The notes below the pieces were generated by a model. That model searched no databases. It had not been told where the DNA came from and saw only the letters and a program-made list of their open reading frames with translations. The position numbers were made by a program, and so were the translations under genes. A stretch of DNA of 64,000 nucleotides from Ramlibacter pallidus (GTDB lineage Bacteria > Pseudomonadota > Gammaproteobacteria > Burkholderiales > Burkholderiaceae_C), in the NCBI RefSeq assembly GCF_015070875.1, contig NZ_JADDIV010000004.1, forward strand, positions 1-64,000. Direction: 5' to 3'. Shown here piece after piece: positions 1-64,000 of this stretch (position 1 is the first letter of the stretch; each line of letters begins with the position of its first letter).

Positions 1-265
1 CGCCGCCAACGCCTGCACCGGCGCCGGCGCCGGCGCCACCGCCACCGGCACCGCCGCCGACCCCGGCACCGCCGCCGACGCCTGCACCGGCGCCACCACC
101 ACCACCACCACCGCCGCCGACGCCTGCACCGGCGCCCGCTCCGCCGCCGCCCCCGGCACCGCCGCCGACGCCGCCGCCGACACCCTGCGCGAACGCGACG
201 CCGAGCGCCCCCGCCAGCGTGGCGGTGAGCAGCGTCATCTGCATCTTCTTCATCTTGCTTTTCAT
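1..265 (-). CDS. Glycine-rich exported protein, partial at window edge
   Basis: The reverse strand opens at an ATG (265) with AGGGAG about 8 nt upstream. It reads a basic N-terminus with a KSKMKKMQM start, a hydrophobic core and an AFA|Q-type signal peptidase site near residue 26. After that it is almost only Gly, Ala and Val. The frame is open to the window edge, so the C-terminus is missing. A 24-bp unit recurs in frame at about 2-25, 71-94 and 113-136, with a run of GGT (Gly) codons between copies. It is probably a low-complexity secreted or envelope protein. No family is recognised. The signal peptide and codon-phased repeats make it a credible gene. Confidence 0.6.
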   Translation of the reverse strand, partial: MKSKMKKMQMTLLTATLAGALGVAFAQGVGGGVGGGAGGGGGAGAGAGVGGGGGGGGGAGAGVGGGAGVGGGAGGGGAGAGAGAGVGG

Positions 266-607
266 CTTGGCTCCCTGGATGGACCTGACACGTTGATTGG
301 GCCGCCCCGCGCACCACTGCGCGGCGTCGGCGCATGACCCACTCACCCCGCCGCCCGGAAGGATCCGGCACGTAGGTGAAGCAGGTCCATCGTGCGGGGC
401 GCGTCCGCGCGGTTTCGTCGGCACCTCCCCGTGCGCGCTGTACGCGCGCGCCGACAGCTGCAGCCCGCTGCGCACCGACACGGGGCGTGAACGCCGGTAA
501 TTCGACACGCCGCATCCACCATGCCTCTGCAGCTATCTTTACAGGAGCGCGCCCGCGTGGAGCGGGCAACCGGTAGCATGCGCGCAGCCGAACTCCGAGG
601 TCCCCGC
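266..607. other. Intergenic region with no recognisable gene
   Basis: About 340 bp lie between the divergent glycine-rich gene and the SbmA-like gene. I see no convincing coding sequence. A small hairpin (GCCCGC, 5-nt loop, GCGGGC) sits at 551-567. A GGTAGCAT sequence at about 572-579 could be a -10 element for the gene starting at 608. Confidence 0.4.
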
Positions 608-1618
608 ATGTTCCGTTCCTTCTTCCTCTCGCGCCGCTGGATGCCGTGGTCCGTGCTCGGCACGCTGCTGATCCTCGCGGCGACCTGGTACCGCGTGCAG
701 CTGGACGTGCAGATCAACGAGTGGTTCGGGACGTTCTACGACCTGGTGCAGAAGGCCCTGTCGACGCCGGGCAGCATCACGCTGCCGCAGTACTGGCAGC
801 AGCTGTCCACCTTCCTGTCGATCGCGATGATCTACATCACGGTGGCGGTGCTGGTCGACTTCTTCGTGAAGCACTACGTGTTCCGCTGGCGCCAGGCCAT
901 GAACGACTACTACATGGCGTTCTGGCCCAAGCTGCGCACCATCGAAGGCGCCGCGCAGCGGGTGCAGGAGGACACCATGCGCTTCGCGCGGATCGTCGAG
1001 AGCCTGGGCGTCGAGCTGATGCGCAGCCTGATGACGCTGGCGGCCTTCCTGCCCATCCTGTGGGGACTCTCGGACAAGATCACGTCGATCCCCGTCATCG
1101 GTTCCATCCCGCATTCGCTGGTGTGGGTCTCCATCGGCTGGGCGCTGTTCGGCACCATCCTGCTGGCCGCGACGGGCGTGCTGCTGCCGGGGCTGGAGTT
1201 CAACAACCAGCGGGTCGAAGCGGCCTACCGGAAGGAGCTCGTGTACGGCGAAGACCACGCCGACCGCGCCACGCCGGCGGTCGCGGCTTCACTGTTCCAG
1301 CACGTGCGGCGCAACTACTTCCGCCTGTTCTTCCACTACCTGTACTTCGACGTCGTGAAGTGGTCCTACCTGCAGGTGAGCGTGCTGGTGCCCCTGATCG
1401 CGATGGGGCCCACCATCGCGGCCGGCGTGATCACGCTGGGCGTCATGCAGCAGATCGCCCGTGCCTTCGACAAGGTGACGGAATCCTTCCAGTACCTCGT
1501 GCTCAGCTGGGGAACGATCGTGGAACTGATCTCCGTCTACAAGCGGCTGCGCGCCTTCGAGCGGCGCATCCACGACGAGCCGCTCGACGACGCGCTGCCG
1601 GGGACGGCCGAGGCCTAG
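608..1618 (+). CDS. SbmA/BacA-like inner-membrane transporter
   Basis: This 336-residue protein matches the SbmA/BacA family, inner-membrane proteins that import peptide antibiotics and related compounds using the proton gradient. The features seen are an N-terminal membrane segment after the FFLSRRW start, the conserved INEWFGTFYDL stretch near residue 37, FRWRQAMNDYY in the first third, a LPGLEFNNQRVEAAYRKELV stretch, and further hydrophobic segments. No ATP-binding domain is fused, which fits SbmA rather than the YddA-type ABC relatives. The ATG at 608 is chosen because upstream codons do not look like family sequence. Its stop codon overlaps the stop of the convergent XRE gene. The transported substrate is unknown here. 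Confidence 0.85.
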   Translation: MFRSFFLSRRWMPWSVLGTLLILAATWYRVQLDVQINEWFGTFYDLVQKALSTPGSITLPQYWQQLSTFLSIAMIYITVAVLVDFFVKHYVFRWRQAMNDYYMAFWPKLRTIEGAAQRVQEDTMRFARIVESLGVELMRSLMTLAAFLPILWGLSDKITSIPVIGSIPHSLVWVSIGWALFGTILLAATGVLLPGLEFNNQRVEAAYRKELVYGEDHADRATPAVAASLFQHVRRNYFRLFFHYLYFDVVKWSYLQVSVLVPLIAMGPTIAAGVITLGVMQQIARAFDKVTESFQYLVLSWGTIVELISVYKRLRAFERRIHDEPLDDALPGTAEA

Positions 1619-2439
1619 GCGGAGGCCATCGCGCGCAAGGCCTCCGCCGTCGCCGCGTCGGCGGGGAAGAAGGTCTCCAGCGCCAGCTCCTCCAGCGTGA
1701 CGTCCACCGGGGTGCCGAAGATCGTCACGGTGCTGATGAAGTTCAGGGTGCCCGCCGGCGTGCGCAGGCGGAAGGGCATGGCGACGCCGAGCACCTCGCC
1801 GTCCAGCCGGGTGTGCTCGCCGCCTTCGGGAACCGGGTAGGCGCGCAGTTCCTCCAGCAGCGCCTGCAGCGCGGCGTCCCCGGTCACCTGCACCTGCCGC
1901 CGCAGCCGCTCGAACAGGTGGTGCCGCCACTGCCCGAGGTTCACGATCTGCGGGGCCAGGCCCTGCGGATGCAGGCTCAGGCGCAGCACGTTCACCGGGG
2001 GCTGCAGCAGCGAAGGATCGACGGCGGCCAGCAGCGGGCCCACCATCGCGTTGGACGCCAGCAGGTTCCAGTGCCGGTCGACCGCGAGCGCGGGGTAGGG
2101 CTCGTGGCTGCGCAGGATCAGCTGCACGGCCTCGCGCGCCGTCGCCAGCGCCGGATCGTCGAAGGGCCGCTCGCGGTACATGGGCGCGTAGCCGGCCGCG
2201 ATCAGGAGCGCATTGCGTTCCCGCAGCGGGATGTCCAGCCGCTCGGCGAGGCGCAGCACCATCTCGCGGCTGGGCACCGAGCGGCCGGTCTCCACGAAGC
2301 TCAGGTGCCGCGTCGAGATGTCCGCTTCGCCGGCCAGGTCGAGCTGGCTCATGCGGCGCCGCTGGCGCCACTGGCGCAGGTGGTCGCCGAAGGTGAGGCT
2401 GGTCCCGGCGGGCGCGGGCGAGGCGAGGGCGAGGTCCAT
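1615..2439 (-). CDS. XRE-family regulator with MmyB-like ligand domain
   Basis: A 274-residue regulator. Residues about 17-70 form a Cro/C1-type helix-turn-helix (RQWRQRRRMSQLDLA, then STRHLSFVETGRSVPSREMV). The rest (from about residue 95) resembles the MmyB-like ligand-binding domain that follows such HTHs in many proteobacteria and actinobacteria. Members usually repress a neighbouring divergent gene. Here a perfect palindrome at 2473-2493 lies between this start and the divergent membrane-protein gene, so autorepression and control of that gene is the obvious inference. The ligand is unknown. The stop overlaps that of the convergent SbmA-like gene by 3 nt. Confidence 0.85.
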   Translation of the reverse strand: MDLALASPAPAGTSLTFGDHLRQWRQRRRMSQLDLAGEADISTRHLSFVETGRSVPSREMVLRLAERLDIPLRERNALLIAAGYAPMYRERPFDDPALATAREAVQLILRSHEPYPALAVDRHWNLLASNAMVGPLLAAVDPSLLQPPVNVLRLSLHPQGLAPQIVNLGQWRHHLFERLRRQVQVTGDAALQALLEELRAYPVPEGGEHTRLDGEVLGVAMPFRLRTPAGTLNFISTVTIFGTPVDVTLEELALETFFPADAATAEALRAMASA

Positions 2440-2472
2440 GGCCGCGATGGTAGTCGCGGCCGGGGGCGCCTT

Positions 2473-2493
2473 CCATGACCTCCGAGGTCATGG
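2473..2493. promoter_or_regulatory. Perfect palindrome, probable XRE operator
   Basis: CCATGACCTC, one central base, then GAGGTCATGG: 10-bp perfect arms in the 107-bp gap between the divergent XRE regulator (start 2439) and the membrane gene (start 2547). Position and symmetry suit a dimeric XRE repressor site. Confidence 0.6.
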
Positions 2494-2546
2494 ACCGGCC
2501 GTGGTCCCGCGACGAAAGTGCGGGCCTCACCACCCAAGGAGCTGCC

Positions 2547-2948
2547 ATGAACCTGATCGCCTCCCCCCGCTTCCTTCCCGCCGTGCTCTGGGCCGATGCC
2601 GCATCGGGCCTGGCCACCGGTGTCCTGCAGGTGGCGGCCGCGCCGGTGCTCGCCGGCTGGCTGGGCCTGCCGCAGGGGCTGCTGTCCGCCAGCGGCTACG
2701 CGCTGTTCGCCTATGCCGCGTTCGCCGCGTGGCTGGCGCGCGGACGGCCCGTGTCCCGGGGTGGCGTCGTCCTGCTGGTCCTGGCCAACCTCGTGTGGGT
2801 GGCCGGTTGCGTGGAACTGCTGTTCACGGGGGCCGCCGCCACCTGGCTGGGGCAGGGCTGGCTGCTCGTGCTGGCCGTCGCGGTCGGCGCCCTCGCGGCC
2901 CTGGAATGGGCGGGCCTGCGCGGCGCGCGGCGCACGGCCTGGGCCTGA
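2547..2948 (+). CDS. Small four-helix membrane protein, function unknown
   Basis: A 133-residue protein made of about four hydrophobic segments (near residues 10-35, 45-65, 72-95 and 103-122) with short loops and a C-terminal RGARRTAWA. The ATG at 2547 is preceded by AAGGA at 2536-2540 with good spacing. The longer open frame from 2475 would run through the palindrome and has no RBS. It is divergent from the XRE/MmyB regulator and probably its target. I do not recognise the family, and no catalytic motif is visible. Confidence 0.75.
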
Positions 2949-3027
2949 CCCGGGGCGGGTCAAGGCGCTTCTTGTATGCTGGCAGGCCCGCGCACCCGCG
3001 CCTGCCCGCCGACGAGAGACAGCTTCC

Positions 3028-4110
3028 ATGACCCGCGTTTTCAACTTCAGTCCCGGTCCCGCCACGCTGCCGGAGCCCGTACTGCGCCAGGCCGCGCAGG
3101 AGATGCTGGACTGGCGCGGCTCCGGGATGTCGGTGATGGAGATGAGCCACCGCGGCAAGGAGTTCATGTCCATCCACGCGGAGGCCGAGGCGACCCTGCG
3201 CGAACTGCTGGCCATCCCCGCGAACTACAAGGTCCTGTTCATGCAGGGCGGCGCGATCGGCGAGAACGCGATCGTGCCCATGAACCTGATCGGCCGCACC
3301 GGCCGCGCCGACTACGTGCTCACCGGCGACTGGTCGAAGAAGTCGTACAAGGAAGCGCGGAACTTCGGCACGGTCAACGTTGCCGCCACCGCCGAATCCT
3401 CGAAGTTCACGGCCATCCCGGAGCAGGCCGCGTGGAAGCTGGACCCCGGCGCCTCCTACGTGCACATCTGCTCCAACGAGACCATCGGCGGCGTGCAGTT
3501 CCACTGGACCCCCGACACGGCCGGCGTGCCGCTGGTGGCCGACATGTCCTCGGACATCCTGTCGCGGGCCCTCGACGTGTCGAAGTACGGCCTGATCTAC
3601 GCCGGCGCGCAGAAGAACATGGGTCCGTCCGGCCTCACCGTGGTCATCGTGCGCGAAGACCTGCTGGGACACGCGCTGCCCGTGACGCCTTCGGCCTTCA
3701 ACTACAAGACGCAGGCCGAGAACGACTCGATGTACAACACGCCGCCCACCTACGCGATCTACATCATGGGCCTGGTGCTCCAGCACGTGAAGGCCACGGG
3801 CGGGATGCCGGCGGTGGAAGAGCACAACCGGGCCAAGGCGCGCCTGCTCTACGACTTCCTGGACGGCAGCAGCTTCTACCGCAACCCCGTCGCGAAGGAA
3901 GACCGCTCGCTGATGAACGTGCCGTTCTGGCTGAAGGACGCCGCGCTGGACGAAGCCTTCCTGAAAGGCGCGCAGGCCCGCGGGATGATCCAGCTGAAGG
4001 GCCACCGGTCCGTGGGCGGCATGCGTGCCTCGATCTACAACGCCATGCCGACCGAGGGCGTGCAGGCGCTGGTGCAGTACATGAAGGAATTCGAGAGCCA
4101 GCATGGCTGA
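3028..4110 (+). CDS. serC: Phosphoserine aminotransferase
   Basis: SerC is a PLP enzyme that transaminates 3-phosphohydroxypyruvate to phosphoserine in L-serine synthesis; it also acts in pyridoxal phosphate synthesis. The 360-residue length is typical. It starts [18 protein letters not shown], contains the [14 protein letters not shown] motif, and has the PLP lysine in [11 protein letters not shown] near residue 197. The ATG at 3028 begins the conserved N-terminus. Its last 8 nt overlap the start of the phosphoglycerate dehydrogenase gene, so the two serine-pathway genes are translationally coupled. Confidence 0.97.
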
Positions 4111-5290
4111 GGGGCCTTTCGGGATCCTGGTTCTCAACCAGATCTCGAAATCTGGCCTCGAGCGGCTGCCTGCCGGCCGCTACCTCACGGGCAAGGACCT
4201 CGCGGCGCCCGACGCCATCCTGGTCCGCTCCGCCGACCTGCACGGCACGCAGATCCCGCCAAGCGTCTGCGCCGTCGCCCGCGCCGGCGCGGGCACCAAC
4301 AACATCCCGGTGCAGGCGCTCAGCGCCCGCGGCATTCCGGTGTTCACGGCCCCCGGCGGCAACGCCAATGCGGTCAAGGAGCTCGTCCTCGCCGGCATGC
4401 TGATGGCGGCGCGCAACCTGGGCGCGGCCCAGCGCTTCGTCGACGGGCTCGATGCGGGGCGTGCCGACCTGGAACAGGCCATCGAGGACGGCAAGAAGGC
4501 GTTCGCCGGGTTCGAACTCGCCGGCCAGACCCTGGGCGTGATCGGCCTCGGCAAGGTCGGCAGCATGGTCGCCGATGCCGCCATCAAGCTCGGCATGCAG
4601 GTGATGGGCTACGACCCGGAGATCACGGTCGATGCGGCCTGGAGCCTGCCCTCGCAGGTGCAGCGCGCCGCCAGCGTCGAGGACGTGCTGAAGAACGCGC
4701 GGCTGGTGAGCCTGCACGTGCCGCTGGTGCCGGCCACGCGCCACCTGGTGCACGCCGAGAACCTGCGGCTGATGCAGCCCGAGGGCGTGCTGCTGAACTT
4801 CTCGCGGCAAGGCGTCGTGGACGATGCCGCTGCGATGGCCGCGCTGGACGGCCGCCAGCTCGGCGCGTACGTCTGCGACTTCCCGCATGCGGCGATCCTG
4901 CGGCACCCGCGGGTGATCGCGCTGCCGCACCTGGGCGCCTCCACGCGCGAGGCCGAGGAGAACTGCGCGGTCATGGTGGTGGACCAGCTGCGCGACTTCC
5001 TCGAGCATGGCAACGTGCGCAATGCGGTCAACTTTCCGGCGGTCAGCATGCGCCGCGAGTCTTCCTGGCGGGTCGCCATCGCCAACTCCAACGTGCCCAA
5101 CATGCTCGGCCAGATCTCCACCGCCATGGCGCAGGCGGGGCTGAACATCCACAAGATGGTCAACAACTCGCGGGGCGAGATGGCCTACACCCTGGTCGAC
5201 GTCGATTCCGCGGTCGCCGCCGATGTGCTGGACCGCTTGCGGGCCATCGCAGGCGTGCTGGCGGTGCGTTACCTGCCGCTACCGGCCTGA
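4103..5290 (+). CDS. serA: D-3-phosphoglycerate dehydrogenase with ACT domain
   Basis: It oxidises 3-phosphoglycerate to 3-phosphohydroxypyruvate with NAD, the first step of serine synthesis, and supplies SerC directly. The 395-residue protein has the substrate-binding part with [11 protein letters not shown], an NAD-binding GLGKVGS near residue 150, the catalytic histidine in [14 protein letters not shown] near residue 275, and a C-terminal ACT domain (from about residue 320) that usually gives serine feedback. This is the short SerA form found in many betaproteobacteria. It overlaps serC by 8 nt. Function is assigned from family motifs and operon context. Confidence 0.93.
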
Positions 5291-5360
5291 GCCGCCCCTG
5301 CGCGCCCGCCGGCTGGCGACTGGCGGCACAATGGCCCAAAGCAACAACGAGAGGCCGAGC

Positions 5361-8249
<2,889 letters not shown>

Positions 8250-8265
8250 GCCGGGAAGCCGCAGC

Positions 8266-9444
8266 GTGAGCCGCGAACTGCTGGTCGCGGGCGGCGGGAT
8301 CGGCGGGCTCGCCGCCGCGACGGCCGCGCGCCACGCCGGATGGGAGGCCCGCCTGCTGGAGCAGTCCGTGACCTTCGCCGAAGGCGGGGCCGGCATCCAG
8401 CTCGGGCCCAACGTCGTCCGCATCCTGCGCGAATGGGACCTGCTGCAGGGCGAGTTGCAGCAGCAGGTCTTCGCGCCGCAGCGGCTGCGCGTGCGCGACG
8501 GCGTGGATGGCGGCGAACTCGCGTCGCTGCCCCTCGCGGACATGGAGCAGCGTTACGGCGCCCCCTACCTCACGGTCCATCGCGCGGACCTGCATGCTGC
8601 ACTGCTCGTCGCCGCCCGTGCGCAGGGCGTGCGCCTGCACACCGCGCGCAAGGTGACGGCGCTCGCGGAGCAGGAGGCGCTGGTGCGCGTGAGTGCCAGG
8701 GGCGGCGCCGACATGGAGGCCGAGGCGGTGGTGCTGGCGGAAGGCCTGTGGAGCGAATCGCGCAGCCTGGTCGCCGGCAATGGCGCGCCGCGGCCCACCG
8801 GGCACCTGGCCTACCGCGGGCTGGTGCGGCAAGCGGACCTGCCGCCGCCGCTGCGCAGCCACGAGGTTTCGGTCTGGCTCGCGCCGCGCATGCACCTGGT
8901 GACCTATCCGGTGCGCGGGGGGGATGTCCTCAACGCGGTCTGCCTCGTCGAGGGCCAGGTGCCCGGCGACCCGCGCGGCTGGGACCATCTCGCCGTGCGC
9001 TCCGAACTCGAAGCCGTGCTCGGTCCCGTTTGCGCCGGGGTGCGCGAGCAGCTCGCGGCGGTCCCGGAGTGGCGCCTGTGGGTGCTGCACGATCGCCCGC
9101 CGGTGCGCTCCGCCGACGAACTGGCGCGGGGCCGTATCGCGCTGCTGGGCGACACCGCGCATCCCATGCTGCCCTACCTGGCGCAGGGCGCGGGCATGGC
9201 GATCGAGGATGCGCGCGAACTGCAGCGGGTGCTGGCGATCGCCGACGACCGCATCGTCGATGTGCCGACCGCCTTCCGCCGCTACGCGCTCAACCGCTAC
9301 CAGCGCGTCGGGCGCGTGCACGAGCGGTCCTTGCGCAACGCCACGATCTTCCATGCGGACGGCCTGCTGCGCCGCGCGCGCAATGCGGGCCTGCGCATGC
9401 TGGGCGCGCGGCTGCTGGACCAGCCCTGGCTGTACGGAGCCTAG
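8266..9444 (+). CDS. FAD-dependent aromatic-ring monooxygenase (salicylate hydroxylase-like)
   Basis: A class A flavoprotein monooxygenase of 392 residues. The dinucleotide-binding motif [10 protein letters not shown] is at residues 9-18, an AEGLWSESR version of the DG motif lies near residue 160, and the FAD ribityl motif [16 protein letters not shown] is near residue 293. GTG at 8266 follows GGGAAG with 7-nt spacing and lies 16 nt after acnA. The substrate cannot be read from sequence. It converges on, and shares a CTAG stop with, the tryptophan dioxygenase gene, but the match is to salicylate or hydroxybenzoate hydroxylases rather than kynurenine 3-monooxygenase. Confidence 0.85.
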
Positions 9445-10286
9445 AGCTCCGTGCGCAGCTGCCAGATCTCCGGGAACAGCACCACGTCCAGCATCTTGCG
9501 CAGGTAGCTCACGCCGCCGGTGCCGCCGGTGCCGCGCTTGAAGCCGATCACGCGCTCCACGGTGGTGACGTGGCGGAAGCGCCAGAGGCGGAAGGCATCT
9601 TCCAGGTCGGTGAGCTCTTCGCCGAGCTGGTAGAGGTCCCAGTTCGCGTCGGGCTTGCGGTACACCTGCAGCCAAGCCTGCTCCACTTCCTTGCTCGACT
9701 CGTAGCCCTGGGTCCAGTCGCGTTCGACGTGCGACGCCGGGACCGGCAGTCCGCGCCGCGCCAGCAGGCGCAGCGCTTCGTCGTACAAGGACGGCGCTTC
9801 GTAGGCCGCCTGCACGACGGCCAGCCGTCCGGCGTGGTGCTCGTGCGGCTTGAGCATCGCCGCGTTCTTGTTGCCCAGGCGGAATTCGATGCAGCGGTAC
9901 TGCCAGCTCTGGAAGCCGCTGGAGCTGGCGAGGTAGGGGCGGATCGCGCTGTACTCCGGCGGTGTCATCGTCGCCAGAACGTCCCAGGCGTGGACCAGCT
10001 GCTCCATGATCCGCGACACGCGCGCCAGCATCTTGAAGGCCGGCGGCAGCTCGTCGCGCGAGACCGCGGCGATCGCCGCGCCGAGCTCGTGCAGCATCAG
10101 CTTCATCCACAGCTCGCTGGTCTGGTGCTGCACGATGAACAGCATCTCGTTGTGCTCGGGCGAGAGCGGCTTCTGCGCGTTCAGGATCGCATCGAGTTGC
10201 AGGTAGTCGCCGTAGCTCATGTCGCGGCTGAAATCCAACTGCGCGCGCTCGGACTGGACGATCTCTTCGGGTTTGGGCGTGCTCAT
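9441..10286 (-). CDS. kynA: Tryptophan 2,3-dioxygenase
   Basis: A heme enzyme that opens the indole ring of L-tryptophan to N-formylkynurenine. The 281-residue protein has the family sequence [10 protein letters not shown] near the start, [25 protein letters not shown] and the [20 protein letters not shown] stretch that contains the heme-ligand histidine. It is the last gene of a kynB-kynU-kynA operon on the minus strand; its ATG follows the kynU stop by 2 nt. Together the three enzymes convert tryptophan to anthranilate. Confidence 0.97.
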
Positions 10287-10288
10287 GT

Positions 10289-11551
10289 TCAGGTCACCGC
10301 GTGCTGGCGGTTGAATTCGGGGCCGCGCCACTCGCCGCTTTCCAGCACCTGGCGCAGGTGTTCGGCGGCGTTCCACACGTCCTCGAAGCCGACGTACAGC
10401 GGCGTGAAGCCGAACCGCAGGATGTCGGGCCGGCCGGCGCGGAAATCGCCGATCACGCCGCGGGCGATGAGCGCCTGCACGATCGCGTAGGCGCCTTCCT
10501 CGCGCGTGAGGCACACCTGCGAGCCGCGCAGGGCGTGCTCGCGCGGGGTCGCGAGGCCCAGTCCGTGGCCGGCGCAGCGCTCTTCCACCAGCGCGATGAA
10601 CAGGTCGGTGAGCGCGAGCGACTTGCGGCGCAGCGCCGGGATGCCGCCCAGCGGCTCCGCCGCGAGGAAGGCGTCGAGCCCGCATTCCAGCGCCGTCATG
10701 CTCAGCACCGGCTGCGTGCCGCACAGGTAGCGTGCGATGCCGGGGGCAGGGCGGTAGTCGGGCGTGAAGGCGAACGGCGCCGCATGGCCCCACCAGCCGG
10801 AAAGCGGCTGCCAGAAGCGGTCGGCGTGGCGCGGATGCACCCAGACGAAGGCCGGTGCGCCCGGGCCGCCATTGAGGTACTTGTAGCCGCAGCCCACGGC
10901 GAAGTCGGCACCGGCCCCGCGCAGGTCCACTTCGACGGCACCCGCGCTGTGCGCCAGGTCCCAGACCACCAGCGCGCCGGCAGCGTGCGCCGCACGCGTG
11001 ACGGCCGCCATGTCGTGCATCGCGCCGGTGCGGTAGTTCACGTGCGTGAGCATCAGCACCGCGGTGTCGGCGCCCAGGGCGCCGGCGATCTCGTGCGGCT
11101 CCAGCAGGCGCAGTTCGCAGCCGCGCTCGCGGCACAGGCCTTCGGCGATGTACAGGTCGGTGGGGAAGTTGCTGCGTTCGCTGAGCACCACGCGGCGCGC
11201 CGGCGCATCGGCCGCGACCATGGACAGCGCGGCGCTCAGCACCTTGAACAGGTTGACGGAGGTGCTGTCGGTGGCGACCACTTCGCCCGGCCCGGCGCCG
11301 ATGACGCGGGCGATCTTGTCGCCCAGGCGCTGCGGCATCTCGAACCAGCCGGCGCTGTTCCAGGAGCGGATCAGCCCCTGGCCCCATTCCTCCCGCACGG
11401 CGCGGGCGATGCGTTCCGGCGCGGCCTTCGGCAGCGGGCCGAGGGAGTTGCCATCGAGGTAGATGATGCCTTCCGGCAGCGTGAAGAGCTCGCGCAGGGC
11501 ACGCAGCGGGTCCTGCGCGTCGAGTGCGCGGCAGTCAGCAAGCGTCGTCAT
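10289..11551 (-). CDS. kynU: Kynureninase
   Basis: PLP-dependent kynureninase of 420 residues that cleaves kynurenine to anthranilate and alanine. It shows the N-terminal [12 protein letters not shown] motif, [27 protein letters not shown] (PLP-contacting Asp and His) and the Schiff-base lysine in [14 protein letters not shown]. The ATG at 11551 overlaps the kynB stop as ATGA, so translation is coupled. It is the middle gene of kynBUA. Confidence 0.97.
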
Positions 11552-12180
11552 GCCGCCAGCTCCCGCAGCACGGCGCGCACGGGCGAGGCGTCGGCGGTCA
11601 TCAGTTTGAGAGGCAGGGCGATCAGTTCGTAGTCGCCTTCGGGCACGTCGTCGAGCACCAGGTTCTCCAGCACGCGCAGCCCGCGCCGGCGGACCACCTG
11701 GTGGCTGTCGAGGGTCTTGCTCTCGGCGGGGTCGATGCTGGCCGTGTCGATGCCGACCAGGCGCACGCCGGCGTCCGCCAGCCGCTCGATCGTCTCCGGC
11801 GCGAAGGCCGCGAGCTGCGGATCCCAGCGGTCCACCGGCGCGCGGGCGTAGGTGCGCACCAGCACGCGCGGCGGCAGGCCGTCCACCGCGTGCGCGATCT
11901 GTTCCCACGTGACCAGCGGGCCCTTCGCGATCGCGTGGATCACGCGGCAGGCGCCGAGATACGTGTCGAGCGGGAGCGCGCCGACGGGCACGCCTTGCGG
12001 GTCGTAGTGCAGCGGCGCGTCGGCGTGCGCGCCCACGTGGGGCGACAGCGTGAGCGTGCTCACGTTCACCGGGCAGCCGGGCGCGATGCTCGCGGCCCAT
12101 TGCTGCCGGTAGGGGGTGTCGCCGGGGAAGACCGGCGCGCCTTCCTGCACCGGCGGAGAGATGTCCCAGAGTCTTCGCAT
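11548..12180 (-). CDS. kynB: Kynurenine formamidase
   Basis: KynB hydrolyses N-formylkynurenine to kynurenine and formate. The 210-residue protein carries the metal-binding cyclase/formamidase motif in [15 protein letters not shown] near residue 50, after [12 protein letters not shown] at the start. The ATG at 12180 was chosen because this is where family homology begins; the open frame extends 20 codons further. It is first in the kynBUA operon. No kynR-type Lrp regulator is adjacent, unlike in several other kyn loci. Confidence 0.95.
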
Positions 12181-12251
12181 GCGCGAAAGTGTGCGCCGCG
12201 CGTTTTGGCCGTGGTGTCGGTTCGTTCCAACACCGCGCAATTATTTCAGGC

Positions 12252-12581
12252 CTAAAGCATCGGGCCTTCGAGCGGCGGCAGGCCGTGGCGCGCACGGGCT
12301 TTCTCGCAGCCGTAGCTGCCGGGCTCCAGCTCGCGGCAGGGGTTGGGCCGCCATTCGTAGATGCCGCAGGCGGCGCGTTCGCCCACCTTGCCCGTGAGCG
12401 CCGCGCAGCGGATCGGCACGTGGTCGGTGCCGCGCATGCGCCAGGTGTTGCCGGTCACCTCCACCGCGAGCCCGGCGGGCACGCGGCCCCCTTCGCTGTC
12501 GAGTTCGTAGACGGCGAAGTCCACGCGGTAGGCGGCGCAGCAGGCGCCGCAGCGCAGGCAGGGGTGGTCGGGGTCGGACAT
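12252..12581 (-). CDS. YkgJ-family cysteine-cluster protein
   Basis: A 109-residue protein of the YkgJ/UPF0153 type, characterised by a cysteine cluster thought to bind zinc or iron. It shows [12 protein letters not shown] at residues 8-19, then C-x-[26 protein letters not shown] with three more cysteines. The start at ATG 12581 gives MSDPDHPC, the usual family beginning; the longer open frame to 12740 runs through the LexA-like box. Precise function is not known for this family. It is followed by kynB on the same strand, 71 nt away. Confidence 0.85.
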
Positions 12582-12623
12582 ACGGTCGTCAACGGCAGGA
12601 GTGGCGCGCGCGTTGCGGCAAGG

Positions 12624-12639
12624 CTGTATGCAAATACAG
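12624..12639. promoter_or_regulatory. LexA (SOS) box candidate
   Basis: CTGTATGCAAATACAG is a perfect 6-bp-arm inverted repeat and fits the CTGT-N8-ACAG LexA consensus of beta- and gammaproteobacteria. It is an AT-rich island in a GC-rich region. It lies 27 nt before the ATG of the forward gene at 12667 and 42 nt before the divergent YkgJ-type gene, so either or both could be SOS controlled. Confidence 0.6.
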
Positions 12640-12666
12640 CTATCCACCACCCCCAAGGAGGCATCC

Positions 12667-13059
12667 ATGGAACTGCAGATCGCGCGCCAGATTATCGACA
12701 CCCTCGCGCAGGGCATCCATCCCGTCACCGGCGAGGCCATGCCGGAAGACAGCCCTTACAACGCCCCGCCCGTCATCCGGGCGCTGCACGCGGTGTCGCG
12801 CGCGCTCGAGGGGGACGGTGCCGGGCCGTCCGCGCCGGCCAAGGTGCGGCGTGCCGCGCCGCCGAACGCGGGCAAGGCCTGGACGGCCCAGGAAGACGCC
12901 GCGCTGGAGACCGCCTTCGACGCCGGCATCGCGCTCCGGCAGGTCGCGCAGGAACTGGGCCGCACCACCTTCGCCGTCGAACAGCGTCTGGTGAAGCTGG
13001 GGAAGGTCGCCGCACCGCCCGGCGGCGGCCGCTACGCCGCGGGCGCTGCGGCCAACTAG
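12667..13059 (+). CDS. Small putative DNA-binding protein, LexA box upstream
   Basis: A 130-residue protein. The N-terminal half has MELQIARQIIDTLAQGI and a HPVTGEAMPEDSPYN stretch. The C-terminal part (about 68-110) is WTAQEDAALETAFDAG followed by IALRQVAQELGRTTFAVEQ, a Myb/SANT-like or helix-turn-helix fold that also occurs in small bacterial proteins next to DNA-processing genes. The ATG at 12667 has AAGGAG at 12655-12660. A LexA-type box sits just upstream. I do not recognise a named family. A role in the DNA damage response is inference from the box alone. Confidence 0.8.
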   Translation: MELQIARQIIDTLAQGIHPVTGEAMPEDSPYNAPPVIRALHAVSRALEGDGAGPSAPAKVRRAAPPNAGKAWTAQEDAALETAFDAGIALRQVAQELGRTTFAVEQRLVKLGKVAAPPGGGRYAAGAAAN

Positions 13060-13061
13060 GC

Positions 13062-13988
13062 TCAGCCCGTCACCTTGCCGAGCAGGAGGTACTCCATCAG
13101 CGCCTTCTGCACGTGCATGCGGTTCTCCGCTTCGTCCCACACCACCGACTGCGGGCCGTCGATCACGTCGGCCTCGACCTCCTCGCCGCGGTGCGCCGGC
13201 AGGCAGTGCATGAAGAGCGCGTCCGGCTTGGCGACCTTCATCATCTCGGTGTCCACGCACCACTCGGCGAAGGCCTTGCGGCGCTGCTCGTTCTCGGCCT
13301 CGAAGCCCATGCTGGTCCACACGTCGGTGGTCACCAGGTCGGCACCGCGGCAGGCTTCCATCGGGTCGCGGAAGACCTTGTAGCTGTCGCTGCTGCGGAT
13401 GCCCGCGATGTCCTGGTCGACCTCGTAGCCGGTGGGCGTGCTCACGTGCACCGTGAAGCCCAGCAGCTCGGCGGCCTGCAGCCAGGTGTTGGCCATGTTG
13501 TTGCCGTCGCCGACCCAGGCCACCACGCGGCCCCTGATCGAGCCGCGGTGCTCGATGAAGGTGAAGATGTCCGCCAGGATCTGGCAGGGATGGAACTCGT
13601 TGGTGAGGCCGTTGATCACCGGCACGCGCGAGTGCTCGGCGAAGCGCTCGATCTTGTCCTGCCCGAAAGTGCGGATCATCACCAGGTCGACCATGCGGCT
13701 GATCACCTTGGCGCTGTCCTCGATCGGCTCGGCGCGGCCGAGCTGGCTGTCGCCGGTGGTGAGGTGCACCACCGAGCCGCCCAGCTGGTACATGCCGGCC
13801 TCGAAGCTCACCCGGGTGCGCGTCGAGGCCTTCTCGAAGATCATCGCCAGCGTGCGGTCGGCCAGCGGATGGTACTTCTCGTAGTTCTTGAACTTGCGCT
13901 TGATCACCGCGGCACGCTGGAACACCCACTCGTGCTCCTCGGTGCTGAAGTCGCTGAACTGCAGGAAATGGCGGATCGGCATGGTCAT
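13062..13988 (-). CDS. argF: Ornithine carbamoyltransferase
   Basis: Converts ornithine and carbamoyl phosphate to citrulline in arginine synthesis. The 308-residue enzyme has the carbamoyl phosphate motif EKASTRTRVSFE near residue 52, the HPCQILAD motif and the ornithine-side HCLPAHRGEE. ATG 13988 overlaps the argD stop (ATGA); an in-frame ATG two codons later (13982) is also possible. It is the second gene of an argD-argF operon. The forward gene at 12667 ends 2 nt away. Confidence 0.96.
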   Translation of the reverse strand: MTMPIRHFLQFSDFSTEEHEWVFQRAAVIKRKFKNYEKYHPLADRTLAMIFEKASTRTRVSFEAGMYQLGGSVVHLTTGDSQLGRAEPIEDSAKVISRMVDLVMIRTFGQDKIERFAEHSRVPVINGLTNEFHPCQILADIFTFIEHRGSIRGRVVAWVGDGNNMANTWLQAAELLGFTVHVSTPTGYEVDQDIAGIRSSDSYKVFRDPMEACRGADLVTTDVWTSMGFEAENEQRRKAFAEWCVDTEMMKVAKPDALFMHCLPAHRGEEVEADVIDGPQSVVWDEAENRMHVQKALMEYLLLGKVTG

Positions 13989-15178
13989 TCCGCGAGGAAA
14001 CCCTTCACCAGCGGCGCGAGGATGGCGACGATCTCGTCGGCCTGGGCCTGCGTCAGGATCAGCGGCGGCAACAGGCGCACGACGGTGTCCGCGGTGACGC
14101 TGATCATCAATCCGGCATCGGCGGCACGCTGCGTCAGCACGCTGCACGGCCTGGCGAGCTCGAGGCCGAGCATCAGGCCCTGGCCGCGGATCTCGACCAC
14201 GCCCTTGGCGCCGCCGAGTTCGCGGGCAAGCGCGCCCTTGAGGTGGGCGCCGACGCGCGACGCGTTCTCGAGCAGGCCTTCCTCCTCCATGATGCGGATC
14301 GTCTCGACCCCCGCGCGCATCGCCAGCGGGTTGCCGCCGAAGGTGGTGCCGTGGTTGCCGGGCTGGAACAGGTTGGCGGCGCGCGGGCCCGCCACGACGG
14401 CGGCCACCGGCACGCCGGAGCCCAGGCCCTTGGCCAGCGGCATCACGTCCGGCACGATGCCGGCCCACTGGTGGGCGAACCACTTGCCGGTGCGGCCCAT
14501 GCCGCACTGGACCTCGTCGATCATCAGCAGCCAGTCCTTCTGGTCGCAGAGTTCCCGCACCTTCTGCAGGTAGTCGGCGCGCATCTGGTTGATGCCGCCT
14601 TCGCCCTGGATGGTCTCGAAGAACACGGCCACCACGTTCGGGTTGCCGTCGGTCGCGGCGCGCAGGGCGGCGATGTCGTTCAGCGGCACGCGGATGAAGC
14701 CTTCCACCAGCGGGCCGAAGCCCTTCTGCACCTTCTCGTTGCCGGTGGCCGACAGCGTGGCAATGCTGCGGCCGTGGAAGGCCTTCTCGTAGACGACGAT
14801 CTGCGGCTTCTCGATGCCCCGGTCGTGGCCGAACTTGCGCGCCAGCTTGATGGCGGCCTCGTTCGCCTCCAGCCCGGTCGAGCCGAAGAACACGTTGCTC
14901 ATGCCGGACAGCTCGACCAGCTTGGCCGCCAGCTTCTCCTGGTTCGGCACGTGGTAGTAGTTGCTGCTGTGGATGATCCTGGCCACCTGGTCCTGCAGGG
15001 CAGGCACCAGCTTCGGGTGGTTGTGGCCGAGGGTGTTGACGGCGATGCCGGCCAGCGCGTCGAGGTATCGCTTGCCGTTCACGTCCCACAGGTACACGCC
15101 GTCGCCGTGCGACAGCGCGATCGGCAGCCGCCCGTAGGTGTTCATGGTGTGGGGCGATGCCGCCTCGATGTGAGCCAT
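13985..15178 (-). CDS. argD: Acetylornithine aminotransferase
   Basis: PLP class III transaminase of 397 residues that makes N-acetylornithine; such enzymes often also act on succinyldiaminopimelate. It shows GSTGLEANEAAIKLARK, AFHGRSIATLSATG, the DEVQCGMGRTGKWFAHQ motif and the Schiff-base lysine in PLAKGLGSGVP. ATG 15178 begins MAHIEAASPHTMNTYGR, the family start. It overlaps argF by 4 nt. A 7-bp inverted repeat (CGGCTCA ... TGAGCCG, 15209-15230) lies about 30 nt upstream and may be regulatory. Confidence 0.95.
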   Translation of the reverse strand: MAHIEAASPHTMNTYGRLPIALSHGDGVYLWDVNGKRYLDALAGIAVNTLGHNHPKLVPALQDQVARIIHSSNYYHVPNQEKLAAKLVELSGMSNVFFGSTGLEANEAAIKLARKFGHDRGIEKPQIVVYEKAFHGRSIATLSATGNEKVQKGFGPLVEGFIRVPLNDIAALRAATDGNPNVVAVFFETIQGEGGINQMRADYLQKVRELCDQKDWLLMIDEVQCGMGRTGKWFAHQWAGIVPDVMPLAKGLGSGVPVAAVVAGPRAANLFQPGNHGTTFGGNPLAMRAGVETIRIMEEEGLLENASRVGAHLKGALARELGGAKGVVEIRGQGLMLGLELARPCSVLTQRAADAGLMISVTADTVVRLLPPLILTQAQADEIVAILAPLVKGFLAE

Positions 15179-15343
15179 TGCGCGCTTCCTCGTCGTCACA
15201 AATGAAAGCGGCTCAACGTGGTGTGAGCCGTTGGAGCACGATTGTAGGCACACGCATTGCGTGGCTTGTTTGAGAATTCCGCATCACACCGATGCGCCCC
15301 GACAGCCTGCCGACAGGTGCGCGGTGTCCAATCCGGCTGCAAC

Positions 15344-15360
15344 TCTTATATAAGATAGAA
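15344..15360. promoter_or_regulatory. AT-rich promoter core between argD and the DUF3579 gene
   Basis: TCTTATATAAGA (15344-15355) is a perfect 12-bp palindrome followed by TAGAA. It is one of the few AT-rich spots in the region, sits in the divergent gap (argD start 15178, DUF3579 start 15415), and contains -10-like hexamers on both strands. Confidence 0.45.
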
Positions 15361-15414
15361 TACTTGTGCGCCGCAGCAAGCCACCCTTGCCACCGGCGCC
15401 AGAGCAACCCACCC

Positions 15415-15729
15415 ATGGTCTCCAGCAACGCCAAGGAAGTGTTCATCCAGGGGGTCACCCGGGATGGACGCACGTTTCGTCCCAGCGACTGGGCGGAGCG
15501 CCTTGCCGGCGTCATGAGCTCTTTCCGCCCGGGCGGCGCCCAGCCCGGCAGCCACCTCAGCTACTCACCCTGGTGCGTGCCGACCGTCATCAACGGCATC
15601 AAGTGCGTGATCGTCCACAGCGACCTGCGTTCCCACGAGCCGATGGCCTGGGACTTCGTCCTGAACTTCGCCAAGGACAACGACCTGCAGGTGGGCGAGG
15701 CGTGCCTGCTGCCGGAGCGGGACAAGTAA
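15415..15729 (+). CDS. DUF3579 domain protein
   Basis: This 104-residue protein matches DUF3579 from start (KEVFIQGVTRDGRTFRPSDW) to end; the family is widespread in Burkholderiales and commonly lies beside argF/argD, as here. It contains AERLAGVMSSF, the YSPWCVPTVINGIKCVIV stretch and AWDFVLNFAKDNDLQVGEAC. ATG 15415 gives the family N-terminus. No function is established. It is transcribed away from argD. Confidence 0.9.
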   Translation: MVSSNAKEVFIQGVTRDGRTFRPSDWAERLAGVMSSFRPGGAQPGSHLSYSPWCVPTVINGIKCVIVHSDLRSHEPMAWDFVLNFAKDNDLQVGEACLLPERDK

Positions 15730-15736
15730 GGTCTTG

Positions 15737-15848
15737 CGTCATTCCCGCGCAGGCGGGAATCCAGGGCTCCCGCACCGTGGGCCGCAGGCCCGCTCCAGAC
15801 GCACCCCGAATGCGGAAGCCCTGGATCCCCGCCTCCGCGGGGATGACG
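15737..15848. repeat. REP-like long inverted repeat
   Basis: The element opens CGTCATTCCCGCGCAGGCGG and closes with a near-complementary CCTGGATCCCCGCC...GGGGATGACG. It therefore folds into a long imperfect hairpin of about 112 bp. Such CGTCATTCCCGC elements are dispersed intergenic repeats in many proteobacterial genomes. It lies just after the DUF3579 stop. Confidence 0.75.
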
Positions 15849-15877
15849 GGCGCTGTGGATCGGATCGACCAACAAAA

Positions 15878-15895
15878 AACCGCCCGAAGGCGGTT
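15878..15895 (-). terminator. Intrinsic terminator for rpsT
   Basis: AACCGCC, loop CGAA, GGCGGTT; read on the minus strand the stem is followed by TTTTTTGTT. It lies 84 nt after the rpsT stop. The plus-strand reading also ends in a T-rich run, so it may work in both directions. Confidence 0.8.
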
Positions 15896-15978
15896 CTTGC
15901 TTTTTGCTTTGCTGGCAGCGCACCCGGTTCAAACGGCGTGGGGCTCGCGCCTCACGGGCTGGACCTGACGCTGTGGTG

Positions 15979-16281
15979 TCAGGCGGCGGCGGCTTGAAGG
16001 CCCTTGACCTTCGCCGAGAGGCGGCTCTTGTCGCGAGCGGCCTTGTTCTTGTGGAAGATGCCCTTGTCGGCAACCGTGTCCACGATGGATTGGGCCTTGG
16101 CGAAGAGTTCGGTCGCCTTGGCCTTGTCGCCCGCGGCGACGGCCTTCTCGACGTTCTTCACCGCGGTGCGGTACTTGGAGCGCAGGGACGTGTTGGCAGC
16201 GTTGAGCTTCACGTCCTGGCGGGCGCGCTTGCGGCCGGAGGCCAGGCGCGGGTTCTTCTTCTTGGGTTTTCCAGAAGCCAT
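15979..16281 (-). CDS. rpsT: 30S ribosomal protein S20
   Basis: A 100-residue basic protein starting [20 protein letters not shown], with [17 protein letters not shown] and [15 protein letters not shown], the full S20 pattern for a 16S rRNA-binding protein of the small subunit. Length is a little above the E. coli form because of an AAAA tail. It is divergent from murJ, the usual arrangement in Burkholderiales, and followed by a clear terminator. Confidence 0.97.
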
Positions 16282-16386
16282 TGATGTTCCTTAGGTGTCT
16301 GAGGATGATGCCAGCAAAGCCCGCGATTATAGCCCGGCCCCTTGACCCCGCCCTCCAGTGGGGAACCCGCGGCTACACTCGCCGCG

Positions 16387-17952
16387 GTGAGCCTGTTCAA
16401 AGCCGCCTCCACCATCTCCGTCCTGACGCTGGCTTCGCGGGTCACCGGCCTCCTGCGTGAATTCCTCATCGCCGCGGCCTTCGGTGCCTCGGCCATGACC
16501 GACGCCTTCAACGTCGCGTTCCGCATCCCCAACCTGTTCCGCCGCCTGTTCGCCGAGGGGGCCTTCAGCCAGGCCTTCGTGCCGGCCCTGGCGCATTCCA
16601 AGGAGCGGGACGGCTTCGAGCCCACCAAGCGCCTGATCGACAGCGTGGCCACCATCCTGGCCTGGGCGCTGCTGCTCACCTGCGCGATCGGCGTGATCGC
16701 CGCGCCCGTGCTGGTCTGGGCGCTGGCCAGCGGCTTCCAGCGCGACCCGCGCCATTTCGAGATCGCGGTGCTGCTCACGCGCTTCATGTTCCCCTACATC
16801 GGGTTCATGTCGCTGGTGGCGCTGGCCGCCGGCATCCTGAACACCTGGAAGAAGTTCGCGGTCCCGGCCGCCACGCCGGTGCTGCTGAACGTCTGCGTCA
16901 TCCTGGCGGCCTGGCTGCTGGCGCCTCGCCTGCAGGCGGCCGGCGTCGAGCCGATCTACGCGCTGGCGGTCGGCGTGATGGTGGGCGGCGCGCTGCAGCT
17001 GGGCGTGCAGATCCCCGCGTTGCGCAAGCTCGGCCTGCTGCCGCGGGTCGGCCTCGGCTGGAGCCGGCTGAAAGAGGCCTGGCACGACGAGGGCATGCGC
17101 AGCGTGCTGCGCACCATGGCGCCGGCGCTGCTGGGCGTGGGCGTGGCGCAGATCTCGCTGCTGATCAACACCCAGATCGCGTCCTGGCTGCCCGCCGGCA
17201 GCGTCAGCTGGCTGAGCTACGCGGACCGGTTGATGGAATTCCCCACCGCCATGCTGGGAGTGGCGCTCGGCGTCGTGCTGATGCCGCAGCTGGCCTCGGC
17301 CAAGGCCGCGGACGACCCGGATCGCTATTCCGCGATGCTCGACTGGGGCTTGCGCCTGGTGCTGCTCCTGAGCGTCCCCGCGGCCGTGGCCCTGCTGGTG
17401 TTCTCCGGGCCGCTCGTGGCCACGTTGTTCCACTACGGCGCCTTCACCGATGCCGACGTGCGCCAGGTCTCGCTGGCGCTGGCGGGCTACGGCGTCGGCC
17501 TGCTGGGACTGGTGGCGATCAAGGTGCTGGCACCCGGCTACTACGCGAGCCGCGACATGCGCACGCCGGTGCGCATCGCGATCGTGGTGCTGGTGCTCAC
17601 GCAGCTGATGAACATCGCCTTCGTGCCCTGGCTGCAGCATGCGGGGCTGGCGCTGTCGATCGGTGTCGGCGCCTTGATCAACGCCACCTGGCTGCTGGTG
17701 GGACTGATGCGCCGCGGCAGCTACCGGCCCAGCCCGGGCTGGGGCCTCTTCGCCGTGCAGGTGCTCGCCGCAACGGCGCTGCTGGGGGTGTTCCTGACCT
17801 GGGGCGCGCACAGCTTCCCCTGGGTGCAGTGGCGGGCGCAGGGCTGGCTGCGCGCCGGTGCCATGGCCGGCATGCTGGCGGCGTCGGCTGCGATTTACTT
17901 CACCGCGCTGGCCCTGGCCGGCGTGAAGCTGCGTCAGTTTGTCACGCGTTGA
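16387..17952 (+). CDS. murJ: Lipid II flippase MurJ
   Basis: MurJ is a MOP-superfamily membrane protein that flips the peptidoglycan precursor lipid II. The 521-residue sequence is a string of about 14 hydrophobic segments and opens SLFKAASTISVLTLASRVTG followed by LLREFLIAAAFG, then DAFNVAFRIPNLFRRLFAEG, which holds conserved arginines of the central cavity. GTG at 16387 is the start that matches the family; no strong RBS is visible. It is divergent from rpsT. Confidence 0.95.
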   Translation: MSLFKAASTISVLTLASRVTGLLREFLIAAAFGASAMTDAFNVAFRIPNLFRRLFAEGAFSQAFVPALAHSKERDGFEPTKRLIDSVATILAWALLLTCAIGVIAAPVLVWALASGFQRDPRHFEIAVLLTRFMFPYIGFMSLVALAAGILNTWKKFAVPAATPVLLNVCVILAAWLLAPRLQAAGVEPIYALAVGVMVGGALQLGVQIPALRKLGLLPRVGLGWSRLKEAWHDEGMRSVLRTMAPALLGVGVAQISLLINTQIASWLPAGSVSWLSYADRLMEFPTAMLGVALGVVLMPQLASAKAADDPDRYSAMLDWGLRLVLLLSVPAAVALLVFSGPLVATLFHYGAFTDADVRQVSLALAGYGVGLLGLVAIKVLAPGYYASRDMRTPVRIAIVVLVLTQLMNIAFVPWLQHAGLALSIGVGALINATWLLVGLMRRGSYRPSPGWGLFAVQVLAATALLGVFLTWGAHSFPWVQWRAQGWLRAGAMAGMLAASAAIYFTALALAGVKLRQFVTR

Positions 17953-18018
17953 CCACGCGGGGAGCGAAGCTGCGGGCGTGCGGTTGACGCCGGCTGGCCC
18001 GTCCATTACAACGGCTGC

Positions 18019-18873
18019 ATGACGTCGCTCCAATTCACTGCACCGACTCCGCTGGAATACTTCCGGATGCTGGTGCAGAGCGACGAGCATTTCCCGCTGC
18101 TCGAAGCGGCCGCCAGCGTCGCCCAGGACGAATACCCCGACCTCGACCTGCAGGTGGTGCTGGGCGACGTCGACCAGCTGCTGTCCCGCCTGAAGCGCCG
18201 CATCCCCGCGGACGCCGCGGCGCTGCAGCGCCTGCGCACGCTCAACCAGTTCTTCTTCCGCGACCTGAGCTTCGGCGGCAACGTCAACGACTACTGCGAC
18301 CCCGACAACAGCTACCTGAACGTGGTGCTGCGCACCCGGCGCGGCATCCAGATCTCGCTGGCGGTGCTGTGGATCGAGCTGGCGCAGGGCATCGGACTGC
18401 ACGCGCGCGGCGTCTGCTTCCCCGGCCACTTCATGGTCAAGGTCAACCTGCCCAAGGGGCAGGTGGTGATCGATCCGTTCACCGGGCAGTCGCTGTCGCG
18501 CGAGGAGCTGTCGGAGCGCCTGGAGCCGTACAAGCGGCGCAGCGGCCTGGTGGACGAATTCGAGGTGCCGCTGGGCCTCTACCTGCAGGCCGCGCCGCCG
18601 CGCGACATCCTCGCGCGCATGCTGCGCAACCTCAAGGAGATCCACCGCGCGCAGGAGGACTGGCAGCGGCTCATCGCCGTGCAGAACCGCCTGCTGGTGC
18701 TGCTGCCGGATGCCTGGGCGGAGTACCGCGACCGCGGCCTGGCGCATGCGGAGCAGGGCCACACCTCGCGGGCCGTCGAGGACCTGGAAACCTACCTGGT
18801 GCACGCGCAGGACGCGCTGGACATCGACGCCATCGCCGACCGGGTGGCCGACCTGCGCCGCGCCAAGCAGTGA
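18019..18873 (+). CDS. SirB1-family transglutaminase-like/TPR protein
   Basis: A 284-residue protein of the SirB1/YchA family. It has a transglutaminase-like core (LRTLNQFFFRDLSFGGN, GIQISLAVLWIELA, ARGVCFPGHFMVKV) and a C-terminal TPR-like part (AEYRDRGLAHAEQGHTSRAV). The family is common in proteobacteria near murJ or prmC-type genes; its biochemical role is not settled. It follows murJ on the same strand after 66 nt. ATG 18019 begins MTSLQF. Confidence 0.88.
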   Translation: MTSLQFTAPTPLEYFRMLVQSDEHFPLLEAAASVAQDEYPDLDLQVVLGDVDQLLSRLKRRIPADAAALQRLRTLNQFFFRDLSFGGNVNDYCDPDNSYLNVVLRTRRGIQISLAVLWIELAQGIGLHARGVCFPGHFMVKVNLPKGQVVIDPFTGQSLSREELSERLEPYKRRSGLVDEFEVPLGLYLQAAPPRDILARMLRNLKEIHRAQEDWQRLIAVQNRLLVLLPDAWAEYRDRGLAHAEQGHTSRAVEDLETYLVHAQDALDIDAIADRVADLRRAKQ

Positions 18874-18877
18874 GCGC

Positions 18878-19618
18878 CTAGGCGGTGCGCAGCGCCTGCT
18901 GACCCGGGTGCAGCGGCCGGGCGCCGAGCACGGGCACGCGGTGGGCGTTCAGCACCGGTTCGCGCCGGACCTCCGGCACCGTCACCGGCATCAGCACCGG
19001 CCGCATCCAGTCGATGATCGGCTTCCACTGGGCCATGTCGGTTTCGACCTTCTCGGGCGGCAGGTCGAACAGCGTCAACCCCCGTTCCAGGCTGCGCACG
19101 TAGTTCTGCGTCTCGCGCAGGACGCCGATCATGGGAACCTTGTGCTCGCCGGCCCAGGCGCGCAGCACGTCGCCGGCGCTGGTGCGGCCATCCACCCGCA
19201 TGCCGACCGTGGCCAGGCGGCACTGGCCCTTGGCCACGCGGGGCAGCGTCGCCAGTTCCTGCAGGCAGGCCGCGGCCGATTCCCGGTCGAACACCGAGGG
19301 GCAGACCGGCAGCACGATCGCATCGGCGAACATCACGATGCGGGCCAGTTCGAAGCCATGCAGGCCGCCGGGCGTGTCCAGCACGACGTGCGTGATGCCG
19401 GTGGGCACGCGCAGCACGTTCTTCTGGTCGATGACCCAGGGGGCGATGGCGGGCAGGGAAGGGTCGCGGCGGCGCAGCCACCCGCGGCTGGACTGCTGGC
19501 GGTCGACGTCGCCGAGCATCACGGAGAGGCCCTCGCGGGCGCACCACGCGGCCATGTGGGCGGCGAAGGTGCTCTTGCCGCTCCCTCCCTTGCGGTTGAC
19601 GACCGCGACGACGGGCAT
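18878..19618 (-). CDS. ParA/MinD-like ATPase
   Basis: A 246-residue P-loop ATPase with the deviant Walker A motif in VVNRKGGSGKSTFAAHMA near residue 6, VMLGDVDRQQSSRGWL, and Walker B-like HVVLDTPGG. ATG 19618 has AGGGAGGAT upstream; the longer frame to 19714 has no such site. No ParB partner or parS site is adjacent, so it is an orphan ParA. Orphans of this type can position cellular cargo rather than chromosomes. The cargo is unknown. Confidence 0.88.
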   Translation of the reverse strand: MPVVAVVNRKGGSGKSTFAAHMAAWCAREGLSVMLGDVDRQQSSRGWLRRRDPSLPAIAPWVIDQKNVLRVPTGITHVVLDTPGGLHGFELARIVMFADAIVLPVCPSVFDRESAAACLQELATLPRVAKGQCRLATVGMRVDGRTSAGDVLRAWAGEHKVPMIGVLRETQNYVRSLERGLTLFDLPPEKVETDMAQWKPIIDWMRPVLMPVTVPEVRREPVLNAHRVPVLGARPLHPGQQALRTA

Positions 19619-19747
19619 GCCATCCTCCCTGAGTGGAAGGACAGTGTGGCGGCTCCCGGCCGCCAAGTCCACCGGGCGGGCGACCGGCGTGCTGCGCCTT
19701 TTGTAGCGGCGCAACGCCGCCGCCGCTCGTCCCCCGGCGGCTGCCGC

Positions 19748-20782
19748 TCAGGCGACCGTGACCGCCGGTCCGGTGCCCCGGGCGCCGATGCGGCCGATCT
19801 CGTGGACCGACTCCCCGCCGGCCTGCAGGCTGGCGGCCACCGCCTTCGCTTCGTCCGGTGCCACGACCACCACCATGCCGATGCCGTTGTTGAAGGTGCG
19901 GTTCATCTCGTGGTCGTCGATGGCCGCCGTGGCCTGCAGCCAGGCGAACAGCTCGGTGCGCGGCCAGCTGCCCTGGCGCAGCTGCGCGGCCATGCCGTCC
20001 GGCAGCACCCGCGGGATGTTCTCCAGCAGGCCGCCACCGGTGATGTGGGCCAGCGCCCGGATGCCGGCGTGCTTTTCGAGGGCGGCGAGCACCGGCTTGA
20101 CGTAGATCCGGGTCGGCGCCATGACCGCCTCGCGGAAGGGCTTTCCGTCCAGCGTGGCCGGCAGCTGGCTGCCCGCCCGTTCGATGCACTTGCGCACCAG
20201 CGAGAAGCCGTTGGAATGCACGCCGCTGGAGGCGAGCCCCAGGACCACGTCGCCTTCGCGCACGCCCTGGCCGGCCAGGATCTTCGACTTCTCCACCGCC
20301 CCGACGGCGAAGCCGGCCAGGTCGTACTCGCCCGCCGGGTACATGCCGGGCATCTCCGCCGTCTCGCCGCCGATCAGCGCGCAACCGGCCAGTTCGCAGC
20401 CGCGGGCGATGCCGCCCACCACCGCCGCGGCCGTGTCCACGTCCAGCTTGCCGCAGGCGAAGTAGTCCAGGAAGAACAGCGGTTCGGCGCCCTGGACCAG
20501 GACGTCGTTGACGCTCATGGCCACCAGGTCGATGCCGACCGTGTCGTGCATGTTCCACTCGAAGGCGAGCTTCAGCTTGGTGCCGACGCCGTCGGTGCCG
20601 CTCACCAGGACCGGCTCCTTGTAGCGCTTGGGCACCTCGAACAGCGCGCCGAAGCCGCCGATGCCGGCGAGCACGCCCTCGCGCATGGTCTTGCGGGCCA
20701 GCGGCTTGATGCGTTCGACCAGCGCGTCGCCCGCGTCGATGTCGACGCCGGCGTCCTTGTACGAGAGGGGAGTGGAGCTCAT
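19748..20782 (-). CDS. purM: Phosphoribosylformylglycinamidine cyclo-ligase
   Basis: PurM (AIR synthetase) makes aminoimidazole ribotide from FGAM with ATP in purine synthesis. The 344-residue enzyme contains [44 protein letters not shown] and [14 protein letters not shown] 20782 ([13 protein letters not shown]) matches the family start better than the upstream ATG at 20797. It is divergent from hda, the arrangement common in proteobacteria. Confidence 0.97.
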
Positions 20783-20864
20783 GGGGTGGGAGGGCAACGG
20801 TGAGGCGCGGCCCGATAGAATTTGCGGTTGATTTTACTTGCCGGCCGTTCCAGCGCCGGCGCCC
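20783..20864. promoter_or_regulatory. Divergent purM/hda promoter region
   Basis: An 82-bp gap with an AT-rich core (TAGAAT at 20816-20821, then TTTGCGGTTGATTTTACTTG). TAGAAT is a plausible -10 for hda. No PurR-like operator is recognised. Confidence 0.35.
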
Positions 20865-21539
20865 ATGAAGCAGCTCACGCTCGACATCGGCCTGGCGCGC
20901 GCGCCCAGCCTCACTTCCTTCCTCGCCGGCCCCAACGAGGCGGCGTGGAAGCACCTGCAGCTGTGGGCGGGCAGCCCCACGCGCTCGCCGGTGCCCACCT
21001 ACCTGTGGGGCGCGGCGGGCAGCGGCAAGACGCACCTGCTGCGGGCGGTGCGCGAAAGCCTGCGGGAGCAGGGCGCCACCGCCGGCTGGCTCGACCCCTC
21101 CATGGCCGAGCCGCCCGAATACGACGAGCGCTGGGCGGTGGTGCTGATGGACGACGTGCATGCCTACAGCGCGGTCCAGCAGCATGCGGCCTTCGCCTGG
21201 TTCGTCCAGGCGCAGACCCTGCAACGCGGGGTGCTGGCGGCCGGCCTGCTGCCGCCGGCGGACCTGGCACTGCGCGAGGACCTGCGCACCCGCCTCGGCT
21301 GGGGCCACGTGTTCGAGCTGCACGTGCTGGGCGAGCCGGAGCGGCGCGCCGTGCTGCGCCAGGCGGCCGACGCCCGTGGCGTCTTCCTCGGCGACGACGT
21401 GATGGACTTCATCCTGCACCGCTTCTCGCGCGACCTCGGCAGCCTCATGCAGCTGCTGGAACACCTCGATGCCTATGCGCTGCAGACCCAGCGCGCCATC
21501 ACCATCCCCCTGGTCAAGTCCATGCTGGAGAACGAGTGA
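20865..21539 (+). CDS. hda: DnaA regulatory inactivator Hda
   Basis: Hda is a DnaA-like AAA+ protein that works with the loaded beta clamp to stimulate ATP hydrolysis by DnaA and so limits re-initiation. The 224-residue protein begins MKQLTLDIGL, a clamp-binding motif of the QL-x-L type, followed by Walker A GAAGSGKTHLLRAV near residue 50 and Walker B VVLMDDVHAYS. ATG 20865 puts the clamp motif at the N-terminus as expected. The stop overlaps the GTG of the next gene. Confidence 0.93.
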   Translation: MKQLTLDIGLARAPSLTSFLAGPNEAAWKHLQLWAGSPTRSPVPTYLWGAAGSGKTHLLRAVRESLREQGATAGWLDPSMAEPPEYDERWAVVLMDDVHAYSAVQQHAAFAWFVQAQTLQRGVLAAGLLPPADLALREDLRTRLGWGHVFELHVLGEPERRAVLRQAADARGVFLGDDVMDFILHRFSRDLGSLMQLLEHLDAYALQTQRAITIPLVKSMLENE

Positions 21540-22222
21540 GCTTCACGCGCCAACGCATCGCGCTGTTCGACCTGGACCACACGCTGCTGCCGATCGACTC
21601 CGACTATTCCTGGGGCGAATTCACCCAGCAAATCGGCTGGACCGACCCGGTGGAGTTCAAGCGGCGCAACGATGATTTCTATGCCCATTACGTGGCCGGC
21701 ACGCTGGACGTGCACGACTACGTGCGCTTCGCGGTGGAGGCGCTGCGCCAGCGGGGCGAAGCGGCCTACCACGAGGCGCATGCGCGCTTCATGCGCGAGT
21801 GGATCCAGCCGAACCTGCGTCCGGCCGCCCTCGACCTGGTGCGCGGCCACCAGCGGCAGGGCGACGCGGTCGCGATCGTGACCGCGACCAACGAGCTGGT
21901 GACCCGCCCGATCGCCGCCGCCTTCGGCGTGCCGGAGCTGATTGCCGTGGAGCTGGAACGCGACGCCGGTGGCTGGATCACCGGCGAGATCGCCGGCGTG
22001 CCCTCGATGCGCGACGGCAAGGTGGTGCGCGTCACGCAGTGGCTCGCCGCCCGCGGCCTGGACTGGGCCGACGTGGAGACCACCTTCTATTCGGACTCGA
22101 TGAACGACGTGCCGCTGCTCGAGCGCGTGGACCATCCGGTCGCCACCAATCCCGACCCCCGCCTGCGCGTCCTCGCCCTCGAGCGCGGCTGGCGCATACT
22201 CGACCTCTTCGGAAACCCATGA
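21536..22222 (+). CDS. HAD-superfamily (SerB-like, class IB) phosphatase
   Basis: A 228-residue HAD hydrolase. Motif I is FDLDHTLLPIDSDY near residue 10, motif II is the VTATNELV threonine, and the acidic motif is SDSMNDVPLLE near residue 183. These match the HAD-IB group that includes phosphoserine phosphatase-like enzymes; the substrate cannot be deduced. It starts at GTG 21536, overlapping the hda stop by 4 nt, and its own stop overlaps the pcnB start by 4 nt, so hda-HAD-pcnB are translationally coupled. Confidence 0.9.
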   Translation: MSFTRQRIALFDLDHTLLPIDSDYSWGEFTQQIGWTDPVEFKRRNDDFYAHYVAGTLDVHDYVRFAVEALRQRGEAAYHEAHARFMREWIQPNLRPAALDLVRGHQRQGDAVAIVTATNELVTRPIAAAFGVPELIAVELERDAGGWITGEIAGVPSMRDGKVVRVTQWLAARGLDWADVETTFYSDSMNDVPLLERVDHPVATNPDPRLRVLALERGWRILDLFGNP

Positions 22223-23871
22223 TCAAAAAGTTCATCGACAAGCTGCTGGCCGGCCGTCCCCGGCCCAAGTTCGGCAAGCGGCAGGAAGTGGGACCCGAGG
22301 AGCATGCGATCGACCCGACGCTGGTCGACGAACGCGCGCTCAACGTGGTCCACACGCTCAAGGAAGCGGGCCACGAGGCCTACATCGTCGGCGGTGCCGT
22401 GCGCGACCTGCTCCTGGGCCTGCGGCCGAAGGACTTCGACGTCGCCACCAGCGCGACGCCGGAAGAGGTCAAGAGCCTGTTCCGGCGCGCTTTCATCATC
22501 GGCCGGCGCTTCCGCATCGTGCACGTGGTGTTCGGCCGCGGCCGCGAACACGAGGTGATCGAGGTCTCGACCTTCCGCGCCTACCTGGACGCCGCCGCCG
22601 CCGAGGCCGTGAGCGGCAACGAGCGCACCAGCAAGAGCGAACTCGCGGGCATGAAGCACGCGGTCGATGCCGCGGGCCGCGTGCTGCGCGACAACGTCTG
22701 GGGCCCGCAGGAGGAAGACGCCGCGCGGCGCGACTTCACCATCAACGCGATGTACTACGACCCGGAGCGCCGGATCGTGGTCGACTACCACGGCGGCATC
22801 GTCGACGCCAAGAAGCGGCTGCTGCGCATGATCGGCGACCCCGCCACGCGCTACCGCGAAGACCCGGTGCGCATCATCCGCGCCGTGCGTTTCGCCGCCA
22901 AGCTCGCGGCGCTCGGCTTCAAGTTCGAGGCCAAGACCAAGGCCCCGCTGCTGCCCAGCCTGTCGCTGCTGAACGAGGTGCCGCAAAGCCGCCTGTTCGA
23001 CGAGATGCTCAAGCTGCTGCAGACGGGCCATTCGCTGGCCACCATCGAGCAGCTGAAGCAGCTGGGCATGGCGCGGGGCATCTATCCGCTGCTGGACCTC
23101 ATCGTGGAACGGGCCGAACAGCCGTTCGTGCGCGCCGCGCTGCAGGACACCGACCGCCGCGTCGGCGAGAACAAGCCGGTCGCCCCCAGCTTCCTGCTGG
23201 CCTGCGTGCTCTGGTCCGACGTGCGCGACGGCTGGGCGCAGCGCCTCGGCCGCCGCATGCACCCGTTCCCGGCATTGCAGGAAGCGATCGACGAGGTGTT
23301 CGAGTCCCGCATCGGCGACATCTCCGGCCGCGGCAAGCTGGGTGCGGACATGCGCGAGATCTGGATGATGCAGCCGCGCTTCGAGAAGCGGACCGGCAAC
23401 ACGCCCTTCAGCCTGGTGGAGCAGCCGCGCTTCCGCGCCGCCTTCGACTTCATGCGCCTGCGCGCCGACGTCGGCGAGGTCGACGTGGTGCTGGCGGACT
23501 GGTGGCAGGAGTTCAGCCAGGCCAGCGACCAGGTGCGCGAGGACCTGGTGGCGCAGCTGCGCGATGAACTGCAGAAGAACCAGCGCCGCGTGCGCAGCGC
23601 GCGGCCCAAGCCGATCGGCGACGAAGCGGGCGAGGCCCGCGAACCTCGCGAGGCCCGCGAGCCGCGGGAGCCGCGCGAAGCCCGGCCGCCGCGTCCGCCG
23701 CGTGACGTGCAGGCCGCCGGGCCGGGTGAAGACGCACCGGCCGAAGCCGAGGTGGACGGCGCCATGGGCGATGCGCCGCGCAAGCGCCGGCGCCGGCGCC
23801 GCAAGTCGGCAGGGCAGGGCGGCGGCGGCGGCGAGGCGCCCGCGCAGGGCGGCGGCGATACCGGCGACTGA
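22219..23871 (+). CDS. pcnB: Poly(A) polymerase PcnB
   Basis: PcnB adds 3' poly(A) tails that promote RNA decay. The 550-residue protein has the nucleotidyltransferase signature YIVGGAVRDLLLGLRPKDFD near residue 55, the RRDFTINAMYYD motif and YREDPVRIIRAVRFAAKL in the RNA-binding neck. The C-terminal 80 residues are low complexity: repeats of Arg-Glu-Pro/Arg-Glu-Ala, a Pro-rich part and KRRRRRRKS, probably disordered and RNA binding. The ATG overlaps the HAD stop as ATGA. Confidence 0.94.
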   Translation: MIKKFIDKLLAGRPRPKFGKRQEVGPEEHAIDPTLVDERALNVVHTLKEAGHEAYIVGGAVRDLLLGLRPKDFDVATSATPEEVKSLFRRAFIIGRRFRIVHVVFGRGREHEVIEVSTFRAYLDAAAAEAVSGNERTSKSELAGMKHAVDAAGRVLRDNVWGPQEEDAARRDFTINAMYYDPERRIVVDYHGGIVDAKKRLLRMIGDPATRYREDPVRIIRAVRFAAKLAALGFKFEAKTKAPLLPSLSLLNEVPQSRLFDEMLKLLQTGHSLATIEQLKQLGMARGIYPLLDLIVERAEQPFVRAALQDTDRRVGENKPVAPSFLLACVLWSDVRDGWAQRLGRRMHPFPALQEAIDEVFESRIGDISGRGKLGADMREIWMMQPRFEKRTGNTPFSLVEQPRFRAAFDFMRLRADVGEVDVVLADWWQEFSQASDQVREDLVAQLRDELQKNQRRVRSARPKPIGDEAGEAREPREAREPREPREARPPRPPRDVQAAGPGEDAPAEAEVDGAMGDAPRKRRRRRRKSAGQGGGGGEAPAQGGGDTGD

Positions 23872-23877
23872 ACCGCC

Positions 23878-24655
<778 letters not shown>

Positions 24656-24666
24656 GCTCGGGGCCG

Positions 24667-25407
24667 ATGCAAGGCCCCTTCCTCGAACCCCTGCGGCCCG
24701 GCGACGGGCCGTATTCGTTGCGCACGCTCACGCTGCCGCCGGCACGCGAGATCCTCGTGCTGGCGCCGCACCCGGACGACTTCGACGCGATCGCGCTCAC
24801 GCTGCGGCACCTGCAGGCGCAGGGTCATGCCCTGCACGTCGCGGTGCTGACCCGCGGGACCGGCGGCGTGGAGACCGGCTTCGAAGGAGCGCGCGACGAT
24901 GCGGAGAAGGCGGCCTTGCGCGAGGCCGAACAGCGCGAGAGCTGCGCGCTGTTCGGGCTGCCGCCGGACCGCCTGCAGTTCCTGCGCCTGTGGGAAGGGA
25001 CCGACGGCGGCCACGCCCGGCTGCTCGCCTGGATGGCGGAGCGGAAGGCGGCGCACCTGCTGTTCCTGCCGCACGGCAACGACAGCAACCGAACGCACCG
25101 GCGCACGTTCGAGGCCGCGCGTGCCGTGGCCGCGGATCTCGGGCTGCATGCGTGGGCCTGCCTGAACCAGGATGCGAAGACGGTGGCGATGCGCGTCGAC
25201 CTGTATCTCGGCTTCGGCGAGGAAGAGGCCGCGTGGAAGGCTCGCCTGCTGCGCTGCCACCGCTCGCAGCAGGAGCGCAACCTGCGCACGCGCGGCCAAG
25301 GCTTCGATGCCCGGGTGCTGGAAGTGAACCGGCAAGCCGCGCGTTCGCTGGCCATCGACGCGCCCTACGCCGAGGCGTTCGAGCTGCTGCCGGCCGCGCA
25401 GGGCTAG
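24667..25407 (+). CDS. PIG-L family deacetylase
   Basis: A 246-residue zinc-dependent LmbE/PIG-L-type deacetylase, a family that removes N-acetyl groups from sugars such as GlcNAc derivatives. The metal motif APHPDDFD is near residue 35 (His, Asp, Asp), a second histidine lies in LPHGNDSNRTHR near residue 140, and VLTRGTGGVE follows the first strand. ATG 24667 starts 11 nt after the orphan atpE stop, so it may share its transcript. The substrate is unknown; it could act on cell-surface sugar. Confidence 0.9.
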   Translation: MQGPFLEPLRPGDGPYSLRTLTLPPAREILVLAPHPDDFDAIALTLRHLQAQGHALHVAVLTRGTGGVETGFEGARDDAEKAALREAEQRESCALFGLPPDRLQFLRLWEGTDGGHARLLAWMAERKAAHLLFLPHGNDSNRTHRRTFEAARAVAADLGLHAWACLNQDAKTVAMRVDLYLGFGEEEAAWKARLLRCHRSQQERNLRTRGQGFDARVLEVNRQAARSLAIDAPYAEAFELLPAAQG

Positions 25408-25417
25408 GTCACCGGCT

Positions 25418-25894
25418 TCAGAACCACCGCACGACGCCGGACTGCTCCGCGTTCTGCGGGTTCGAACCGGCGTCGCGCACGCGCTGCATCGCTTCGTTCG
25501 CCTCCAGGCCGAGCGCCTTCAGCACGCAGGCGGCCACCGTGCCGGTGCGCCCGATGCCGGCGGCGCAGTGCAGCAGCACGCGGTCGCCCTGGCGGACGCC
25601 CTGCGCGAGCGCTTCGACTTCGCGCCGGAAGCCCGCCGGATCGTCGGGCACGCCGAAGTTGCGCATCGGCAGCTGCAGCCACCGGAACGGCAGCCGGCCG
25701 CCCGCGACGGCGGCGTGGTATTCGGGCGAGAGCTCCTGCATCTCGGGGCGCGGCGTGAGGCACACGACCACCGACAGTTCGCACCCCTGGGCCTGCTGCT
25801 GGAAGCTGCCCCAGGACGTGAAGCGTCCCGGCATGGGGCCGAGCCAGAGCTGGCCGGGCAGGTCGGAAGGCAGGCGGACGCGACGAAGGGACAT
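25418..25894 (-). CDS. Dual-specificity/tyrosine phosphatase-like protein
   Basis: A 158-residue protein with the cysteine phosphatase P-loop HCAAGIGRTGTV (C-x5-R) near residue 109 and an aspartate-containing loop before it (NFGVPDDPAGF), the layout of small DSP/PTP enzymes. It is probably cytoplasmic; no signal peptide is seen. It converges on the PIG-L gene with a 10-nt gap. The substrate is not predictable. Confidence 0.88.
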   Translation of the reverse strand: MSLRRVRLPSDLPGQLWLGPMPGRFTSWGSFQQQAQGCELSVVVCLTPRPEMQELSPEYHAAVAGGRLPFRWLQLPMRNFGVPDDPAGFRREVEALAQGVRQGDRVLLHCAAGIGRTGTVAACVLKALGLEANEAMQRVRDAGSNPQNAEQSGVVRWF

Positions 25895-25936
25895 GCCGCC
25901 ATTGTGGCGGCATGTCCCTCGCGGTGGCGCCTCGCG

Positions 25937-27976
25937 TCAGCGGGGCAGCGGGTACCAGAAGGCCGGGCTGCGGGAAATCTCCACGCCGCGCGGCGCCAGG
26001 GCCCACAGCTCGAGCACGGAGATCGTGCTGCCCTGCGCGTACTGGTTCACGCCGGTGGCGTTGTCGCAGTGGGTGTCACCGACGCTGAGGGTGGTGCAGG
26101 TGATCAGCGCCTTGCGGGCGGACTGGGGCACCGTCACCCGGTCGTCGAAGGCCGGTCCGCGCAGCGGGCCGGAGCCGTCGGGGTCGGGCCCGCGGCCGTA
26201 CACGGAGATGCTGGTGGGGGCCGCCGCGCCGGCGGGAACCGTCCAGAAGTCACCGCCGCCGGCGACGCTCAGGTCCGCCGTGTTGGGTGCCGACGCGCTG
26301 GGCGGGCCGAACAGGGCGACCCCGTAGGTCGACGTGTCGGCGCGGATCTCGTCCTTCGCCTGCGGGGTCAGGTCGGCCATCGGCATGAGCGCGGCTTCCG
26401 CCAGCGTCGGCGCGCGGGAGATCGTGCGGTGGTGCTGGACCACGTTGGCCTGCGCGGCGTCGGCATGGAAGAACTCCAGCTTCCAGGTGCCTTGCTCCGG
26501 CACGGCCTTGATGCGGTCCTCGGTGTAGGCCGGCGCGGCCCAGTTGAACCCCGTCTCGAAGTCGGAGGGCGCGCCCGGCTGCGAGGCCGACTTGAAGCGG
26601 CCCGCCAGCATCAGCACGCTGGAGTTGGACAGGCTGCCGTCCCCCCGCACCGCGGCCAGCTCCGTGCGGCCGGCCAGCGGCTTGAAGGTGAACTTCTCGC
26701 CGTTGGGCGCGGTGACCTCGACCTTGCTGAACACGGGCGTGCCGGACACGACCTGGTTGGCGATCCACACGTTGTAGCCGACCCCGAGGTAGCTGGCCTG
26801 CGCCTGGTTCAGGAACTCGCGGTCCACCACCCACGGCCGCACGCGGGCGTTGTAGGCGTACTGGTTGCCGACCAGCTTCAGCGTGCCGCCGGCAGTGCGG
26901 GCGACCAGGGTGTCGTGCGTGACGGCGCCGGCGGCGTCGCGGCTGCGGTAGCTGAAGACGACGTCGGCCTCGGCGTTGTTGCGCAGGAATTCCAGCTGGC
27001 CGTTGTCGAACACCACGCCCGTCGCGCCGCGGCGGAACAGGCCCGCGAAGGCGCCGTTGTTGTTCGCATCGCGCCCCACGCGGAAACCGTTGTTCAGGAA
27101 GTTGGCAGGGTCGTCACCCACGAACAGCGTGCGGCAGGCCGGGGCGACGACGTCGGCGGCGGTCCCGGTGACGTTGGTGGAGCTGGAGGTCGCGCCGTTC
27201 ACGCGCTGCTCGAGCGGCACCGCATAGCACGCGGTCAGGCGCGTGGTCAGGTCCGCGATCATCTGCGCGATGCCCACCGGGGGCAGGGTGCCGGGCGCGA
27301 TGTCCGGCAGCGGCGCGGGCAGCTCGCCGTTGCTCGTGAACGGCAGCGTCACGGGATCGTCGCTCGCCACGCGCACGGCGATCTCGATGTTGGAGAAGGT
27401 CCCGGAAGGCCGGATGCTGACGCTCAGCGAGTCCAGCACGCGGTCGTGGCCGGTGCCGTCCGCGCTGAAGGTGCCCGTCAACGGGTCCACCGGGTTGCCC
27501 ACGGCGTCCACCAGGGGCTGGAGGACGGCGACCAGCTCCTCGACTTCCTTCGCCAGGCGCTCGGGGGTGACCTGCGAAGGGTCGGTGCGCAGGCTGCGCG
27601 GGTCGCCGTCGGGCGACAGCCGCGCGGCGATCACCGTCGTGAGCGGCGTGATGTTCAGGCGGGTGCTGCGCGTTTCGGCGAAGGTGCTCACCAGCGTCAC
27701 GTCGTCGCGCACGGCTTCCAGCACCAGAGGGGCCGGTGTGTCGGCCGGGATGGTGAAGGTGTAGCTCCCGTCGGCGCCGACGTCCGCGGTCTGCACCGCA
27801 CGGCCGTTTCGGTCGTAGAGGGTGACGACCGCGCCGGCGAACGGCGCACCGGTGGCCGCGATGCCGGCGATGTCGGCCTTTTCGGGTGCCGGCGGCGTGT
27901 CGCCGCCCCCGCCTCCGCCCCCGCATGCGGCCAGCGCGCATGCGAGGAACGCTGTTCCAAGCAACCTGCAGATCAT
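25937..27976 (-). CDS. Large lipoprotein, function unknown
   Basis: A 679-residue exported protein with a lipobox LAACGGGG (cysteine at residue 18) followed by poly-Gly, as in many Burkholderiales lipoproteins. Residues about 35-100 resemble a carboxypeptidase-regulatory or Ig-like fold (AGIAATGAPFAGAVVTLYDRNG, GADGSYTFTIP). The rest has no motif I recognise and contains several cysteines that could pair (ACYAV, PACRTL, ITCTTL, DTHCDN). ATG 27976 has AAAGGGG upstream. Localisation to the outer membrane is inferred from the lipobox. It lies between the phosphatase gene and the LuxR-type regulator. Confidence 0.85.
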   Translation of the reverse strand: MICRLLGTAFLACALAACGGGGGGGDTPPAPEKADIAGIAATGAPFAGAVVTLYDRNGRAVQTADVGADGSYTFTIPADTPAPLVLEAVRDDVTLVSTFAETRSTRLNITPLTTVIAARLSPDGDPRSLRTDPSQVTPERLAKEVEELVAVLQPLVDAVGNPVDPLTGTFSADGTGHDRVLDSLSVSIRPSGTFSNIEIAVRVASDDPVTLPFTSNGELPAPLPDIAPGTLPPVGIAQMIADLTTRLTACYAVPLEQRVNGATSSSTNVTGTAADVVAPACRTLFVGDDPANFLNNGFRVGRDANNNGAFAGLFRRGATGVVFDNGQLEFLRNNAEADVVFSYRSRDAAGAVTHDTLVARTAGGTLKLVGNQYAYNARVRPWVVDREFLNQAQASYLGVGYNVWIANQVVSGTPVFSKVEVTAPNGEKFTFKPLAGRTELAAVRGDGSLSNSSVLMLAGRFKSASQPGAPSDFETGFNWAAPAYTEDRIKAVPEQGTWKLEFFHADAAQANVVQHHRTISRAPTLAEAALMPMADLTPQAKDEIRADTSTYGVALFGPPSASAPNTADLSVAGGGDFWTVPAGAAAPTSISVYGRGPDPDGSGPLRGPAFDDRVTVPQSARKALITCTTLSVGDTHCDNATGVNQYAQGSTISVLELWALAPRGVEISRSPAFWYPLPR

Positions 27977-28156
27977 GATGAGCCCCTTTCGAATGGACGT
28001 CCGTGGTGGACGCGGCGGACGATAGGCGGGCCTGCGCGCCGGGACGTCCGCAATCGGGATGACATCGCCGCCAGGCGGAGCGCGGATGCTGCGGAAGGTG
28101 GAGGGCGCCTCACCGGAAGGACGGATGGGGCGAACCTCCGGTGCGGCACGGCGCGA

Positions 28157-28831
28157 TCAGTCCCGCAGCGCGCCCACCAGCGGGGGCAGCCGCGCGATCA
28201 TGTCCAGGAGTTCGGCGATGCTCGCGGCGCCCGTCTTGTCGCGGATGCGCGCGATGTGCGTGCGCACCGTCGAAAGCGCCACCCCCTGCCGCTGGGCGAT
28301 CGTGCCCGGGCGCAGGCCGGTGGACAGCGCCAGCAGCACCGCGGCTTCCGCCTGCGTCAGGCCGTACCAGCGCGCGAAGCCGTCGGCCGAAAGCGTTTCG
28401 CACGCGGCGCTCTTGCCCAGGACGACAAGCGACAGGGGGCCGGCGCCCCCTCCGGCCATCGGCACCACGGCGAGCATCCACCGGCGCTCGCCGTGCTGGA
28501 AGGTGAGCATGCGGCGCAGGCCCTGGTCGCGGCTCGCGGCGAGTGCCGCCGCCAGCAGGGCGTCGTCCTCCGCGCTGCGCGCGTACAGGTGGCCGCCCGC
28601 CAGCCGCAGCGGGTGGCCGCCGGCGAGCTCGCGGCGTGCCGCGTGGTTCAGGTGCGCGACCGAGAAGGCGGAAGACAGAAGGATGACGCCGTAGTCGATC
28701 TCGTCGAGCACCCGCGTGATGCAGTGGGCCAGCGGCGCCGGGTCCGCCGTGTCGGGCGCGTCGGGGAATGCGGGGTGCGGGTAGCGCCGCGATCCGGGTG
28801 CGGCCGGAGGGGAGAAGAGGGTGCCGTCCAC
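28157..28831 (-). CDS. LuxR-type transcriptional regulator
   Basis: A 224-residue regulator. The C-terminal LuxR helix-turn-helix reads GLTQAEAAVLLALSTGL then TIAQRQGVALSTVRTHIARI (about residues 150-205). The N-terminal part resembles a PAS-like sensor domain (VLDEIDYGVILLSSAFSVAHLN) rather than an autoinducer domain or receiver, so it probably senses a small molecule or redox state. The start is GTG 28831. It is divergent from the response-regulator gene, with a 9-bp inverted repeat in the 205-bp gap. Confidence 0.85.
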   Translation of the reverse strand: MDGTLFSPPAAPGSRRYPHPAFPDAPDTADPAPLAHCITRVLDEIDYGVILLSSAFSVAHLNHAARRELAGGHPLRLAGGHLYARSAEDDALLAAALAASRDQGLRRMLTFQHGERRWMLAVVPMAGGGAGPLSLVVLGKSAACETLSADGFARWYGLTQAEAAVLLALSTGLRPGTIAQRQGVALSTVRTHIARIRDKTGAASIAELLDMIARLPPLVGALRD

Positions 28832-28962
28832 TGCCTTGCCTTCGTTGTTTCGGGTGGCGCAAGGCTAGGCGAGGCAGGCCGCGCGCGGCTCGTCCAGGCG
28901 CACGAACAGCGCCGGGCCGGACGGCGGGCCGGCCATCGGCCGGGAGGCGGGCGCGCACTCAT

Positions 28963-28995
28963 ACGAACGGCCGATGCCGCGCACTTGCCGTTCGT
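28963..28995. promoter_or_regulatory. Inverted repeat, candidate operator of the divergent regulators
   Basis: ACGAACGGC (28963-28971) and GCCGTTCGT (28987-28995) are perfect reverse complements, 9 bp each, with centres 24 bp apart. They sit 42 nt before the response-regulator ATG. LuxR/NarL proteins bind such dyads, so this may be the target of either neighbour. Confidence 0.5.
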
Positions 28996-29036
28996 GGACC
29001 GCGCCGGGAGAATGCCCCCGAACAACGGAAGTCCGC

Positions 29037-29696
29037 ATGAAACTGCTCCTGGTCGACGACCATGCCCTGTTCCGCACCGGCATGGACCTCCTGCTGCACC
29101 ACCTGCATCCGGAGATGGACGTCCTCCACGCCTCCTCCGTCGTCGAAGCGCTGGCCACGATCCGCCGCGAGCCGGCCATCGACCTCGTCCTGCTCGATCT
29201 CCACATGCCGGGCATGACCGGCCTCGACGCGCTGCTCCACATGCGGCAGCACGAGACGCCGCCCATCGTGGTGCTGTCCGGCAGCGAGGACCTGCAGGTC
29301 GTGTGGAAGGCCATCGACGCCGGCGCCATGGGCTTCATCCAGAAGCAATCGGATGCCGAGACGCTGCGTGCGGCGCTGAGCGTCGTCCTGAACGGCGGCA
29401 TCACCATCCCGCAGGTCTGCCTGACGGAGACGGGGCGGCGGGCGGCGCACGCGCGCGACCTCACGCCGAAGCAGCGCATGCAGGAGCTCGGCGTGTCCGA
29501 GCGGCAGATGCAGGTTCTGGCGAAACTCGCCTACGGCAAGCCGAACAAGGTGATCGCGCGCGAGCTGGGGATCAGCGAAGCCACCGTCAAGACGCACCTG
29601 TCGGCCGTCTTCGACGCCCTGAAGGTCAGCAACCGCACGCAGGCGGTTTTCGCGCTGGCGCGGCTGGAGATCGGCCCGCAGGAGCTCGAGGCTTGA
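29037..29696 (+). CDS. NarL/FixJ-type response regulator
   Basis: A 219-residue two-component regulator. The receiver has LLLVDDHALFRTGMD at the N-terminus, phospho-acceptor D54 in VLLDLHMPGMTGLD, and the conserved lysine in GFIQKQS. The LuxR-type HTH (GVSERQMQVLAKL, then NKVIARELGISEATVKTHLS) occupies about residues 150-210. ATG 29037 has CGGAAG upstream. Its stop overlaps the start of the hybrid kinase, so the pair is co-translated. Likely targets are the divergent promoter region and the giant enzyme gene downstream. Confidence 0.92.
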   Translation: MKLLLVDDHALFRTGMDLLLHHLHPEMDVLHASSVVEALATIRREPAIDLVLLDLHMPGMTGLDALLHMRQHETPPIVVLSGSEDLQVVWKAIDAGAMGFIQKQSDAETLRAALSVVLNGGITIPQVCLTETGRRAAHARDLTPKQRMQELGVSERQMQVLAKLAYGKPNKVIARELGISEATVKTHLSAVFDALKVSNRTQAVFALARLEIGPQELEA

Positions 29697-31468
29697 GCGG
29701 CGGCGCCGCCGCCGCCGGCGTCCCGCCCGAGGCCGACGTCCCGCTGCTGCGCGAGCGCGTGCGCCTGCTCGCCGAACAGTCGTCCGGCGCCGCGGTGTCC
29801 ACCTTCGTCGGCGCCATCCTGATTGGCGTCGTCCTTGCCTCCGAGGCGTCGCGCTGGCAGGTGGCGATCTGGATCGCGGCGTACCTCGGGCCGGCGATCC
29901 TGCGCATCCGCTTCAGCCGCCGCGTGCTGCGCAACGAGGTCGCGCCCGATGCCGCGGCATTGCGGCGCTACCTGCACTTCGCGCTGTTCAACGGCGCCTG
30001 GACCGGCGCGCTGCCGCTCGCCTTCTTCGCCGCGCTGTCGGTGGAAGCGCGCGCCGCGCTCACCGTGATGTCGCTGCTGTCGCTCACCGCCGGGGCCGCG
30101 ACCTTCGCCTCGTACCGCACCGGCTACCTGTGCGTGCTCGCGCTGGCGCTGCCGCCCCTGGTCTTCGACTGGGCGGTGCTGGGCGACGGCCCGTCCTGGG
30201 TGGTCGTCGTCACGCTGGTCGTGTTCGGCGGCCTGATGGTCAGGCTGTCCCGCCACCTGGGCGAGGTCTTCGAGCGTTCCGTGGAGATCCGCTTCGAGCG
30301 CGAACGCGTGGTGGAGCAGCTGCGCCGCGAGAAGGCGCACACCGAGCTCGCGCGCCAGAAGGCGGAAGAAGCCAGCCGCGCGAAGTCGCGTTTCCTCGCC
30401 AGCGCCAGCCACGACCTGCGCCAGCCGGTGCACGCGCTGGGCCTCTTCAGCAGCGTGCTCGGCGCCACCGCGCAGACGCAGCAGCACCGCACGATCGCCA
30501 GCAACATCGCCGCGGTCAGCGACATCCTCAAGAAGCTGCTGGACAACCTGCTCGACATCTCCCGCCTCGACGCCGGCATCGTGTCGGTGGCGGTGCAGCC
30601 CGTGGCCGTCAAGCCTTTCGTCGAACGGCTCGCCGCCGAGACGGCGGGCGTGGTCTCCAACCGCCCGATCGAGGTGATGGCCACGGCGGCCGACGTTTCC
30701 GCCGTGTTCGATCCGGTGCACGTCGAACGCTGCCTGCGCAACCTGCTGGACAACGCCTGCAAGTTCACGGTGCAGGGCTGCATCACCCTCGGGGCGGCGC
30801 GCGAGCACGACCGCCTCGTGTTCAGCGTCTCCGACACGGGGCAGGGCATTCCGGCGGAGCAGCTCGGGCTGGTCTTCGAGGAGTTCTACCAGGTCGGCAA
30901 CACCGAGCGCGACCAGAGCAAGGGCCTCGGCCTCGGCCTGTCCATCGTGGCGCGGCTCGCCGCCCTGATGGGCGGCGAAGTGCACTTGCAGTCGACGCCC
31001 GGGCAGGGCAGCACGTTCGCCCTGAGCCTGCCGTTCACGGCCGCGGACGAGGTCGGCGTGGCGGGCGAGGAGCAGCTTCCGGGCAGTGTCGACCTGCAGG
31101 GGCGGCGGGTGCTGGTCATCGACGACGAGGCGCTGGTGCGCGCCTCCATGCGCGAACAGCTGCGCGCCTGGGGCGCCGAGGTCGACGAGGCCGACGGCCT
31201 GGTGCAGGCCCAGGGCGTGCTGGCGCAGCAGGCGGAGGGCGAATGCCAGCTGTGCCTGTGCGACCTGCGGCTGCGCGACGGGGAGGACGGCATCCGCACC
31301 GCGCAGGCGCTGCGCGTGGCGCATCGCGGGCTGCCTGTCATCCTCATCACTGGGGACACGGCGCCGGCCCGGATCGAGCAGGCTGCGCGATCGGGCCTGC
31401 CGCTGCTGCACAAGCCCGTGCGCCCGGCCGTCCTGGCACGGGAGATCGGGGTTGCATTGAGGAGGTGA
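29693..31468 (+). CDS. Membrane hybrid histidine kinase with C-terminal receiver
   Basis: A 591-residue sensor kinase. Residues about 30-190 hold several hydrophobic segments (membrane sensor), then a coiled-coil-like RERVVEQLRREKAHTELARQ, the H-box SASHDLRQPVHAL with H240, the N-box NLLDNACKF, G-boxes SDTGQGIP and GLGLGLSIV (G411), and a C-terminal receiver with DD 477-478 and D524. The start is inferred as TTG 29693, which overlaps the regulator stop by 4 nt and has GGAG 8 nt upstream; a GTG at 29759 is the alternative. The stop lies inside the Shine-Dalgarno of the next gene. The signal sensed is unknown. Confidence 0.9.
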   Translation: MSGGAAAAGVPPEADVPLLRERVRLLAEQSSGAAVSTFVGAILIGVVLASEASRWQVAIWIAAYLGPAILRIRFSRRVLRNEVAPDAAALRRYLHFALFNGAWTGALPLAFFAALSVEARAALTVMSLLSLTAGAATFASYRTGYLCVLALALPPLVFDWAVLGDGPSWVVVVTLVVFGGLMVRLSRHLGEVFERSVEIRFERERVVEQLRREKAHTELARQKAEEASRAKSRFLASASHDLRQPVHALGLFSSVLGATAQTQQHRTIASNIAAVSDILKKLLDNLLDISRLDAGIVSVAVQPVAVKPFVERLAAETAGVVSNRPIEVMATAADVSAVFDPVHVERCLRNLLDNACKFTVQGCITLGAAREHDRLVFSVSDTGQGIPAEQLGLVFEEFYQVGNTERDQSKGLGLGLSIVARLAALMGGEVHLQSTPGQGSTFALSLPFTAADEVGVAGEEQLPGSVDLQGRRVLVIDDEALVRASMREQLRAWGAEVDEADGLVQAQGVLAQQAEGECQLCLCDLRLRDGEDGIRTAQALRVAHRGLPVILITGDTAPARIEQAARSGLPLLHKPVRPAVLAREIGVALRR

Positions 31469-31470
31469 GC

Positions 31471-34400
31471 ATGTCCGGGTCGATCTCGCAGCCGTTTTCC
31501 GACTGGTTCGAGGAACAGGGCGTTCGCGGCCAGGACCCCGTCCATGTCGACGCCGTCGTGATCGGTTCGGGCTACGGCGGCGCGGTGGCCGCGCTGCGCC
31601 TGGCCGAGGAGGGACGCTCCGTGCTCGTGCTCGAACGCGGCTCCGAGTTCCTCCCCGGCGACTTCCCGAACGACTTCGGGCAACTGCCGAAGTTCGTCCG
31701 CGCCAACGGCTTCGACGGCACGATGGGCAGCGTGGGTGGCCTCTTCGATTTCCGCATCGGCCAGGGCATGGTCTCGCTGGTGGCCAACGGCCTCGGCGGC
31801 GGCAGCCTGATCAACGCGGGCGTGATGATGCGGCCCGACGCCGACGTGTTCGCCCAGCCCGGATGGCCGGCGGAGATCCGCCATGGCCTGGACGACCGCC
31901 TGTGCACCCCGGGCGGCGAGCGGCTGGGCCTGCGCGCGGCCTTCGCCCGGGCCCAGGGCATGCTGCAGGGGGAGATCTTCCGCGACCCGCCCGCGCCGGG
32001 CGGTGGGCCGCCACCCGCTTTCTCCGTGCTGCCCAAGGCCGAGACCCTGCACCGCATCGGCGGCGCGATGCAGCGCGGCACCGCGGACGTGCGCGGCAAG
32101 CCGGACCGGGAGGTGGACTTCCGCGCCCGGCGCGCCCGCCTCACCATCGCCATGGACAAGTGCCGGCATTGCGGCGACTGCTTCACCGGCTGCAACGTCG
32201 ACGGGGCGAAGAAGACGCTCACCACGAACTACCTGGCGGATGCGCGGGCGCGCGGCGCGGCCCTGGTGACGTCCGCCTTCGTCTACGCGATCGTGCCGGT
32301 CCTGGCCAAGGGGAAGGACGAGGTGAAGGAGTGGATGCTGAGCGTCCTGCCCGCGGAGAAGGAACGCCACGCGCTGCGCCGCAGCCAGGCCGTCTTCGGC
32401 GAAGGGCGCAAGCTGCGGGCCCGCCTCGTGGTGGTCGCGGCCGGAACCTTCGGCAGCACGGAACTGCTGGCGCGGTCGCGGCAGATCCATTCCTTCTTCT
32501 CCCTGTCGCCGGCGCTGGGCACGCGCCTGAGCGGCAACGGCGACAGCCTCAGCGTGCTGGCGGACCGGCGCGAGCCCGTGCACGGCGTCGGCGCCGGCGC
32601 ATCGCCGTCCGCGGCCCCCGTGGGCCCGACCATCACGTCCGTCCTCGACCTGCGCGGACGCCGCGAGATCGACCAGCGGGTGGTGGTGCAGGATGGGGCG
32701 GCGCCCGGCGCGCTGGCGGGCGTGTACCGCGAGTTGCTCGCCACCGCGTGGAGCCTGCGCTTCCTCGCGCGGGCGCCGCGGGCGAACGCAGGGGCGGAGC
32801 CGCTGGCGGCCACGCGCAAGCTGTCCGAACACACCCAGATGCTCCTCGTGATGGGCCACGACGGTTCGCGCGGCCGGCTGGTGTGGCTGCCCGAGATGGA
32901 CGGCGTGGTGCCGTACTGGGAACACCCCGAACGCGAGCCGACGTTCCGGCGCCAGCAGCAGCTGTTCGACGCCGCGCAGGACGGCGACGGCGTGCACCTG
33001 CACCCCCCGACCTGGCAGATGATCCGCCCCGACCTGTCGGCCGCGGCGGATGGCGAGCTGCCGCCGGCGACGCTGATGAGCGTGCACCCGCTGGGCGGCT
33101 GCCCGATGGGTGACCGCTTCGAGGACGGCGTGGTCGACCACGCGGGCCGCGTCTGGCGCGCACCGAACCGGCATTGGGACAACCTCTACGTCCTGGACGG
33201 CTCCATCGTCCCCACCTCGCTCGGCTGCAATCCGCTCTGGACGATCACCGCGCTGGCGGAGCGCGCGATGGCGTACCGCCGCCGCGGCGGCGCCTTGAAG
33301 ATCCCCGCCCCGGGTGCCCGCCCCGCAGGGGGGACCCGCAGGCCGCAGGCGGTCGCGCGCGCTTTCGAGGCGCCCATGCGCATCGACCTGATCGAGCGGC
33401 TCGAGGCGAAGAGCCTGCGTTTGCGCGGACGCCTGCGCGCGGCCCTCGGCGTCGACGAAGTGGAGAGCGACCTCGCGCTGTCCATCGGGTCGGCGGACTG
33501 GTCCGCGGTGTGGGATGCCCCGGGGCACCGCATGGAAGCGATCGAGGGGACGCTGCGCCTGGTCGAAAAGACGGCCCGGAAGCCTCGCCGCCTGGCGTAC
33601 GCGGTGGACGGCGGCCACGTCGAACTGTTCAGCCGCGACCCGCGTTTCGCGAACTTGCGGCGCGTCCTGCGCCTGCTGCCGGTGGCACTCACGTGGCTGG
33701 TCCTGCGCGGCTGGCGCGATTGGCGCGAGGCCAGGCGCCGGCCGGGCGAGACGTCGCTGTCGTGGAAGGCCGGCGTCCTGGTCGCGTGGCTGGCGACCGA
33801 GGTTCGCTACGTCCGCTACGACCTGCACCTCGCGCCGGTGGGCAGGGCGAAAGGGGCGCCCGCCGACCTGTGGCTGCGGGGCACGAAGAAGATCACCTAC
33901 GCCGCTTCGTGGACCGAGATCGCCTGCCACGCGTGGCAGCGTCTCACGGGTGCCCGGCGCGCCGGCGTCCCGGTGCGTCCCGGCGACTTGCGCGCGAGCC
34001 TGCTGGACCAGCTGACCTGCCCCGACCTGCGCCTGGACACGCGGCGCCGGCCGGCGTGGTGGCCGCGCGCCTGCAGCGACGCCGCCGGCCGCTTCGACTT
34101 CGACCTGCAGCAGGCGCTGCAGCGCACGCCGCTGCGCGTCCTCGGCGGCGGCGACAGCACCTCGGCCGCCTTCTCCGCGTTCGCCTATCCGGCTTTCGTC
34201 GCGCGCTACCTGCTGCAGTCCCGCCTGCTGGAGTTCCGCCTGCCGACGTACTCGGACGACCCCGCGCGCGACACCGCCTCCGACCTCGATGTCGGGCTGC
34301 GCGTGGCCCCGGGCCGGCCCCTGCTGCAGCCGGCCGAGTTCGTGCTGCGCGTGCCGGCGGGTCTCTCTTCCAGCGACGACGGCACCGAGCGCCCCGCGCG

Positions 34401-37320
34401 CGACCGGCTGCAACTGCGCCTGTGGCGCTATGCGCGGCCCGGCGGGGCGCCGGACTGCCAGCAGGGCAGCTGGTGCGGCCAGCCGGTGCGGCGCGCGAAG
34501 TCCGTGCTGCTCACGCACGCCTTCGACATGTCGGGCCTCTCCTTCACCTTCAAGACCACGCAGCGCAACCTGGCGGAACACTTCTACGCCCAGGGCTGGG
34601 AGGTCTGGATCCTCGACTCGCGCATGAGCTCGCGCACGCTCGCCGGGATCGAGCCCTGCACGGTGGACCAGCTGGGCCTCATCGACGCGCCCGCCGCGGT
34701 CGACTTCATGCTGCGCACCCTCGACAAGGAACTCGCCGTGCATGGCGCGGCGCCGCTGCAGGTCTACGGCTTCGGGCAATGCATGGGTGCTGCCTCCTTC
34801 CTGATCGGGCTGCTGGGCGGAAAGCTCTCGCACGGCATCCCGGCCGCGGCGGCGTTCGCCGACGCCCGCGGCGACCTCCCCCTCATGCCGAAGCTGGCCG
34901 GCCTGGTGACGTCGCAGACCCATCCCTTCATCGTGGGCTCGCGCGCCGCGCAATCGAAGATGTGGGTGCCGGCCTTCGTGCGCGACCTCGCGGGGCGGAC
35001 GATGCTGCCGCTGGGCGTGCGCGGTCCGGTGGCTTCCGTCGTGGAGTCCCTGGCGGACCGGCTGTTCGCGGCACTGCCGGTGCCGGACGGGGAGCGCTGT
35101 CCCGAAGAGGGCCGGGCCCACCACGCCGACGACGACTGCGCGACCTGCCGCCGCATCCGCTTCCTGCTGGGCGGCATGTACCTCCACCGCAACCTGAACC
35201 TGGCGACGCACCGCGAACTGCCGCGGTTCTTCGGCGCGGGCAGCATCCGGCTGTTCGCGCAGGGCGCGAAGTTCTTCCGCTACGAGCGCCTGTGCTCGGA
35301 AGACGGCTTCAACGTCTTCGCGACCGACGATGCGATGCGGCGCCACCTGGCCATGCCCGTGCGCTTCGTGCACGGTGCCCACAACGACCTGTTCGACGCG
35401 GAAAGCGCGCGGCGCTCGGCCGATGAATACGCACGGTTGCATCCGGGCTGGGCGCAGCGCTACGGCGTGGGCGGCACCGGCCGGGTGTGCGACATCCTCG
35501 AAGACTACGGCCACGTCGACGTGCTGCTCGGCGAGCACGCGGGGGTGCGCCGGCCCGGCGAGGCTGCGTGCGCCTACGAACGCATGGCGGCATTGCTGGA
35601 GGCGGAATGGGCCATGCCGCATGCGCACCCGCTGCCGCCCCCGGCGGTGCCGCCGGCGCAGATCCGCGTGCACTTCCCGAAGTCGGGGCCCTTCCTCGGC
35701 CCGCTGCTGGACGTGGGGGGCAAGCGCACGGCCGGCATCTCCTTCGTCGTGGACGACATGGAGGCAGTCCCCCACGGCGCGGTCGCGCTGGTGCAGGAGT
35801 GGGACCGTCCCGCCACCGCGCGGGCCGTGCCGCTCGCGATCCGCAGCATGCCCGTGGCCGTCCCCGCGCGCGACGGGAGCTACCAGGTGCCGGCGCGCGA
35901 CCCGCTGGTCGGCGTGCGCGTCGCCCACGGGCGCATCGACGTGTCCGGCTTCACGCCGGGGCGGCACCTGCTGGTGAAGTGCTTCGCGTACGCCTTCGAC
36001 GGGCCGGCGCTGGCCCTGCCGCCGGTGGCCGTGCTGGAGCAGGCGGTGGCGGCGGCCGAACAGTGGGAGCGCGACCGGCGTGCCGAGTCCGAGCGCCCCT
36101 TCCCGCCGACGCTGTCGCAGCGCCTGCGCTTCCCGCGCCACCGCTTCACCATGAAGGCCAGGCTGTCGCGGCACGTGCTCGCGCAGCCGCAGCCGGGCGA
36201 TCCCGTGCGCGTCGCACTCGGGTGTTGCCGCTACCCCGGGTTCCCTTTCGAGCGCGAGCGCGCGGACGAAGCCCTGTTCCGGCTGGAGCAACTCGTGCGC
36301 GGCCGGCGCGGGCCGGCACGGCCGGAGCTGCTGTTCATGCTCGGGGACCAGATCTATGCCGACCGCACCGCGGGACTGGTCGATGCACTGAGTCCGGTGG
36401 AGCGCTTCCTGTTCCGCCACCAGGAGGCGTTCACGACCCGCGCCGCGCGCCGCCTGTTCTCCAGCGTGCCCACCCTCTGCGTGCCGGACGACCACGAGTT
36501 CGTGGACGCCTACCCGCTCGGGCGGCCGCTGCTGCGGCGCGCGTCGCCGCGCACGCGGGCCGAGAAGCGGCAGGCCCGCCGCCGCGAACGGGCGGCGCGC
36601 GTCTTCGCGGCCGAGACCCTGTCCGCCTACCAGCTGGCCCAGCTGCCCGATACCGCGCGGCGGTTCGGCTACTGCGAGGTCGAACGCGGGGGCGTGCGCT
36701 TCTTCGTCCTCGATACGCGCACCTGGCGCCGCCGGCAGCGCAACGGCGAAGTCCGCACGCTGCACTGGATGGCGCGGCACGCCTTCGCACGTTGGGTGCA
36801 GCGGTGCGCCGCCGACGGCGTCCTCGCTTGCCTGGTGACGGGCAGCGTCGTCGCGCCGGGCCTGCACCCCGGCGCCGACCCGGCCAACGCGGGCCCGCAG
36901 GACACGATGCAGGCCGCACCGGCGGAGCGCGCATGGCTGCTCGGCCAGCTGGCCCAATGGGTGCCGGGGCGTTTCGTCCTGGTCTCGGGCGATTACCACG
37001 TCAGCTTCGCCGGGGAGATCTGCCTGGCGGGCCGGCGCATCGGCGCGGCGATCGTGGCGCCACCGCTGCACGCGCCGCTGGTGTACGCCAACGCGAGGCC
37101 GGAAGACCTCTTCCTGCCGGAGCCGGTCCCCACCCCAGCGGGCTTGCTGAGCGTGCAGGCGCTGCCTGGCGCGCCCCCGCGCGACGGGTCCGGCTACGGC
37201 GCGCTGGAGTTCGTCCCCGTCGGCACCGGCTGGGAGGTGCGTTTCGGCGGCGAACTCATCGACCTGGAGCAGGGCACCGGCTGGCAGCAGGTGCAATGGC
37301 CGGCGATTACCTTGCCGTAG
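31471..37320 (+). CDS. Giant fusion: GMC oxidoreductase, alpha/beta hydrolase and PhoD-like phosphatase
   Basis: A single 1,949-residue open frame. Residues 26-605 are a GMC flavoprotein of the cholesterol/long-chain alcohol oxidase type: FAD motif GSGYGG 32-37, GLGGGSLINAG near 108, a four-cysteine motif C231-x2-C234-x2-C237-x3-C241, the HPLGGC active-site histidine H539 and N587 in CNPLWTITALAE. A linker with one hydrophobic stretch (about 730-750) follows. Residues about 1011-1375 are an alpha/beta hydrolase with nucleophile elbow GQCMG (C1104, not Ser) and likely D1306 and H1348. Residues about 1560-1920 resemble PhoD: GCCRYPG, LGDQIYAD (D1626), PDDHEF and SGDYH (H1843). No signal peptide is visible. 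The ATG follows a near-perfect GGAGGTGA. Confidence 0.88.
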   Translation: MSGSISQPFSDWFEEQGVRGQDPVHVDAVVIGSGYGGAVAALRLAEEGRSVLVLERGSEFLPGDFPNDFGQLPKFVRANGFDGTMGSVGGLFDFRIGQGMVSLVANGLGGGSLINAGVMMRPDADVFAQPGWPAEIRHGLDDRLCTPGGERLGLRAAFARAQGMLQGEIFRDPPAPGGGPPPAFSVLPKAETLHRIGGAMQRGTADVRGKPDREVDFRARRARLTIAMDKCRHCGDCFTGCNVDGAKKTLTTNYLADARARGAALVTSAFVYAIVPVLAKGKDEVKEWMLSVLPAEKERHALRRSQAVFGEGRKLRARLVVVAAGTFGSTELLARSRQIHSFFSLSPALGTRLSGNGDSLSVLADRREPVHGVGAGASPSAAPVGPTITSVLDLRGRREIDQRVVVQDGAAPGALAGVYRELLATAWSLRFLARAPRANAGAEPLAATRKLSEHTQMLLVMGHDGSRGRLVWLPEMDGVVPYWEHPEREPTFRRQQQLFDAAQDGDGVHLHPPTWQMIRPDLSAAADGELPPATLMSVHPLGGCPMGDRFEDGVVDHAGRVWRAPNRHWDNLYVLDGSIVPTSLGCNPLWTITALAERAMAYRRRGGALKIPAPGARPAGGTRRPQAVARAFEAPMRIDLIERLEAKSLRLRGRLRAALGVDEVESDLALSIGSADWSAVWDAPGHRMEAIEGTLRLVEKTARKPRRLAYAVDGGHVELFSRDPRFANLRRVLRLLPVALTWLVLRGWRDWREARRRPGETSLSWKAGVLVAWLATEVRYVRYDLHLAPVGRAKGAPADLWLRGTKKITYAASWTEIACHAWQRLTGARRAGVPVRPGDLRASLLDQLTCPDLRLDTRRRPAWWPRACSDAAGRFDFDLQQALQRTPLRVLGGGDSTSAAFSAFAYPAFVARYLLQSRLLEFRLPTYSDDPARDTASDLDVGLRVAPGRPLLQPAEFVLRVPAGLSSSDDGTERPARDRLQLRLWRYARPGGAPDCQQGSWCGQPVRRAKSVLLTHAFDMSGLSFTFKTTQRNLAEHFYAQGWEVWILDSRMSSRTLAGIEPCTVDQLGLIDAPAAVDFMLRTLDKELAVHGAAPLQVYGFGQCMGAASFLIGLLGGKLSHGIPAAAAFADARGDLPLMPKLAGLVTSQTHPFIVGSRAAQSKMWVPAFVRDLAGRTMLPLGVRGPVASVVESLADRLFAALPVPDGERCPEEGRAHHADDDCATCRRIRFLLGGMYLHRNLNLATHRELPRFFGAGSIRLFAQGAKFFRYERLCSEDGFNVFATDDAMRRHLAMPVRFVHGAHNDLFDAESARRSADEYARLHPGWAQRYGVGGTGRVCDILEDYGHVDVLLGEHAGVRRPGEAACAYERMAALLEAEWAMPHAHPLPPPAVPPAQIRVHFPKSGPFLGPLLDVGGKRTAGISFVVDDMEAVPHGAVALVQEWDRPATARAVPLAIRSMPVAVPARDGSYQVPARDPLVGVRVAHGRIDVSGFTPGRHLLVKCFAYAFDGPALALPPVAVLEQAVAAAEQWERDRRAESERPFPPTLSQRLRFPRHRFTMKARLSRHVLAQPQPGDPVRVALGCCRYPGFPFERERADEALFRLEQLVRGRRGPARPELLFMLGDQIYADRTAGLVDALSPVERFLFRHQEAFTTRAARRLFSSVPTLCVPDDHEFVDAYPLGRPLLRRASPRTRAEKRQARRRERAARVFAAETLSAYQLAQLPDTARRFGYCEVERGGVRFFVLDTRTWRRRQRNGEVRTLHWMARHAFARWVQRCAADGVLACLVTGSVVAPGLHPGADPANAGPQDTMQAAPAERAWLLGQLAQWVPGRFVLVSGDYHVSFAGEICLAGRRIGAAIVAPPLHAPLVYANARPEDLFLPEPVPTPAGLLSVQALPGAPPRDGSGYGALEFVPVGTGWEVRFGGELIDLEQGTGWQQVQWPAITLP

Positions 37321-37335
37321 CGGGGCCCGCGCCCT

Positions 37336-38613
37336 TCACGGCCTGAAGCTGCTGCGCTGCTGCGTCACGGCGAGCTCCGATACCGGCGCCGCGCGGTGGC
37401 CCCATGCGCTGCGCAGGTACGTGACGACGGCCGCGACATCCGCATCGGACAGCGTGGTGGCGAAGGGCGGCATGCCGAAGGGCCGCGGGTTGCCGCGGGT
37501 GGCGGGTGCGTAGCCGCCGTGCAGCACGACCTGCACCAGGTTCGTCGTCTCGGGCATCGTGACCGCGCGGTTGCCGGCCAGCCGCGGGTAGGCGCCCTTC
37601 ACGCCTTCGCCCTGCGCGCCATGGCAAGTGGCGCAGTGCTGTTCGTACAGCTTGCCTCCCCGCTGCAGCACGTCGGGCGCCGCCCGCGGCGTTTCGCGCG
37701 GGTCGCTGTCGCCGGGCGCCGGAGGCAAGGCCTTCAGGTACACCGCCATGGCCCGCAGGTCGGCCGGCTCGAGGTACTGGGTGCTGTGCAGCACGACCTC
37801 GGCCATCGGGCCGGAGACGCTTGCGCGCGGGGCGGTGCCCGTGCCGAGCAGCTGCACGATGTCCTGCAGCGGCCAGTCGGCCACGCCGGCCTCCGTGGCG
37901 GATGCCAGGGACGGGGCATACCAGTTCTGCATCGGGATCAGGCCGCCGGACAGGTCCATCACGTCGCGCGTGCCGCCCAGCGCGTTGCGCGCGGTGTGGC
38001 AGGCGCCGCAGTGGCCCAGGCCCTGCACGAGGTAGGCGCCGCGATTCCATTCGGGCGTGCGCGACGGGTCCTCGGCGAAGGTCTCGGGCTTGAAGTAGAG
38101 GATGCGCCAGACCGCCAGCGCGGCCTGCGTGTTGTACGGCCAGCGCAGGCGGTGCGCGCGGTTCGGCTTGTTGATGGGGGGAAGGCTGCGCAGGTAGTCG
38201 AACAGCGCGTCGGAATCGGCGGCCGTGACGCGCGTCGTGTGCGTGTACGGGAAGGCCGGGTAGAGCAGCCTGCCGTCGCGGGAGCGCCCCTCGTGCAGCG
38301 CCCGCCGGAAGTGCCCCGCCGACCAACGGCCCAGGCCGGTCTCGGCATCGGGGGTGAGGTTGCTGGCGTACACCGTGCCGAACGGCGTCTCCAGCGGCCG
38401 GCCGCCGGCGTACGCCGCACCGCCGCGCTCGGTGTGGCACAGCATGCAGTTGCCGGCACGGGCGAGGTAGGCGCCGCGCGCCACCTGTTCCGGCGCGGGC
38501 GGGGTGCGTGGCGCGGTGTCCAGCACGCGCTGCGCCCCCTGGAAGCTGTAGAGCCAGACGATGCCGGCCAGCACGGCCACCAGAACCAGCAGGAACAGCA
38601 GGAAGCGCTTCAT
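37336..38613 (-). CDS. Triheme c-type cytochrome (GMC dehydrogenase partner type)
   Basis: A 425-residue protein with an N-terminal membrane anchor or signal (FLLFLLVLVAVLAGIVWLY) and three heme c sites: C56-M-L-C-H60, C202-G-A-C-H206 and C327-A-T-C-H331. This is the layout of the cytochrome subunits of alcohol, gluconate, sorbitol and fructose dehydrogenases, which pass electrons from the dehydrogenase to quinone in the cytoplasmic membrane, facing the periplasm. It overlaps the upstream diheme gene by 4 nt and converges on the GMC fusion gene 15 nt away, so partnership with the GMC domain is a reasonable inference. Confidence 0.9.
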   Translation of the reverse strand: MKRFLLFLLVLVAVLAGIVWLYSFQGAQRVLDTAPRTPPAPEQVARGAYLARAGNCMLCHTERGGAAYAGGRPLETPFGTVYASNLTPDAETGLGRWSAGHFRRALHEGRSRDGRLLYPAFPYTHTTRVTAADSDALFDYLRSLPPINKPNRAHRLRWPYNTQAALAVWRILYFKPETFAEDPSRTPEWNRGAYLVQGLGHCGACHTARNALGGTRDVMDLSGGLIPMQNWYAPSLASATEAGVADWPLQDIVQLLGTGTAPRASVSGPMAEVVLHSTQYLEPADLRAMAVYLKALPPAPGDSDPRETPRAAPDVLQRGGKLYEQHCATCHGAQGEGVKGAYPRLAGNRAVTMPETTNLVQVVLHGGYAPATRGNPRPFGMPPFATTLSDADVAAVVTYLRSAWGHRAAPVSELAVTQQRSSFRP

Positions 38614-39386
38614 CGGCCCGTCCCCGCCACCGGCGGCTGGGCGGAGCCGCAGCGCATCGGCGGCGGCTCCGGTGCCGCCGCCGGCTGCGCCGTGCGGCCC
38701 TTGCGGCGCGGTGCCGCCTTCGCCGGGACCGGGCCGGCCGCCACCGGCTTCGCATCCTTCGGCAGCGGTTCGGACGCGAGCCACGCGGTCACCGCGGACA
38801 GGTCTTCGGGCGCCAGCCGGCGCGCGATCTCGCCCATGCAGTCGGGCGGCAGCGCCCGGCGCTGCCCCGTGCGCCACGCGCCGAGCTGCGCGTTCAGGTA
38901 GTCGCGCGGCAACCCGAGCAGCCCCGGCGTGTTCGGCTGCACGCCGGTGAGCGTCTTGCCGTGGCAGGCCGCGCACGCCGGGATGCGGCGCTCCGCGTCG
39001 CCCTGCAGCGCGAGTTCGCGTCCGCGCTGCAGGACTTCGGCGGGAAAGGCAGCCGCGTGCGGCGCAGGGTAGGGGAGGTCGAGACGCGCGAAGTGCTGCG
39101 CCATCTCGTAAAGGTATTCGTCGGACAGCGTGTCCAGCAGTCCGGCCATCAACCCGTAGTGCCGCCGGCCTTCGCGGAAATTGAGCAGCTGGTTGTACAG
39201 GTAGCCGGCCGGCTTGCCGGCGATGCGCGGGTAGTAGCCGTCCGGGCCGGCGCGCCCCTCGCGCCCATGGCACACCGTGCACGCGAGGGTGCGCTGCGCC
39301 ATGTCGTCGCGGAACGGGGCGGGCTGCGCCGAGGCCCCCGTGGCGAGCCACAGGGCAAGGGCGAACGAAAGAAGCAGGCCGCGCAT
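38610..39386 (-). CDS. Diheme c-type cytochrome (c4-like)
   Basis: A 258-residue periplasmic protein with a signal peptide (LLLSFALALWLATGASA, cleavage near residue 20) and two heme motifs, C36-T-V-C-H40 and C138-A-A-C-H142, spaced as in cytochrome c4. GYYPRIAGKPAGYLYNQL is a typical c4 segment. The last 45 residues are Pro/Ala-rich and basic, an unusual tail. It is first in a two-gene operon with the triheme cytochrome (ATGA overlap) and may shuttle electrons between it and a terminal oxidase. Confidence 0.9.
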   Translation of the reverse strand: MRGLLLSFALALWLATGASAQPAPFRDDMAQRTLACTVCHGREGRAGPDGYYPRIAGKPAGYLYNQLLNFREGRRHYGLMAGLLDTLSDEYLYEMAQHFARLDLPYPAPHAAAFPAEVLQRGRELALQGDAERRIPACAACHGKTLTGVQPNTPGLLGLPRDYLNAQLGAWRTGQRRALPPDCMGEIARRLAPEDLSAVTAWLASEPLPKDAKPVAAGPVPAKAAPRRKGRTAQPAAAPEPPPMRCGSAQPPVAGTGR

Positions 39387-39500
39387 GGGGCGCGACTATG
39401 CCATTGTTGGCAGCCGCACACCGTGTCGTCGGCGCGCGGACGACATGGTCATGGTCCGAGTCCTACAACCTGCTCGGGGTGCGGCTCCTAAGGTGGCCGC

Positions 39501-39689
39501 ATGAACCTCTACCGACGTTCGAGCAAGCCGAAGCCGCAGGCCGAGACGCCTCGCGCACGGCGCCGGCCGCCCGCGGGCGGCGAGGGCACCAACGCGGTCC
39601 AGCACAAGCCGGACCCGAAGGCGGAGCCCATCCCCGACGGCGAGCACAAGTACGTGCCGCGCAGCCCGTACCGCACGGGCAACTACTAG
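39501..39689 (+). CDS. Small basic proline-rich protein, function unknown
   Basis: A 62-residue protein rich in Pro, Lys and Arg, reading MNLYRRSSKPKPQ at the start and HKYVPRSPYRTGNY at the end. Codon third positions are GC-rich like the neighbours. AAGGTGG precedes ATG 39501 and a TCCTACA heptamer lies at 39461-39467. It is probably disordered. No family is recognised. Confidence 0.6.
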   Translation: MNLYRRSSKPKPQAETPRARRRPPAGGEGTNAVQHKPDPKAEPIPDGEHKYVPRSPYRTGNY

Positions 39690-39700
39690 CGCCGCTGCGT

Positions 39701-39994
39701 TCAGCCCCCGAGTTCGATGTCGGACCGGGGAAAGGCCACGCACGGCAGCACCCAGCCGCCGGTGCGTTCCTCGGGCAGCAGGCCGGGCCACGGGATCCGG
39801 TAGGCAACCTCGCCACGATGCAGCGGCTGCAGGCAGGCACGGCAGGTGCCGTTGCGGCAGGAATTCGGCAGACCTTCCACGCCGGCGAGCAGCGCGGAAG
39901 CCAGCAGCGTGCGTCCCGCATCGGCCTCGAAAGTGGTGCCGGCCGGGCGCACCGTCACGCGGAACGGGCCGTCGTCCGGCCCCTTTTCGGTCAT
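39701..39994 (-). CDS. 2Fe-2S plant-type ferredoxin domain protein
   Basis: A 97-residue protein with the [2Fe-2S] pattern C-x4-C-x2-C in SCRNGTCRACLQ near residue 46, and a fourth cysteine in GWVLPCVAFP about 30 residues on. It looks like the isolated ferredoxin domain found at the end of oxygenase reductases, acting as a small electron carrier. It is divergent from the DUF808 gene (44-nt gap). Confidence 0.9.
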   Translation of the reverse strand: MTEKGPDDGPFRVTVRPAGTTFEADAGRTLLASALLAGVEGLPNSCRNGTCRACLQPLHRGEVAYRIPWPGLLPEERTGGWVLPCVAFPRSDIELGG

Positions 39995-40038
39995 GGCCTG
40001 ATCATAATCAGCGCGACAACCACAACGGCAACCCTCCC

Positions 40039-40956
40039 ATGGCCACCAGCCTGCTCGCGCTCCTCGACGACATCGCCACCATCCTCGACGACGTTTCCGT
40101 CCTCACCAAGGTGGCGGCCAAGAAGACGGCGGGCGTGCTCGGCGACGACCTGGCGCTGAACGCGCAGCAGGTCACCGGCGTGCTGGCCGACCGCGAACTG
40201 CCGGTGGTGTGGGCCGTCGCCAAGGGATCGATGGTCAACAAGGCCATCCTCGTCCCCGCGGCGCTGGCCATCAGCGCGATCGCCCCCTGGGCGGTGACGC
40301 CGCTGCTCATGGTCGGGGGCGCCTTCCTCTGCTTCGAAGGCGCCGAGAAGCTGGCGCACAAGTTCCTGCACAGCCGGCAGGAGGACGAGCAGCACCACAA
40401 GGAACTGATCGAGGCAGCCGCCAACCCGCAGGTCGACATGAAGGAGTTCGAGAAGGAAAAGATCAAGGGCGCGGTGCGCACGGACTTCATCCTCTCCGCC
40501 GAGATCATCGTCATCAGCCTCGGCACCGTCGCCGACCAGGACTTCGTCACGCGCGTCGCGGTGCTCGTCGGCATCGCGCTGCTGATGACGGTGGGCGTGT
40601 ACGGGCTGGTGGCCGGTATCGTGAAGCTGGACGACCTGGGGCTGCACCTGACGCGGCGCGCGTCCTCGGCGGCCAAGGCGATCGGCCGCGGCATCCTCCG
40701 CGCCGCGCCGTGGATGATGAAGTTCCTCTCCGTCGCCGGCACCGCGGCGATGTTCCTGGTGGGCGGCAGCATCCTGGAACACGGCATTCCCGCGCTGCAC
40801 CACCTGGCCGAGGGCATCACCTCGGGCGCGGGCGCCTTCAGCGTGCCGGCCGGCATGCTGGTGGATGCGGTGGTTGGCCTTACGGCGGGCGCGATCCTCG
40901 TGGCCCTGTATGCCGCCATCCGCAAGATGCGCGGCAAATCGGCCCTGCCTGCGTGA
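40039..40956 (+). CDS. DUF808 (YedI-like) membrane protein
   Basis: A 305-residue protein that matches DUF808/YedI across its length: SLLALLDDIATILDDVSVLT at the start, KVAAKKTAGVLGDDLA, GAFLCFEGAEKLAHKF, the EKEKIKGAVRTDFILSAEI stretch and about five hydrophobic segments. It is an inner-membrane protein of unknown function that is widespread in proteobacteria. ATG 40039 follows a short AT-rich leader. Confidence 0.92.
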   Translation: MATSLLALLDDIATILDDVSVLTKVAAKKTAGVLGDDLALNAQQVTGVLADRELPVVWAVAKGSMVNKAILVPAALAISAIAPWAVTPLLMVGGAFLCFEGAEKLAHKFLHSRQEDEQHHKELIEAAANPQVDMKEFEKEKIKGAVRTDFILSAEIIVISLGTVADQDFVTRVAVLVGIALLMTVGVYGLVAGIVKLDDLGLHLTRRASSAAKAIGRGILRAAPWMMKFLSVAGTAAMFLVGGSILEHGIPALHHLAEGITSGAGAFSVPAGMLVDAVVGLTAGAILVALYAAIRKMRGKSALPA

Positions 40957-41074
40957 AGACCCTTAGGGCGGTTGCTCATGCGTAGGCACCCTCCTACGCT
41001 GCCTCGCGCGGTGCGCGGATAAGCGCAGGGCGACCCGCACCGAACAATGGCTCTTCGATAGAGGGAGAGCCGCC

Positions 41075-41245
41075 ATGCCTGAAATGCAGCCGTCCACGCC
41101 GTCCGATGCCGCCATGCCGGTGTCCATGGCCGCCATGCCCACGTTCGACGACATCGACTACGCCCTCGGCTGCGAATGCGCCGACCCGTCGCTGCAGATC
41201 GAGCGCTGGGGCCAGGAAGCTTCCGGGCCCGGCGAAGCGAACTAA
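41075..41245 (+). CDS. Small protein of 56 residues, function unknown
   Basis: ATG 41075 follows GAGGGAGAG with good spacing. The product begins MPEMQPSTPSDAAMPVSM, contains ALGCECADPSLQIERWGQ and ends ASGPGEAN. It is acidic, without a membrane segment, and has two cysteines (CEC) that might bind metal. A TCCTACG sequence is at 40992-40998. It may be expressed under stress like the neighbours, but that is inference. Confidence 0.55.
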   Translation: MPEMQPSTPSDAAMPVSMAAMPTFDDIDYALGCECADPSLQIERWGQEASGPGEAN

Positions 41246-41344
41246 AGCGCGAAGCGGCACTCCTACAGCGGGTGCCTGAACTGCCGCACGCGCCGCCGCC
41301 GCGGCGCTGCCTAAGCTGGCGCCTCCAGCCGGGAACCACCGACC

Positions 41345-42238
41345 ATGCAAGACCCCCACCGCCAAGACACCCCGCGCGAGGACGCCCCGTCCGCCGAGTT
41401 CACCGATGCCCTCAAGAAGGGCGTGCTGATCGGCATCGCGCTGCTGGTGGTCCTGATCCCGGCGCTGCGCATGGTGCAGAAGCCCGAGGCGCCGCAGCCT
41501 CCGGCGCAGGTGGCCGTGGCGCCGCCGGCCCCCGTGCCCCCACAGCCGGAGAGTCCCGCCGCCACGCCGGAAGGTCCGGCCCTGCCGGCCCCGAGCAAGC
41601 CGGGCATGCGGCTCGCCGACTTCCGCGGCGAGGAACCGACGGCGGATGCGCGCCTGGTCGCCAACTGGGCGGTGCACACCCGCAACCACAAGCAGAACGC
41701 CTTCGTCGTGATCGACAAGAAGGACGCGCGCGTCTACGTGTTCGCGCCGGACGGCAAGCTGGTGGAGAGCGCGCCGGCCCTGCTGGGGTCCGCCCGCGGC
41801 GACGACTCCTTCCCCGGCATCGGCGACAAGCCCCTGTCGGCGATCAAGCCCTTCGAGAAGACGACCCCGGCCGGCCGGTTCATCGCCGAACCGGGCCGCA
41901 ACACCAGCAACGAGGACATCGTGTGGGTCGATTACGACGCCGCCGTGTCGATGCACCGCATCCGCCCCACCAACGCCAGCGAACGCCGGCTGGAGCGGCT
42001 GGCCTCGCTCACCGTCGACGACAACCGGGTGTCCTTCGGGTGCGTCAACCTGCCGGTCTCGTTCTACGAGAACGTGCTGAGCCCCACCGTGCAGAGGCAC
42101 GGCGCCATCGTCTACGTGCTGCCGGAGGTCAAGACCGTGCAGCAGGTGTTCGGTGCCTACGACGTGCTCGCGCCGCAGAACCAGGCCGGCCGCGAGCGCG
42201 AAGGCATGCAGCGGGTCGCGCTGCAGCAGGCCCGCTAG
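41345..42238 (+). CDS. L,D-transpeptidase-like (YkuD) protein, membrane anchored
   Basis: A 297-residue protein with a membrane segment (GVLIGIALLVVLIPALRMV, residues 26-44), a Pro/Ala linker, and a YkuD-like catalytic domain from about residue 108 (NAFVVIDKKDARVYVFAPDG). The cysteine motif is SFGCVNL near residue 229 with MHRIRP upstream; the usual family motif is HGT...SHGCxR, so the arginine after the cysteine is replaced. The enzyme would cross-link or modify peptidoglycan in the periplasm. A paralogue follows at 42334. TCCTACA is at 41261-41267. Confidence 0.8.
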   Translation: MQDPHRQDTPREDAPSAEFTDALKKGVLIGIALLVVLIPALRMVQKPEAPQPPAQVAVAPPAPVPPQPESPAATPEGPALPAPSKPGMRLADFRGEEPTADARLVANWAVHTRNHKQNAFVVIDKKDARVYVFAPDGKLVESAPALLGSARGDDSFPGIGDKPLSAIKPFEKTTPAGRFIAEPGRNTSNEDIVWVDYDAAVSMHRIRPTNASERRLERLASLTVDDNRVSFGCVNLPVSFYENVLSPTVQRHGAIVYVLPEVKTVQQVFGAYDVLAPQNQAGREREGMQRVALQQAR

Positions 42239-42333
42239 CCCGGCTGTTACCTTTCCACCTCTTGCGGCGCCACGGCCGCGCTTGCTAGCATCTCCCACTG
42301 TCGAGCCACGAGAGCTCGGCAGAGGGGACTCGG

Positions 42334-42984
42334 ATGTTGGATCGGCGCCGGTGGCTGCGGACTGCAGCCGGTGGGACGGCTTGGGTTTGGGCTGCGGTCT
42401 CGCAGCCTGTTCTCGCCGCCTTGCGGGAGTTCAGTGCGGCGGAGCCGTCACAACCGGCAAGACACCTCGTGACCTGGGCGCTGAAGACCGGCGATCCGCG
42501 CGGCCGGCCCTTCGCCGTCGTCGACAAGCGCGCGGCGCACCTCTACGTCTTCCATGCCGACGGCCGCCTCGCCGGCCATTCGCAGGCCCTGCTGGGCAGC
42601 ACCATCGGCGACCACACCGTCCCGGGCGTCGGGCAGCGTGCCCAGACCGGCGACGTCGGTCCGGACGAGCGCACCACGCCGGCGGGCCGCTTCGAAGCCA
42701 TGCCGGGCCACAACGACAAGGGCGAGCACGTGGTGTGGGTGGACTACCAGAGCGCGTTCGCGATCCACCGGCTGCGGCCGGGCTTCGCCTACAAGGCCCG
42801 CTCCACGCGCCTCGCCCATGGGGATGCCAGCGACAAGCGCGTCTCGTGGGGCTGCGTCGTCGTGCCGGTCGCGTTCTACACGGACGTGGTGGAGCGCGTG
42901 CTCGGTGCCGGCCGCAGCGTCGTGTACGTGCTGCCGGAAACGCGATCGCTGCAGCAGGTGTTCCGCGCGCTCGACGAAGTCTGA
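42334..42984 (+). CDS. L,D-transpeptidase-like (YkuD) protein, exported
   Basis: A 216-residue paralogue of the preceding protein: RPFAVVDKRAAHLYVFHADG, ERTTPAGRFEAMPG, IHRLRPG and the cysteine motif SWGCVVV near residue 182. The N-terminus has twin arginines in MLDRRRWLRTAAGG followed by a hydrophobic stretch to VLA, a possible Tat signal. The tandem pair suggests duplication followed by divergence of location (one anchored, one exported). As in the first copy, the canonical Arg after Cys is missing, so transpeptidase activity is uncertain. AGAGGGG precedes ATG 42334. Confidence 0.8.
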   Translation: MLDRRRWLRTAAGGTAWVWAAVSQPVLAALREFSAAEPSQPARHLVTWALKTGDPRGRPFAVVDKRAAHLYVFHADGRLAGHSQALLGSTIGDHTVPGVGQRAQTGDVGPDERTTPAGRFEAMPGHNDKGEHVVWVDYQSAFAIHRLRPGFAYKARSTRLAHGDASDKRVSWGCVVVPVAFYTDVVERVLGAGRSVVYVLPETRSLQQVFRALDEV

Positions 42985-43111
42985 GCCGATGCGCCTCCGT
43001 CCGACATGCGGGTGCGGGCGGCACTGACGTTGCCTCAGCGGCGTCTCTCTATCTTGGGGGTCTGGCATCAATGCCAGGGAATTAGCACCCAACACCAAGG
43101 AGAGTCCTGAC

Positions 43112-43444
43112 ATGTCCTCGCTCAAGATCCTGACCGCCGTCGCGGCCGCCGCCACTTTCAGCCTGGCTTTCGCCCAAGGCACCCCGCCCCAGCCGGCGTC
43201 CAACCCCGCCGTGGGCCAGGGCCAGCAGAGCTCGCAAAGCACGCCCATGGGCTCCACCGGTACCCCCGGCGGCAGCGGCACGGCTGCGCAAGGCTCCACG
43301 GCCGGCAGCACCGCCGGCAGCACGGGCACGTCCTCCGGCACCATGAGCTCCGGCTCCACGGCCGGCGCGACCTCCGGCAGCGGCACGATGTCTTCCGACA
43401 CCGGCGCCACCACGACCCGCCGCGCCCGCGCCGACCGCAACTAA
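43112..43444 (+). CDS. Ser/Gly/Thr-rich exported low-complexity protein
   Basis: A 110-residue protein with a signal peptide (SLKILTAVAAAATFSLAFAQ, cleavage near residue 21) followed by a Ser/Gly/Thr/Ala-rich region with repeats of the GSTAGSTAGST type and a basic RRARADRN end. AAGGAGAG precedes ATG 43112. It is likely a disordered periplasmic or secreted protein; no family is recognised. A strong terminator follows 20 nt later. Confidence 0.75.
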   Translation: MSSLKILTAVAAAATFSLAFAQGTPPQPASNPAVGQGQQSSQSTPMGSTGTPGGSGTAAQGSTAGSTAGSTGTSSGTMSSGSTAGATSGSGTMSSDTGATTTRRARADRN

Positions 43445-43463
43445 AAGCGGAACGCAGACCATG

Positions 43464-43491
43464 AAAAAGCGCGGGACTCCCGCGCTTTTTT
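43464..43491. terminator. Bidirectional intrinsic terminator
   Basis: AAAAAGCGCGGG, loop ACT, CCCGCGCTTTTTT: a 12-bp stem with A/T tracts on both sides, between the convergent genes ending at 43444 (+) and 43509 (-). Confidence 0.9.
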
Positions 43492-43508
43492 CTTGGCTGG
43501 ACGCAACC

Positions 43509-44012
43509 TCAGGTCAGGATCTGCTTGCCTTCGGGCGTGACCACGCACCCGCTGATGCGCCACTGGTTGTCCTGCTGGCGGTTCAGCAGGTAGGTCAGGG
43601 ACCAGGACGCGCCTTCGACGTCCGTGATGCGCACCTTCTGCATCGCGATCGTGCCGTCGGTCTCCGGCTTCAGGAACAGCACGGTCGCCGGCTGCATCAG
43701 CATGGGATATTGCTCGCGCACGGTGTCGAGGAAGCTTTCCGCCGTGCCGAACTGCGTGCGCAGGTCCGGGTCGGCCAGCGCGAACGCGCGCGTGGCGTCC
43801 TGCGCCGACAGCGCCTGCAACTGCTGCTGCACGACCTGCTGCACCACCTGCACCGATGCGGCCCGGGGCGCGGCCGCCTGCGGCGGCTCGGAGGTGAAGA
43901 CGCCGGCGAACAGCACGGCAGTGAAGATCAGCGACCACGCGGTGGCCGGGGTGCGGAGGCCGAACCGGTGCTTGCGCAGCGGCGTGGACGGAGATTGGGA
44001 GTCGATCTGCAC
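43509..44012 (-). CDS. DUF4864-like protein with membrane anchor
   Basis: About 167 residues from GTG 44012, which has GAGG just upstream and lies 7 nt after the small gene at 44020-44166; the frame is open to a GTG at 44072, so the start is uncertain. It has one hydrophobic segment (AWSLIFTAVLFAGVF, near residue 25), a VVQQVVQQQLQALSAQD helix and a DUF4864-like domain (AFALADPDLRTQFGTAESFL, KVRITDVEGASWSLTYLLNR, WRISGCVV). It is probably periplasmic and membrane tethered; function is unknown. Confidence 0.75.
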   Translation of the reverse strand: MQIDSQSPSTPLRKHRFGLRTPATAWSLIFTAVLFAGVFTSEPPQAAAPRAASVQVVQQVVQQQLQALSAQDATRAFALADPDLRTQFGTAESFLDTVREQYPMLMQPATVLFLKPETDGTIAMQKVRITDVEGASWSLTYLLNRQQDNQWRISGCVVTPEGKQILT

Positions 44013-44019
44013 GAGGACC

Positions 44020-44166
44020 TCAGCGGATGTGCCACGAAGCGGCAAGGGTTTGGACGTGCTGCACCCCGGCACCGGCCGGGACTTCCGCGCGCGCCTTCAG
44101 CTGCATGCTGGCGGCCGCCAGGGCGATGCCCACGAGGGTGAAGAAGCGCATCATCAGGGGGCTCAT
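44020..44166 (-). CDS. Small exported or membrane peptide, 48 residues
   Basis: ATG 44166, preceded by GGAG, opens a frame that begins MSPLMMRFFTLVGIALAAAS, a signal-like hydrophobic segment, and ends LAASWHIR. The stop lies 7 nt before the proposed DUF4864 start, which would make a two-gene unit. No family is recognised. Coding status rests on the RBS, signal-like N-terminus and spacing. Confidence 0.45.
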   Translation of the reverse strand: MSPLMMRFFTLVGIALAAASMQLKARAEVPAGAGVQHVQTLAASWHIR

Positions 44167-44564
44167 CGAAGCTCCGGGCGGGTGGATGTGTGACGCCAGT
44201 CAGGGTAGGTCCGCAGCGGGATGCGCCCTGTAGGCGAAGCTCCCGGTGGCACGTGGGAGCCGCAAGCGCGGCGTTGAGGGTGGCTGGACAAGGGGGCCGG
44301 ACGCGGGAAAAGTGCGCAGGCTCATGCAGCCTTCCGCAGTGCGCAGGCTCATGCAGCCTTCCGCAAGGGGAAGCCAGCCGGCCCACTGGACAATGTTCTC
44401 GCTTGTTCGCCTGCGGAAGCGGAAAGCCCGATACCTGTCGTCAAAGCGCGGAAGCCGGCTGGCTTTGCGTGATTGGAGGCCCCGGGGCTCGGAACGTGCG
44501 CAGGCGGCGCGCGCGAGCGCCTGTAGGCCGCCGCAGGCCCGGGTTGTGGGAGCCGCAGGCCGCT
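44167..44564. other. Non-coding stretch with repeats
   Basis: About 400 bp without a gene I can support. A 27-bp tandem duplication lies at 44311-44364. Imperfect copies of a CCTGTAGGC ... GTGGGAGCCGCA element occur near 44228-44270 and 44520-44560, reminiscent of REP sequences in other proteobacteria. Open frames here are not convincing. Confidence 0.5.
44311..44364. repeat. 27-bp tandem duplication
   Basis: Two identical head-to-tail copies beginning AGTGCGCAGGCTCATGCAGC (44311-44337 and 44338-44364). Not in a coding frame I support. Confidence 0.85.
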
Positions 44565-45434
44565 TCAGTCGCCGGTCAGTTCGGCCAGGCCTCCGTCCGG
44601 CTCGAAGCGCCGGTTGCGCCACGACAGCCGTGTGGGGCCGGGCAGCAACTGTTCGGCCTCGGGGTGCCAGGGATCGCCGGGGTAGCAGAGCACGCGCACC
44701 CCGTCCACGTCGTTGGGCTGCGGACGAATGCAGGGCGGCCGGCGCGCGCGGGCCGCCGCGAACACCCCTGCGACGCTCCGGTGGCGTGCGAGATGCGCCA
44801 GGCTCATGATCTGCGGCGGCGCCAACTCGATGCCGCCGTGCCAGTACTGGCGCAGCGCCTCCCGCGGCGGCAGCCACAGGCTCTCCGTGGCCTCGTGGTC
44901 GTCGTGCACGGGATGCTGTCCCGGCGGAACGGTCGCGACGAAGAAGCGCGTGTCAAAGCGCTTGCGCACGACGCTGGAGATGGTGGGCGTGACCCAGCGT
45001 GACCAGGGCAGCAGGGCGCTCGCCGTGAGCGTCACACCCAGCGGCGCCAGCACCGCGTCGAAGCGCAGCCCCCCGCGCAATGCCGCCCACGCCCGCGCCG
45101 CTTGTTCGGGCGTGGCATCGGCCAGCAGCAGGCCGGTCTCCTCGAACAGCTCGCGGACGGCGGCGACGAAAAGGCCGGCCGCTTCGCCGGGTGGCAGATC
45201 GGGTTCGCCCAGCAAGGCATGCAGGTCTGCGGGCGTCCGGTCCAGGCGCGTGGCCCATGCGGCGTCCTCCGGGTCCAGCTTGCCGCCCGGAAACACGAAC
45301 GCACCGGCCAGCACGTCCGACTGCGCGTGACGCCGCAGCAGGAACACCTCCAGCCCACCCGGGCCGTCGCGCAGCAGCACCACCGTCGCGGACGGCGCGG
45401 CGGGCCCGTGGTTGTGGAAGGTCTGCAGCTCCAT
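44565..45434 (-). CDS. NUDIX hydrolase, NUDT19-like
   Basis: A 289-residue NUDIX protein. The Nudix box is split: FVFPGGKLDPEDAAW near residue 48 and VRELFEETGLLL near residue 93, with an insertion of about 35 residues, as in NUDT7/NUDT19-type CoA-diphosphatase relatives. The start is ATG 45434. It is divergent from the serine-hydrolase gene. Substrate (CoA derivatives or other nucleoside diphosphate compounds) is inferred from the insertion only. Confidence 0.87.
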   Translation of the reverse strand: MELQTFHNHGPAAPSATVVLLRDGPGGLEVFLLRRHAQSDVLAGAFVFPGGKLDPEDAAWATRLDRTPADLHALLGEPDLPPGEAAGLFVAAVRELFEETGLLLADATPEQAARAWAALRGGLRFDAVLAPLGVTLTASALLPWSRWVTPTISSVVRKRFDTRFFVATVPPGQHPVHDDHEATESLWLPPREALRQYWHGGIELAPPQIMSLAHLARHRSVAGVFAAARARRPPCIRPQPNDVDGVRVLCYPGDPWHPEAEQLLPGPTRLSWRNRRFEPDGGLAELTGD

Positions 45435-45502
45435 GCCCGCAGGCTAGCAGGCGCGGGCGCCGCGCGCACGCCAGGGCGCGACACGCGTCGTATGCTCGCC
45501 GC

Positions 45503-46555
45503 ATGCCCGATTTCAGCGAAGCCATCGTCCACGCGCAGTCCCACGAGGTGCCGTGGCCGCGCGACCCGTCCGCCGACCCTGCGCACTGGGGCGTGCACCA
45601 CGCGGACGCGCCGCCATTCAACGTGCTGCGCGGGCCGGTGCACGCGCGCGGCGGCGTTTCCGGCGTCGTCTTCCTGCGCGGCGAGGAGGCCGCGAGCTGG
45701 GGCGAACCGGCGCGTGCCGACCTGACGTTCAGCGTGGCGAAGACCTACCTCGCGCTGCTGGCCGGCGTGGCGCACGCGCGCGGCCTGCTCGATCCGGCCG
45801 AAACCATCGCTTCGCGCCTGCCCGGCATCGGCTTCGACGATGCGCACAACCGCGCGATCACGTGGGCGCACATGCTGGAGCAGACCAGCGAGTGGCAGGG
45901 CAGCTGCTTCGGCATGCCCGACGAGGTGGAGCACCACCGCCGGGTTTCGCACGACCCCAAGCCGCCACAGGGGCGCAAGGGCGAGCGCCGGGACCTGCAG
46001 GCGCCGGGCCGCTACTGGGAATACAACGACGTGCGGATCAACCAGCTGTCGCTGGCGCTGCTGCACCTGTTCCGCCGTCCCTTGCCCGAGGTCTTCCGGG
46101 AGGCCGTGCTCGCGCCGCTCGGCGGCGGCGAGGGGTTCCGCTGGGTCGGCTACGACGACGCATGGGTGGAGATCGACGGGCAGCGCATGCCCTCCGTCCC
46201 GGGCGGCAGCCACTGGGGTGGCGGCGTGTCGATCAGCGCGCGCGACCAGGCGCGCATCGGGCAACTGCTGCTCGACGACGGCGTCCACGCCGGCCAGGCC
46301 TTGTTGCCGCCCGGCTGGGTGCGGCGCATGCAGCAACCCTGCGCGATCGCGCCGTTCTATGGCTGGCTGGCCTGGCTGAACCGGGACGGCGCAATGTTCG
46401 CCGACGCGACGCGCGAGAGCTGGTTCATGGTCGGCGCCGGCGGGCACTACGTGTGGATGGATCCCGTGCACCAGGCGGTCGTCGTGGTGCGCTGGCTGGA
46501 CCCTGCCCGCGCACCCGGCTTCGTGACCCGCGTGGCACGCGCCCTGCGCGGCTAA
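45503..46555 (+). CDS. Beta-lactamase-like serine hydrolase
   Basis: A 350-residue protein of the class C beta-lactamase/esterase fold. The catalytic SxxK is SVAKTY near residue 77, and YNDVRINQL near residue 174 occupies the place of the YxN motif. GAGGHYVWMDP near the C-terminus fits the third (KTG-like) motif region. No signal peptide is visible, so a cytoplasmic esterase or peptidase is more likely than a drug-resistance enzyme. The stop shares CTAA with the convergent gene. Confidence 0.85.
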   Translation: MPDFSEAIVHAQSHEVPWPRDPSADPAHWGVHHADAPPFNVLRGPVHARGGVSGVVFLRGEEAASWGEPARADLTFSVAKTYLALLAGVAHARGLLDPAETIASRLPGIGFDDAHNRAITWAHMLEQTSEWQGSCFGMPDEVEHHRRVSHDPKPPQGRKGERRDLQAPGRYWEYNDVRINQLSLALLHLFRRPLPEVFREAVLAPLGGGEGFRWVGYDDAWVEIDGQRMPSVPGGSHWGGGVSISARDQARIGQLLLDDGVHAGQALLPPGWVRRMQQPCAIAPFYGWLAWLNRDGAMFADATRESWFMVGAGGHYVWMDPVHQAVVVVRWLDPARAPGFVTRVARALRG

Positions 46556-47526
46556 CCGCCGCGCGCGCGCATCCGTTCCTCGATCAGCTGGCGCGTGGCG
46601 CGCACTTCGCCGGCGAACGGGCTCTGCGTGTCGTCGGCGCGGCGGATGAGCGCCAGCGCCTCGCCGTGGCGGCCCTGGTCGGACAAGGTCTGCGCCAGGT
46701 TGTTCAGCACGATCACCGATTGCGGGTGCCGCTGCAGCGCCGTGCGCAGCACGCGCGCCGCCTCGTCGAGCGAACCGCGCGCATGCAGCTGGTTGGCCAG
46801 GCCGACGGCGGCCGGCAGGCTGTCCGGCCAGCGTTGCAACGCCGCCGTGTAGCCGCGGACGGTCGCTTCCGCGTCGCCGCCCCGCGCCAGGCCGAGCAGG
46901 GCGTCGAGCCAGCGCTGTTCGGTGGCGGTGGCGGGGATGCGGTCCGGCGGCACCACCACCATCGCCCAGTAGCCGCCCGGGATCCAGGTGCGTTCGAAGG
47001 CGGTGAACGACATCTGCTGGCGCTGCTGCAGTCCCGAGCGCAACAGGATCGTGCCGGTCTCGTAGTCGAAGCCGTTGACGACGGCGTAGTGCCATTGCGT
47101 GAGGAGAGGCCCGATGTCCTGCAGCACCACCACGGGATGGCCGGCGGCGACTTCGCGCAGCAGGTCCGCGTAGCGCGGCTCCAGCCGGTAGCTCACGCGG
47201 CCATGGCGGCGCGGCGTGGCCAGCATCTCGAGCTGGAGGCTGCCGCGGCGCGCCGGCAGCCAGACCTCGTCGACCAGCGCCTCGGGCCGAATGCCCTTGC
47301 CGGCGTGCGTGAGCACGGTGGCGAGCGCGGCGGGGCCGCACTGGAACTCGTCCTGGGGGAAGAAGGGGACCTGCGACAACTCCACCGCCCGCGGCACGCC
47401 GTCAGGCCATTGGGTGCGCAGGTCGACGGTCTGCGGGATCAGCGACGCGCAGCCGGACAGCGCCAGCACGGCCGCCCACAGGGTGGGCAGCCGCGCGCCG
47501 CGGAACAAGCGCAGGAGAGCCTGCAT
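46552..47526 (-). CDS. PA2778-family C39-like cysteine peptidase with TPR
   Basis: A 324-residue lipoprotein (lipobox ALSGC, cysteine near 26). The peptidase C39-like core shows VPFFPQDEFQCGPAALATVL (catalytic Gln and Cys near residues 58-63), HYAVVNGFDYE (His) and GGYWAMVV. A TPR-like segment follows (LPAAVGLANQLHARGSLDEA). It pairs with the PA2779-type gene upstream, the conserved neighbour in Pseudomonas and Burkholderiales. The processed substrate is unknown. Confidence 0.9.
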   Translation of the reverse strand: MQALLRLFRGARLPTLWAAVLALSGCASLIPQTVDLRTQWPDGVPRAVELSQVPFFPQDEFQCGPAALATVLTHAGKGIRPEALVDEVWLPARRGSLQLEMLATPRRHGRVSYRLEPRYADLLREVAAGHPVVVLQDIGPLLTQWHYAVVNGFDYETGTILLRSGLQQRQQMSFTAFERTWIPGGYWAMVVVPPDRIPATATEQRWLDALLGLARGGDAEATVRGYTAALQRWPDSLPAAVGLANQLHARGSLDEAARVLRTALQRHPQSVIVLNNLAQTLSDQGRHGEALALIRRADDTQSPFAGEVRATRQLIEERMRARGG

Positions 47527-47532
47527 CCGCCC

Positions 47533-47895
47533 TTACTTGCGGATGGCGTAGTACCAGATGAGGGCGGCGACCAGCACGATCGCGACCCAGCCCCAGGTGC
47601 TGATGTCGCCGGCGGCCGGGCCGTGCTGGATGTCCTGCGCCAGCGCGTGCACTTCCGCATCGCTCATGGCACGGATGCGTTCGCGGGCAGCCACCGGGTC
47701 GACGCCGGCGGACTGCAGCTGCGCGACGACCTCGGCACGGTCCAGCGAGCCGAGCACCAGCGCCCGCTCGGGCGTCATGGTGGCCGCGGCCGCCTGGTCG
47801 GCCCCGATCAGCCCGGCCTGCGCGGTCTGGAACGACAGCGCCAGGACGGAAACCACCAGCGCACGACAGGTCGTTTTCTTGAAAGCGAAGTTCAT
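47533..47895 (-). CDS. PA2779-family exported protein
   Basis: A 120-residue protein with a signal peptide (ALVVSVLALSFQTAQA, cleavage near 27), a helical region with LDRAEVVAQLQSAGVDP and VAARERIRAMSDAEVHALAQ, and a C-terminal membrane helix (GWVAIVLVAALIWYYAI). It matches the PA2779 family and precedes the PA2778-type peptidase by 6 nt, so it may be that peptidase's substrate or partner. Confidence 0.9.
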   Translation of the reverse strand: MNFAFKKTTCRALVVSVLALSFQTAQAGLIGADQAAAATMTPERALVLGSLDRAEVVAQLQSAGVDPVAARERIRAMSDAEVHALAQDIQHGPAAGDISTWGWVAIVLVAALIWYYAIRK

Positions 47896-48085
47896 GGAAG
47901 CGCTCCTTGGATGTTGTCCGTGCCCGGCGGGCGCCGTAACGCGGAGCGCAATTTACGCATGCAGGACGCAGGCGTGGTGTAGCGCTTCACCAAGGAGAAA
48001 CACGTTGGTACAAGTGTTGCGGGCCGTGTCGCCGCCCTTGAAACCACGGTCGGGCTGCGCCGCGCGCTGCGCGGCGCCGGCACGG

Positions 48086-48472
48086 TCAGGACTGCGGCGG
48101 AACCACGTCCTCCAGCACCTCCGGGTCGCGCCGGATGGTGTCGCGCACGCGGTGCTCGCGGCGGTCGAGCTTGCCGAAAGCGTGGTCCAGCGCATGCGAC
48201 AGCTTGTCGGCCGCGCCGCGGAAGGCGAGGTTCTGGTCGGGTGCGTAGTTGGTGACGGCGACCGGCGCGCGGCCGTTCACCCGGGCTTCCATCATGCAGC
48301 GCTTGTCGACACCGCCGCCCTTGCCCGCATGGTTCTCGTCGGTCATCTGCACCTCGATGCTGGTGATGTCCTGCTCGAAGCGCGCGAGATGCTCGTTGAG
48401 GTAGTCGCTGGCCCAGCGCTCCAGGGTTTCCTTGTTCTCGATGTCGTTGCTCGTGTTGACTTGCACTTTCAT
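48086..48472 (-). CDS. HPF/RaiA-like ribosome-associated protein
   Basis: A 128-residue protein with the S30AE/HPF-like fold: KVQVNTSNDIENKETLERWA, FEQDITSIEVQMTDENHA, DKRCMMEARVNGRAPVAVTN and AADKLSHALDHAFGKLDRRE. Such proteins bind the 30S subunit and promote ribosome hibernation or stress protection. ATG 48472 has AAAGGAAA upstream; the longer frame overlaps the divergent esterase and is not used. Confidence 0.85.
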   Translation of the reverse strand: MKVQVNTSNDIENKETLERWASDYLNEHLARFEQDITSIEVQMTDENHAGKGGGVDKRCMMEARVNGRAPVAVTNYAPDQNLAFRGAADKLSHALDHAFGKLDRREHRVRDTIRRDPEVLEDVVPPQS

Positions 48473-48608
48473 GCGGATTTCCTTTCGCGTTTGCATCCAC
48501 TCTGCGCACCGATGCGCGACCGGGCAAGTCGTCCTGCTTTGATTGGCCTGTCGGACGCGGCCTGCCCTTGCGGGGCAGTATGCTCGCGCCGCAAGGAGAA
48601 CATTGCAC

Positions 48609-49274
48609 ATGCTGGACCTCATCGAGGCCGAATCGGGCCCGAACCCCACCGCGACCATCCTGATCCTGCACGGCCTCGGAGCCGACGGGAACGATTTCGT
48701 GCCGATCGCGCAGGAACTGCGCCTCGAAGGCGTCGGCCCTGTGCGCTTCGTCTTCCCGCACGCGCCCGTGATGCCGGTGACCATCAATGGCGGCTACCGC
48801 ATGCGCGCCTGGTACGACATCCTCGGCACGGAGCACCAGGGCGTGCAGGACGAAGCCGGCCTGCGGCGGTCGCAGCAGCTGGTGGAGGCGCTGATCGCGC
48901 GCGAAAAGGAACGCGGCATCCCGGCGCATCGCATCGTGCTCGCCGGCTTCTCGCAGGGTTGCGCGATGGCGCTGCTGACCGGCCTGCGACAGCCCGAGCG
49001 CCTGGCCGGCATCGTCGGGATGTCCGGCTACCTGCCGCTGGCGGAGAAGACCGCGGCCGAGCGCAGCGAAGCGGGCAGGGGCACGCCGATCTTCCTGGCC
49101 CACGGCACGCACGACAACGTGATCGAACTCGCCCGGGCCACCGCGTCACGCGACGCGCTGAAGGCGCTGGGCTACGACGTCGAATGGCACGAGTACCTGA
49201 TGCCGCATTCCGTGTGCCCGGAGGAGATCGAGCACCTCGATGCCTGGCTCGTGCGGGTGCTGTCCGCCGACTGA
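48609..49274 (+). CDS. Carboxylesterase (phospholipase/carboxylesterase family)
   Basis: A 221-residue alpha/beta hydrolase of the EstB/acyl-protein thioesterase type. HGLGADGNDF near residue 21 gives the oxyanion region; the nucleophile elbow is GFSQGCAM with Ser near 116; the acid lies in HGTHDNVI and the histidine in MPHSVCPEE. No signal is present, so it is cytoplasmic. ATG 48609 has AAGGAG upstream. It hydrolyses short-chain esters or deacylates lipids or proteins. Confidence 0.92.
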   Translation: MLDLIEAESGPNPTATILILHGLGADGNDFVPIAQELRLEGVGPVRFVFPHAPVMPVTINGGYRMRAWYDILGTEHQGVQDEAGLRRSQQLVEALIAREKERGIPAHRIVLAGFSQGCAMALLTGLRQPERLAGIVGMSGYLPLAEKTAAERSEAGRGTPIFLAHGTHDNVIELARATASRDALKALGYDVEWHEYLMPHSVCPEEIEHLDAWLVRVLSAD

Positions 49275-49359
49275 CGCCCGCGGACAGCCTCGCGGCCTAC
49301 GCCACGGCCGCGCCGGACGCGTAGCCTCGGGAGCATCCAAGGAGAACAAGGAGCTTTCG

Positions 49360-49944
49360 ATGAACCACAATCCCTTGCTGGGCCAGGTGCTCGGCGGACT
49401 GATCGGGCAGGCCATGAGCCGTCGCGGCATGGGCATGCCTGGTGGCGGCGGCATGGGCGGCCTTGGCGGCATCGCGATGGGCAGCGTGCTGGGCGGCATG
49501 CTCGGTGGCCGCCGTGGCCCCATGGGCCTCCCGGCCGCGCGCGGCGGCAACGCGAGGAACGCGCTGCTGCTCATGATGCTGCCGATGGCGATGCGCTGGG
49601 TGCAACGCAACGGCGGCGTGGGTGCCGTGCTCGATCGCTTCCGGCAGAAGGGCTACGCGGGGCAGACGCGGTCCTGGGTGGACCGCGGCGACAACCAGCC
49701 GCTGGACGAGCAGGCCGTCGAACAGGTGGTCGGGCACGACGAACTGCGGCAGATGGCGGAGCGCCTCGGCGTGCCGGAGCAGGAGGCCGCGCAGGCTTTC
49801 GCGGAAATCATGCCGGAGATGGTGGACCAGCTGACCCCGGCCGGGGAGTTGCCGCAGCAGGCCGACGCCGTGCTGGAGGAAGCAGGCCAGACGCTGGAGC
49901 GAGAGATCCAGGACGTCGACTTCCGCGAGATCCGCAAGACCTGA
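49360..49944 (+). CDS. YidB-family (DUF937-like) protein
   Basis: A 194-residue protein. The N-terminus is Gly/Met-rich (LLGQVLGGLIGQAMSRRG, GGGMGGLGG); the second half has the YidB pattern FRQKGYAGQTRSWVDRGDNQ, LDEQAVEQVVGHDELRQMAE and MPEMVDQLTPAGELP. The function of YidB is not firmly known. ATG 49360 has AAGGAG upstream. Confidence 0.9.
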   Translation: MNHNPLLGQVLGGLIGQAMSRRGMGMPGGGGMGGLGGIAMGSVLGGMLGGRRGPMGLPAARGGNARNALLLMMLPMAMRWVQRNGGVGAVLDRFRQKGYAGQTRSWVDRGDNQPLDEQAVEQVVGHDELRQMAERLGVPEQEAAQAFAEIMPEMVDQLTPAGELPQQADAVLEEAGQTLEREIQDVDFREIRKT

Positions 49945-49960
49945 GGGCCGCGGCGGCGGG

Positions 49961-50434
49961 CTAGACCTCGCCGCCGAAGGTCTTGATCAGGTTGGCGATG
50001 TACTTGTCGACCAGCTTCTCGAATTCGGCAGCGACGATCGGCTCGACCACCATCTTCATCAGGCCGGGCACGGGCACGTCCACCGTGCCGTCGATCTTGA
50101 GCACCAGCTTCGTGGACTTGCCCTTCTGGTCGGTGACTTTCCAGCTGCCGCCGACGAGGGCGTTGCCCACGCCCTTCACCGGCGTCCACTTCACGGAACC
50201 CTTGGCCTTGTCGACGGCATACTTGCTCGCGTAGACGGTCTGGATGTTCACCTGCGCCGTGCCGACCTTCTGCATCTCCCACTGGTAGACGCCGTCACCG
50301 AGGTCGGTGAGCTTCTCCACCTTCGGGAAGTGCGAAACCGAACGGGGCACGTCCGACAGCACGGCGAAGACTTCGTCGAACTTGGCCTTGACCTCGAATT
50401 CGTAGCCGAGGTCGATGTGCACGGTCACCGTCAT
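49961..50434 (-). CDS. SRPBCC-family protein (CoxG/cyclase-like)
   Basis: A 157-residue protein with the START/SRPBCC lipid-binding fold pattern: YEFEVKAKFDEVFAVLSDVP, HFPKVEKLTDLGDGVYQWEM, VKWTPVKGVGNALVGGSWKV and a long C-terminal helix VAAEFEKLVDKYIANLIKTF. It probably binds a hydrophobic ligand; no catalytic residues can be named. It converges on the YidB gene with a 16-nt gap. Confidence 0.85.
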   Translation of the reverse strand: MTVTVHIDLGYEFEVKAKFDEVFAVLSDVPRSVSHFPKVEKLTDLGDGVYQWEMQKVGTAQVNIQTVYASKYAVDKAKGSVKWTPVKGVGNALVGGSWKVTDQKGKSTKLVLKIDGTVDVPVPGLMKMVVEPIVAAEFEKLVDKYIANLIKTFGGEV

Positions 50435-50565
50435 GGGCGGTCTCCTGTTGGGATGGAGCGTATTCTGACGCGCTGCTGTCCGGGATTCAGGGCGAGGTCG
50501 TGGGCCGGGAGAGTTCGCGCTGCTTGCCCGGACCCCCGGCCCGCCCTGTCACTGGTAGCAAGAAT

Positions 50566-50898
50566 TCAGGCGCGCCGCGCGCGCCACTCCGCCGCCCGCG
50601 ACACCGCCGTGCGCGCCACGCCGACGAACGCATCCACCGCGCGATCCGCGCCCGTCGTCGAGACCTCGACGCCCTTGACGTACCACCGCGATAACACGTC
50701 GCGCGCGTGGCTCGCGTTGCGGCGCGTTTCCTCCGACAGCTTGGGGCTGGACTCGGCGAAGGCGCTGTCCCAGCGCGAGCGGGCGAAGGTGCCCAGGCGG
50801 TCGCTGCTCTCGCGCAGCTGGCCGACGGCCTTGTGCGCCTGCGTGTCGAAGCCGGCCAGCCATTGCTCGGCGGCAGCACGGAAATCGTTGTTGTCCAT
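50566..50898 (-). CDS. Helical protein of 110 residues, function unknown
   Basis: It reads MDNNDFRAAAEQWLAGFDTQ and is predicted helical throughout, ending with AVSRAAEWRARRA. The composition (Ala/Arg/Ser/Asp, amphipathic) recalls phasin-like proteins, but I do not recognise a family. AGGAGAAC precedes ATG 50898, so translation is likely. It lies alone between the SRPBCC gene and gshA. Confidence 0.65.
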   Translation of the reverse strand: MDNNDFRAAAEQWLAGFDTQAHKAVGQLRESSDRLGTFARSRWDSAFAESSPKLSEETRRNASHARDVLSRWYVKGVEVSTTGADRAVDAFVGVARTAVSRAAEWRARRA

Positions 50899-51103
50899 GG
50901 GAGTTCTCCTGTCTGGGGGGATGGCCGGATTGTCCGGACGCGGGCTAGGGCTCGCGACCTAAAGGGGCGCCGCGCGCTAGAGGTGCGTCCCTAGCACGAA
51001 CCCTCAACCCGTGCTTGGGCCGGCACGAGCAGGTTTTCGGCAAAGGTGTTAACTTCGCACGCGAATCGACAAGCCGTCCCCGAGGGCGCGACACCTGAGA
51101 TCC

Positions 51104-52657
51104 ATGAGCAACCTGCAAGAAGGCTTGAACACGCTGGCGCCCGCGCGGCTCCAGGGCATCCGGCGCGGCATCGAGAAGGAAAGCCTGCGCGCGACGCCCG
51201 CCGGCGTGCTGGCGCTCACGCCGCACCCGACGGCGCTGGGCTCGGCCCTCGCGCACCCCAACATCACCACGGACTACAGCGAGTCGCAGCTGGAGCTGAT
51301 CACCGGCGTGCACGCCAGCGTGGAGCAGTGCCTGGAAGAGCTCACGCAGGTGCACCAGTTCGTGTACCGCGCGCTCGGCGATGAACTGATGTGGGTCAGC
51401 AGCATGCCGTGCACGCTGCCGGCGGACGAGACGATCCCCATCGGCCGCTACGGCGCATCCAATGTCGGCCGCGCGAAGAGCGTGTACCGCATGGGTCTCG
51501 CGCACCGCTACGGCCGGCGCATGCAGACCATCTCCGGCATCCACTACAACTGGTCGCTGCCCGGCGTGAGCGATGCCGAGTACTTCGGCTTGATCCGCAA
51601 CTTCCGGCGCCACGCGTTCCTGCTGCTGTACCTGTTCGGCGCCTCGCCGGCCGCCTGTTCGAGCTTCGTCACCGGGCGCAAGCACGAACTGCAGACGCTC
51701 ACCACCGGCACCGTCTACATGCCCTACGGCACGTCTTTGCGCATGGGGCGCCTGGGCTACCAGAGCGACGCGCAGGCGAGCCTCGCCGTCAGCTACAACA
51801 GCCTCGAAGGCTATGCCGCGTCGCTGCACGAAGCGCTCACCCAGCCGTACCCCGCCTACGAGGCGATCGGCATCGTCAACCCCGGCGGCGAGTACAACCA
51901 GCTGGCCACCAGCCTGCTGCAGATCGAGAACGAGTTCTACGGCACCATCCGGCCCAAGCGCGTGATCCGCCCCGGCGAGCGCCCGCTGCACGCCCTGCGC
52001 GAACGGGGCGTCGAGTACGTGGAGGTGCGCCTGATGGACCTCGATCCCTTCGTGCCGATCGGCATCAAGGCGCAGACCATCCGCTTCCTCGACGTGTTCC
52101 TGCTGCACTGCCTGCTGTCCGGGAGCCCGCAGGACAGCCCGCAGGAGATCGCGGCGCTCGGGCGCAACCAGCACCGCACCGCCGCCTATGGCCGCGACCC
52201 GGCGGTCCTGCTGGAGCGCGACGGCCGCGAGGTGAAGCTCACCACCTGGGGCGCGGAGATCGTGGAGCAGTGCGGTCCCATCGCCGCGATGCTGGACCAG
52301 GTGCACAAGACCACCGACTATGGCGATGCGCTGCGTGCGGCCCAGGCCCTGCTCGAGAACCCGGACATGCTGCCGTCGGCGCGGGTGCTCTCCGCGATGG
52401 CACGCGAGCACCAGAACGCCTTCTCCGCCTTCACGCTGGCGCAGTCGGAGCAGGCCAAGTCCAAGCTGCTCAAGCTGCCCTACGGCGGGAGCCTGCACGC
52501 GCGCATGGAGGCGGTGGTGCAGCAGTCCGTCGCCGACCAGAAGGCGGTCGAGGCGGCCGACGCGCTGCCGTTCGAGCAGTACCGCCAGCAGTACATCTCC
52601 CCGGAGCGGCTGGGCCTCGGCCAGGCCGCCGTCGCGCCGGCGCTCGCTGCCGTCTGA
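51104..52657 (+). CDS. gshA: Glutamate-cysteine ligase
   Basis: GshA joins glutamate and cysteine, the first step of glutathione synthesis, in the cytoplasm. The 517-residue protein has GIRRGIEKESLRATPAG near residue 18 (metal-binding glutamates), TTDYSESQLELITG, SSMPCTLPADETIPIGRYG and SGIHYNWSLPG, matching the proteobacterial GshA class. ATG 51104 starts the family N-terminus. A long antisense open frame here is a codon-bias artefact. Confidence 0.96.
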   Translation: MSNLQEGLNTLAPARLQGIRRGIEKESLRATPAGVLALTPHPTALGSALAHPNITTDYSESQLELITGVHASVEQCLEELTQVHQFVYRALGDELMWVSSMPCTLPADETIPIGRYGASNVGRAKSVYRMGLAHRYGRRMQTISGIHYNWSLPGVSDAEYFGLIRNFRRHAFLLLYLFGASPAACSSFVTGRKHELQTLTTGTVYMPYGTSLRMGRLGYQSDAQASLAVSYNSLEGYAASLHEALTQPYPAYEAIGIVNPGGEYNQLATSLLQIENEFYGTIRPKRVIRPGERPLHALRERGVEYVEVRLMDLDPFVPIGIKAQTIRFLDVFLLHCLLSGSPQDSPQEIAALGRNQHRTAAYGRDPAVLLERDGREVKLTTWGAEIVEQCGPIAAMLDQVHKTTDYGDALRAAQALLENPDMLPSARVLSAMAREHQNAFSAFTLAQSEQAKSKLLKLPYGGSLHARMEAVVQQSVADQKAVEAADALPFEQYRQQYISPERLGLGQAAVAPALAAV

Positions 52658-52707
52658 CGCTGCCATCCGGCCGCTCGGGCACCCCGGCGGCGCGCGGCAG
52701 CTGCGTG

Positions 52708-52730
52708 CGCGAAGAAGTACAATCTTCGCG
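52708..52730 (+). promoter_or_regulatory. Promoter of infA with long leader
   Basis: TACAAT at 52718-52723 is a good -10, centred in an inverted repeat with CGCGAAGA/TCTTCGCG arms (52708-52715 and 52723-52730). The ATG of infA is about 190 nt further on, so the mRNA would have a long GC-rich 5' leader (52730-52920) in which I see no coding region. Confidence 0.5.
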
Positions 52731-52920
52731 TTTCCGGGGGCCGGGACGTCGCGCGGCGCGGCGGGCCCCCCAGCAAACCCGCTTCTCCTGCTGCAGGGCC
52801 TGGTTGCCGGTTTGCAGCAAGATCCGGCTTCGGCCGGCCCGTGGATCCAGCCAGATGCAACCCCCAGGGAGGGCGCCGCGCGGAGCGGCGAGTGCACCGG
52901 CTGTGCGCTGAGGACATCGA

Positions 52921-53181
52921 ATGGCGAAGGAAGAACTGATCGAAATGAACGGCCGCGTGGCCGAAATCCTGCCGGACTCGCGGTACCGCGTGATCCTGGA
53001 CAACGGCCATGAGCTCGTGGCTTATACCGGCGGCAAGATGCGCAAGAACCACATCCGCATCATCGCCGGCGACATCGTCAGCCTGGAACTGTCGCCGTAC
53101 GACCTGACCAAGGGGCGCATCATGTTCCGCCACCTCCCCAACCGCGCCAGCACGGGCGCACCGCCGCAGCGGCGTCGCTGA
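52921..53181 (+). CDS. infA: Translation initiation factor IF-1, long form
   Basis: An 86-residue S1-fold protein: [60 protein letters not shown] and GRIMFRH. Standard IF-1 ends about here at 72 residues; this form has an extra basic tail ending GAPPQRRR. It lies outside any ribosomal-protein operon, so it is probably the second infA copy that many Burkholderiales carry. Whether it has a cold-shock role is inference. Confidence 0.93.
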
Positions 53182-53199
53182 GGCGCAGGACGGCAACGA

Positions 53200-53224
53200 A
53201 AAAGCGGCCCGCGGGGCCGCTTTT
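53200..53224. terminator. Bidirectional intrinsic terminator after infA
   Basis: AAAAGCGGCCC, loop GCG, GGGCCGCTTTT, between convergent infA (ends 53181) and the minus-strand gene ending at 53246. Confidence 0.9.
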
Positions 53225-53245
53225 GCTTGGGCGACGCAGCGCGCT

Positions 53246-53899
53246 CTACAGGCTGGCCGGGCGCGTGGGCGCGAACCCGTCGCCCTTGGCGGGCGCATGG
53301 TGGCGCCGCATGTCGTCGTCGCGCAGCGCCAGCAGGCGCTCGAGGTCGGCGCGCACGTCCTCCTGCGGCTTCGGGATCATCACCGGCCCTTCGATGATGT
53401 CGCCGTGGCTGCTGATCGGCGCCGGCTGGGTGGGGTCCGGGCGCGGCTCCGGTGCCGTCCAGCTGTTGGCGTGCGGCAGCGGCGGGCAGATCGAGCGGTC
53501 GTCCAGGGCGAACTGCCACGACATCCCGACCAGCCACTTGCTCGCCTGCGGGTCGAGGATGTTGAGCCGGTGCAGGAAGTCCTGTTCCAGCGCGGGCGCG
53601 TGCAGCATCAGCCGCGGCTCCCAGTGCCGCACCAGGAAGCGCATGTGCATGCCCGCGTCCTTCTGGCTGGTGCTGGTGCGCAGCATCTCGGCCGACAGCC
53701 AGGTGGCGGGGATGCCATTGCGCAGCATCAGGTCGCGCAGGGCCACGCGCAGCACGTCCTTGCGGATCGAGTTCACCGAACCGCCGCTCTGCGTCGCCTG
53801 CGAATGGCCGAACTGCATGCTGGCCGCGGGCCCGGACGGGCGCGGGGCCTTGGCCGCAGGCGCGGACTTCTTCCCCATCAGCAAACCGAACATGCCCAT
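53246..53899 (-). CDS. Conserved-looking protein of about 217 residues, function unknown
   Basis: It opens MGMFGLLMGKKSAPAAKAPR, then has SVNSIRKDVLRVALRDLMLR, GIPATWLSAEMLRTSTSQKD and AGMHMRFLVRHWEPRLMLHA, a globular core with conserved-looking Arg and Trp residues, then a Pro-rich part (EPRPDPTQPAPISSHGD) and a charged C-terminus. Start ATG 53899 follows a GAGGGGCAGGGG run; ATGs at 53893 and 53920 are possible. No domain name can be given. No signal peptide is visible. Confidence 0.7.
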   Translation of the reverse strand: MGMFGLLMGKKSAPAAKAPRPSGPAASMQFGHSQATQSGGSVNSIRKDVLRVALRDLMLRNGIPATWLSAEMLRTSTSQKDAGMHMRFLVRHWEPRLMLHAPALEQDFLHRLNILDPQASKWLVGMSWQFALDDRSICPPLPHANSWTAPEPRPDPTQPAPISSHGDIIEGPVMIPKPQEDVRADLERLLALRDDDMRRHHAPAKGDGFAPTRPASL

Positions 53900-54059
53900 C
53901 CCCTGCCCCTCGTGTCGCAAAGATGCATCTTACAGTTTGATGCAATTCGCCCGAAAGTACGCCTGGCGGTCCGGGCCTCCCGCTCATCGGGAAACGGCGG
54001 CGACAAGCGGCGGCCTGCGCTGCGGCTAAAGTCGGCGGCTTTGCACACAGGACTGGGCA

Positions 54060-54968
54060 ATGGCATTGGATTTCAGCGGCCGCGTGGCCATCGTCACGGG
54101 CGCGGGCGGCGGCCTCGGCCGGCAGCATGCACTGGCGCTGGCGGCAAGGGGCGCGCGCGTGGTGGTCAACGACCTCGGCGGCGGCGTCGACGGGTCGGGC
54201 GGATCCGCGAGCGCGGCGCAGAAAGTGGTCGACGAGATCCGCGCGGCCGGGGGCGAGGCGATCGCCAACGGCGCGTCGGTCACCGACGCCGCGGCCGTCG
54301 AGGCGATGGTGCAGCAGGTGATGGACGCGTGGGGCCGGGTGGACGTGCTGGTGAGCAACGCCGGCATCCTGCGCGACAAGAGCTTCGCCAAGATGGACCT
54401 GGCCGACTTCCGCCTGGTGCTGGACGTGCACCTCATGGGCGCCGTGCATTGCTGCAAGGCCCTGTGGCCGGTCATGATGGCGCAGAAGTACGGCCGGATC
54501 GTGCTGACGACGTCCTCGTCGGGGCTGTACGGCAATTTCGGCCAGGCGAACTACGGCGCGGCCAAGATGGCGCTGGTCGGCCTGATGCAGACGCTCGCCA
54601 TCGAAGGGATGAAGCACGACATCCGCGTGAACTGCCTGGCGCCCACGGCCACGACGCGGATGACGGAAGCGCTGTTCCCGCCCGACATGCTGGAGCACTT
54701 CGGCCCGCAGGCGGTCGTCCCGGCGATGCTGGTGCTGGCCTCGCAGGAAGCGCCGACGCGCACCACGCTGTGCGCGGGTGCCGGCGGCTTCGAAGCCGCG
54801 CATGTCACGCTGACGCAGGGCGTCCACGTCGGCACGGGTGCGGATGCGCCCGAGCGGCTGCTGGCGCAGATGGACGCAGTGCGCGACCGGCACGGCGAGA
54901 CGGTGCCGGGGAGCGGGGCGGAGCAGGGCGCGAACGAGATGCGCCTCGCCCGGGCCCGCCAGGCCTAG
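54060..54968 (+). CDS. Short-chain dehydrogenase (MFE-2-like 3-hydroxyacyl-CoA dehydrogenase type)
   Basis: A 302-residue SDR. The NADP/NAD motif is TGAGGGLGRQHALAL near residue 14, then VVVNDLGGGVDGSGGS, the NAG motif SNAGILRDKSF, and the catalytic Ser-Tyr-Lys as TTSSSGLYGNFGQANYGAAK (Tyr and Lys near 163-167). The NDLGG and GILRDKSF signatures are typical of the dehydrogenase domain of peroxisomal multifunctional enzyme type 2 and its bacterial relatives, so a role in beta-oxidation is likely. The stop shares CTAG with the convergent gene. Confidence 0.9.
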   Translation: MALDFSGRVAIVTGAGGGLGRQHALALAARGARVVVNDLGGGVDGSGGSASAAQKVVDEIRAAGGEAIANGASVTDAAAVEAMVQQVMDAWGRVDVLVSNAGILRDKSFAKMDLADFRLVLDVHLMGAVHCCKALWPVMMAQKYGRIVLTTSSSGLYGNFGQANYGAAKMALVGLMQTLAIEGMKHDIRVNCLAPTATTRMTEALFPPDMLEHFGPQAVVPAMLVLASQEAPTRTTLCAGAGGFEAAHVTLTQGVHVGTGADAPERLLAQMDAVRDRHGETVPGSGAEQGANEMRLARARQA

Positions 54969-55297
54969 CGGCGCTGCAACACGAACTGGTCGCCGATGCG
55001 GACCCAGCGATGGTCCCGCGGCGGGCGCTGCAGCCCGTAGTCGCGCCAGTTGTTGATGTACACACGGTTCTGCAGGCCCGGCGCCACGCCGCCCAGGATG
55101 TAGGGGAGGCCGTCGCGGCCGAAGTTGCGGTAGTCCGGCTGCGGCACGGCCGGCACGCCACCGGAATAGCCCAGGCGGTCGGCCTGGTGCCGGTAGCGAT
55201 CTTCGTCCGTCACCAGCACTTCGGCCTGCGCGACGGAAGAGAAGGCTCCGAAGGCCGCCAGGGCGGCCGCGGCAAAGGCGATGGTCTTCGATTTCAT
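54965..55297 (-). CDS. RcnB-family periplasmic protein
   Basis: A 110-residue protein with a signal peptide (AALAAFGAFSSVAQA, cleavage near residue 25) and an RcnB-type C-terminus: VYINNWRDYGLQRPPRDHRW and VRIGDQFVLQRR. RcnB in E. coli is a periplasmic protein of nickel/cobalt homeostasis; most relatives are uncharacterised. No rcnA efflux gene is adjacent. ATG 55297 has AAGGAGCC upstream. A second RcnB-like gene follows upstream. Confidence 0.82.
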   Translation of the reverse strand: MKSKTIAFAAAALAAFGAFSSVAQAEVLVTDEDRYRHQADRLGYSGGVPAVPQPDYRNFGRDGLPYILGGVAPGLQNRVYINNWRDYGLQRPPRDHRWVRIGDQFVLQRR

Positions 55298-55461
55298 GGG
55301 GGCTCCTTCGGTGCGGCCACGCGGAGCGCGGCCGGCTGACGCTTCATCACAGATGGGGGCGCGGCGTCCGTCGACCACCATCGCCCGTGCAAAGCAGGGT
55401 GACCGGATGTACGCGTCCCCGCTGTAGGGCAGGAGGGCGCGCGCCCGGGTCACCCTTCGCG

Positions 55462-55977
55462 TCATTGCGTCAGAAGATTGGCGATCAGGCCGGTCGCGAC
55501 CGCTACGAGCAGGAAGTCCGATCCGACCTGCACCCACTGGTGGCCGTACGGCGGCGCATAGAGGCCGGGGTAGGCATTCCAGTTGCTCACGTGGTAGCCG
55601 TGGTTGCGGTACTCGTGCGGCAGGTAGCCGCCGCGGTGGTAGCGCAGGACGTGGCTGCGGTAGGCCGGCTGCGAGTACACGTAGCTGGGCTGCTGGTAGA
55701 CGTGGCGCGGCTGTTGCACCGCCGCGTCATACCCGCGGTCCCACGCGCGGTCGACGCGCTGCCCCTGGCGGTCGCGGCGGTCGTCACGGCGTTCCGCCCG
55801 GAACTCGCGGCGGTCCTCCCGCTGTGCCTGGCGCGCTTCGCGGCGATCCTGCCGCAGCTCGCGCTGTTCGGCACGCTGCTCGCGGTCGCCGCGGCGCCCG
55901 CCGTCCTGCGCGATGGCCAGGCTGCTGAACCCGAAGGTGCCGGCCAGCGCGGCACAGAGGATGGCTTGTGCTTTCAT
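55462..55977 (-). CDS. RcnB-family protein with charged repeat region
   Basis: A 171-residue protein with a signal peptide (ILCAALAGTFGFSSLAIAQ), a 55-residue highly charged stretch of Arg/Asp/Glu/Gln (QRELRQDRREARQAQREDRR and similar), a Tyr/Gln/Pro part and an RcnB-like end: HGYHVSNWNAYPGLYAPPYG, QWVQVGSDFLLVAVATGLI. ATG 55977 starts MKAQAILCA with GGAGAAACC upstream. It is the upstream partner of the shorter RcnB-like gene; they may have arisen by duplication. Confidence 0.82.
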   Translation of the reverse strand: MKAQAILCAALAGTFGFSSLAIAQDGGRRGDREQRAEQRELRQDRREARQAQREDRREFRAERRDDRRDRQGQRVDRAWDRGYDAAVQQPRHVYQQPSYVYSQPAYRSHVLRYHRGGYLPHEYRNHGYHVSNWNAYPGLYAPPYGHQWVQVGSDFLLVAVATGLIANLLTQ

Positions 55978-56079
55978 GGTTTCTCCAAAGTCGATGGAGC
56001 CATCGTGCGCCCCGCGCATGTCGTGGGGGCGAAGGTCCCGCCCCTGCCGTGCAAAGCCGCGTGACCGAATGTGCGCGGC

Positions 56080-57510
56080 TCAGGCAGCCGGCATGCGCGC
56101 GCGTTCGAGGTCGCGCACGAAGGCATCGAACGCCGCGGGCTGCTGCGGGGGTTCCATGCGCAGCAGGGCGGAAGGATGCAGCGTCACCAGCACGCGCAAG
56201 CCGTCCGGGCGCTCGAACCATTCGCCCCGCTCGGTCAGGACCGCCACGGGCCGGCCCAGCAGCGACCGCGCGGCGGTGGCCCCCAGCGCCACCAGCGCCC
56301 GCGGCTGCACCAGGGCGATCTCCTCGTCGAGCCAGTGGCGGCAGGCCGCGGCTTCCTGCTGCGTGGGCGTCTTGTGGATGCGGCGCTTGCCGCGCAGCTC
56401 GAACTTGAAGTGGCGCACCGCGTTCGTGACGTACACGTCCTGCCGCGCGATGCCCAGCTGTGCCAGCGCGCGGTCGAACAGCTGCCCCGCCGGTCCCACG
56501 AAAGGCCGCCCGCGCAGGTCTTCCTGGTCGCCGGGCTGCTCGCCGACGAACATCAGCCGCGCGTGCAGCGGTCCTTCGCCGGGCACGGCCTGCGTGGCCA
56601 GCGCGCCGATGGGGCATTCCCGGCAGGCCTGTGCCGCCTCGCGCAGCGCCGGCAAGCCGCCCGGCGCCACGATGGGAGCCGGCCGCTGCGGCGCTCGCGG
56701 GATGCGCCGCAACGGGACGGTCGCCGGTTGCTCGATCATGGTGGTGCTGCGTTCCTGCGCGAGCGCCGCCAGCGGTGCGATCAGCTGCGCCTCGGGCAGG
56801 TTGCGCCAGTACTTGCGCGGCATCTCCTTCTGCATCATCTTCATCTTCAGCCGCGCAGGGTTGAAGATGCTCTGATAGTAGGTGAGCCACAACTGCTCGC
56901 CGGCATCGGCGGGCGGCGCATCGCCGCGGCTCGCGCCCGGGCCGAAGTGCAGCTGCCGCCGGTCCCATTCGACGCAGCGCTCCGGCGTCAGGATGGCCCA
57001 GCGCATGTTGGCGAAGCGCCGGCGGAACCAGGGCGCGTTGGCCTCCACGATGTGGTGGTCCGGCTCGAACCACGCGACGTGCAGCGGGTCCAGTGCGTTG
57101 TCGTTGTCCTGCACCTGCCGGAAGCGCACGAAGGCGTGCATCTTGTGGATGTCGCGCCGCACGGCCTGCGCCATCTGGCGCGCCTGCAGCATGTCGGCGT
57201 CCAGCGGATCGTGGCGCAGGCCCGGCTCGTGCACGAGCCGCCAGAGCAGCCGGTACAGCAGCGCGAACCGTTGCGGCTCGCGGTGCAGGACCACCGTGTG
57301 GCACAGCTCCAGGAAGGCGGCGGGCACGCTGACGCCGGTCTCCGGCGGCGGGTCGTCGGTCGCGTCTTCCGGCGCATCGGCGAAGAGGTCGTCGTGGCCG
57401 GTCCCGACGGACCAGTGCACGTCCTGCGGCGGCACGCGGCGGGCGAGCAGCGCCCGCGCCTCCCGCCGGAAACCTGGCAGGTCCGTTTCGTTCGCCAGCC
57501 GCACGTGCAT
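56080..57510 (-). CDS. UdgX uracil-DNA glycosylase fused to DUF4130
   Basis: A 476-residue fusion. Residues 1-255 are a DUF4130-like domain (DMLQARQMAQAVRRDIHKMH, FVRFRQ, YYQSIFNPARLKMKMMQKEM). Residues 290-476 are a family-4-like uracil-DNA glycosylase: MFVGEQPGDQEDLRGRPFVG, VYVTNAVRHFKFE, and the UdgX-specific KRRIHKTP loop with H379, the residue that forms a covalent bond with uracil-site DNA in characterised UdgX. VTLHPSALLR closes the site. It starts 2 nt after the radical-SAM gene, its standard partner. Confidence 0.92.
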   Translation of the reverse strand: MHVRLANETDLPGFRREARALLARRVPPQDVHWSVGTGHDDLFADAPEDATDDPPPETGVSVPAAFLELCHTVVLHREPQRFALLYRLLWRLVHEPGLRHDPLDADMLQARQMAQAVRRDIHKMHAFVRFRQVQDNDNALDPLHVAWFEPDHHIVEANAPWFRRRFANMRWAILTPERCVEWDRRQLHFGPGASRGDAPPADAGEQLWLTYYQSIFNPARLKMKMMQKEMPRKYWRNLPEAQLIAPLAALAQERSTTMIEQPATVPLRRIPRAPQRPAPIVAPGGLPALREAAQACRECPIGALATQAVPGEGPLHARLMFVGEQPGDQEDLRGRPFVGPAGQLFDRALAQLGIARQDVYVTNAVRHFKFELRGKRRIHKTPTQQEAAACRHWLDEEIALVQPRALVALGATAARSLLGRPVAVLTERGEWFERPDGLRVLVTLHPSALLRMEPPQQPAAFDAFVRDLERARMPAA

Positions 57511-57512
57511 GG

Positions 57513-58787
57513 TCAGAACAGCGACGCCTGCTGCACCGGCAGGGGGATGGCGCGCGCCACCGCCTCGGCGACGTCGGGCGCACGCGAAGGCCGATGGTCC
57601 GCCAGCAGCACAAAGGGCAGCACCTTCTGCACGGGCACGTGCAGCCGTTTCAGGTCCTCCGAGCGCACGCGGCGCACGCGGCGCGCGAGCAGCAGGCGGT
57701 CGACCGCCTTCACGCCGAGGCCGGGCACGCGCAGGAGCAGCTCGCGCGGCGCGCGGTTGAGGTCCACCGGAAAGCGTTCGGGGTGCGCCAGCGCCCACGC
57801 CAGCTTGGGGTCCACTTCCAGCCGCAGCATGCCGCCGGTGCGCTCCGAGGCGATCTCGTCGGCCGCGAAGCCGTAGAAGCGCATCAGCCAGTCGGCCTGG
57901 TACAGGCGGTGCTCGCGCACCAACGGCGGCGCCTGCAGCGGCAGGGAAGAGGATGCGTCCGGGATGGGGCTGAAGGCGGAGTAGTAGACGCGCTTGAGGC
58001 GGTAGGCGCCGTACAGCTGCGCGCTCGTGGAAAGGATGGTCGCGTCGTCGGTCGCATCGGCACCCACGATCATCTGCGTGCTCTGGCCGGCCGCGGCGAA
58101 GCTCTTCGCCGGTGCGCGGGCGGGGCGCGCCTTCGGCATCGAGACGATCGACACGCGCCGGGCGTCCTGTGCTTCGGCTTTCGCATCGTCGATGTGCACG
58201 CGCAGGCGGGCCATGGAGCGCTTGATCGCCGCCACGTCCTTCTCCGGCGCCAGTGAACCAAGCGACTGTTCGGTGGGCAGCTCGATGTTGATCGAGAGGC
58301 GATCGGCGTAGCGGCCGGCGCGCTCCAGCAGCTCGGGCGCGGCATCCGGGATGGTCTTCAGGTGGATGTAGCCGCGGAAGTCGTGCTCCTCGCGCAGCCG
58401 GCGCGCGACCTCCACCACCTGCTCCATGGTGTAGTCGGGGCTGCGGATGATGCCGCTGGAGAGGAACAGGCCCTCGATGCAGTTGCGCCGGTAGAAGTCC
58501 AGCGTGAGCTGCACCACCTCGTCGACCGCGAAGCGGGCGCGCGGCACGTTGCTGCTCACCCGGTTCACGCAGTACAGGCAGTCGTACTGGCAGAAGTTGG
58601 TCAGCAGGATCTTCAGCAGCGAGATGCAGCGGCCGTCCGGCGCATAGCTGTGGCAGATGCCCATGCCCTCGTTCGAGCCGAGGCCGCGGCCTTGCGTGGA
58701 ATCGCGCTTCACGCCGCCGCTGGAAGCGCACGAGGCGTCGTACTTGGCGGCATCGGCGAGGATCGCGAGCTTGTCCTGGAGGTTCAC
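57513..58787 (-). CDS. Putative DNA modification/repair radical SAM protein
   Basis: A 424-residue radical SAM protein. The cluster motif is C66-Q-Y-D-C70-L-Y-C73; it is preceded by GRCISLLKILLTN and followed by FLSSGIIRSPDYTMEQVV. A helix-hairpin-helix segment near the C-terminus (RVPGLGVKAVDRLLLARRVR) suggests DNA binding. This family is almost always encoded next to the UdgX-DUF4130 gene, as here (2-nt gap). Start GTG 58787 (VNLQDKLAILADAAKYDASC) matches the family N-terminus. The reaction catalysed is not established. Confidence 0.92.
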   Translation of the reverse strand: MNLQDKLAILADAAKYDASCASSGGVKRDSTQGRGLGSNEGMGICHSYAPDGRCISLLKILLTNFCQYDCLYCVNRVSSNVPRARFAVDEVVQLTLDFYRRNCIEGLFLSSGIIRSPDYTMEQVVEVARRLREEHDFRGYIHLKTIPDAAPELLERAGRYADRLSINIELPTEQSLGSLAPEKDVAAIKRSMARLRVHIDDAKAEAQDARRVSIVSMPKARPARAPAKSFAAAGQSTQMIVGADATDDATILSTSAQLYGAYRLKRVYYSAFSPIPDASSSLPLQAPPLVREHRLYQADWLMRFYGFAADEIASERTGGMLRLEVDPKLAWALAHPERFPVDLNRAPRELLLRVPGLGVKAVDRLLLARRVRRVRSEDLKRLHVPVQKVLPFVLLADHRPSRAPDVAEAVARAIPLPVQQASLF

Positions 58788-58878
58788 TGGATGATCGTAC
58801 AGTGTTCCTCGCGGCGCGAACGCCGGCGCGGCAAGCCGGCGGCCCGTCGTGCCAACTATTCCCGCGCCGGGCAACCGT

Positions 58879-59193
58879 TCAGGCTTGCGCGGGACTGACG
58901 CGCAGGCCGATCCAGGTGGCGCCGATCACGACGTTGATCGGCACGGCCAGGGCGCTGGGGACGTAGAAGAAAGCGGAGAGGGCCGGCGCGTGCAGCAGCA
59001 TCTCGATGCCCATGCCGAGCGAGTACATCGAAACGCCGCACCACACCCAACGCCGCATGTACGTCGGCAGCCAGCGCGCCTGTTCGCGGTTGAATCGCCA
59101 CGCCGCGGCGCGCTCGATCAGGTTGCCCCGGTTGACGTCCTTGAAGAGCCAGCCGAAGAAGAAGTACCGGTACAGCAGCGTGCGGAAGGGCAT
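58879..59193 (-). CDS. Small membrane protein, function unknown
   Basis: A 104-residue protein: MPFRTLLYRYFFFGWLFKDV then a basic stretch (ERAAAWRFNREQARWLPTYM), and two hydrophobic segments (CGVSMYSLGMGIEMLLH, AFFYVPSALAVPINVVIGAT). It looks like a conserved Burkholderiales membrane protein, but I cannot name it. A TCCTACA heptamer (minus strand) lies at 59265-59271, 71 nt upstream of ATG 59193. Confidence 0.7.
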   Translation of the reverse strand: MPFRTLLYRYFFFGWLFKDVNRGNLIERAAAWRFNREQARWLPTYMRRWVWCGVSMYSLGMGIEMLLHAPALSAFFYVPSALAVPINVVIGATWIGLRVSPAQA

Positions 59194-59313
59194 GGTGTGC
59201 TCACTCTGGCTGGCATGTTCGGTCCTTGTAGCGCCAGGAACCGTCCGTGTCCATGCTGAATGCGTGTAGGAACGTGCATGCCCGCGCTACGTTTGCACAC
59301 GGATGGTGCGCCT

Positions 59314-60708
59314 TCAGTCGCGCAGCAGCCGCGCCTTCACCGCCTTGCCCTTGATGCGTCCGCCGTCCAGCCGCTGCGCCGCTTCCCTGGCGATGCCGCG
59401 CTCCACCGCCACGTAGGTGGAGAATTCGTTGACGTCGATCTTGCCGACCTGTTCCCGCGTGTAGCCGAGGTCCGCGGTGAGGGCGCCGAGCACGTCGCCG
59501 GGCCGGATCTTCTCCTTGCGGCCGCCCTGGATGTGGATGGTGGCCATCGGCGGCTGCAGGCGGCCGTCGCCGGTGGGCTGCAGTGAGGACAGCGGCGACC
59601 ATTCGCTCGGGCGTCCCTGCAACTGCTCGATCCGCCCCACGGCTCCCATCTCGTCCAGGCTGGCCAGGTTCAGCGCCAGGCCTTCGGCGCCGGCGCGGCC
59701 GGTGCGCCCGATCCGGTGCACGTGCACTTCCGCGTCCGGCGGGATGTCGACGTTGATCACGGCCGACAGCCCCTGGATGTCCAGGCCGCGCGCGGCCACG
59801 TCGGTCGCGACCAGCACCGAGCAGCTGCGGTTGGCGAAACGCACCAGGACCTGGTCGCGGTCGCGCTGTTCCAGGTCGCCATGCAAGGCCAGCGCGCTGA
59901 TGCCCTGCGCCTGCAGCAGCTCGGCCAAGGCGGCACAGCGGGCCTTGGTGTTGCAGAAGGCGAGGGTGCTTTCCGGCCGGAAGTGGGCAAGCAGCTTCGC
60001 CACCGCGGGCAGCCGCTCCGCTTCGGTCACTTCGTACCATCTCTGCACGATCGTGCTGCCGGCATGCTGCGCCTCGACCTTCACGGTCACCGGCTCGCGC
60101 ATGAACTGCGCGGCGAGCTTCGCGATGCCTTCGGGGTACGTGGCCGAGAACAGCAGCGTCTGCCGCCCGGCAGGGCAGTTGCGCGCGACGGCCACGATGT
60201 CGTCGAAGAAGCCCATGTCCAGCATGCGGTCGGCCTCGTCCAGCACCAGCGTGCGCAACGCGTCCAGCCGCAGGCTCTCGCGGCCGAGGTGGTCGAGCAC
60301 GCGTCCCGGCGTACCCACCACCACGTGCGCGCCCTTTTCCAGCGAGGCGAGCTGGCCGCGCAGCGGCACCCCGCCGGACAGCGTGACCACCTTGACGTTG
60401 TCCTCCGCGCGTGCGAGGCGGCGCGTCTCCTGCGTCACCTGGTCGGCCAGTTCCCGCGTCGGGCACAGCACCAGCGCCTGCGGCGCGAAGCTGCGCACGT
60501 CGAGCCGTGACAGGAGCGCCAGCGCGAAGGCGGCGGTCTTGCCGCTGCCGGTCTTGGCCTGCGCGATCACGTCCTTCCCCGCCAGGGCATGCGGCAGGCT
60601 GGCGGCCTGGACGGGGGTCATGGTTTCGTAACCCAGGCGCTGGAGGTTCTGCAGTGCGGCGGGCGGGAGGGACAGCGTCGAGAAGCGGGTAGCGGGTGTT
60701 TCGGCCAT
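59314..60708 (-). CDS. dbpA: ATP-dependent RNA helicase DbpA
   Basis: A 464-residue DEAD-box helicase. Motifs seen: Q-motif (YETMTPVQ), I AKTGSGKTAAF, Ia PTRELADQ, II VLDEADRML, III SATYP, V ATDVAARGLDI and VI HRIGRTGRAG. The C-terminal RNA-binding domain (TIHIQGGRKEKIRPGDVLGA) is the DbpA type that binds hairpin 92 of 23S rRNA, giving a role in 50S ribosome assembly. ATG 60708. Divergent from ligD. Confidence 0.94.
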   Translation of the reverse strand: MAETPATRFSTLSLPPAALQNLQRLGYETMTPVQAASLPHALAGKDVIAQAKTGSGKTAAFALALLSRLDVRSFAPQALVLCPTRELADQVTQETRRLARAEDNVKVVTLSGGVPLRGQLASLEKGAHVVVGTPGRVLDHLGRESLRLDALRTLVLDEADRMLDMGFFDDIVAVARNCPAGRQTLLFSATYPEGIAKLAAQFMREPVTVKVEAQHAGSTIVQRWYEVTEAERLPAVAKLLAHFRPESTLAFCNTKARCAALAELLQAQGISALALHGDLEQRDRDQVLVRFANRSCSVLVATDVAARGLDIQGLSAVINVDIPPDAEVHVHRIGRTGRAGAEGLALNLASLDEMGAVGRIEQLQGRPSEWSPLSSLQPTGDGRLQPPMATIHIQGGRKEKIRPGDVLGALTADLGYTREQVGKIDVNEFSTYVAVERGIAREAAQRLDGGRIKGKAVKARLLRD

Positions 60709-60780
60709 CCCGCATCATTTCACAGCGGTGCATCCGCTGACGCCGTCCTACAGGCGGCCGCCGCGGCAGCGGCGAGCATC

Positions 60781-62862
60781 GTGCTTCCATTCCACGGGAG
60801 CACTGCCATCGCGCGCCGCCGCGTCGAACTGCCCGCGGCCGCGGTGCCGGCCGAACTGCCCGACAGCCTGTCGCCGGAACTGGCGACGCTGGTGGACAAG
60901 CCCTTGCCGGGTGACTGGCTCTACGAGATCAAGTTCGACGGCTACCGCATGCTGGCACGCATCGATGCGGCCAACGACGTGCGCATCGTCACCCGCCGCG
61001 GCAACGACTGGACGGGCCGCTTCCCCGCGCTGCGCAGGGAGCTCGCCGCGGCGAAGCTGCCACCGGGCTGGTACGACGGCGAGATCGTGGTCCTCGACCA
61101 GGCCGGCAAGCCCACCTTCCATCGCTTGCAGAACGCCATCGAGGGCGGCGACAACGACGACATCGTGTTCTACCTCTTCGATGTTCCCTTTTGCGCGGGA
61201 CACGACCTGCGCCGCGTGGCGGTCGAGGAACGCCGCGCGGTCCTGCAATCGGTGCTGAAGGAGACGGCCCGCCTGCGCTTCAGCCAGGAAGTGGACGGCG
61301 ATGCGGCCGCGATCCTTTCGTCCGCGTGCCGGCTCGGCCTCGAAGGCGTGATCGGCAAGCGGCGCGGGTCGCCCTACGTGCAGCGGCGCTCGGACGACTG
61401 GATCAAGCTCAAGTGCGTGCAGCGGCAGGAGTTCGTGATCGGCGGCTTCACCTGGCCGGACGACGCGCGGCCGTCGGGCATCGGGGCCCTGCTGGTCGGG
61501 CAGCGCGATGCCGACGGCGTGCTGCAGTACGCGGGCAAGGTGGGCACCGGCTTCACCGGCGAGATGTCCGCCGCCCTGCGGCAGCGCCTCGACGCCATCG
61601 CACGGAAGAAGCGCCCGTTCGCCGGGCCCACCGGGCATGACCGCCATGCGACCTGGGTGGCGCCGGACCTGGTCTGCGAGGTCACCTACAACGAATGGCC
61701 GGAAGGCGGCAGCCTGCGCCATGCCTCGTTCAAGGGCTTGCGCGAGGACAAGCCGGCGGCGGCGGTGGTCCGCGAGCGTCCGGCGGCGCCCGCCGTCCTG
61801 CAGGTGACGCATGGCAGCCGCATCGTCGATCCGACCACCGGCCTCACCAAGCTGGATGTGGTCCGCTACTACGCGAGCGTCGCCGCGTGGGTGCTGCCGC
61901 ACCTGCGCGGCCGCCCCGCGTACATCAAGCGGGCGCCCCTCGGCATCGCGGAGCCCATGGTGTTCCAGCAGCACCCGGAAGGCCTCAAGGGCCTGCACGG
62001 CACCGACCCCGCGTTGTGGCCCGGGCACGATCCGGCGATCGCCTTCGCGCGGGCGGAGGACCTCGTCGCCGCCGCGCAGCTGGGCATGATCGAGCTGCAC
62101 ACCTGGAACTCGACGGACCGCGCGATCGACCGGCCGGACCGCCTGGTGTTCGACCTCGATCCCGGCGAAGGCGTGGCCTGGCCGCAGATGCAGGAAGCGG
62201 CGCTGCTGATGCGCACGCTGCTGCAGGAGCTGGGCCTGCAAAGCTGGCTGAAGACGACGGGTGGCAAGGGCCTGCACCTGTTCGTGCCGGTGGCGCCGGA
62301 GTTCGGCTACGAAGCGGCCAAGGACTTCTCCGAGGCGGTGGTGCAGCACATGGCGCGCACCATCCCGCAACGCTTCGTGGCGAAGTCCGGGCCGCGCAAC
62401 CGCGTCGGGCGCATCTTCATCGACTACCTCCGCAACGGCTGGGTGCAGTCCACCGCGGAGGCGTATTCGGCCCGCGCACGCCCCGGCCTCGGCGTGTCCA
62501 TGCCCGTGCGCTGGGACGACCTGCCGGCGCTGACCGGTGGAGCCCACTGGACGCTCGTGGACGCCCCTGCCCACCTTGCCTCGCGCAAGGCGGACCCGTG
62601 GGAGGCTTACTGGCGCACCCCGCAATCCCTCGCCGGCGCGATGCGCGCGCTCGGCTTCCGTCCCCCCTACCCAGGAGAACCCATGGCAGCGAAGAAGAGC
62701 AGCAGCAAGTCCGGCAAGCCCGGCCTGTACGCCAGCATCCACGCGAAGCAGGAACGCATCGCCCACGGCAGTGCCGAGAAGATGCGCAAGCCGGGCGAGA
62801 AGGGCGCCCCCACCGCCAAGGCCTTCAAGCAGGCGGCGAAGACGGCGAAGAAGAAGGACTGA
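60781..62862 (+). CDS. ligD: LigD-type DNA ligase-polymerase without phosphoesterase domain, C-terminal extension
   Basis: A protein of about 693 residues from GTG 60781; no ATG precedes the conserved part, so the start is uncertain. The ATP-dependent ligase has the adenylated lysine K51 in EIKFDGYRM and the motif IV/V region LEGVIGKRRGSPY. The primase-polymerase domain (about 335-630) has DLDPGEG with D458 and D460, and KTTGGKGLHLFVP. Full LigD has an N-terminal phosphoesterase domain; here it is absent, with only 72 bp separating this start from dbpA. Residues 635-693 are a basic tail that looks like a separate small protein. It would join ends with Ku in NHEJ; no ku is in the window. Confidence 0.88.
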   Translation: MLPFHGSTAIARRRVELPAAAVPAELPDSLSPELATLVDKPLPGDWLYEIKFDGYRMLARIDAANDVRIVTRRGNDWTGRFPALRRELAAAKLPPGWYDGEIVVLDQAGKPTFHRLQNAIEGGDNDDIVFYLFDVPFCAGHDLRRVAVEERRAVLQSVLKETARLRFSQEVDGDAAAILSSACRLGLEGVIGKRRGSPYVQRRSDDWIKLKCVQRQEFVIGGFTWPDDARPSGIGALLVGQRDADGVLQYAGKVGTGFTGEMSAALRQRLDAIARKKRPFAGPTGHDRHATWVAPDLVCEVTYNEWPEGGSLRHASFKGLREDKPAAAVVRERPAAPAVLQVTHGSRIVDPTTGLTKLDVVRYYASVAAWVLPHLRGRPAYIKRAPLGIAEPMVFQQHPEGLKGLHGTDPALWPGHDPAIAFARAEDLVAAAQLGMIELHTWNSTDRAIDRPDRLVFDLDPGEGVAWPQMQEAALLMRTLLQELGLQSWLKTTGGKGLHLFVPVAPEFGYEAAKDFSEAVVQHMARTIPQRFVAKSGPRNRVGRIFIDYLRNGWVQSTAEAYSARARPGLGVSMPVRWDDLPALTGGAHWTLVDAPAHLASRKADPWEAYWRTPQSLAGAMRALGFRPPYPGEPMAAKKSSSKSGKPGLYASIHAKQERIAHGSAEKMRKPGEKGAPTAKAFKQAAKTAKKKD
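62683..62862 (+). other. Small basic protein domain in frame with ligD, own RBS
   Basis: ATG 62683 is preceded by AGGAGA at 62673-62678 and encodes 59 residues: MAAKKSSSKSGKPGLYASIH, then AKQERIAHGSAEKMRKPGEK and GAPTAKAFKQAAKTAKKKD. Proteins of this KPGLYA-IHAK type are otherwise small stand-alone proteins. Here no stop codon separates it from ligD, so it may be made both as a LigD tail and independently. Confidence 0.55.
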
Positions 62863-62871
62863 GGCCGGCGA

Positions 62872-63237
62872 TCAGACGGTCGCGTCGACGGCCGGCTCGC
62901 CCGGCTGCAGTTCGTCCAGCTCGATCTCGACCTGCGTCGCGCCGTCGAGGTTCAGCGACGGGTCGTCGCGCGCATCGGCCACGGCGGTGAACTGGCCGTC
63001 GAGCCACAGGAAGCGCAGGTGGCCGCCCAGGTCGCGCAGGGCTTGCTCCTCGGTGGAGAAGCCTTCGCCCACCTGCTTGTTGCCGTCGAGGAAGTAGCGC
63101 AAGCCGCCCGCGTCGGCGCGTTCCAGGCTCCCCAGGTCGATGACCTTCTGGTCGCGGTTGCGTGCGTAGATGCGGCCGCCCGCGGCGTAGAGGGTGTAGG
63201 GCTGCCGTGCGCGCTGCGCATCGTTCTGTTCTGCCAT
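62872..63237 (-). CDS. Acidic protein of 121 residues, function unknown
   Basis: It reads MAEQNDAQRARQPYTLYAAG then GRIYARNRDQKVIDLGSLER, ADAGGLRYFLDGNKQVGEG and an acidic C-terminus (QVEIELDELQPGEPAVDATV). No membrane segment, signal or motif is seen. TCCTACA on the minus strand is at 63288-63294, 50 nt upstream, and AAGGAGC precedes the ATG. It converges on the ligD tail, 9 nt apart. Confidence 0.7.
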   Translation of the reverse strand: MAEQNDAQRARQPYTLYAAGGRIYARNRDQKVIDLGSLERADAGGLRYFLDGNKQVGEGFSTEEQALRDLGGHLRFLWLDGQFTAVADARDDPSLNLDGATQVEIELDELQPGEPAVDATV

Positions 63238-63312
63238 GTCGGTGCTCCTTGCGAGCCTCCAATCTCCCGCGGTGGTGCCGCCCGGGGTGTAGGACGCGGC
63301 CGCCGCAGCGGC

Positions 63313-64000
63313 TCAGAGCTGCAGGCCGAGCACCAGCAGGCCGGCCACCACCAGCAGCAAGCCGGCCTGCTCCATGAAGGAGAGCTTCTCGCGCAGGAAG
63401 CGGCGCGACACGAGGTAGCTGAACACGACCTCCACCATCCCGAGCGTGCGCACGTTGGCGGCGGTGGTCAGCGCGAAGGCGGTGAACCAGCCGATCGAAG
63501 CCAGCGCGCCCGCGGCGCCGGCGATGGCGGACACGCGCCAGGCCGTCACCGTCGCCGCCAGCGCCGCCCGCGAGCGCCACGCGAGCCAGCCGCCGAGCAG
63601 CAAGGTCTGGATCGTCTGCGCCAGCAGCACGCCCCAGGCGCCCGCGAGCCACGGCGAGCTGTCGGGAAGCTGGAGCGCGGCACCGCGGTAGCCCACCGCG
63701 GACAGCGCGAAGCCCGCGCCCGAACCGAGTCCGTACCAGGCCGCGCCGCTGGTCCAGGCGCGGCCGTCGAGCCGCGCGCCCTTGGCCGGCAGCGACAGCA
63801 TCACCACGCCCGTGGTCGCCAGCGCGATCGCCGCCAGCGTGACCGCGCCCGGCATCTCTCGCAGGAAGAGGGATCCGAACAGCGCGACCTGCAGCGCATC
63901 GGTCTTGGAGTAAGCCACCCCGACCACGAAGTTGCGCTGCTTCATCGCCGCGAGGAGGAACGCCGTGGCCGCGAGCTGGCCGAGGGCGCCGAGCAGCAGC
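63313..64000 (-). CDS. EamA/DMT-family transporter, partial
   Basis: The frame runs off the window edge (no start within it), leaving about 229 residues of an integral membrane protein with seven or more hydrophobic segments: QVALFGSLFLREMPGAVTLA, ALATTGVVMLSLPAKGA, SGAGFALSAVGYRGAALQLP, LASIGWFTAFALTTAANVRT and LVVAGLLVLGLQL. The FLRE-like and A-x-G pattern near each repeat end fits the EamA drug/metabolite transporter fold. The substrate is unknown. Confidence 0.85.
   Translation of the reverse strand, partial: LLLGALGQLAATAFLLAAMKQRNFVVGVAYSKTDALQVALFGSLFLREMPGAVTLAAIALATTGVVMLSLPAKGARLDGRAWTSGAAWYGLGSGAGFALSAVGYRGAALQLPDSSPWLAGAWGVLLAQTIQTLLLGGWLAWRSRAALAATVTAWRVSAIAGAAGALASIGWFTAFALTTAANVRTLGMVEVVFSYLVSRRFLREKLSFMEQAGLLLVVAGLLVLGLQL

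Follow-up and report, generated by a model that had tools for sequence, protein, structure and literature searches.

A membrane hybrid histidine kinase, a NarL-type response regulator and a giant three-domain enzyme form a real travelling gene set, which recurs in many bacteria and is present here in the soil bacterium Ramlibacter pallidus. The window, i.e. the whole stretch of 64,000 nucleotides that was analysed, also carries a pair of multihaem cytochrome c genes next to the enzyme gene; these are chance neighbours, part of another gene order that is older. The first-pass annotation had proposed six genes as one complete module. This is not the case: a three-gene unit travels, joined occasionally by a LuxR-type gene, and the cytochromes keep a gene order of their own.

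The three-gene unit

The response regulator (29037..29696, + strand) has the receiver and GerE domains of the NarL/FixJ type (Response_reg 1.2e-24, GerE 3.2e-17); an in-frame ATG upstream at 28974 is a possible alternative start. The next gene encodes the NahK/ErcS-like hybrid kinase (29693..31468, +; HisKA, HATPase and receiver domains, TTG start). It is followed by the enzyme of 1949 aa (31471..37320, +), which combines GMC, alpha/beta hydrolase and PhoD-like domains and whose called frame agrees with codon-position G+C. The tight coupling described for these genes was found as claimed. Regulator and kinase share the 4 nt TTGA (29693-29696), an overlap that hangs on the kinase TTG start, and the ribosome binding site GGAGGTGA (31461..31468, +), read directly, has the kinase stop TGA (31466-31468) as its 3' end, followed by the enzyme start ATG at 31471. 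A promoter/terminator scan upstream of the regulator gave no result. Divergent from the regulator lies a LuxR/GerE-type regulator gene without receiver domain (28157..28831, −; GerE 3.9e-07). Its proposed membership is borne out by relatives divergent from the regulator in 6 of the 114 loci searched (L123, L126, L137 and L153, weaker in L120 and L128; phmmer E 2e-41 to 5e-7), which makes it an occasional fourth partner. On the other side, convergent with the enzyme gene, are the genes for a membrane-anchored triheme cytochrome c (37336..38613, −; three CXXCH) and a diheme cytochrome c (38610..39386, −; two CXXCH), which overlap by 4 nt. The anatomy of all six genes, including this convergent pair, agrees with the original description. 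What the letters alone did not reveal to the first-pass annotation is the PhoD-like nature of the enzyme's C-terminal part and the alpha/beta hydrolase ahead of it.

A kinase of this type is found within three genes of 31 of the 39 flanked three-domain homologues and is absent from the vicinity of the other 8; the regulator is present too in 26/39. Near the two-domain relatives, the kinase was found at 1 of 15 flanked loci. The difference is highly significant (Fisher p 1.2e-6, with related loci counted separately) and persists after dereplication at 70% identity (25/32 versus 1/10, p 2.1e-4). In the 24-locus set, which also supplied the profiles for kinase and regulator, 19 enzyme copies are three-domain or truncated; 18 of these have the kinase beside them, against none of the five two-domain ones. 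Kinase and enzyme distances correlate (r 0.878), a value reached in none of 2000 permutations. Chance adjacency of kinase and enzyme is therefore rejected by the linkage counts, their p values and the distance correlation. Kinase and enzyme clades are moreover co-inherited, even between two copies within one genome; in the kinase/enzyme tree set, L042 and L124 are the same gene. The window's response regulator has its best matches among the regulators that accompany enzyme clade I (47% with L036, 46% with L040).

Most of these counts are raw, with related loci counted separately, and dereplicated figures are given where available. Gene calling relied on a home-made program based on codon usage, which took the few N bases as A (two each in L122, L159 and L160). 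In L046 and L048 it overlooked a PhoD gene that is present in both. The 80-locus set used below comprises the best 80 of 564 loci; L147 was dropped, no enzyme gene having been obtained from it.

The best NCBIfam models for the two regulatory proteins are NahK/ErcS' for the kinase (6e-84) and the ErdR type for the regulator (1e-35). Both scores lie under the family cut-offs, with 282 bits against 400 for NahK/ErcS (NF041832) and 123 bits against 390 for ErdR. The NahK/ErcS model covers the kinase core and receiver only, and leaves unmatched the N-terminal membrane part of the window's kinase, a protein in which hydropathy indicates four hydrophobic segments.

Domains of the giant enzyme

Residues ~1-605 (31471..33285, +) correspond to a cholesterol-oxidase-like GMC oxidoreductase domain (Pfam GMC_N/GMC_C). 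Cholesterol oxidase ranks first in the PDB profile search and by Foldseek (E 4e-28), and the HPLGGC His and GxNP Asn, which are catalytic in cholesterol oxidase, align with those of the Streptomyces/Brevibacterium enzymes. These differ from the window's protein in having neither hydrolase nor phosphoesterase, and the window's enzyme scores 148.2 bits with the cholesterol oxidase family model NF058674, whose cut-off is 850. VIA gives Z 34 for cholesterol oxidase (rmsd 2.6-2.8 Å, ~450 residues) and ranks two others slightly higher, choline oxidase at Z 35.5 (3.2 Å) and fructose dehydrogenase at Z 35.0 (3.6 Å), so that the GMC fold gives no pointer to a sterol. The fold of the membrane GMC dehydrogenases (FAD-GDH/FDH type) was likewise recovered (Foldseek 8jej_A, E 1.6e-20; VIA Z 34.7-35.0, rmsd 3.4-3.6 Å).

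Within this domain, a CX2CX2CX3C loop (32161..32193, +; Cys231, 234, 237 and 241) is a predicted Fe-S site. The four cysteines are invariant in 19/19 sequences that were chosen without a cysteine pattern. They are also invariant in 80/80 sequences of a wider count, a figure that is partly selected because the patterns used to find the 80-locus set contained either three of these cysteines or the HPLGGC motif. None of the three cholesterol oxidase chains displayed in the profile alignment has the loop. The loop aligns with the CxxCGxCx4C of hitchhiker-type GMC dehydrogenases in related genomes (L200, L202 and L203; in that of L201 the second Cys is missing). The spacing of Cys231/237/241 (6 and 4; C-x5-C-x3-C) equals that of Cys212/218/222, reported as the 3Fe-4S ligands of FAD-GDH (PMC6719666). 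We can predict that the loop binds an Fe-S cluster, and the fourth cysteine, Cys234, would allow a 4Fe-4S cluster. The enzyme thus resembles Burkholderia cepacia FAD-GDH and Gluconobacter fructose dehydrogenase in its GMC fold and, for FAD-GDH, in the cysteine spacing. According to PMC6719666, export of the B. cepacia FAD-GDH takes place together with a hitchhiker subunit, and the enzyme has a multihaem subunit as its working partner; neither a hitchhiker nor a dedicated multihaem subunit was found for the window's enzyme.

The GMC domain is followed by a beta-rich middle domain in the AlphaFold model (33376..34350, +; residues ~636-960). A Pfam scan of 44 members revealed no family particular to it, and no fold match was listed for it, although a known fold is possible, since the domain entered the fold searches only within a larger model.

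The next domain is modelled as an acid-lipase-like alpha/beta hydrolase with Cys1104 as nucleophile (34393..35625, +), its Foldseek match being lysosomal acid lipase (E 3e-13). At E 0.01, Abhydrolase_1 matches 23 of the 32 members; the window's own sequence is not among these. Lipases use a serine nucleophile, whereas cysteine occupies this position in 67 of the 68 sequences with a residue there. Lysosomal and gastric acid lipases hence share the fold and differ in the nucleophile; lysosomal acid lipase is described in the literature as a serine hydrolase. PHA synthase PhaC, with its GxCxG box, has both the alpha/beta hydrolase fold and a cysteine nucleophile. No conserved acid was found at the expected place in the hydrolase domain, and this, together with Cys in place of Ser, leaves the hydrolase chemistry ambiguous.

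The C-terminal PhoD-like metallophosphoesterase domain (36208..37317, +; PhoD 1.8e-12, Foldseek 2yeq E 3e-15) scores 47.5 bits with PF09423 against a cut-off of 27 and was detected in 32/32 members. With the PhoD part alone, phmmer found no match in the PDB at E 1, while the profile search did. Ligand-type residues are present and conserved (Cys1586, Asp1626, Tyr1629, Asp1673, Asp1674, Asp1841 and His1843); DDHE and its surroundings were aligned with PhoD and the others assigned by motif. The domain shares the metallophosphoesterase fold and the DDHE motif with Bacillus subtilis PhoD, and differs in being internal and fused, with no visible signal peptide. It also has Ala at the position of Asn-272, a calcium ligand of B. 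subtilis PhoD (PMC4223295), and may therefore be weakened.

Proposed function and alternative readings

We lean, with modest confidence, towards a unit in which the two-component system switches the regulator-kinase-enzyme transcript and the enzyme acts on a phosphorylated, acylated, lipid-like alcohol. An unspecified signal would reach the membrane hybrid kinase and, through it, the NarL-type regulator, which would turn this transcript on. The enzyme would be cytoplasmic, possibly membrane-associated. Its PhoD-like domain would remove or cleave a phosphate ester, the hydrolase domain would cut or transfer an acyl group by means of its cysteine nucleophile, and the FAD domain would oxidise the freed alcohol. 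Electrons would then pass to the four-cysteine Fe-S cluster and on to an acceptor other than the neighbouring cytochrome pair. Of the signal-controlled oxidation pathway seen by the first-pass annotation, the oxidative function is likely, and the GMC domain has an Fe-S-type loop as in membrane GMC dehydrogenases; the cytochromes as acceptors had to be given up.

Relatives without the full fusion are informative here. A phosphoesterase gene, calcineurin-like or PhoD, lies within four genes at 14 of the 21 flanked loci whose enzyme has no fused PhoD domain (7/13 dereplicated; Pfam-checked in five loci), as detected with profiles built from clusters of neighbour genes. Six bacteroidete and cyanobacterial loci hold a patatin-type gene (Pfam-checked in one). 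GMC oxidoreductase, alpha/beta hydrolase and metallophosphoesterase genes that are neighbours, e.g. in Bacteroidota and Pseudomonas, are suggested to constitute one pathway, the fusion serving as a Rosetta stone, and the three-domain enzyme would be a regulated one-gene handle on it. In a bolder and still tentative extension, the enzymes could be a widespread trifunctional family that takes a single phosphorylated substrate, similar to a membrane lipid, through successive steps by an Fe-S-wired GMC dehydrogenase, an acyl hydrolase or transferase with a catalytic cysteine, and a phosphoesterase. Their own two-component system would be a lipid or redox sensor and, as the same activities occur as separate neighbouring genes in other phyla, the fusion would reveal a conserved lipid pathway. 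Nothing on the three-domain fusion or its two-component linkage was found in the portions of the open-access literature covered. Plasmids hold 86 records that match the enzyme, none over 80% of its length; the named ones among the 15 shown are annotated as 'alpha/beta fold hydrolase' or 'GMC oxidoreductase'. A role in anti-phage defence was considered and rejected, the enzyme having no match in PADLOC-DB and the kinase, regulator and LuxR gene only weak generic ones.

The substrate could instead be a xenobiotic, a polyester or a signal molecule, with the three domains acting in another order. In a Nostoc cluster, where the hydrolase is a protein of its own, it gives a weak match to class III PHA synthase PhaC (E 6.8e-5, below the cut-off), and no characterised member of the enzyme family was found in our searches. 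The patatin, acid-lipase and cholesterol-oxidase relatives nevertheless point to lipids, by resemblance only, and we regard a non-lipid substrate as somewhat unlikely.

Kinase and regulator might also be a general regulatory pair that happens to lie next to the enzyme gene but responds to a signal, and acts mainly on targets, found elsewhere. Pairs of the window's family do occur without the enzyme (L218, L221, L222 and L223), and in L224 kinase and regulator are kept and the enzyme between them is missing. The kinase in the window departs from the general pattern and does not track its enzyme's clade; its best relative in the genus, 72% identical, is a lone kinase in another genome. Against this stand the strong co-occurrence of kinase and enzyme across varied gene orders and the co-inheritance of their clades, which make such a loose association improbable.

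Nor do we expect the GMC domain to be an oxygen-using oxidase like cholesterol oxidase, with a structural loop and peroxide as second product. The first rank of cholesterol oxidase by sequence profile and Foldseek would fit this. So would the gene for a RoxA-like di-haem cytochrome c peroxidase family protein that follows two-domain relatives in Pseudomonas, Chromobacterium and Bryobacterales (7 of the 15 flanked two-domain loci, 2/10 dereplicated; family checked in one). However, the four invariant cysteines have no counterpart in the aligned cholesterol oxidases, and their spacing is that of a known 3Fe-4S enzyme. If the Fe-S reading is true, the predicted Fe-S wire in a flavoenzyme that resembles cholesterol oxidase and lacks an exported partner would represent a new GMC electron route.

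The neighbouring cytochrome pair

The triheme gene is a core gene of the genus, with a homologue in 54 of 59 genomes, versus 13 of 60 for the enzyme at E 1e-60. In all 20 genus loci fetched, triheme and diheme genes are adjacent and the enzyme is absent; in 18 of them a phosphatase-like gene directly adjoins the triheme gene. In the window this phosphatase-like gene (25418-25894) is 11.4 kb from the triheme gene. The intervening segment (25895..37335), missing from the orthologous cytochrome loci, holds the unit, and the enzyme block was probably inserted between the phosphatase-like gene and the cytochrome pair.

The homologues agree with this. A gene with at least two haem motifs occurs within four genes of 1 of the 39 flanked three-domain homologues, and this sole multihaem neighbour is a 10-motif gene four genes away. 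In the 24-locus set, the 19 loci whose enzyme is three-domain or truncated have no such neighbour either. Homologues are thus consistently without such cytochromes, the very pattern said beforehand to speak against the complete module. No N-terminal signal segment was seen in the enzyme by sequence reading and hydropathy, a coarse test that also missed the diheme cytochrome's own signal; the enzyme starts with polar residues that extend as far as the flavin-binding strand, unlike the triheme protein with its membrane anchor. A search of the enzyme's own genome for the hitchhiker small subunit PF13618 gave 0 matches. Although the genes are convergent, with 15 nt between the stop codons of enzyme and triheme gene, and one of the hitchhiker-type GMC dehydrogenases that share the Fe-S-type loop (L203) adjoins a triheme gene, the enzyme-free pairs in 20/20 loci, the unequal genus distribution, the near absence of multihaem neighbours and the missing signal segment and hitchhiker subunit make it very improbable that a dehydrogenase here passes electrons to the triheme and diheme cytochromes, and we reject these as partners of the enzyme.

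As a separate observation, one of the 20 enzyme-free cytochrome loci (L103) has a kinase of the window's kinase family ~6 kb away.

Cytochrome pair and probable inserted block

Every feature listed by the first-pass annotation was found in the window, which stems from contig 4 of a 4.31-Mb genome. The six genes proposed there as one module encode a LuxR-type protein (28157-28831, minus strand), a NarL-type response regulator (29037-29696, plus strand), a membrane hybrid kinase (29693-31468, plus strand), a 1949-aa enzyme (31471-37320, plus strand), and a triheme (37336-38613) and a diheme cytochrome (38610-39386), both on the minus strand. The regulator/kinase 4-nt overlap (TTGA) exists only with TTG as kinase start; the resulting kinase length is plausible, since homologous kinases are mostly 564-605 aa. 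A triheme homologue is present in 54 of 59 genus genomes (E 1e-60). At the same E-value cut-off the enzyme was found in 13 of 60, an undercount because this threshold misses, for example, G011 (2e-57) and copies in G019, G349 and G350. At all 20 triheme loci fetched, mostly top-ranked in the genus list of triheme matches, the diheme-triheme pair is intact, a DUF808 gene (40039 in the window) flanks it on one side, and the enzyme is absent. On the other side, a phosphatase-like gene (25418-25894 in the window) directly adjoins the pair in 18 of the 20; at one locus (L103) a family kinase lies about 6 kb from the pair. In the window, in contrast, the phosphatase-like gene is 11.4 kb from the cytochromes. 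The simplest view is therefore that positions 25895-37335 were inserted as a block and that the convergence of enzyme and cytochrome genes results from its landing site. The cytochromes adjoin the enzyme by accident, and their proposed link to it is refuted by the criterion that the first-pass annotation itself had set, enzyme homologues lying consistently without them. Also inside the block is a gene (25937-27976) whose 679-aa product begins like a lipoprotein and matches Ig-like domains weakly; it has no homologue at the 20 cytochrome loci. A PIG-L type deacetylase gene (24667-25407) likewise has no homologue at the 20 otherwise syntenic genus loci.

Association of kinase, regulator and enzyme

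What stands of the proposed module is the kinase, the regulator, the enzyme and sometimes the LuxR gene. A set of 24 loci comprised five two-domain copies (lacking the PhoD part) and 19 others, each either truncated or three-domain, whether as one gene or split. The kinase adjoins 18 of these 19 and the regulator is close to 16, while at the five neither gene adjoins the enzyme; at L046 and L048 the presence of the PhoD gene was confirmed. A scan with one genome per species gave, as the best 80 of 564, a set of loci spanning many phyla. It holds 45 three-domain loci (PhoD part fused or next gene), 39 of them flanked on either side by two or more genes. A family kinase lies within three genes in 31 of these 39, accompanied by the regulator in 26, and a gene with at least two haem motifs lies within four genes in one (10 motifs, four genes off). 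The counts for kinase, regulator and multihaem gene are 1, 1 and 7 at 15 flanked two-domain loci, and 0, 0 and 1 at seven flanked GMC-alone loci. Three- and two-domain loci differ in kinase presence (Fisher 1.2e-6), also after dereplication at 70% identity (25/32 versus 1/10, p 2.1e-4). Eight flanked three-domain loci lack the kinase. At four of them (L139, L140, L145, L150), the enzyme instead adjoins a protein of 1299-1342 aa that belongs to the same family each time. In these and L151, all alphaproteobacterial, it lies upstream of the enzyme, replacing the two-component system; the single member scanned is AAA/cyclase-type.

Gene order varies (regulator-kinase-enzyme; kinase-enzyme with convergent regulator; kinase divergent), which favours linkage by selection over a single common ancestor. 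Kinase and enzyme distances correlate over 47 pairs (r 0.878, reached by none of 2000 permutations), with one gene counted twice and species relatedness adding to r. Where a genome has two copies (L040 and L042; L122 and L159), these fall in separate clades of both the kinase and the enzyme tree. The window kinase is an exception to this co-inheritance. The window enzyme groups with L110 and L036-L040. The best matches of the regulator likewise come from L036 and L040; the kinase, however, falls outside this grouping. Its nearest genus relative found, 72% identical, is a lone kinase without regulator or enzyme (L216, 9209-10969, in G011). The window kinase was probably swapped in. Ten further kinase loci were inspected (L216-L225). 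The enzyme is present at three (L219, partial, L220 and L225), kinase and regulator stand alone at four (L218, L221, L222, L223), L216 has the lone kinase, and L217 is cut off by a contig end. At L224 (9367-11842) kinase and regulator are about 110 bp apart with no enzyme between them, a natural loss of the enzyme provided that the draft assembly is correct. The pair is therefore not everywhere tied to the enzyme.

Domains and predicted location of the enzyme

AlphaFold models of the enzyme are of good quality, with mean pLDDT values of 86.8 and 82.0 (pTM 0.88 and 0.86). For the GMC domain (residues 1-605), cholesterol oxidase ranks top by sequence profile and by Foldseek (E 4e-28), with Z 34, 2.6-2.8 A and 26-28% identity by VIA. 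By VIA, slightly higher scores go to choline oxidase (Z 35.5, 3.2 A) and fructose dehydrogenase (Z 35.0, 3.6 A), so that the substrate cannot be read from the fold alone. All four cysteines of a loop, Cys231-X2-Cys234-X2-Cys237-X3-Cys241, are invariant across a set of 19 sequences and across the broader set of 80, the latter partly selected by the scan pattern. The three cholesterol oxidase chains listed by the profile search, unlike the enzyme, lack cysteines in that stretch of the alignment. Pfam Fer4 domains match weakly in some family members (Fer4_6 in 8 of 44). In the FAD glucose dehydrogenase of B. cepacia, Cys212, Cys218 and Cys222 are reported to be the 3Fe-4S ligands, 12-13 A from the flavin (PMC6719666); Cys231, Cys237 and Cys241 share their spacing of 6 and 4. 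The loop aligns with a CxxCGxCx4C motif in four GMC proteins that occur with a hitchhiker subunit, three of them from the genus and one from the order; the motif is complete in three of the four, L201 missing one cysteine.

The beta-rich middle domain (residues about 636-960) has no family match. The alpha/beta hydrolase domain that follows (about 975-1385) is near lysosomal acid lipase; its predicted nucleophile Cys1104, noted together with His1348, is Cys in 67 of 68 sequences with a residue there. The C-terminal part is PhoD-like. According to PMC4223295, PhoD loses all or most of its activity when Cys-180, Asp-207, Asp-265, Asp-266, Asn-271, Asn-272 or Asp-436 is changed. The DDHE stretch aligns with PhoD, the other ligands being matched by motif only. 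The window residue aligned with Asn-272 is Ala; among the 14 sequences of the 19-sequence set that have a PhoD domain, the residue is Asn ten times, Ala twice and Gly twice. A second copy on contig 1 of the same genome (L050, 8158-13481) consists of two overlapping genes, for a GMC-hydrolase of 1264 aa and a PhoD part of 510 aa, with its own kinase and regulator and a second kinase nearby.

Residues 1-24, ahead of the flavin-binding strand, are polar. Hydropathy revealed no N-terminal signal-like segment in the three-domain proteins checked, by a coarse test that also missed the diheme cytochrome signal, so that a relative may carry a weak Tat signal. Its sole early match (L135, residues 28-46) coincides with the flavin-binding strand. 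In L036-L040 and L115 the middle domain contains one or two hydrophobic segments, whereas the window enzyme has none. On the simplest reading, the enzyme would be cytoplasmic, possibly membrane-associated, and as such out of reach of periplasmic cytochromes.

Clustered activities and candidate substrate

The three activities tend to cluster, fused or separate. Of the 80 loci, 34 have no PhoD part, and contig ends truncate some of these. A metallophosphoesterase gene occurs at most four genes away in 19 of the 34 (14 of 21 when flanked, 7 of 13 after dereplication); these neighbours were Pfam-checked at L156, L158, L160, L166 and L178. Extra genes occur in some bacteroidete and Nostoc-type clusters: one for a separate hydrolase, a patatin-type gene (six loci, one scanned) and, in the scanned cluster L180, one for an acetoacetate-decarboxylase-like protein. 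Because of this clustering, we propose as a guess that the substrate may be a phosphorylated, acylated alcohol, with a lipid foremost in view of similarities to lipases, patatin and cholesterol oxidase. No description of the enzyme family was found in the open-access literature searched; it seems undescribed and merits biochemical study. A RoxA-like gene of the di-haem cytochrome c peroxidase family lies directly downstream of the two-domain enzyme in Pseudomonas, Chromobacterium and Bryobacterales (for example L158, 13569-15446), at eight loci, one of them scanned, or 2 of 10 flanked groups once dereplicated.
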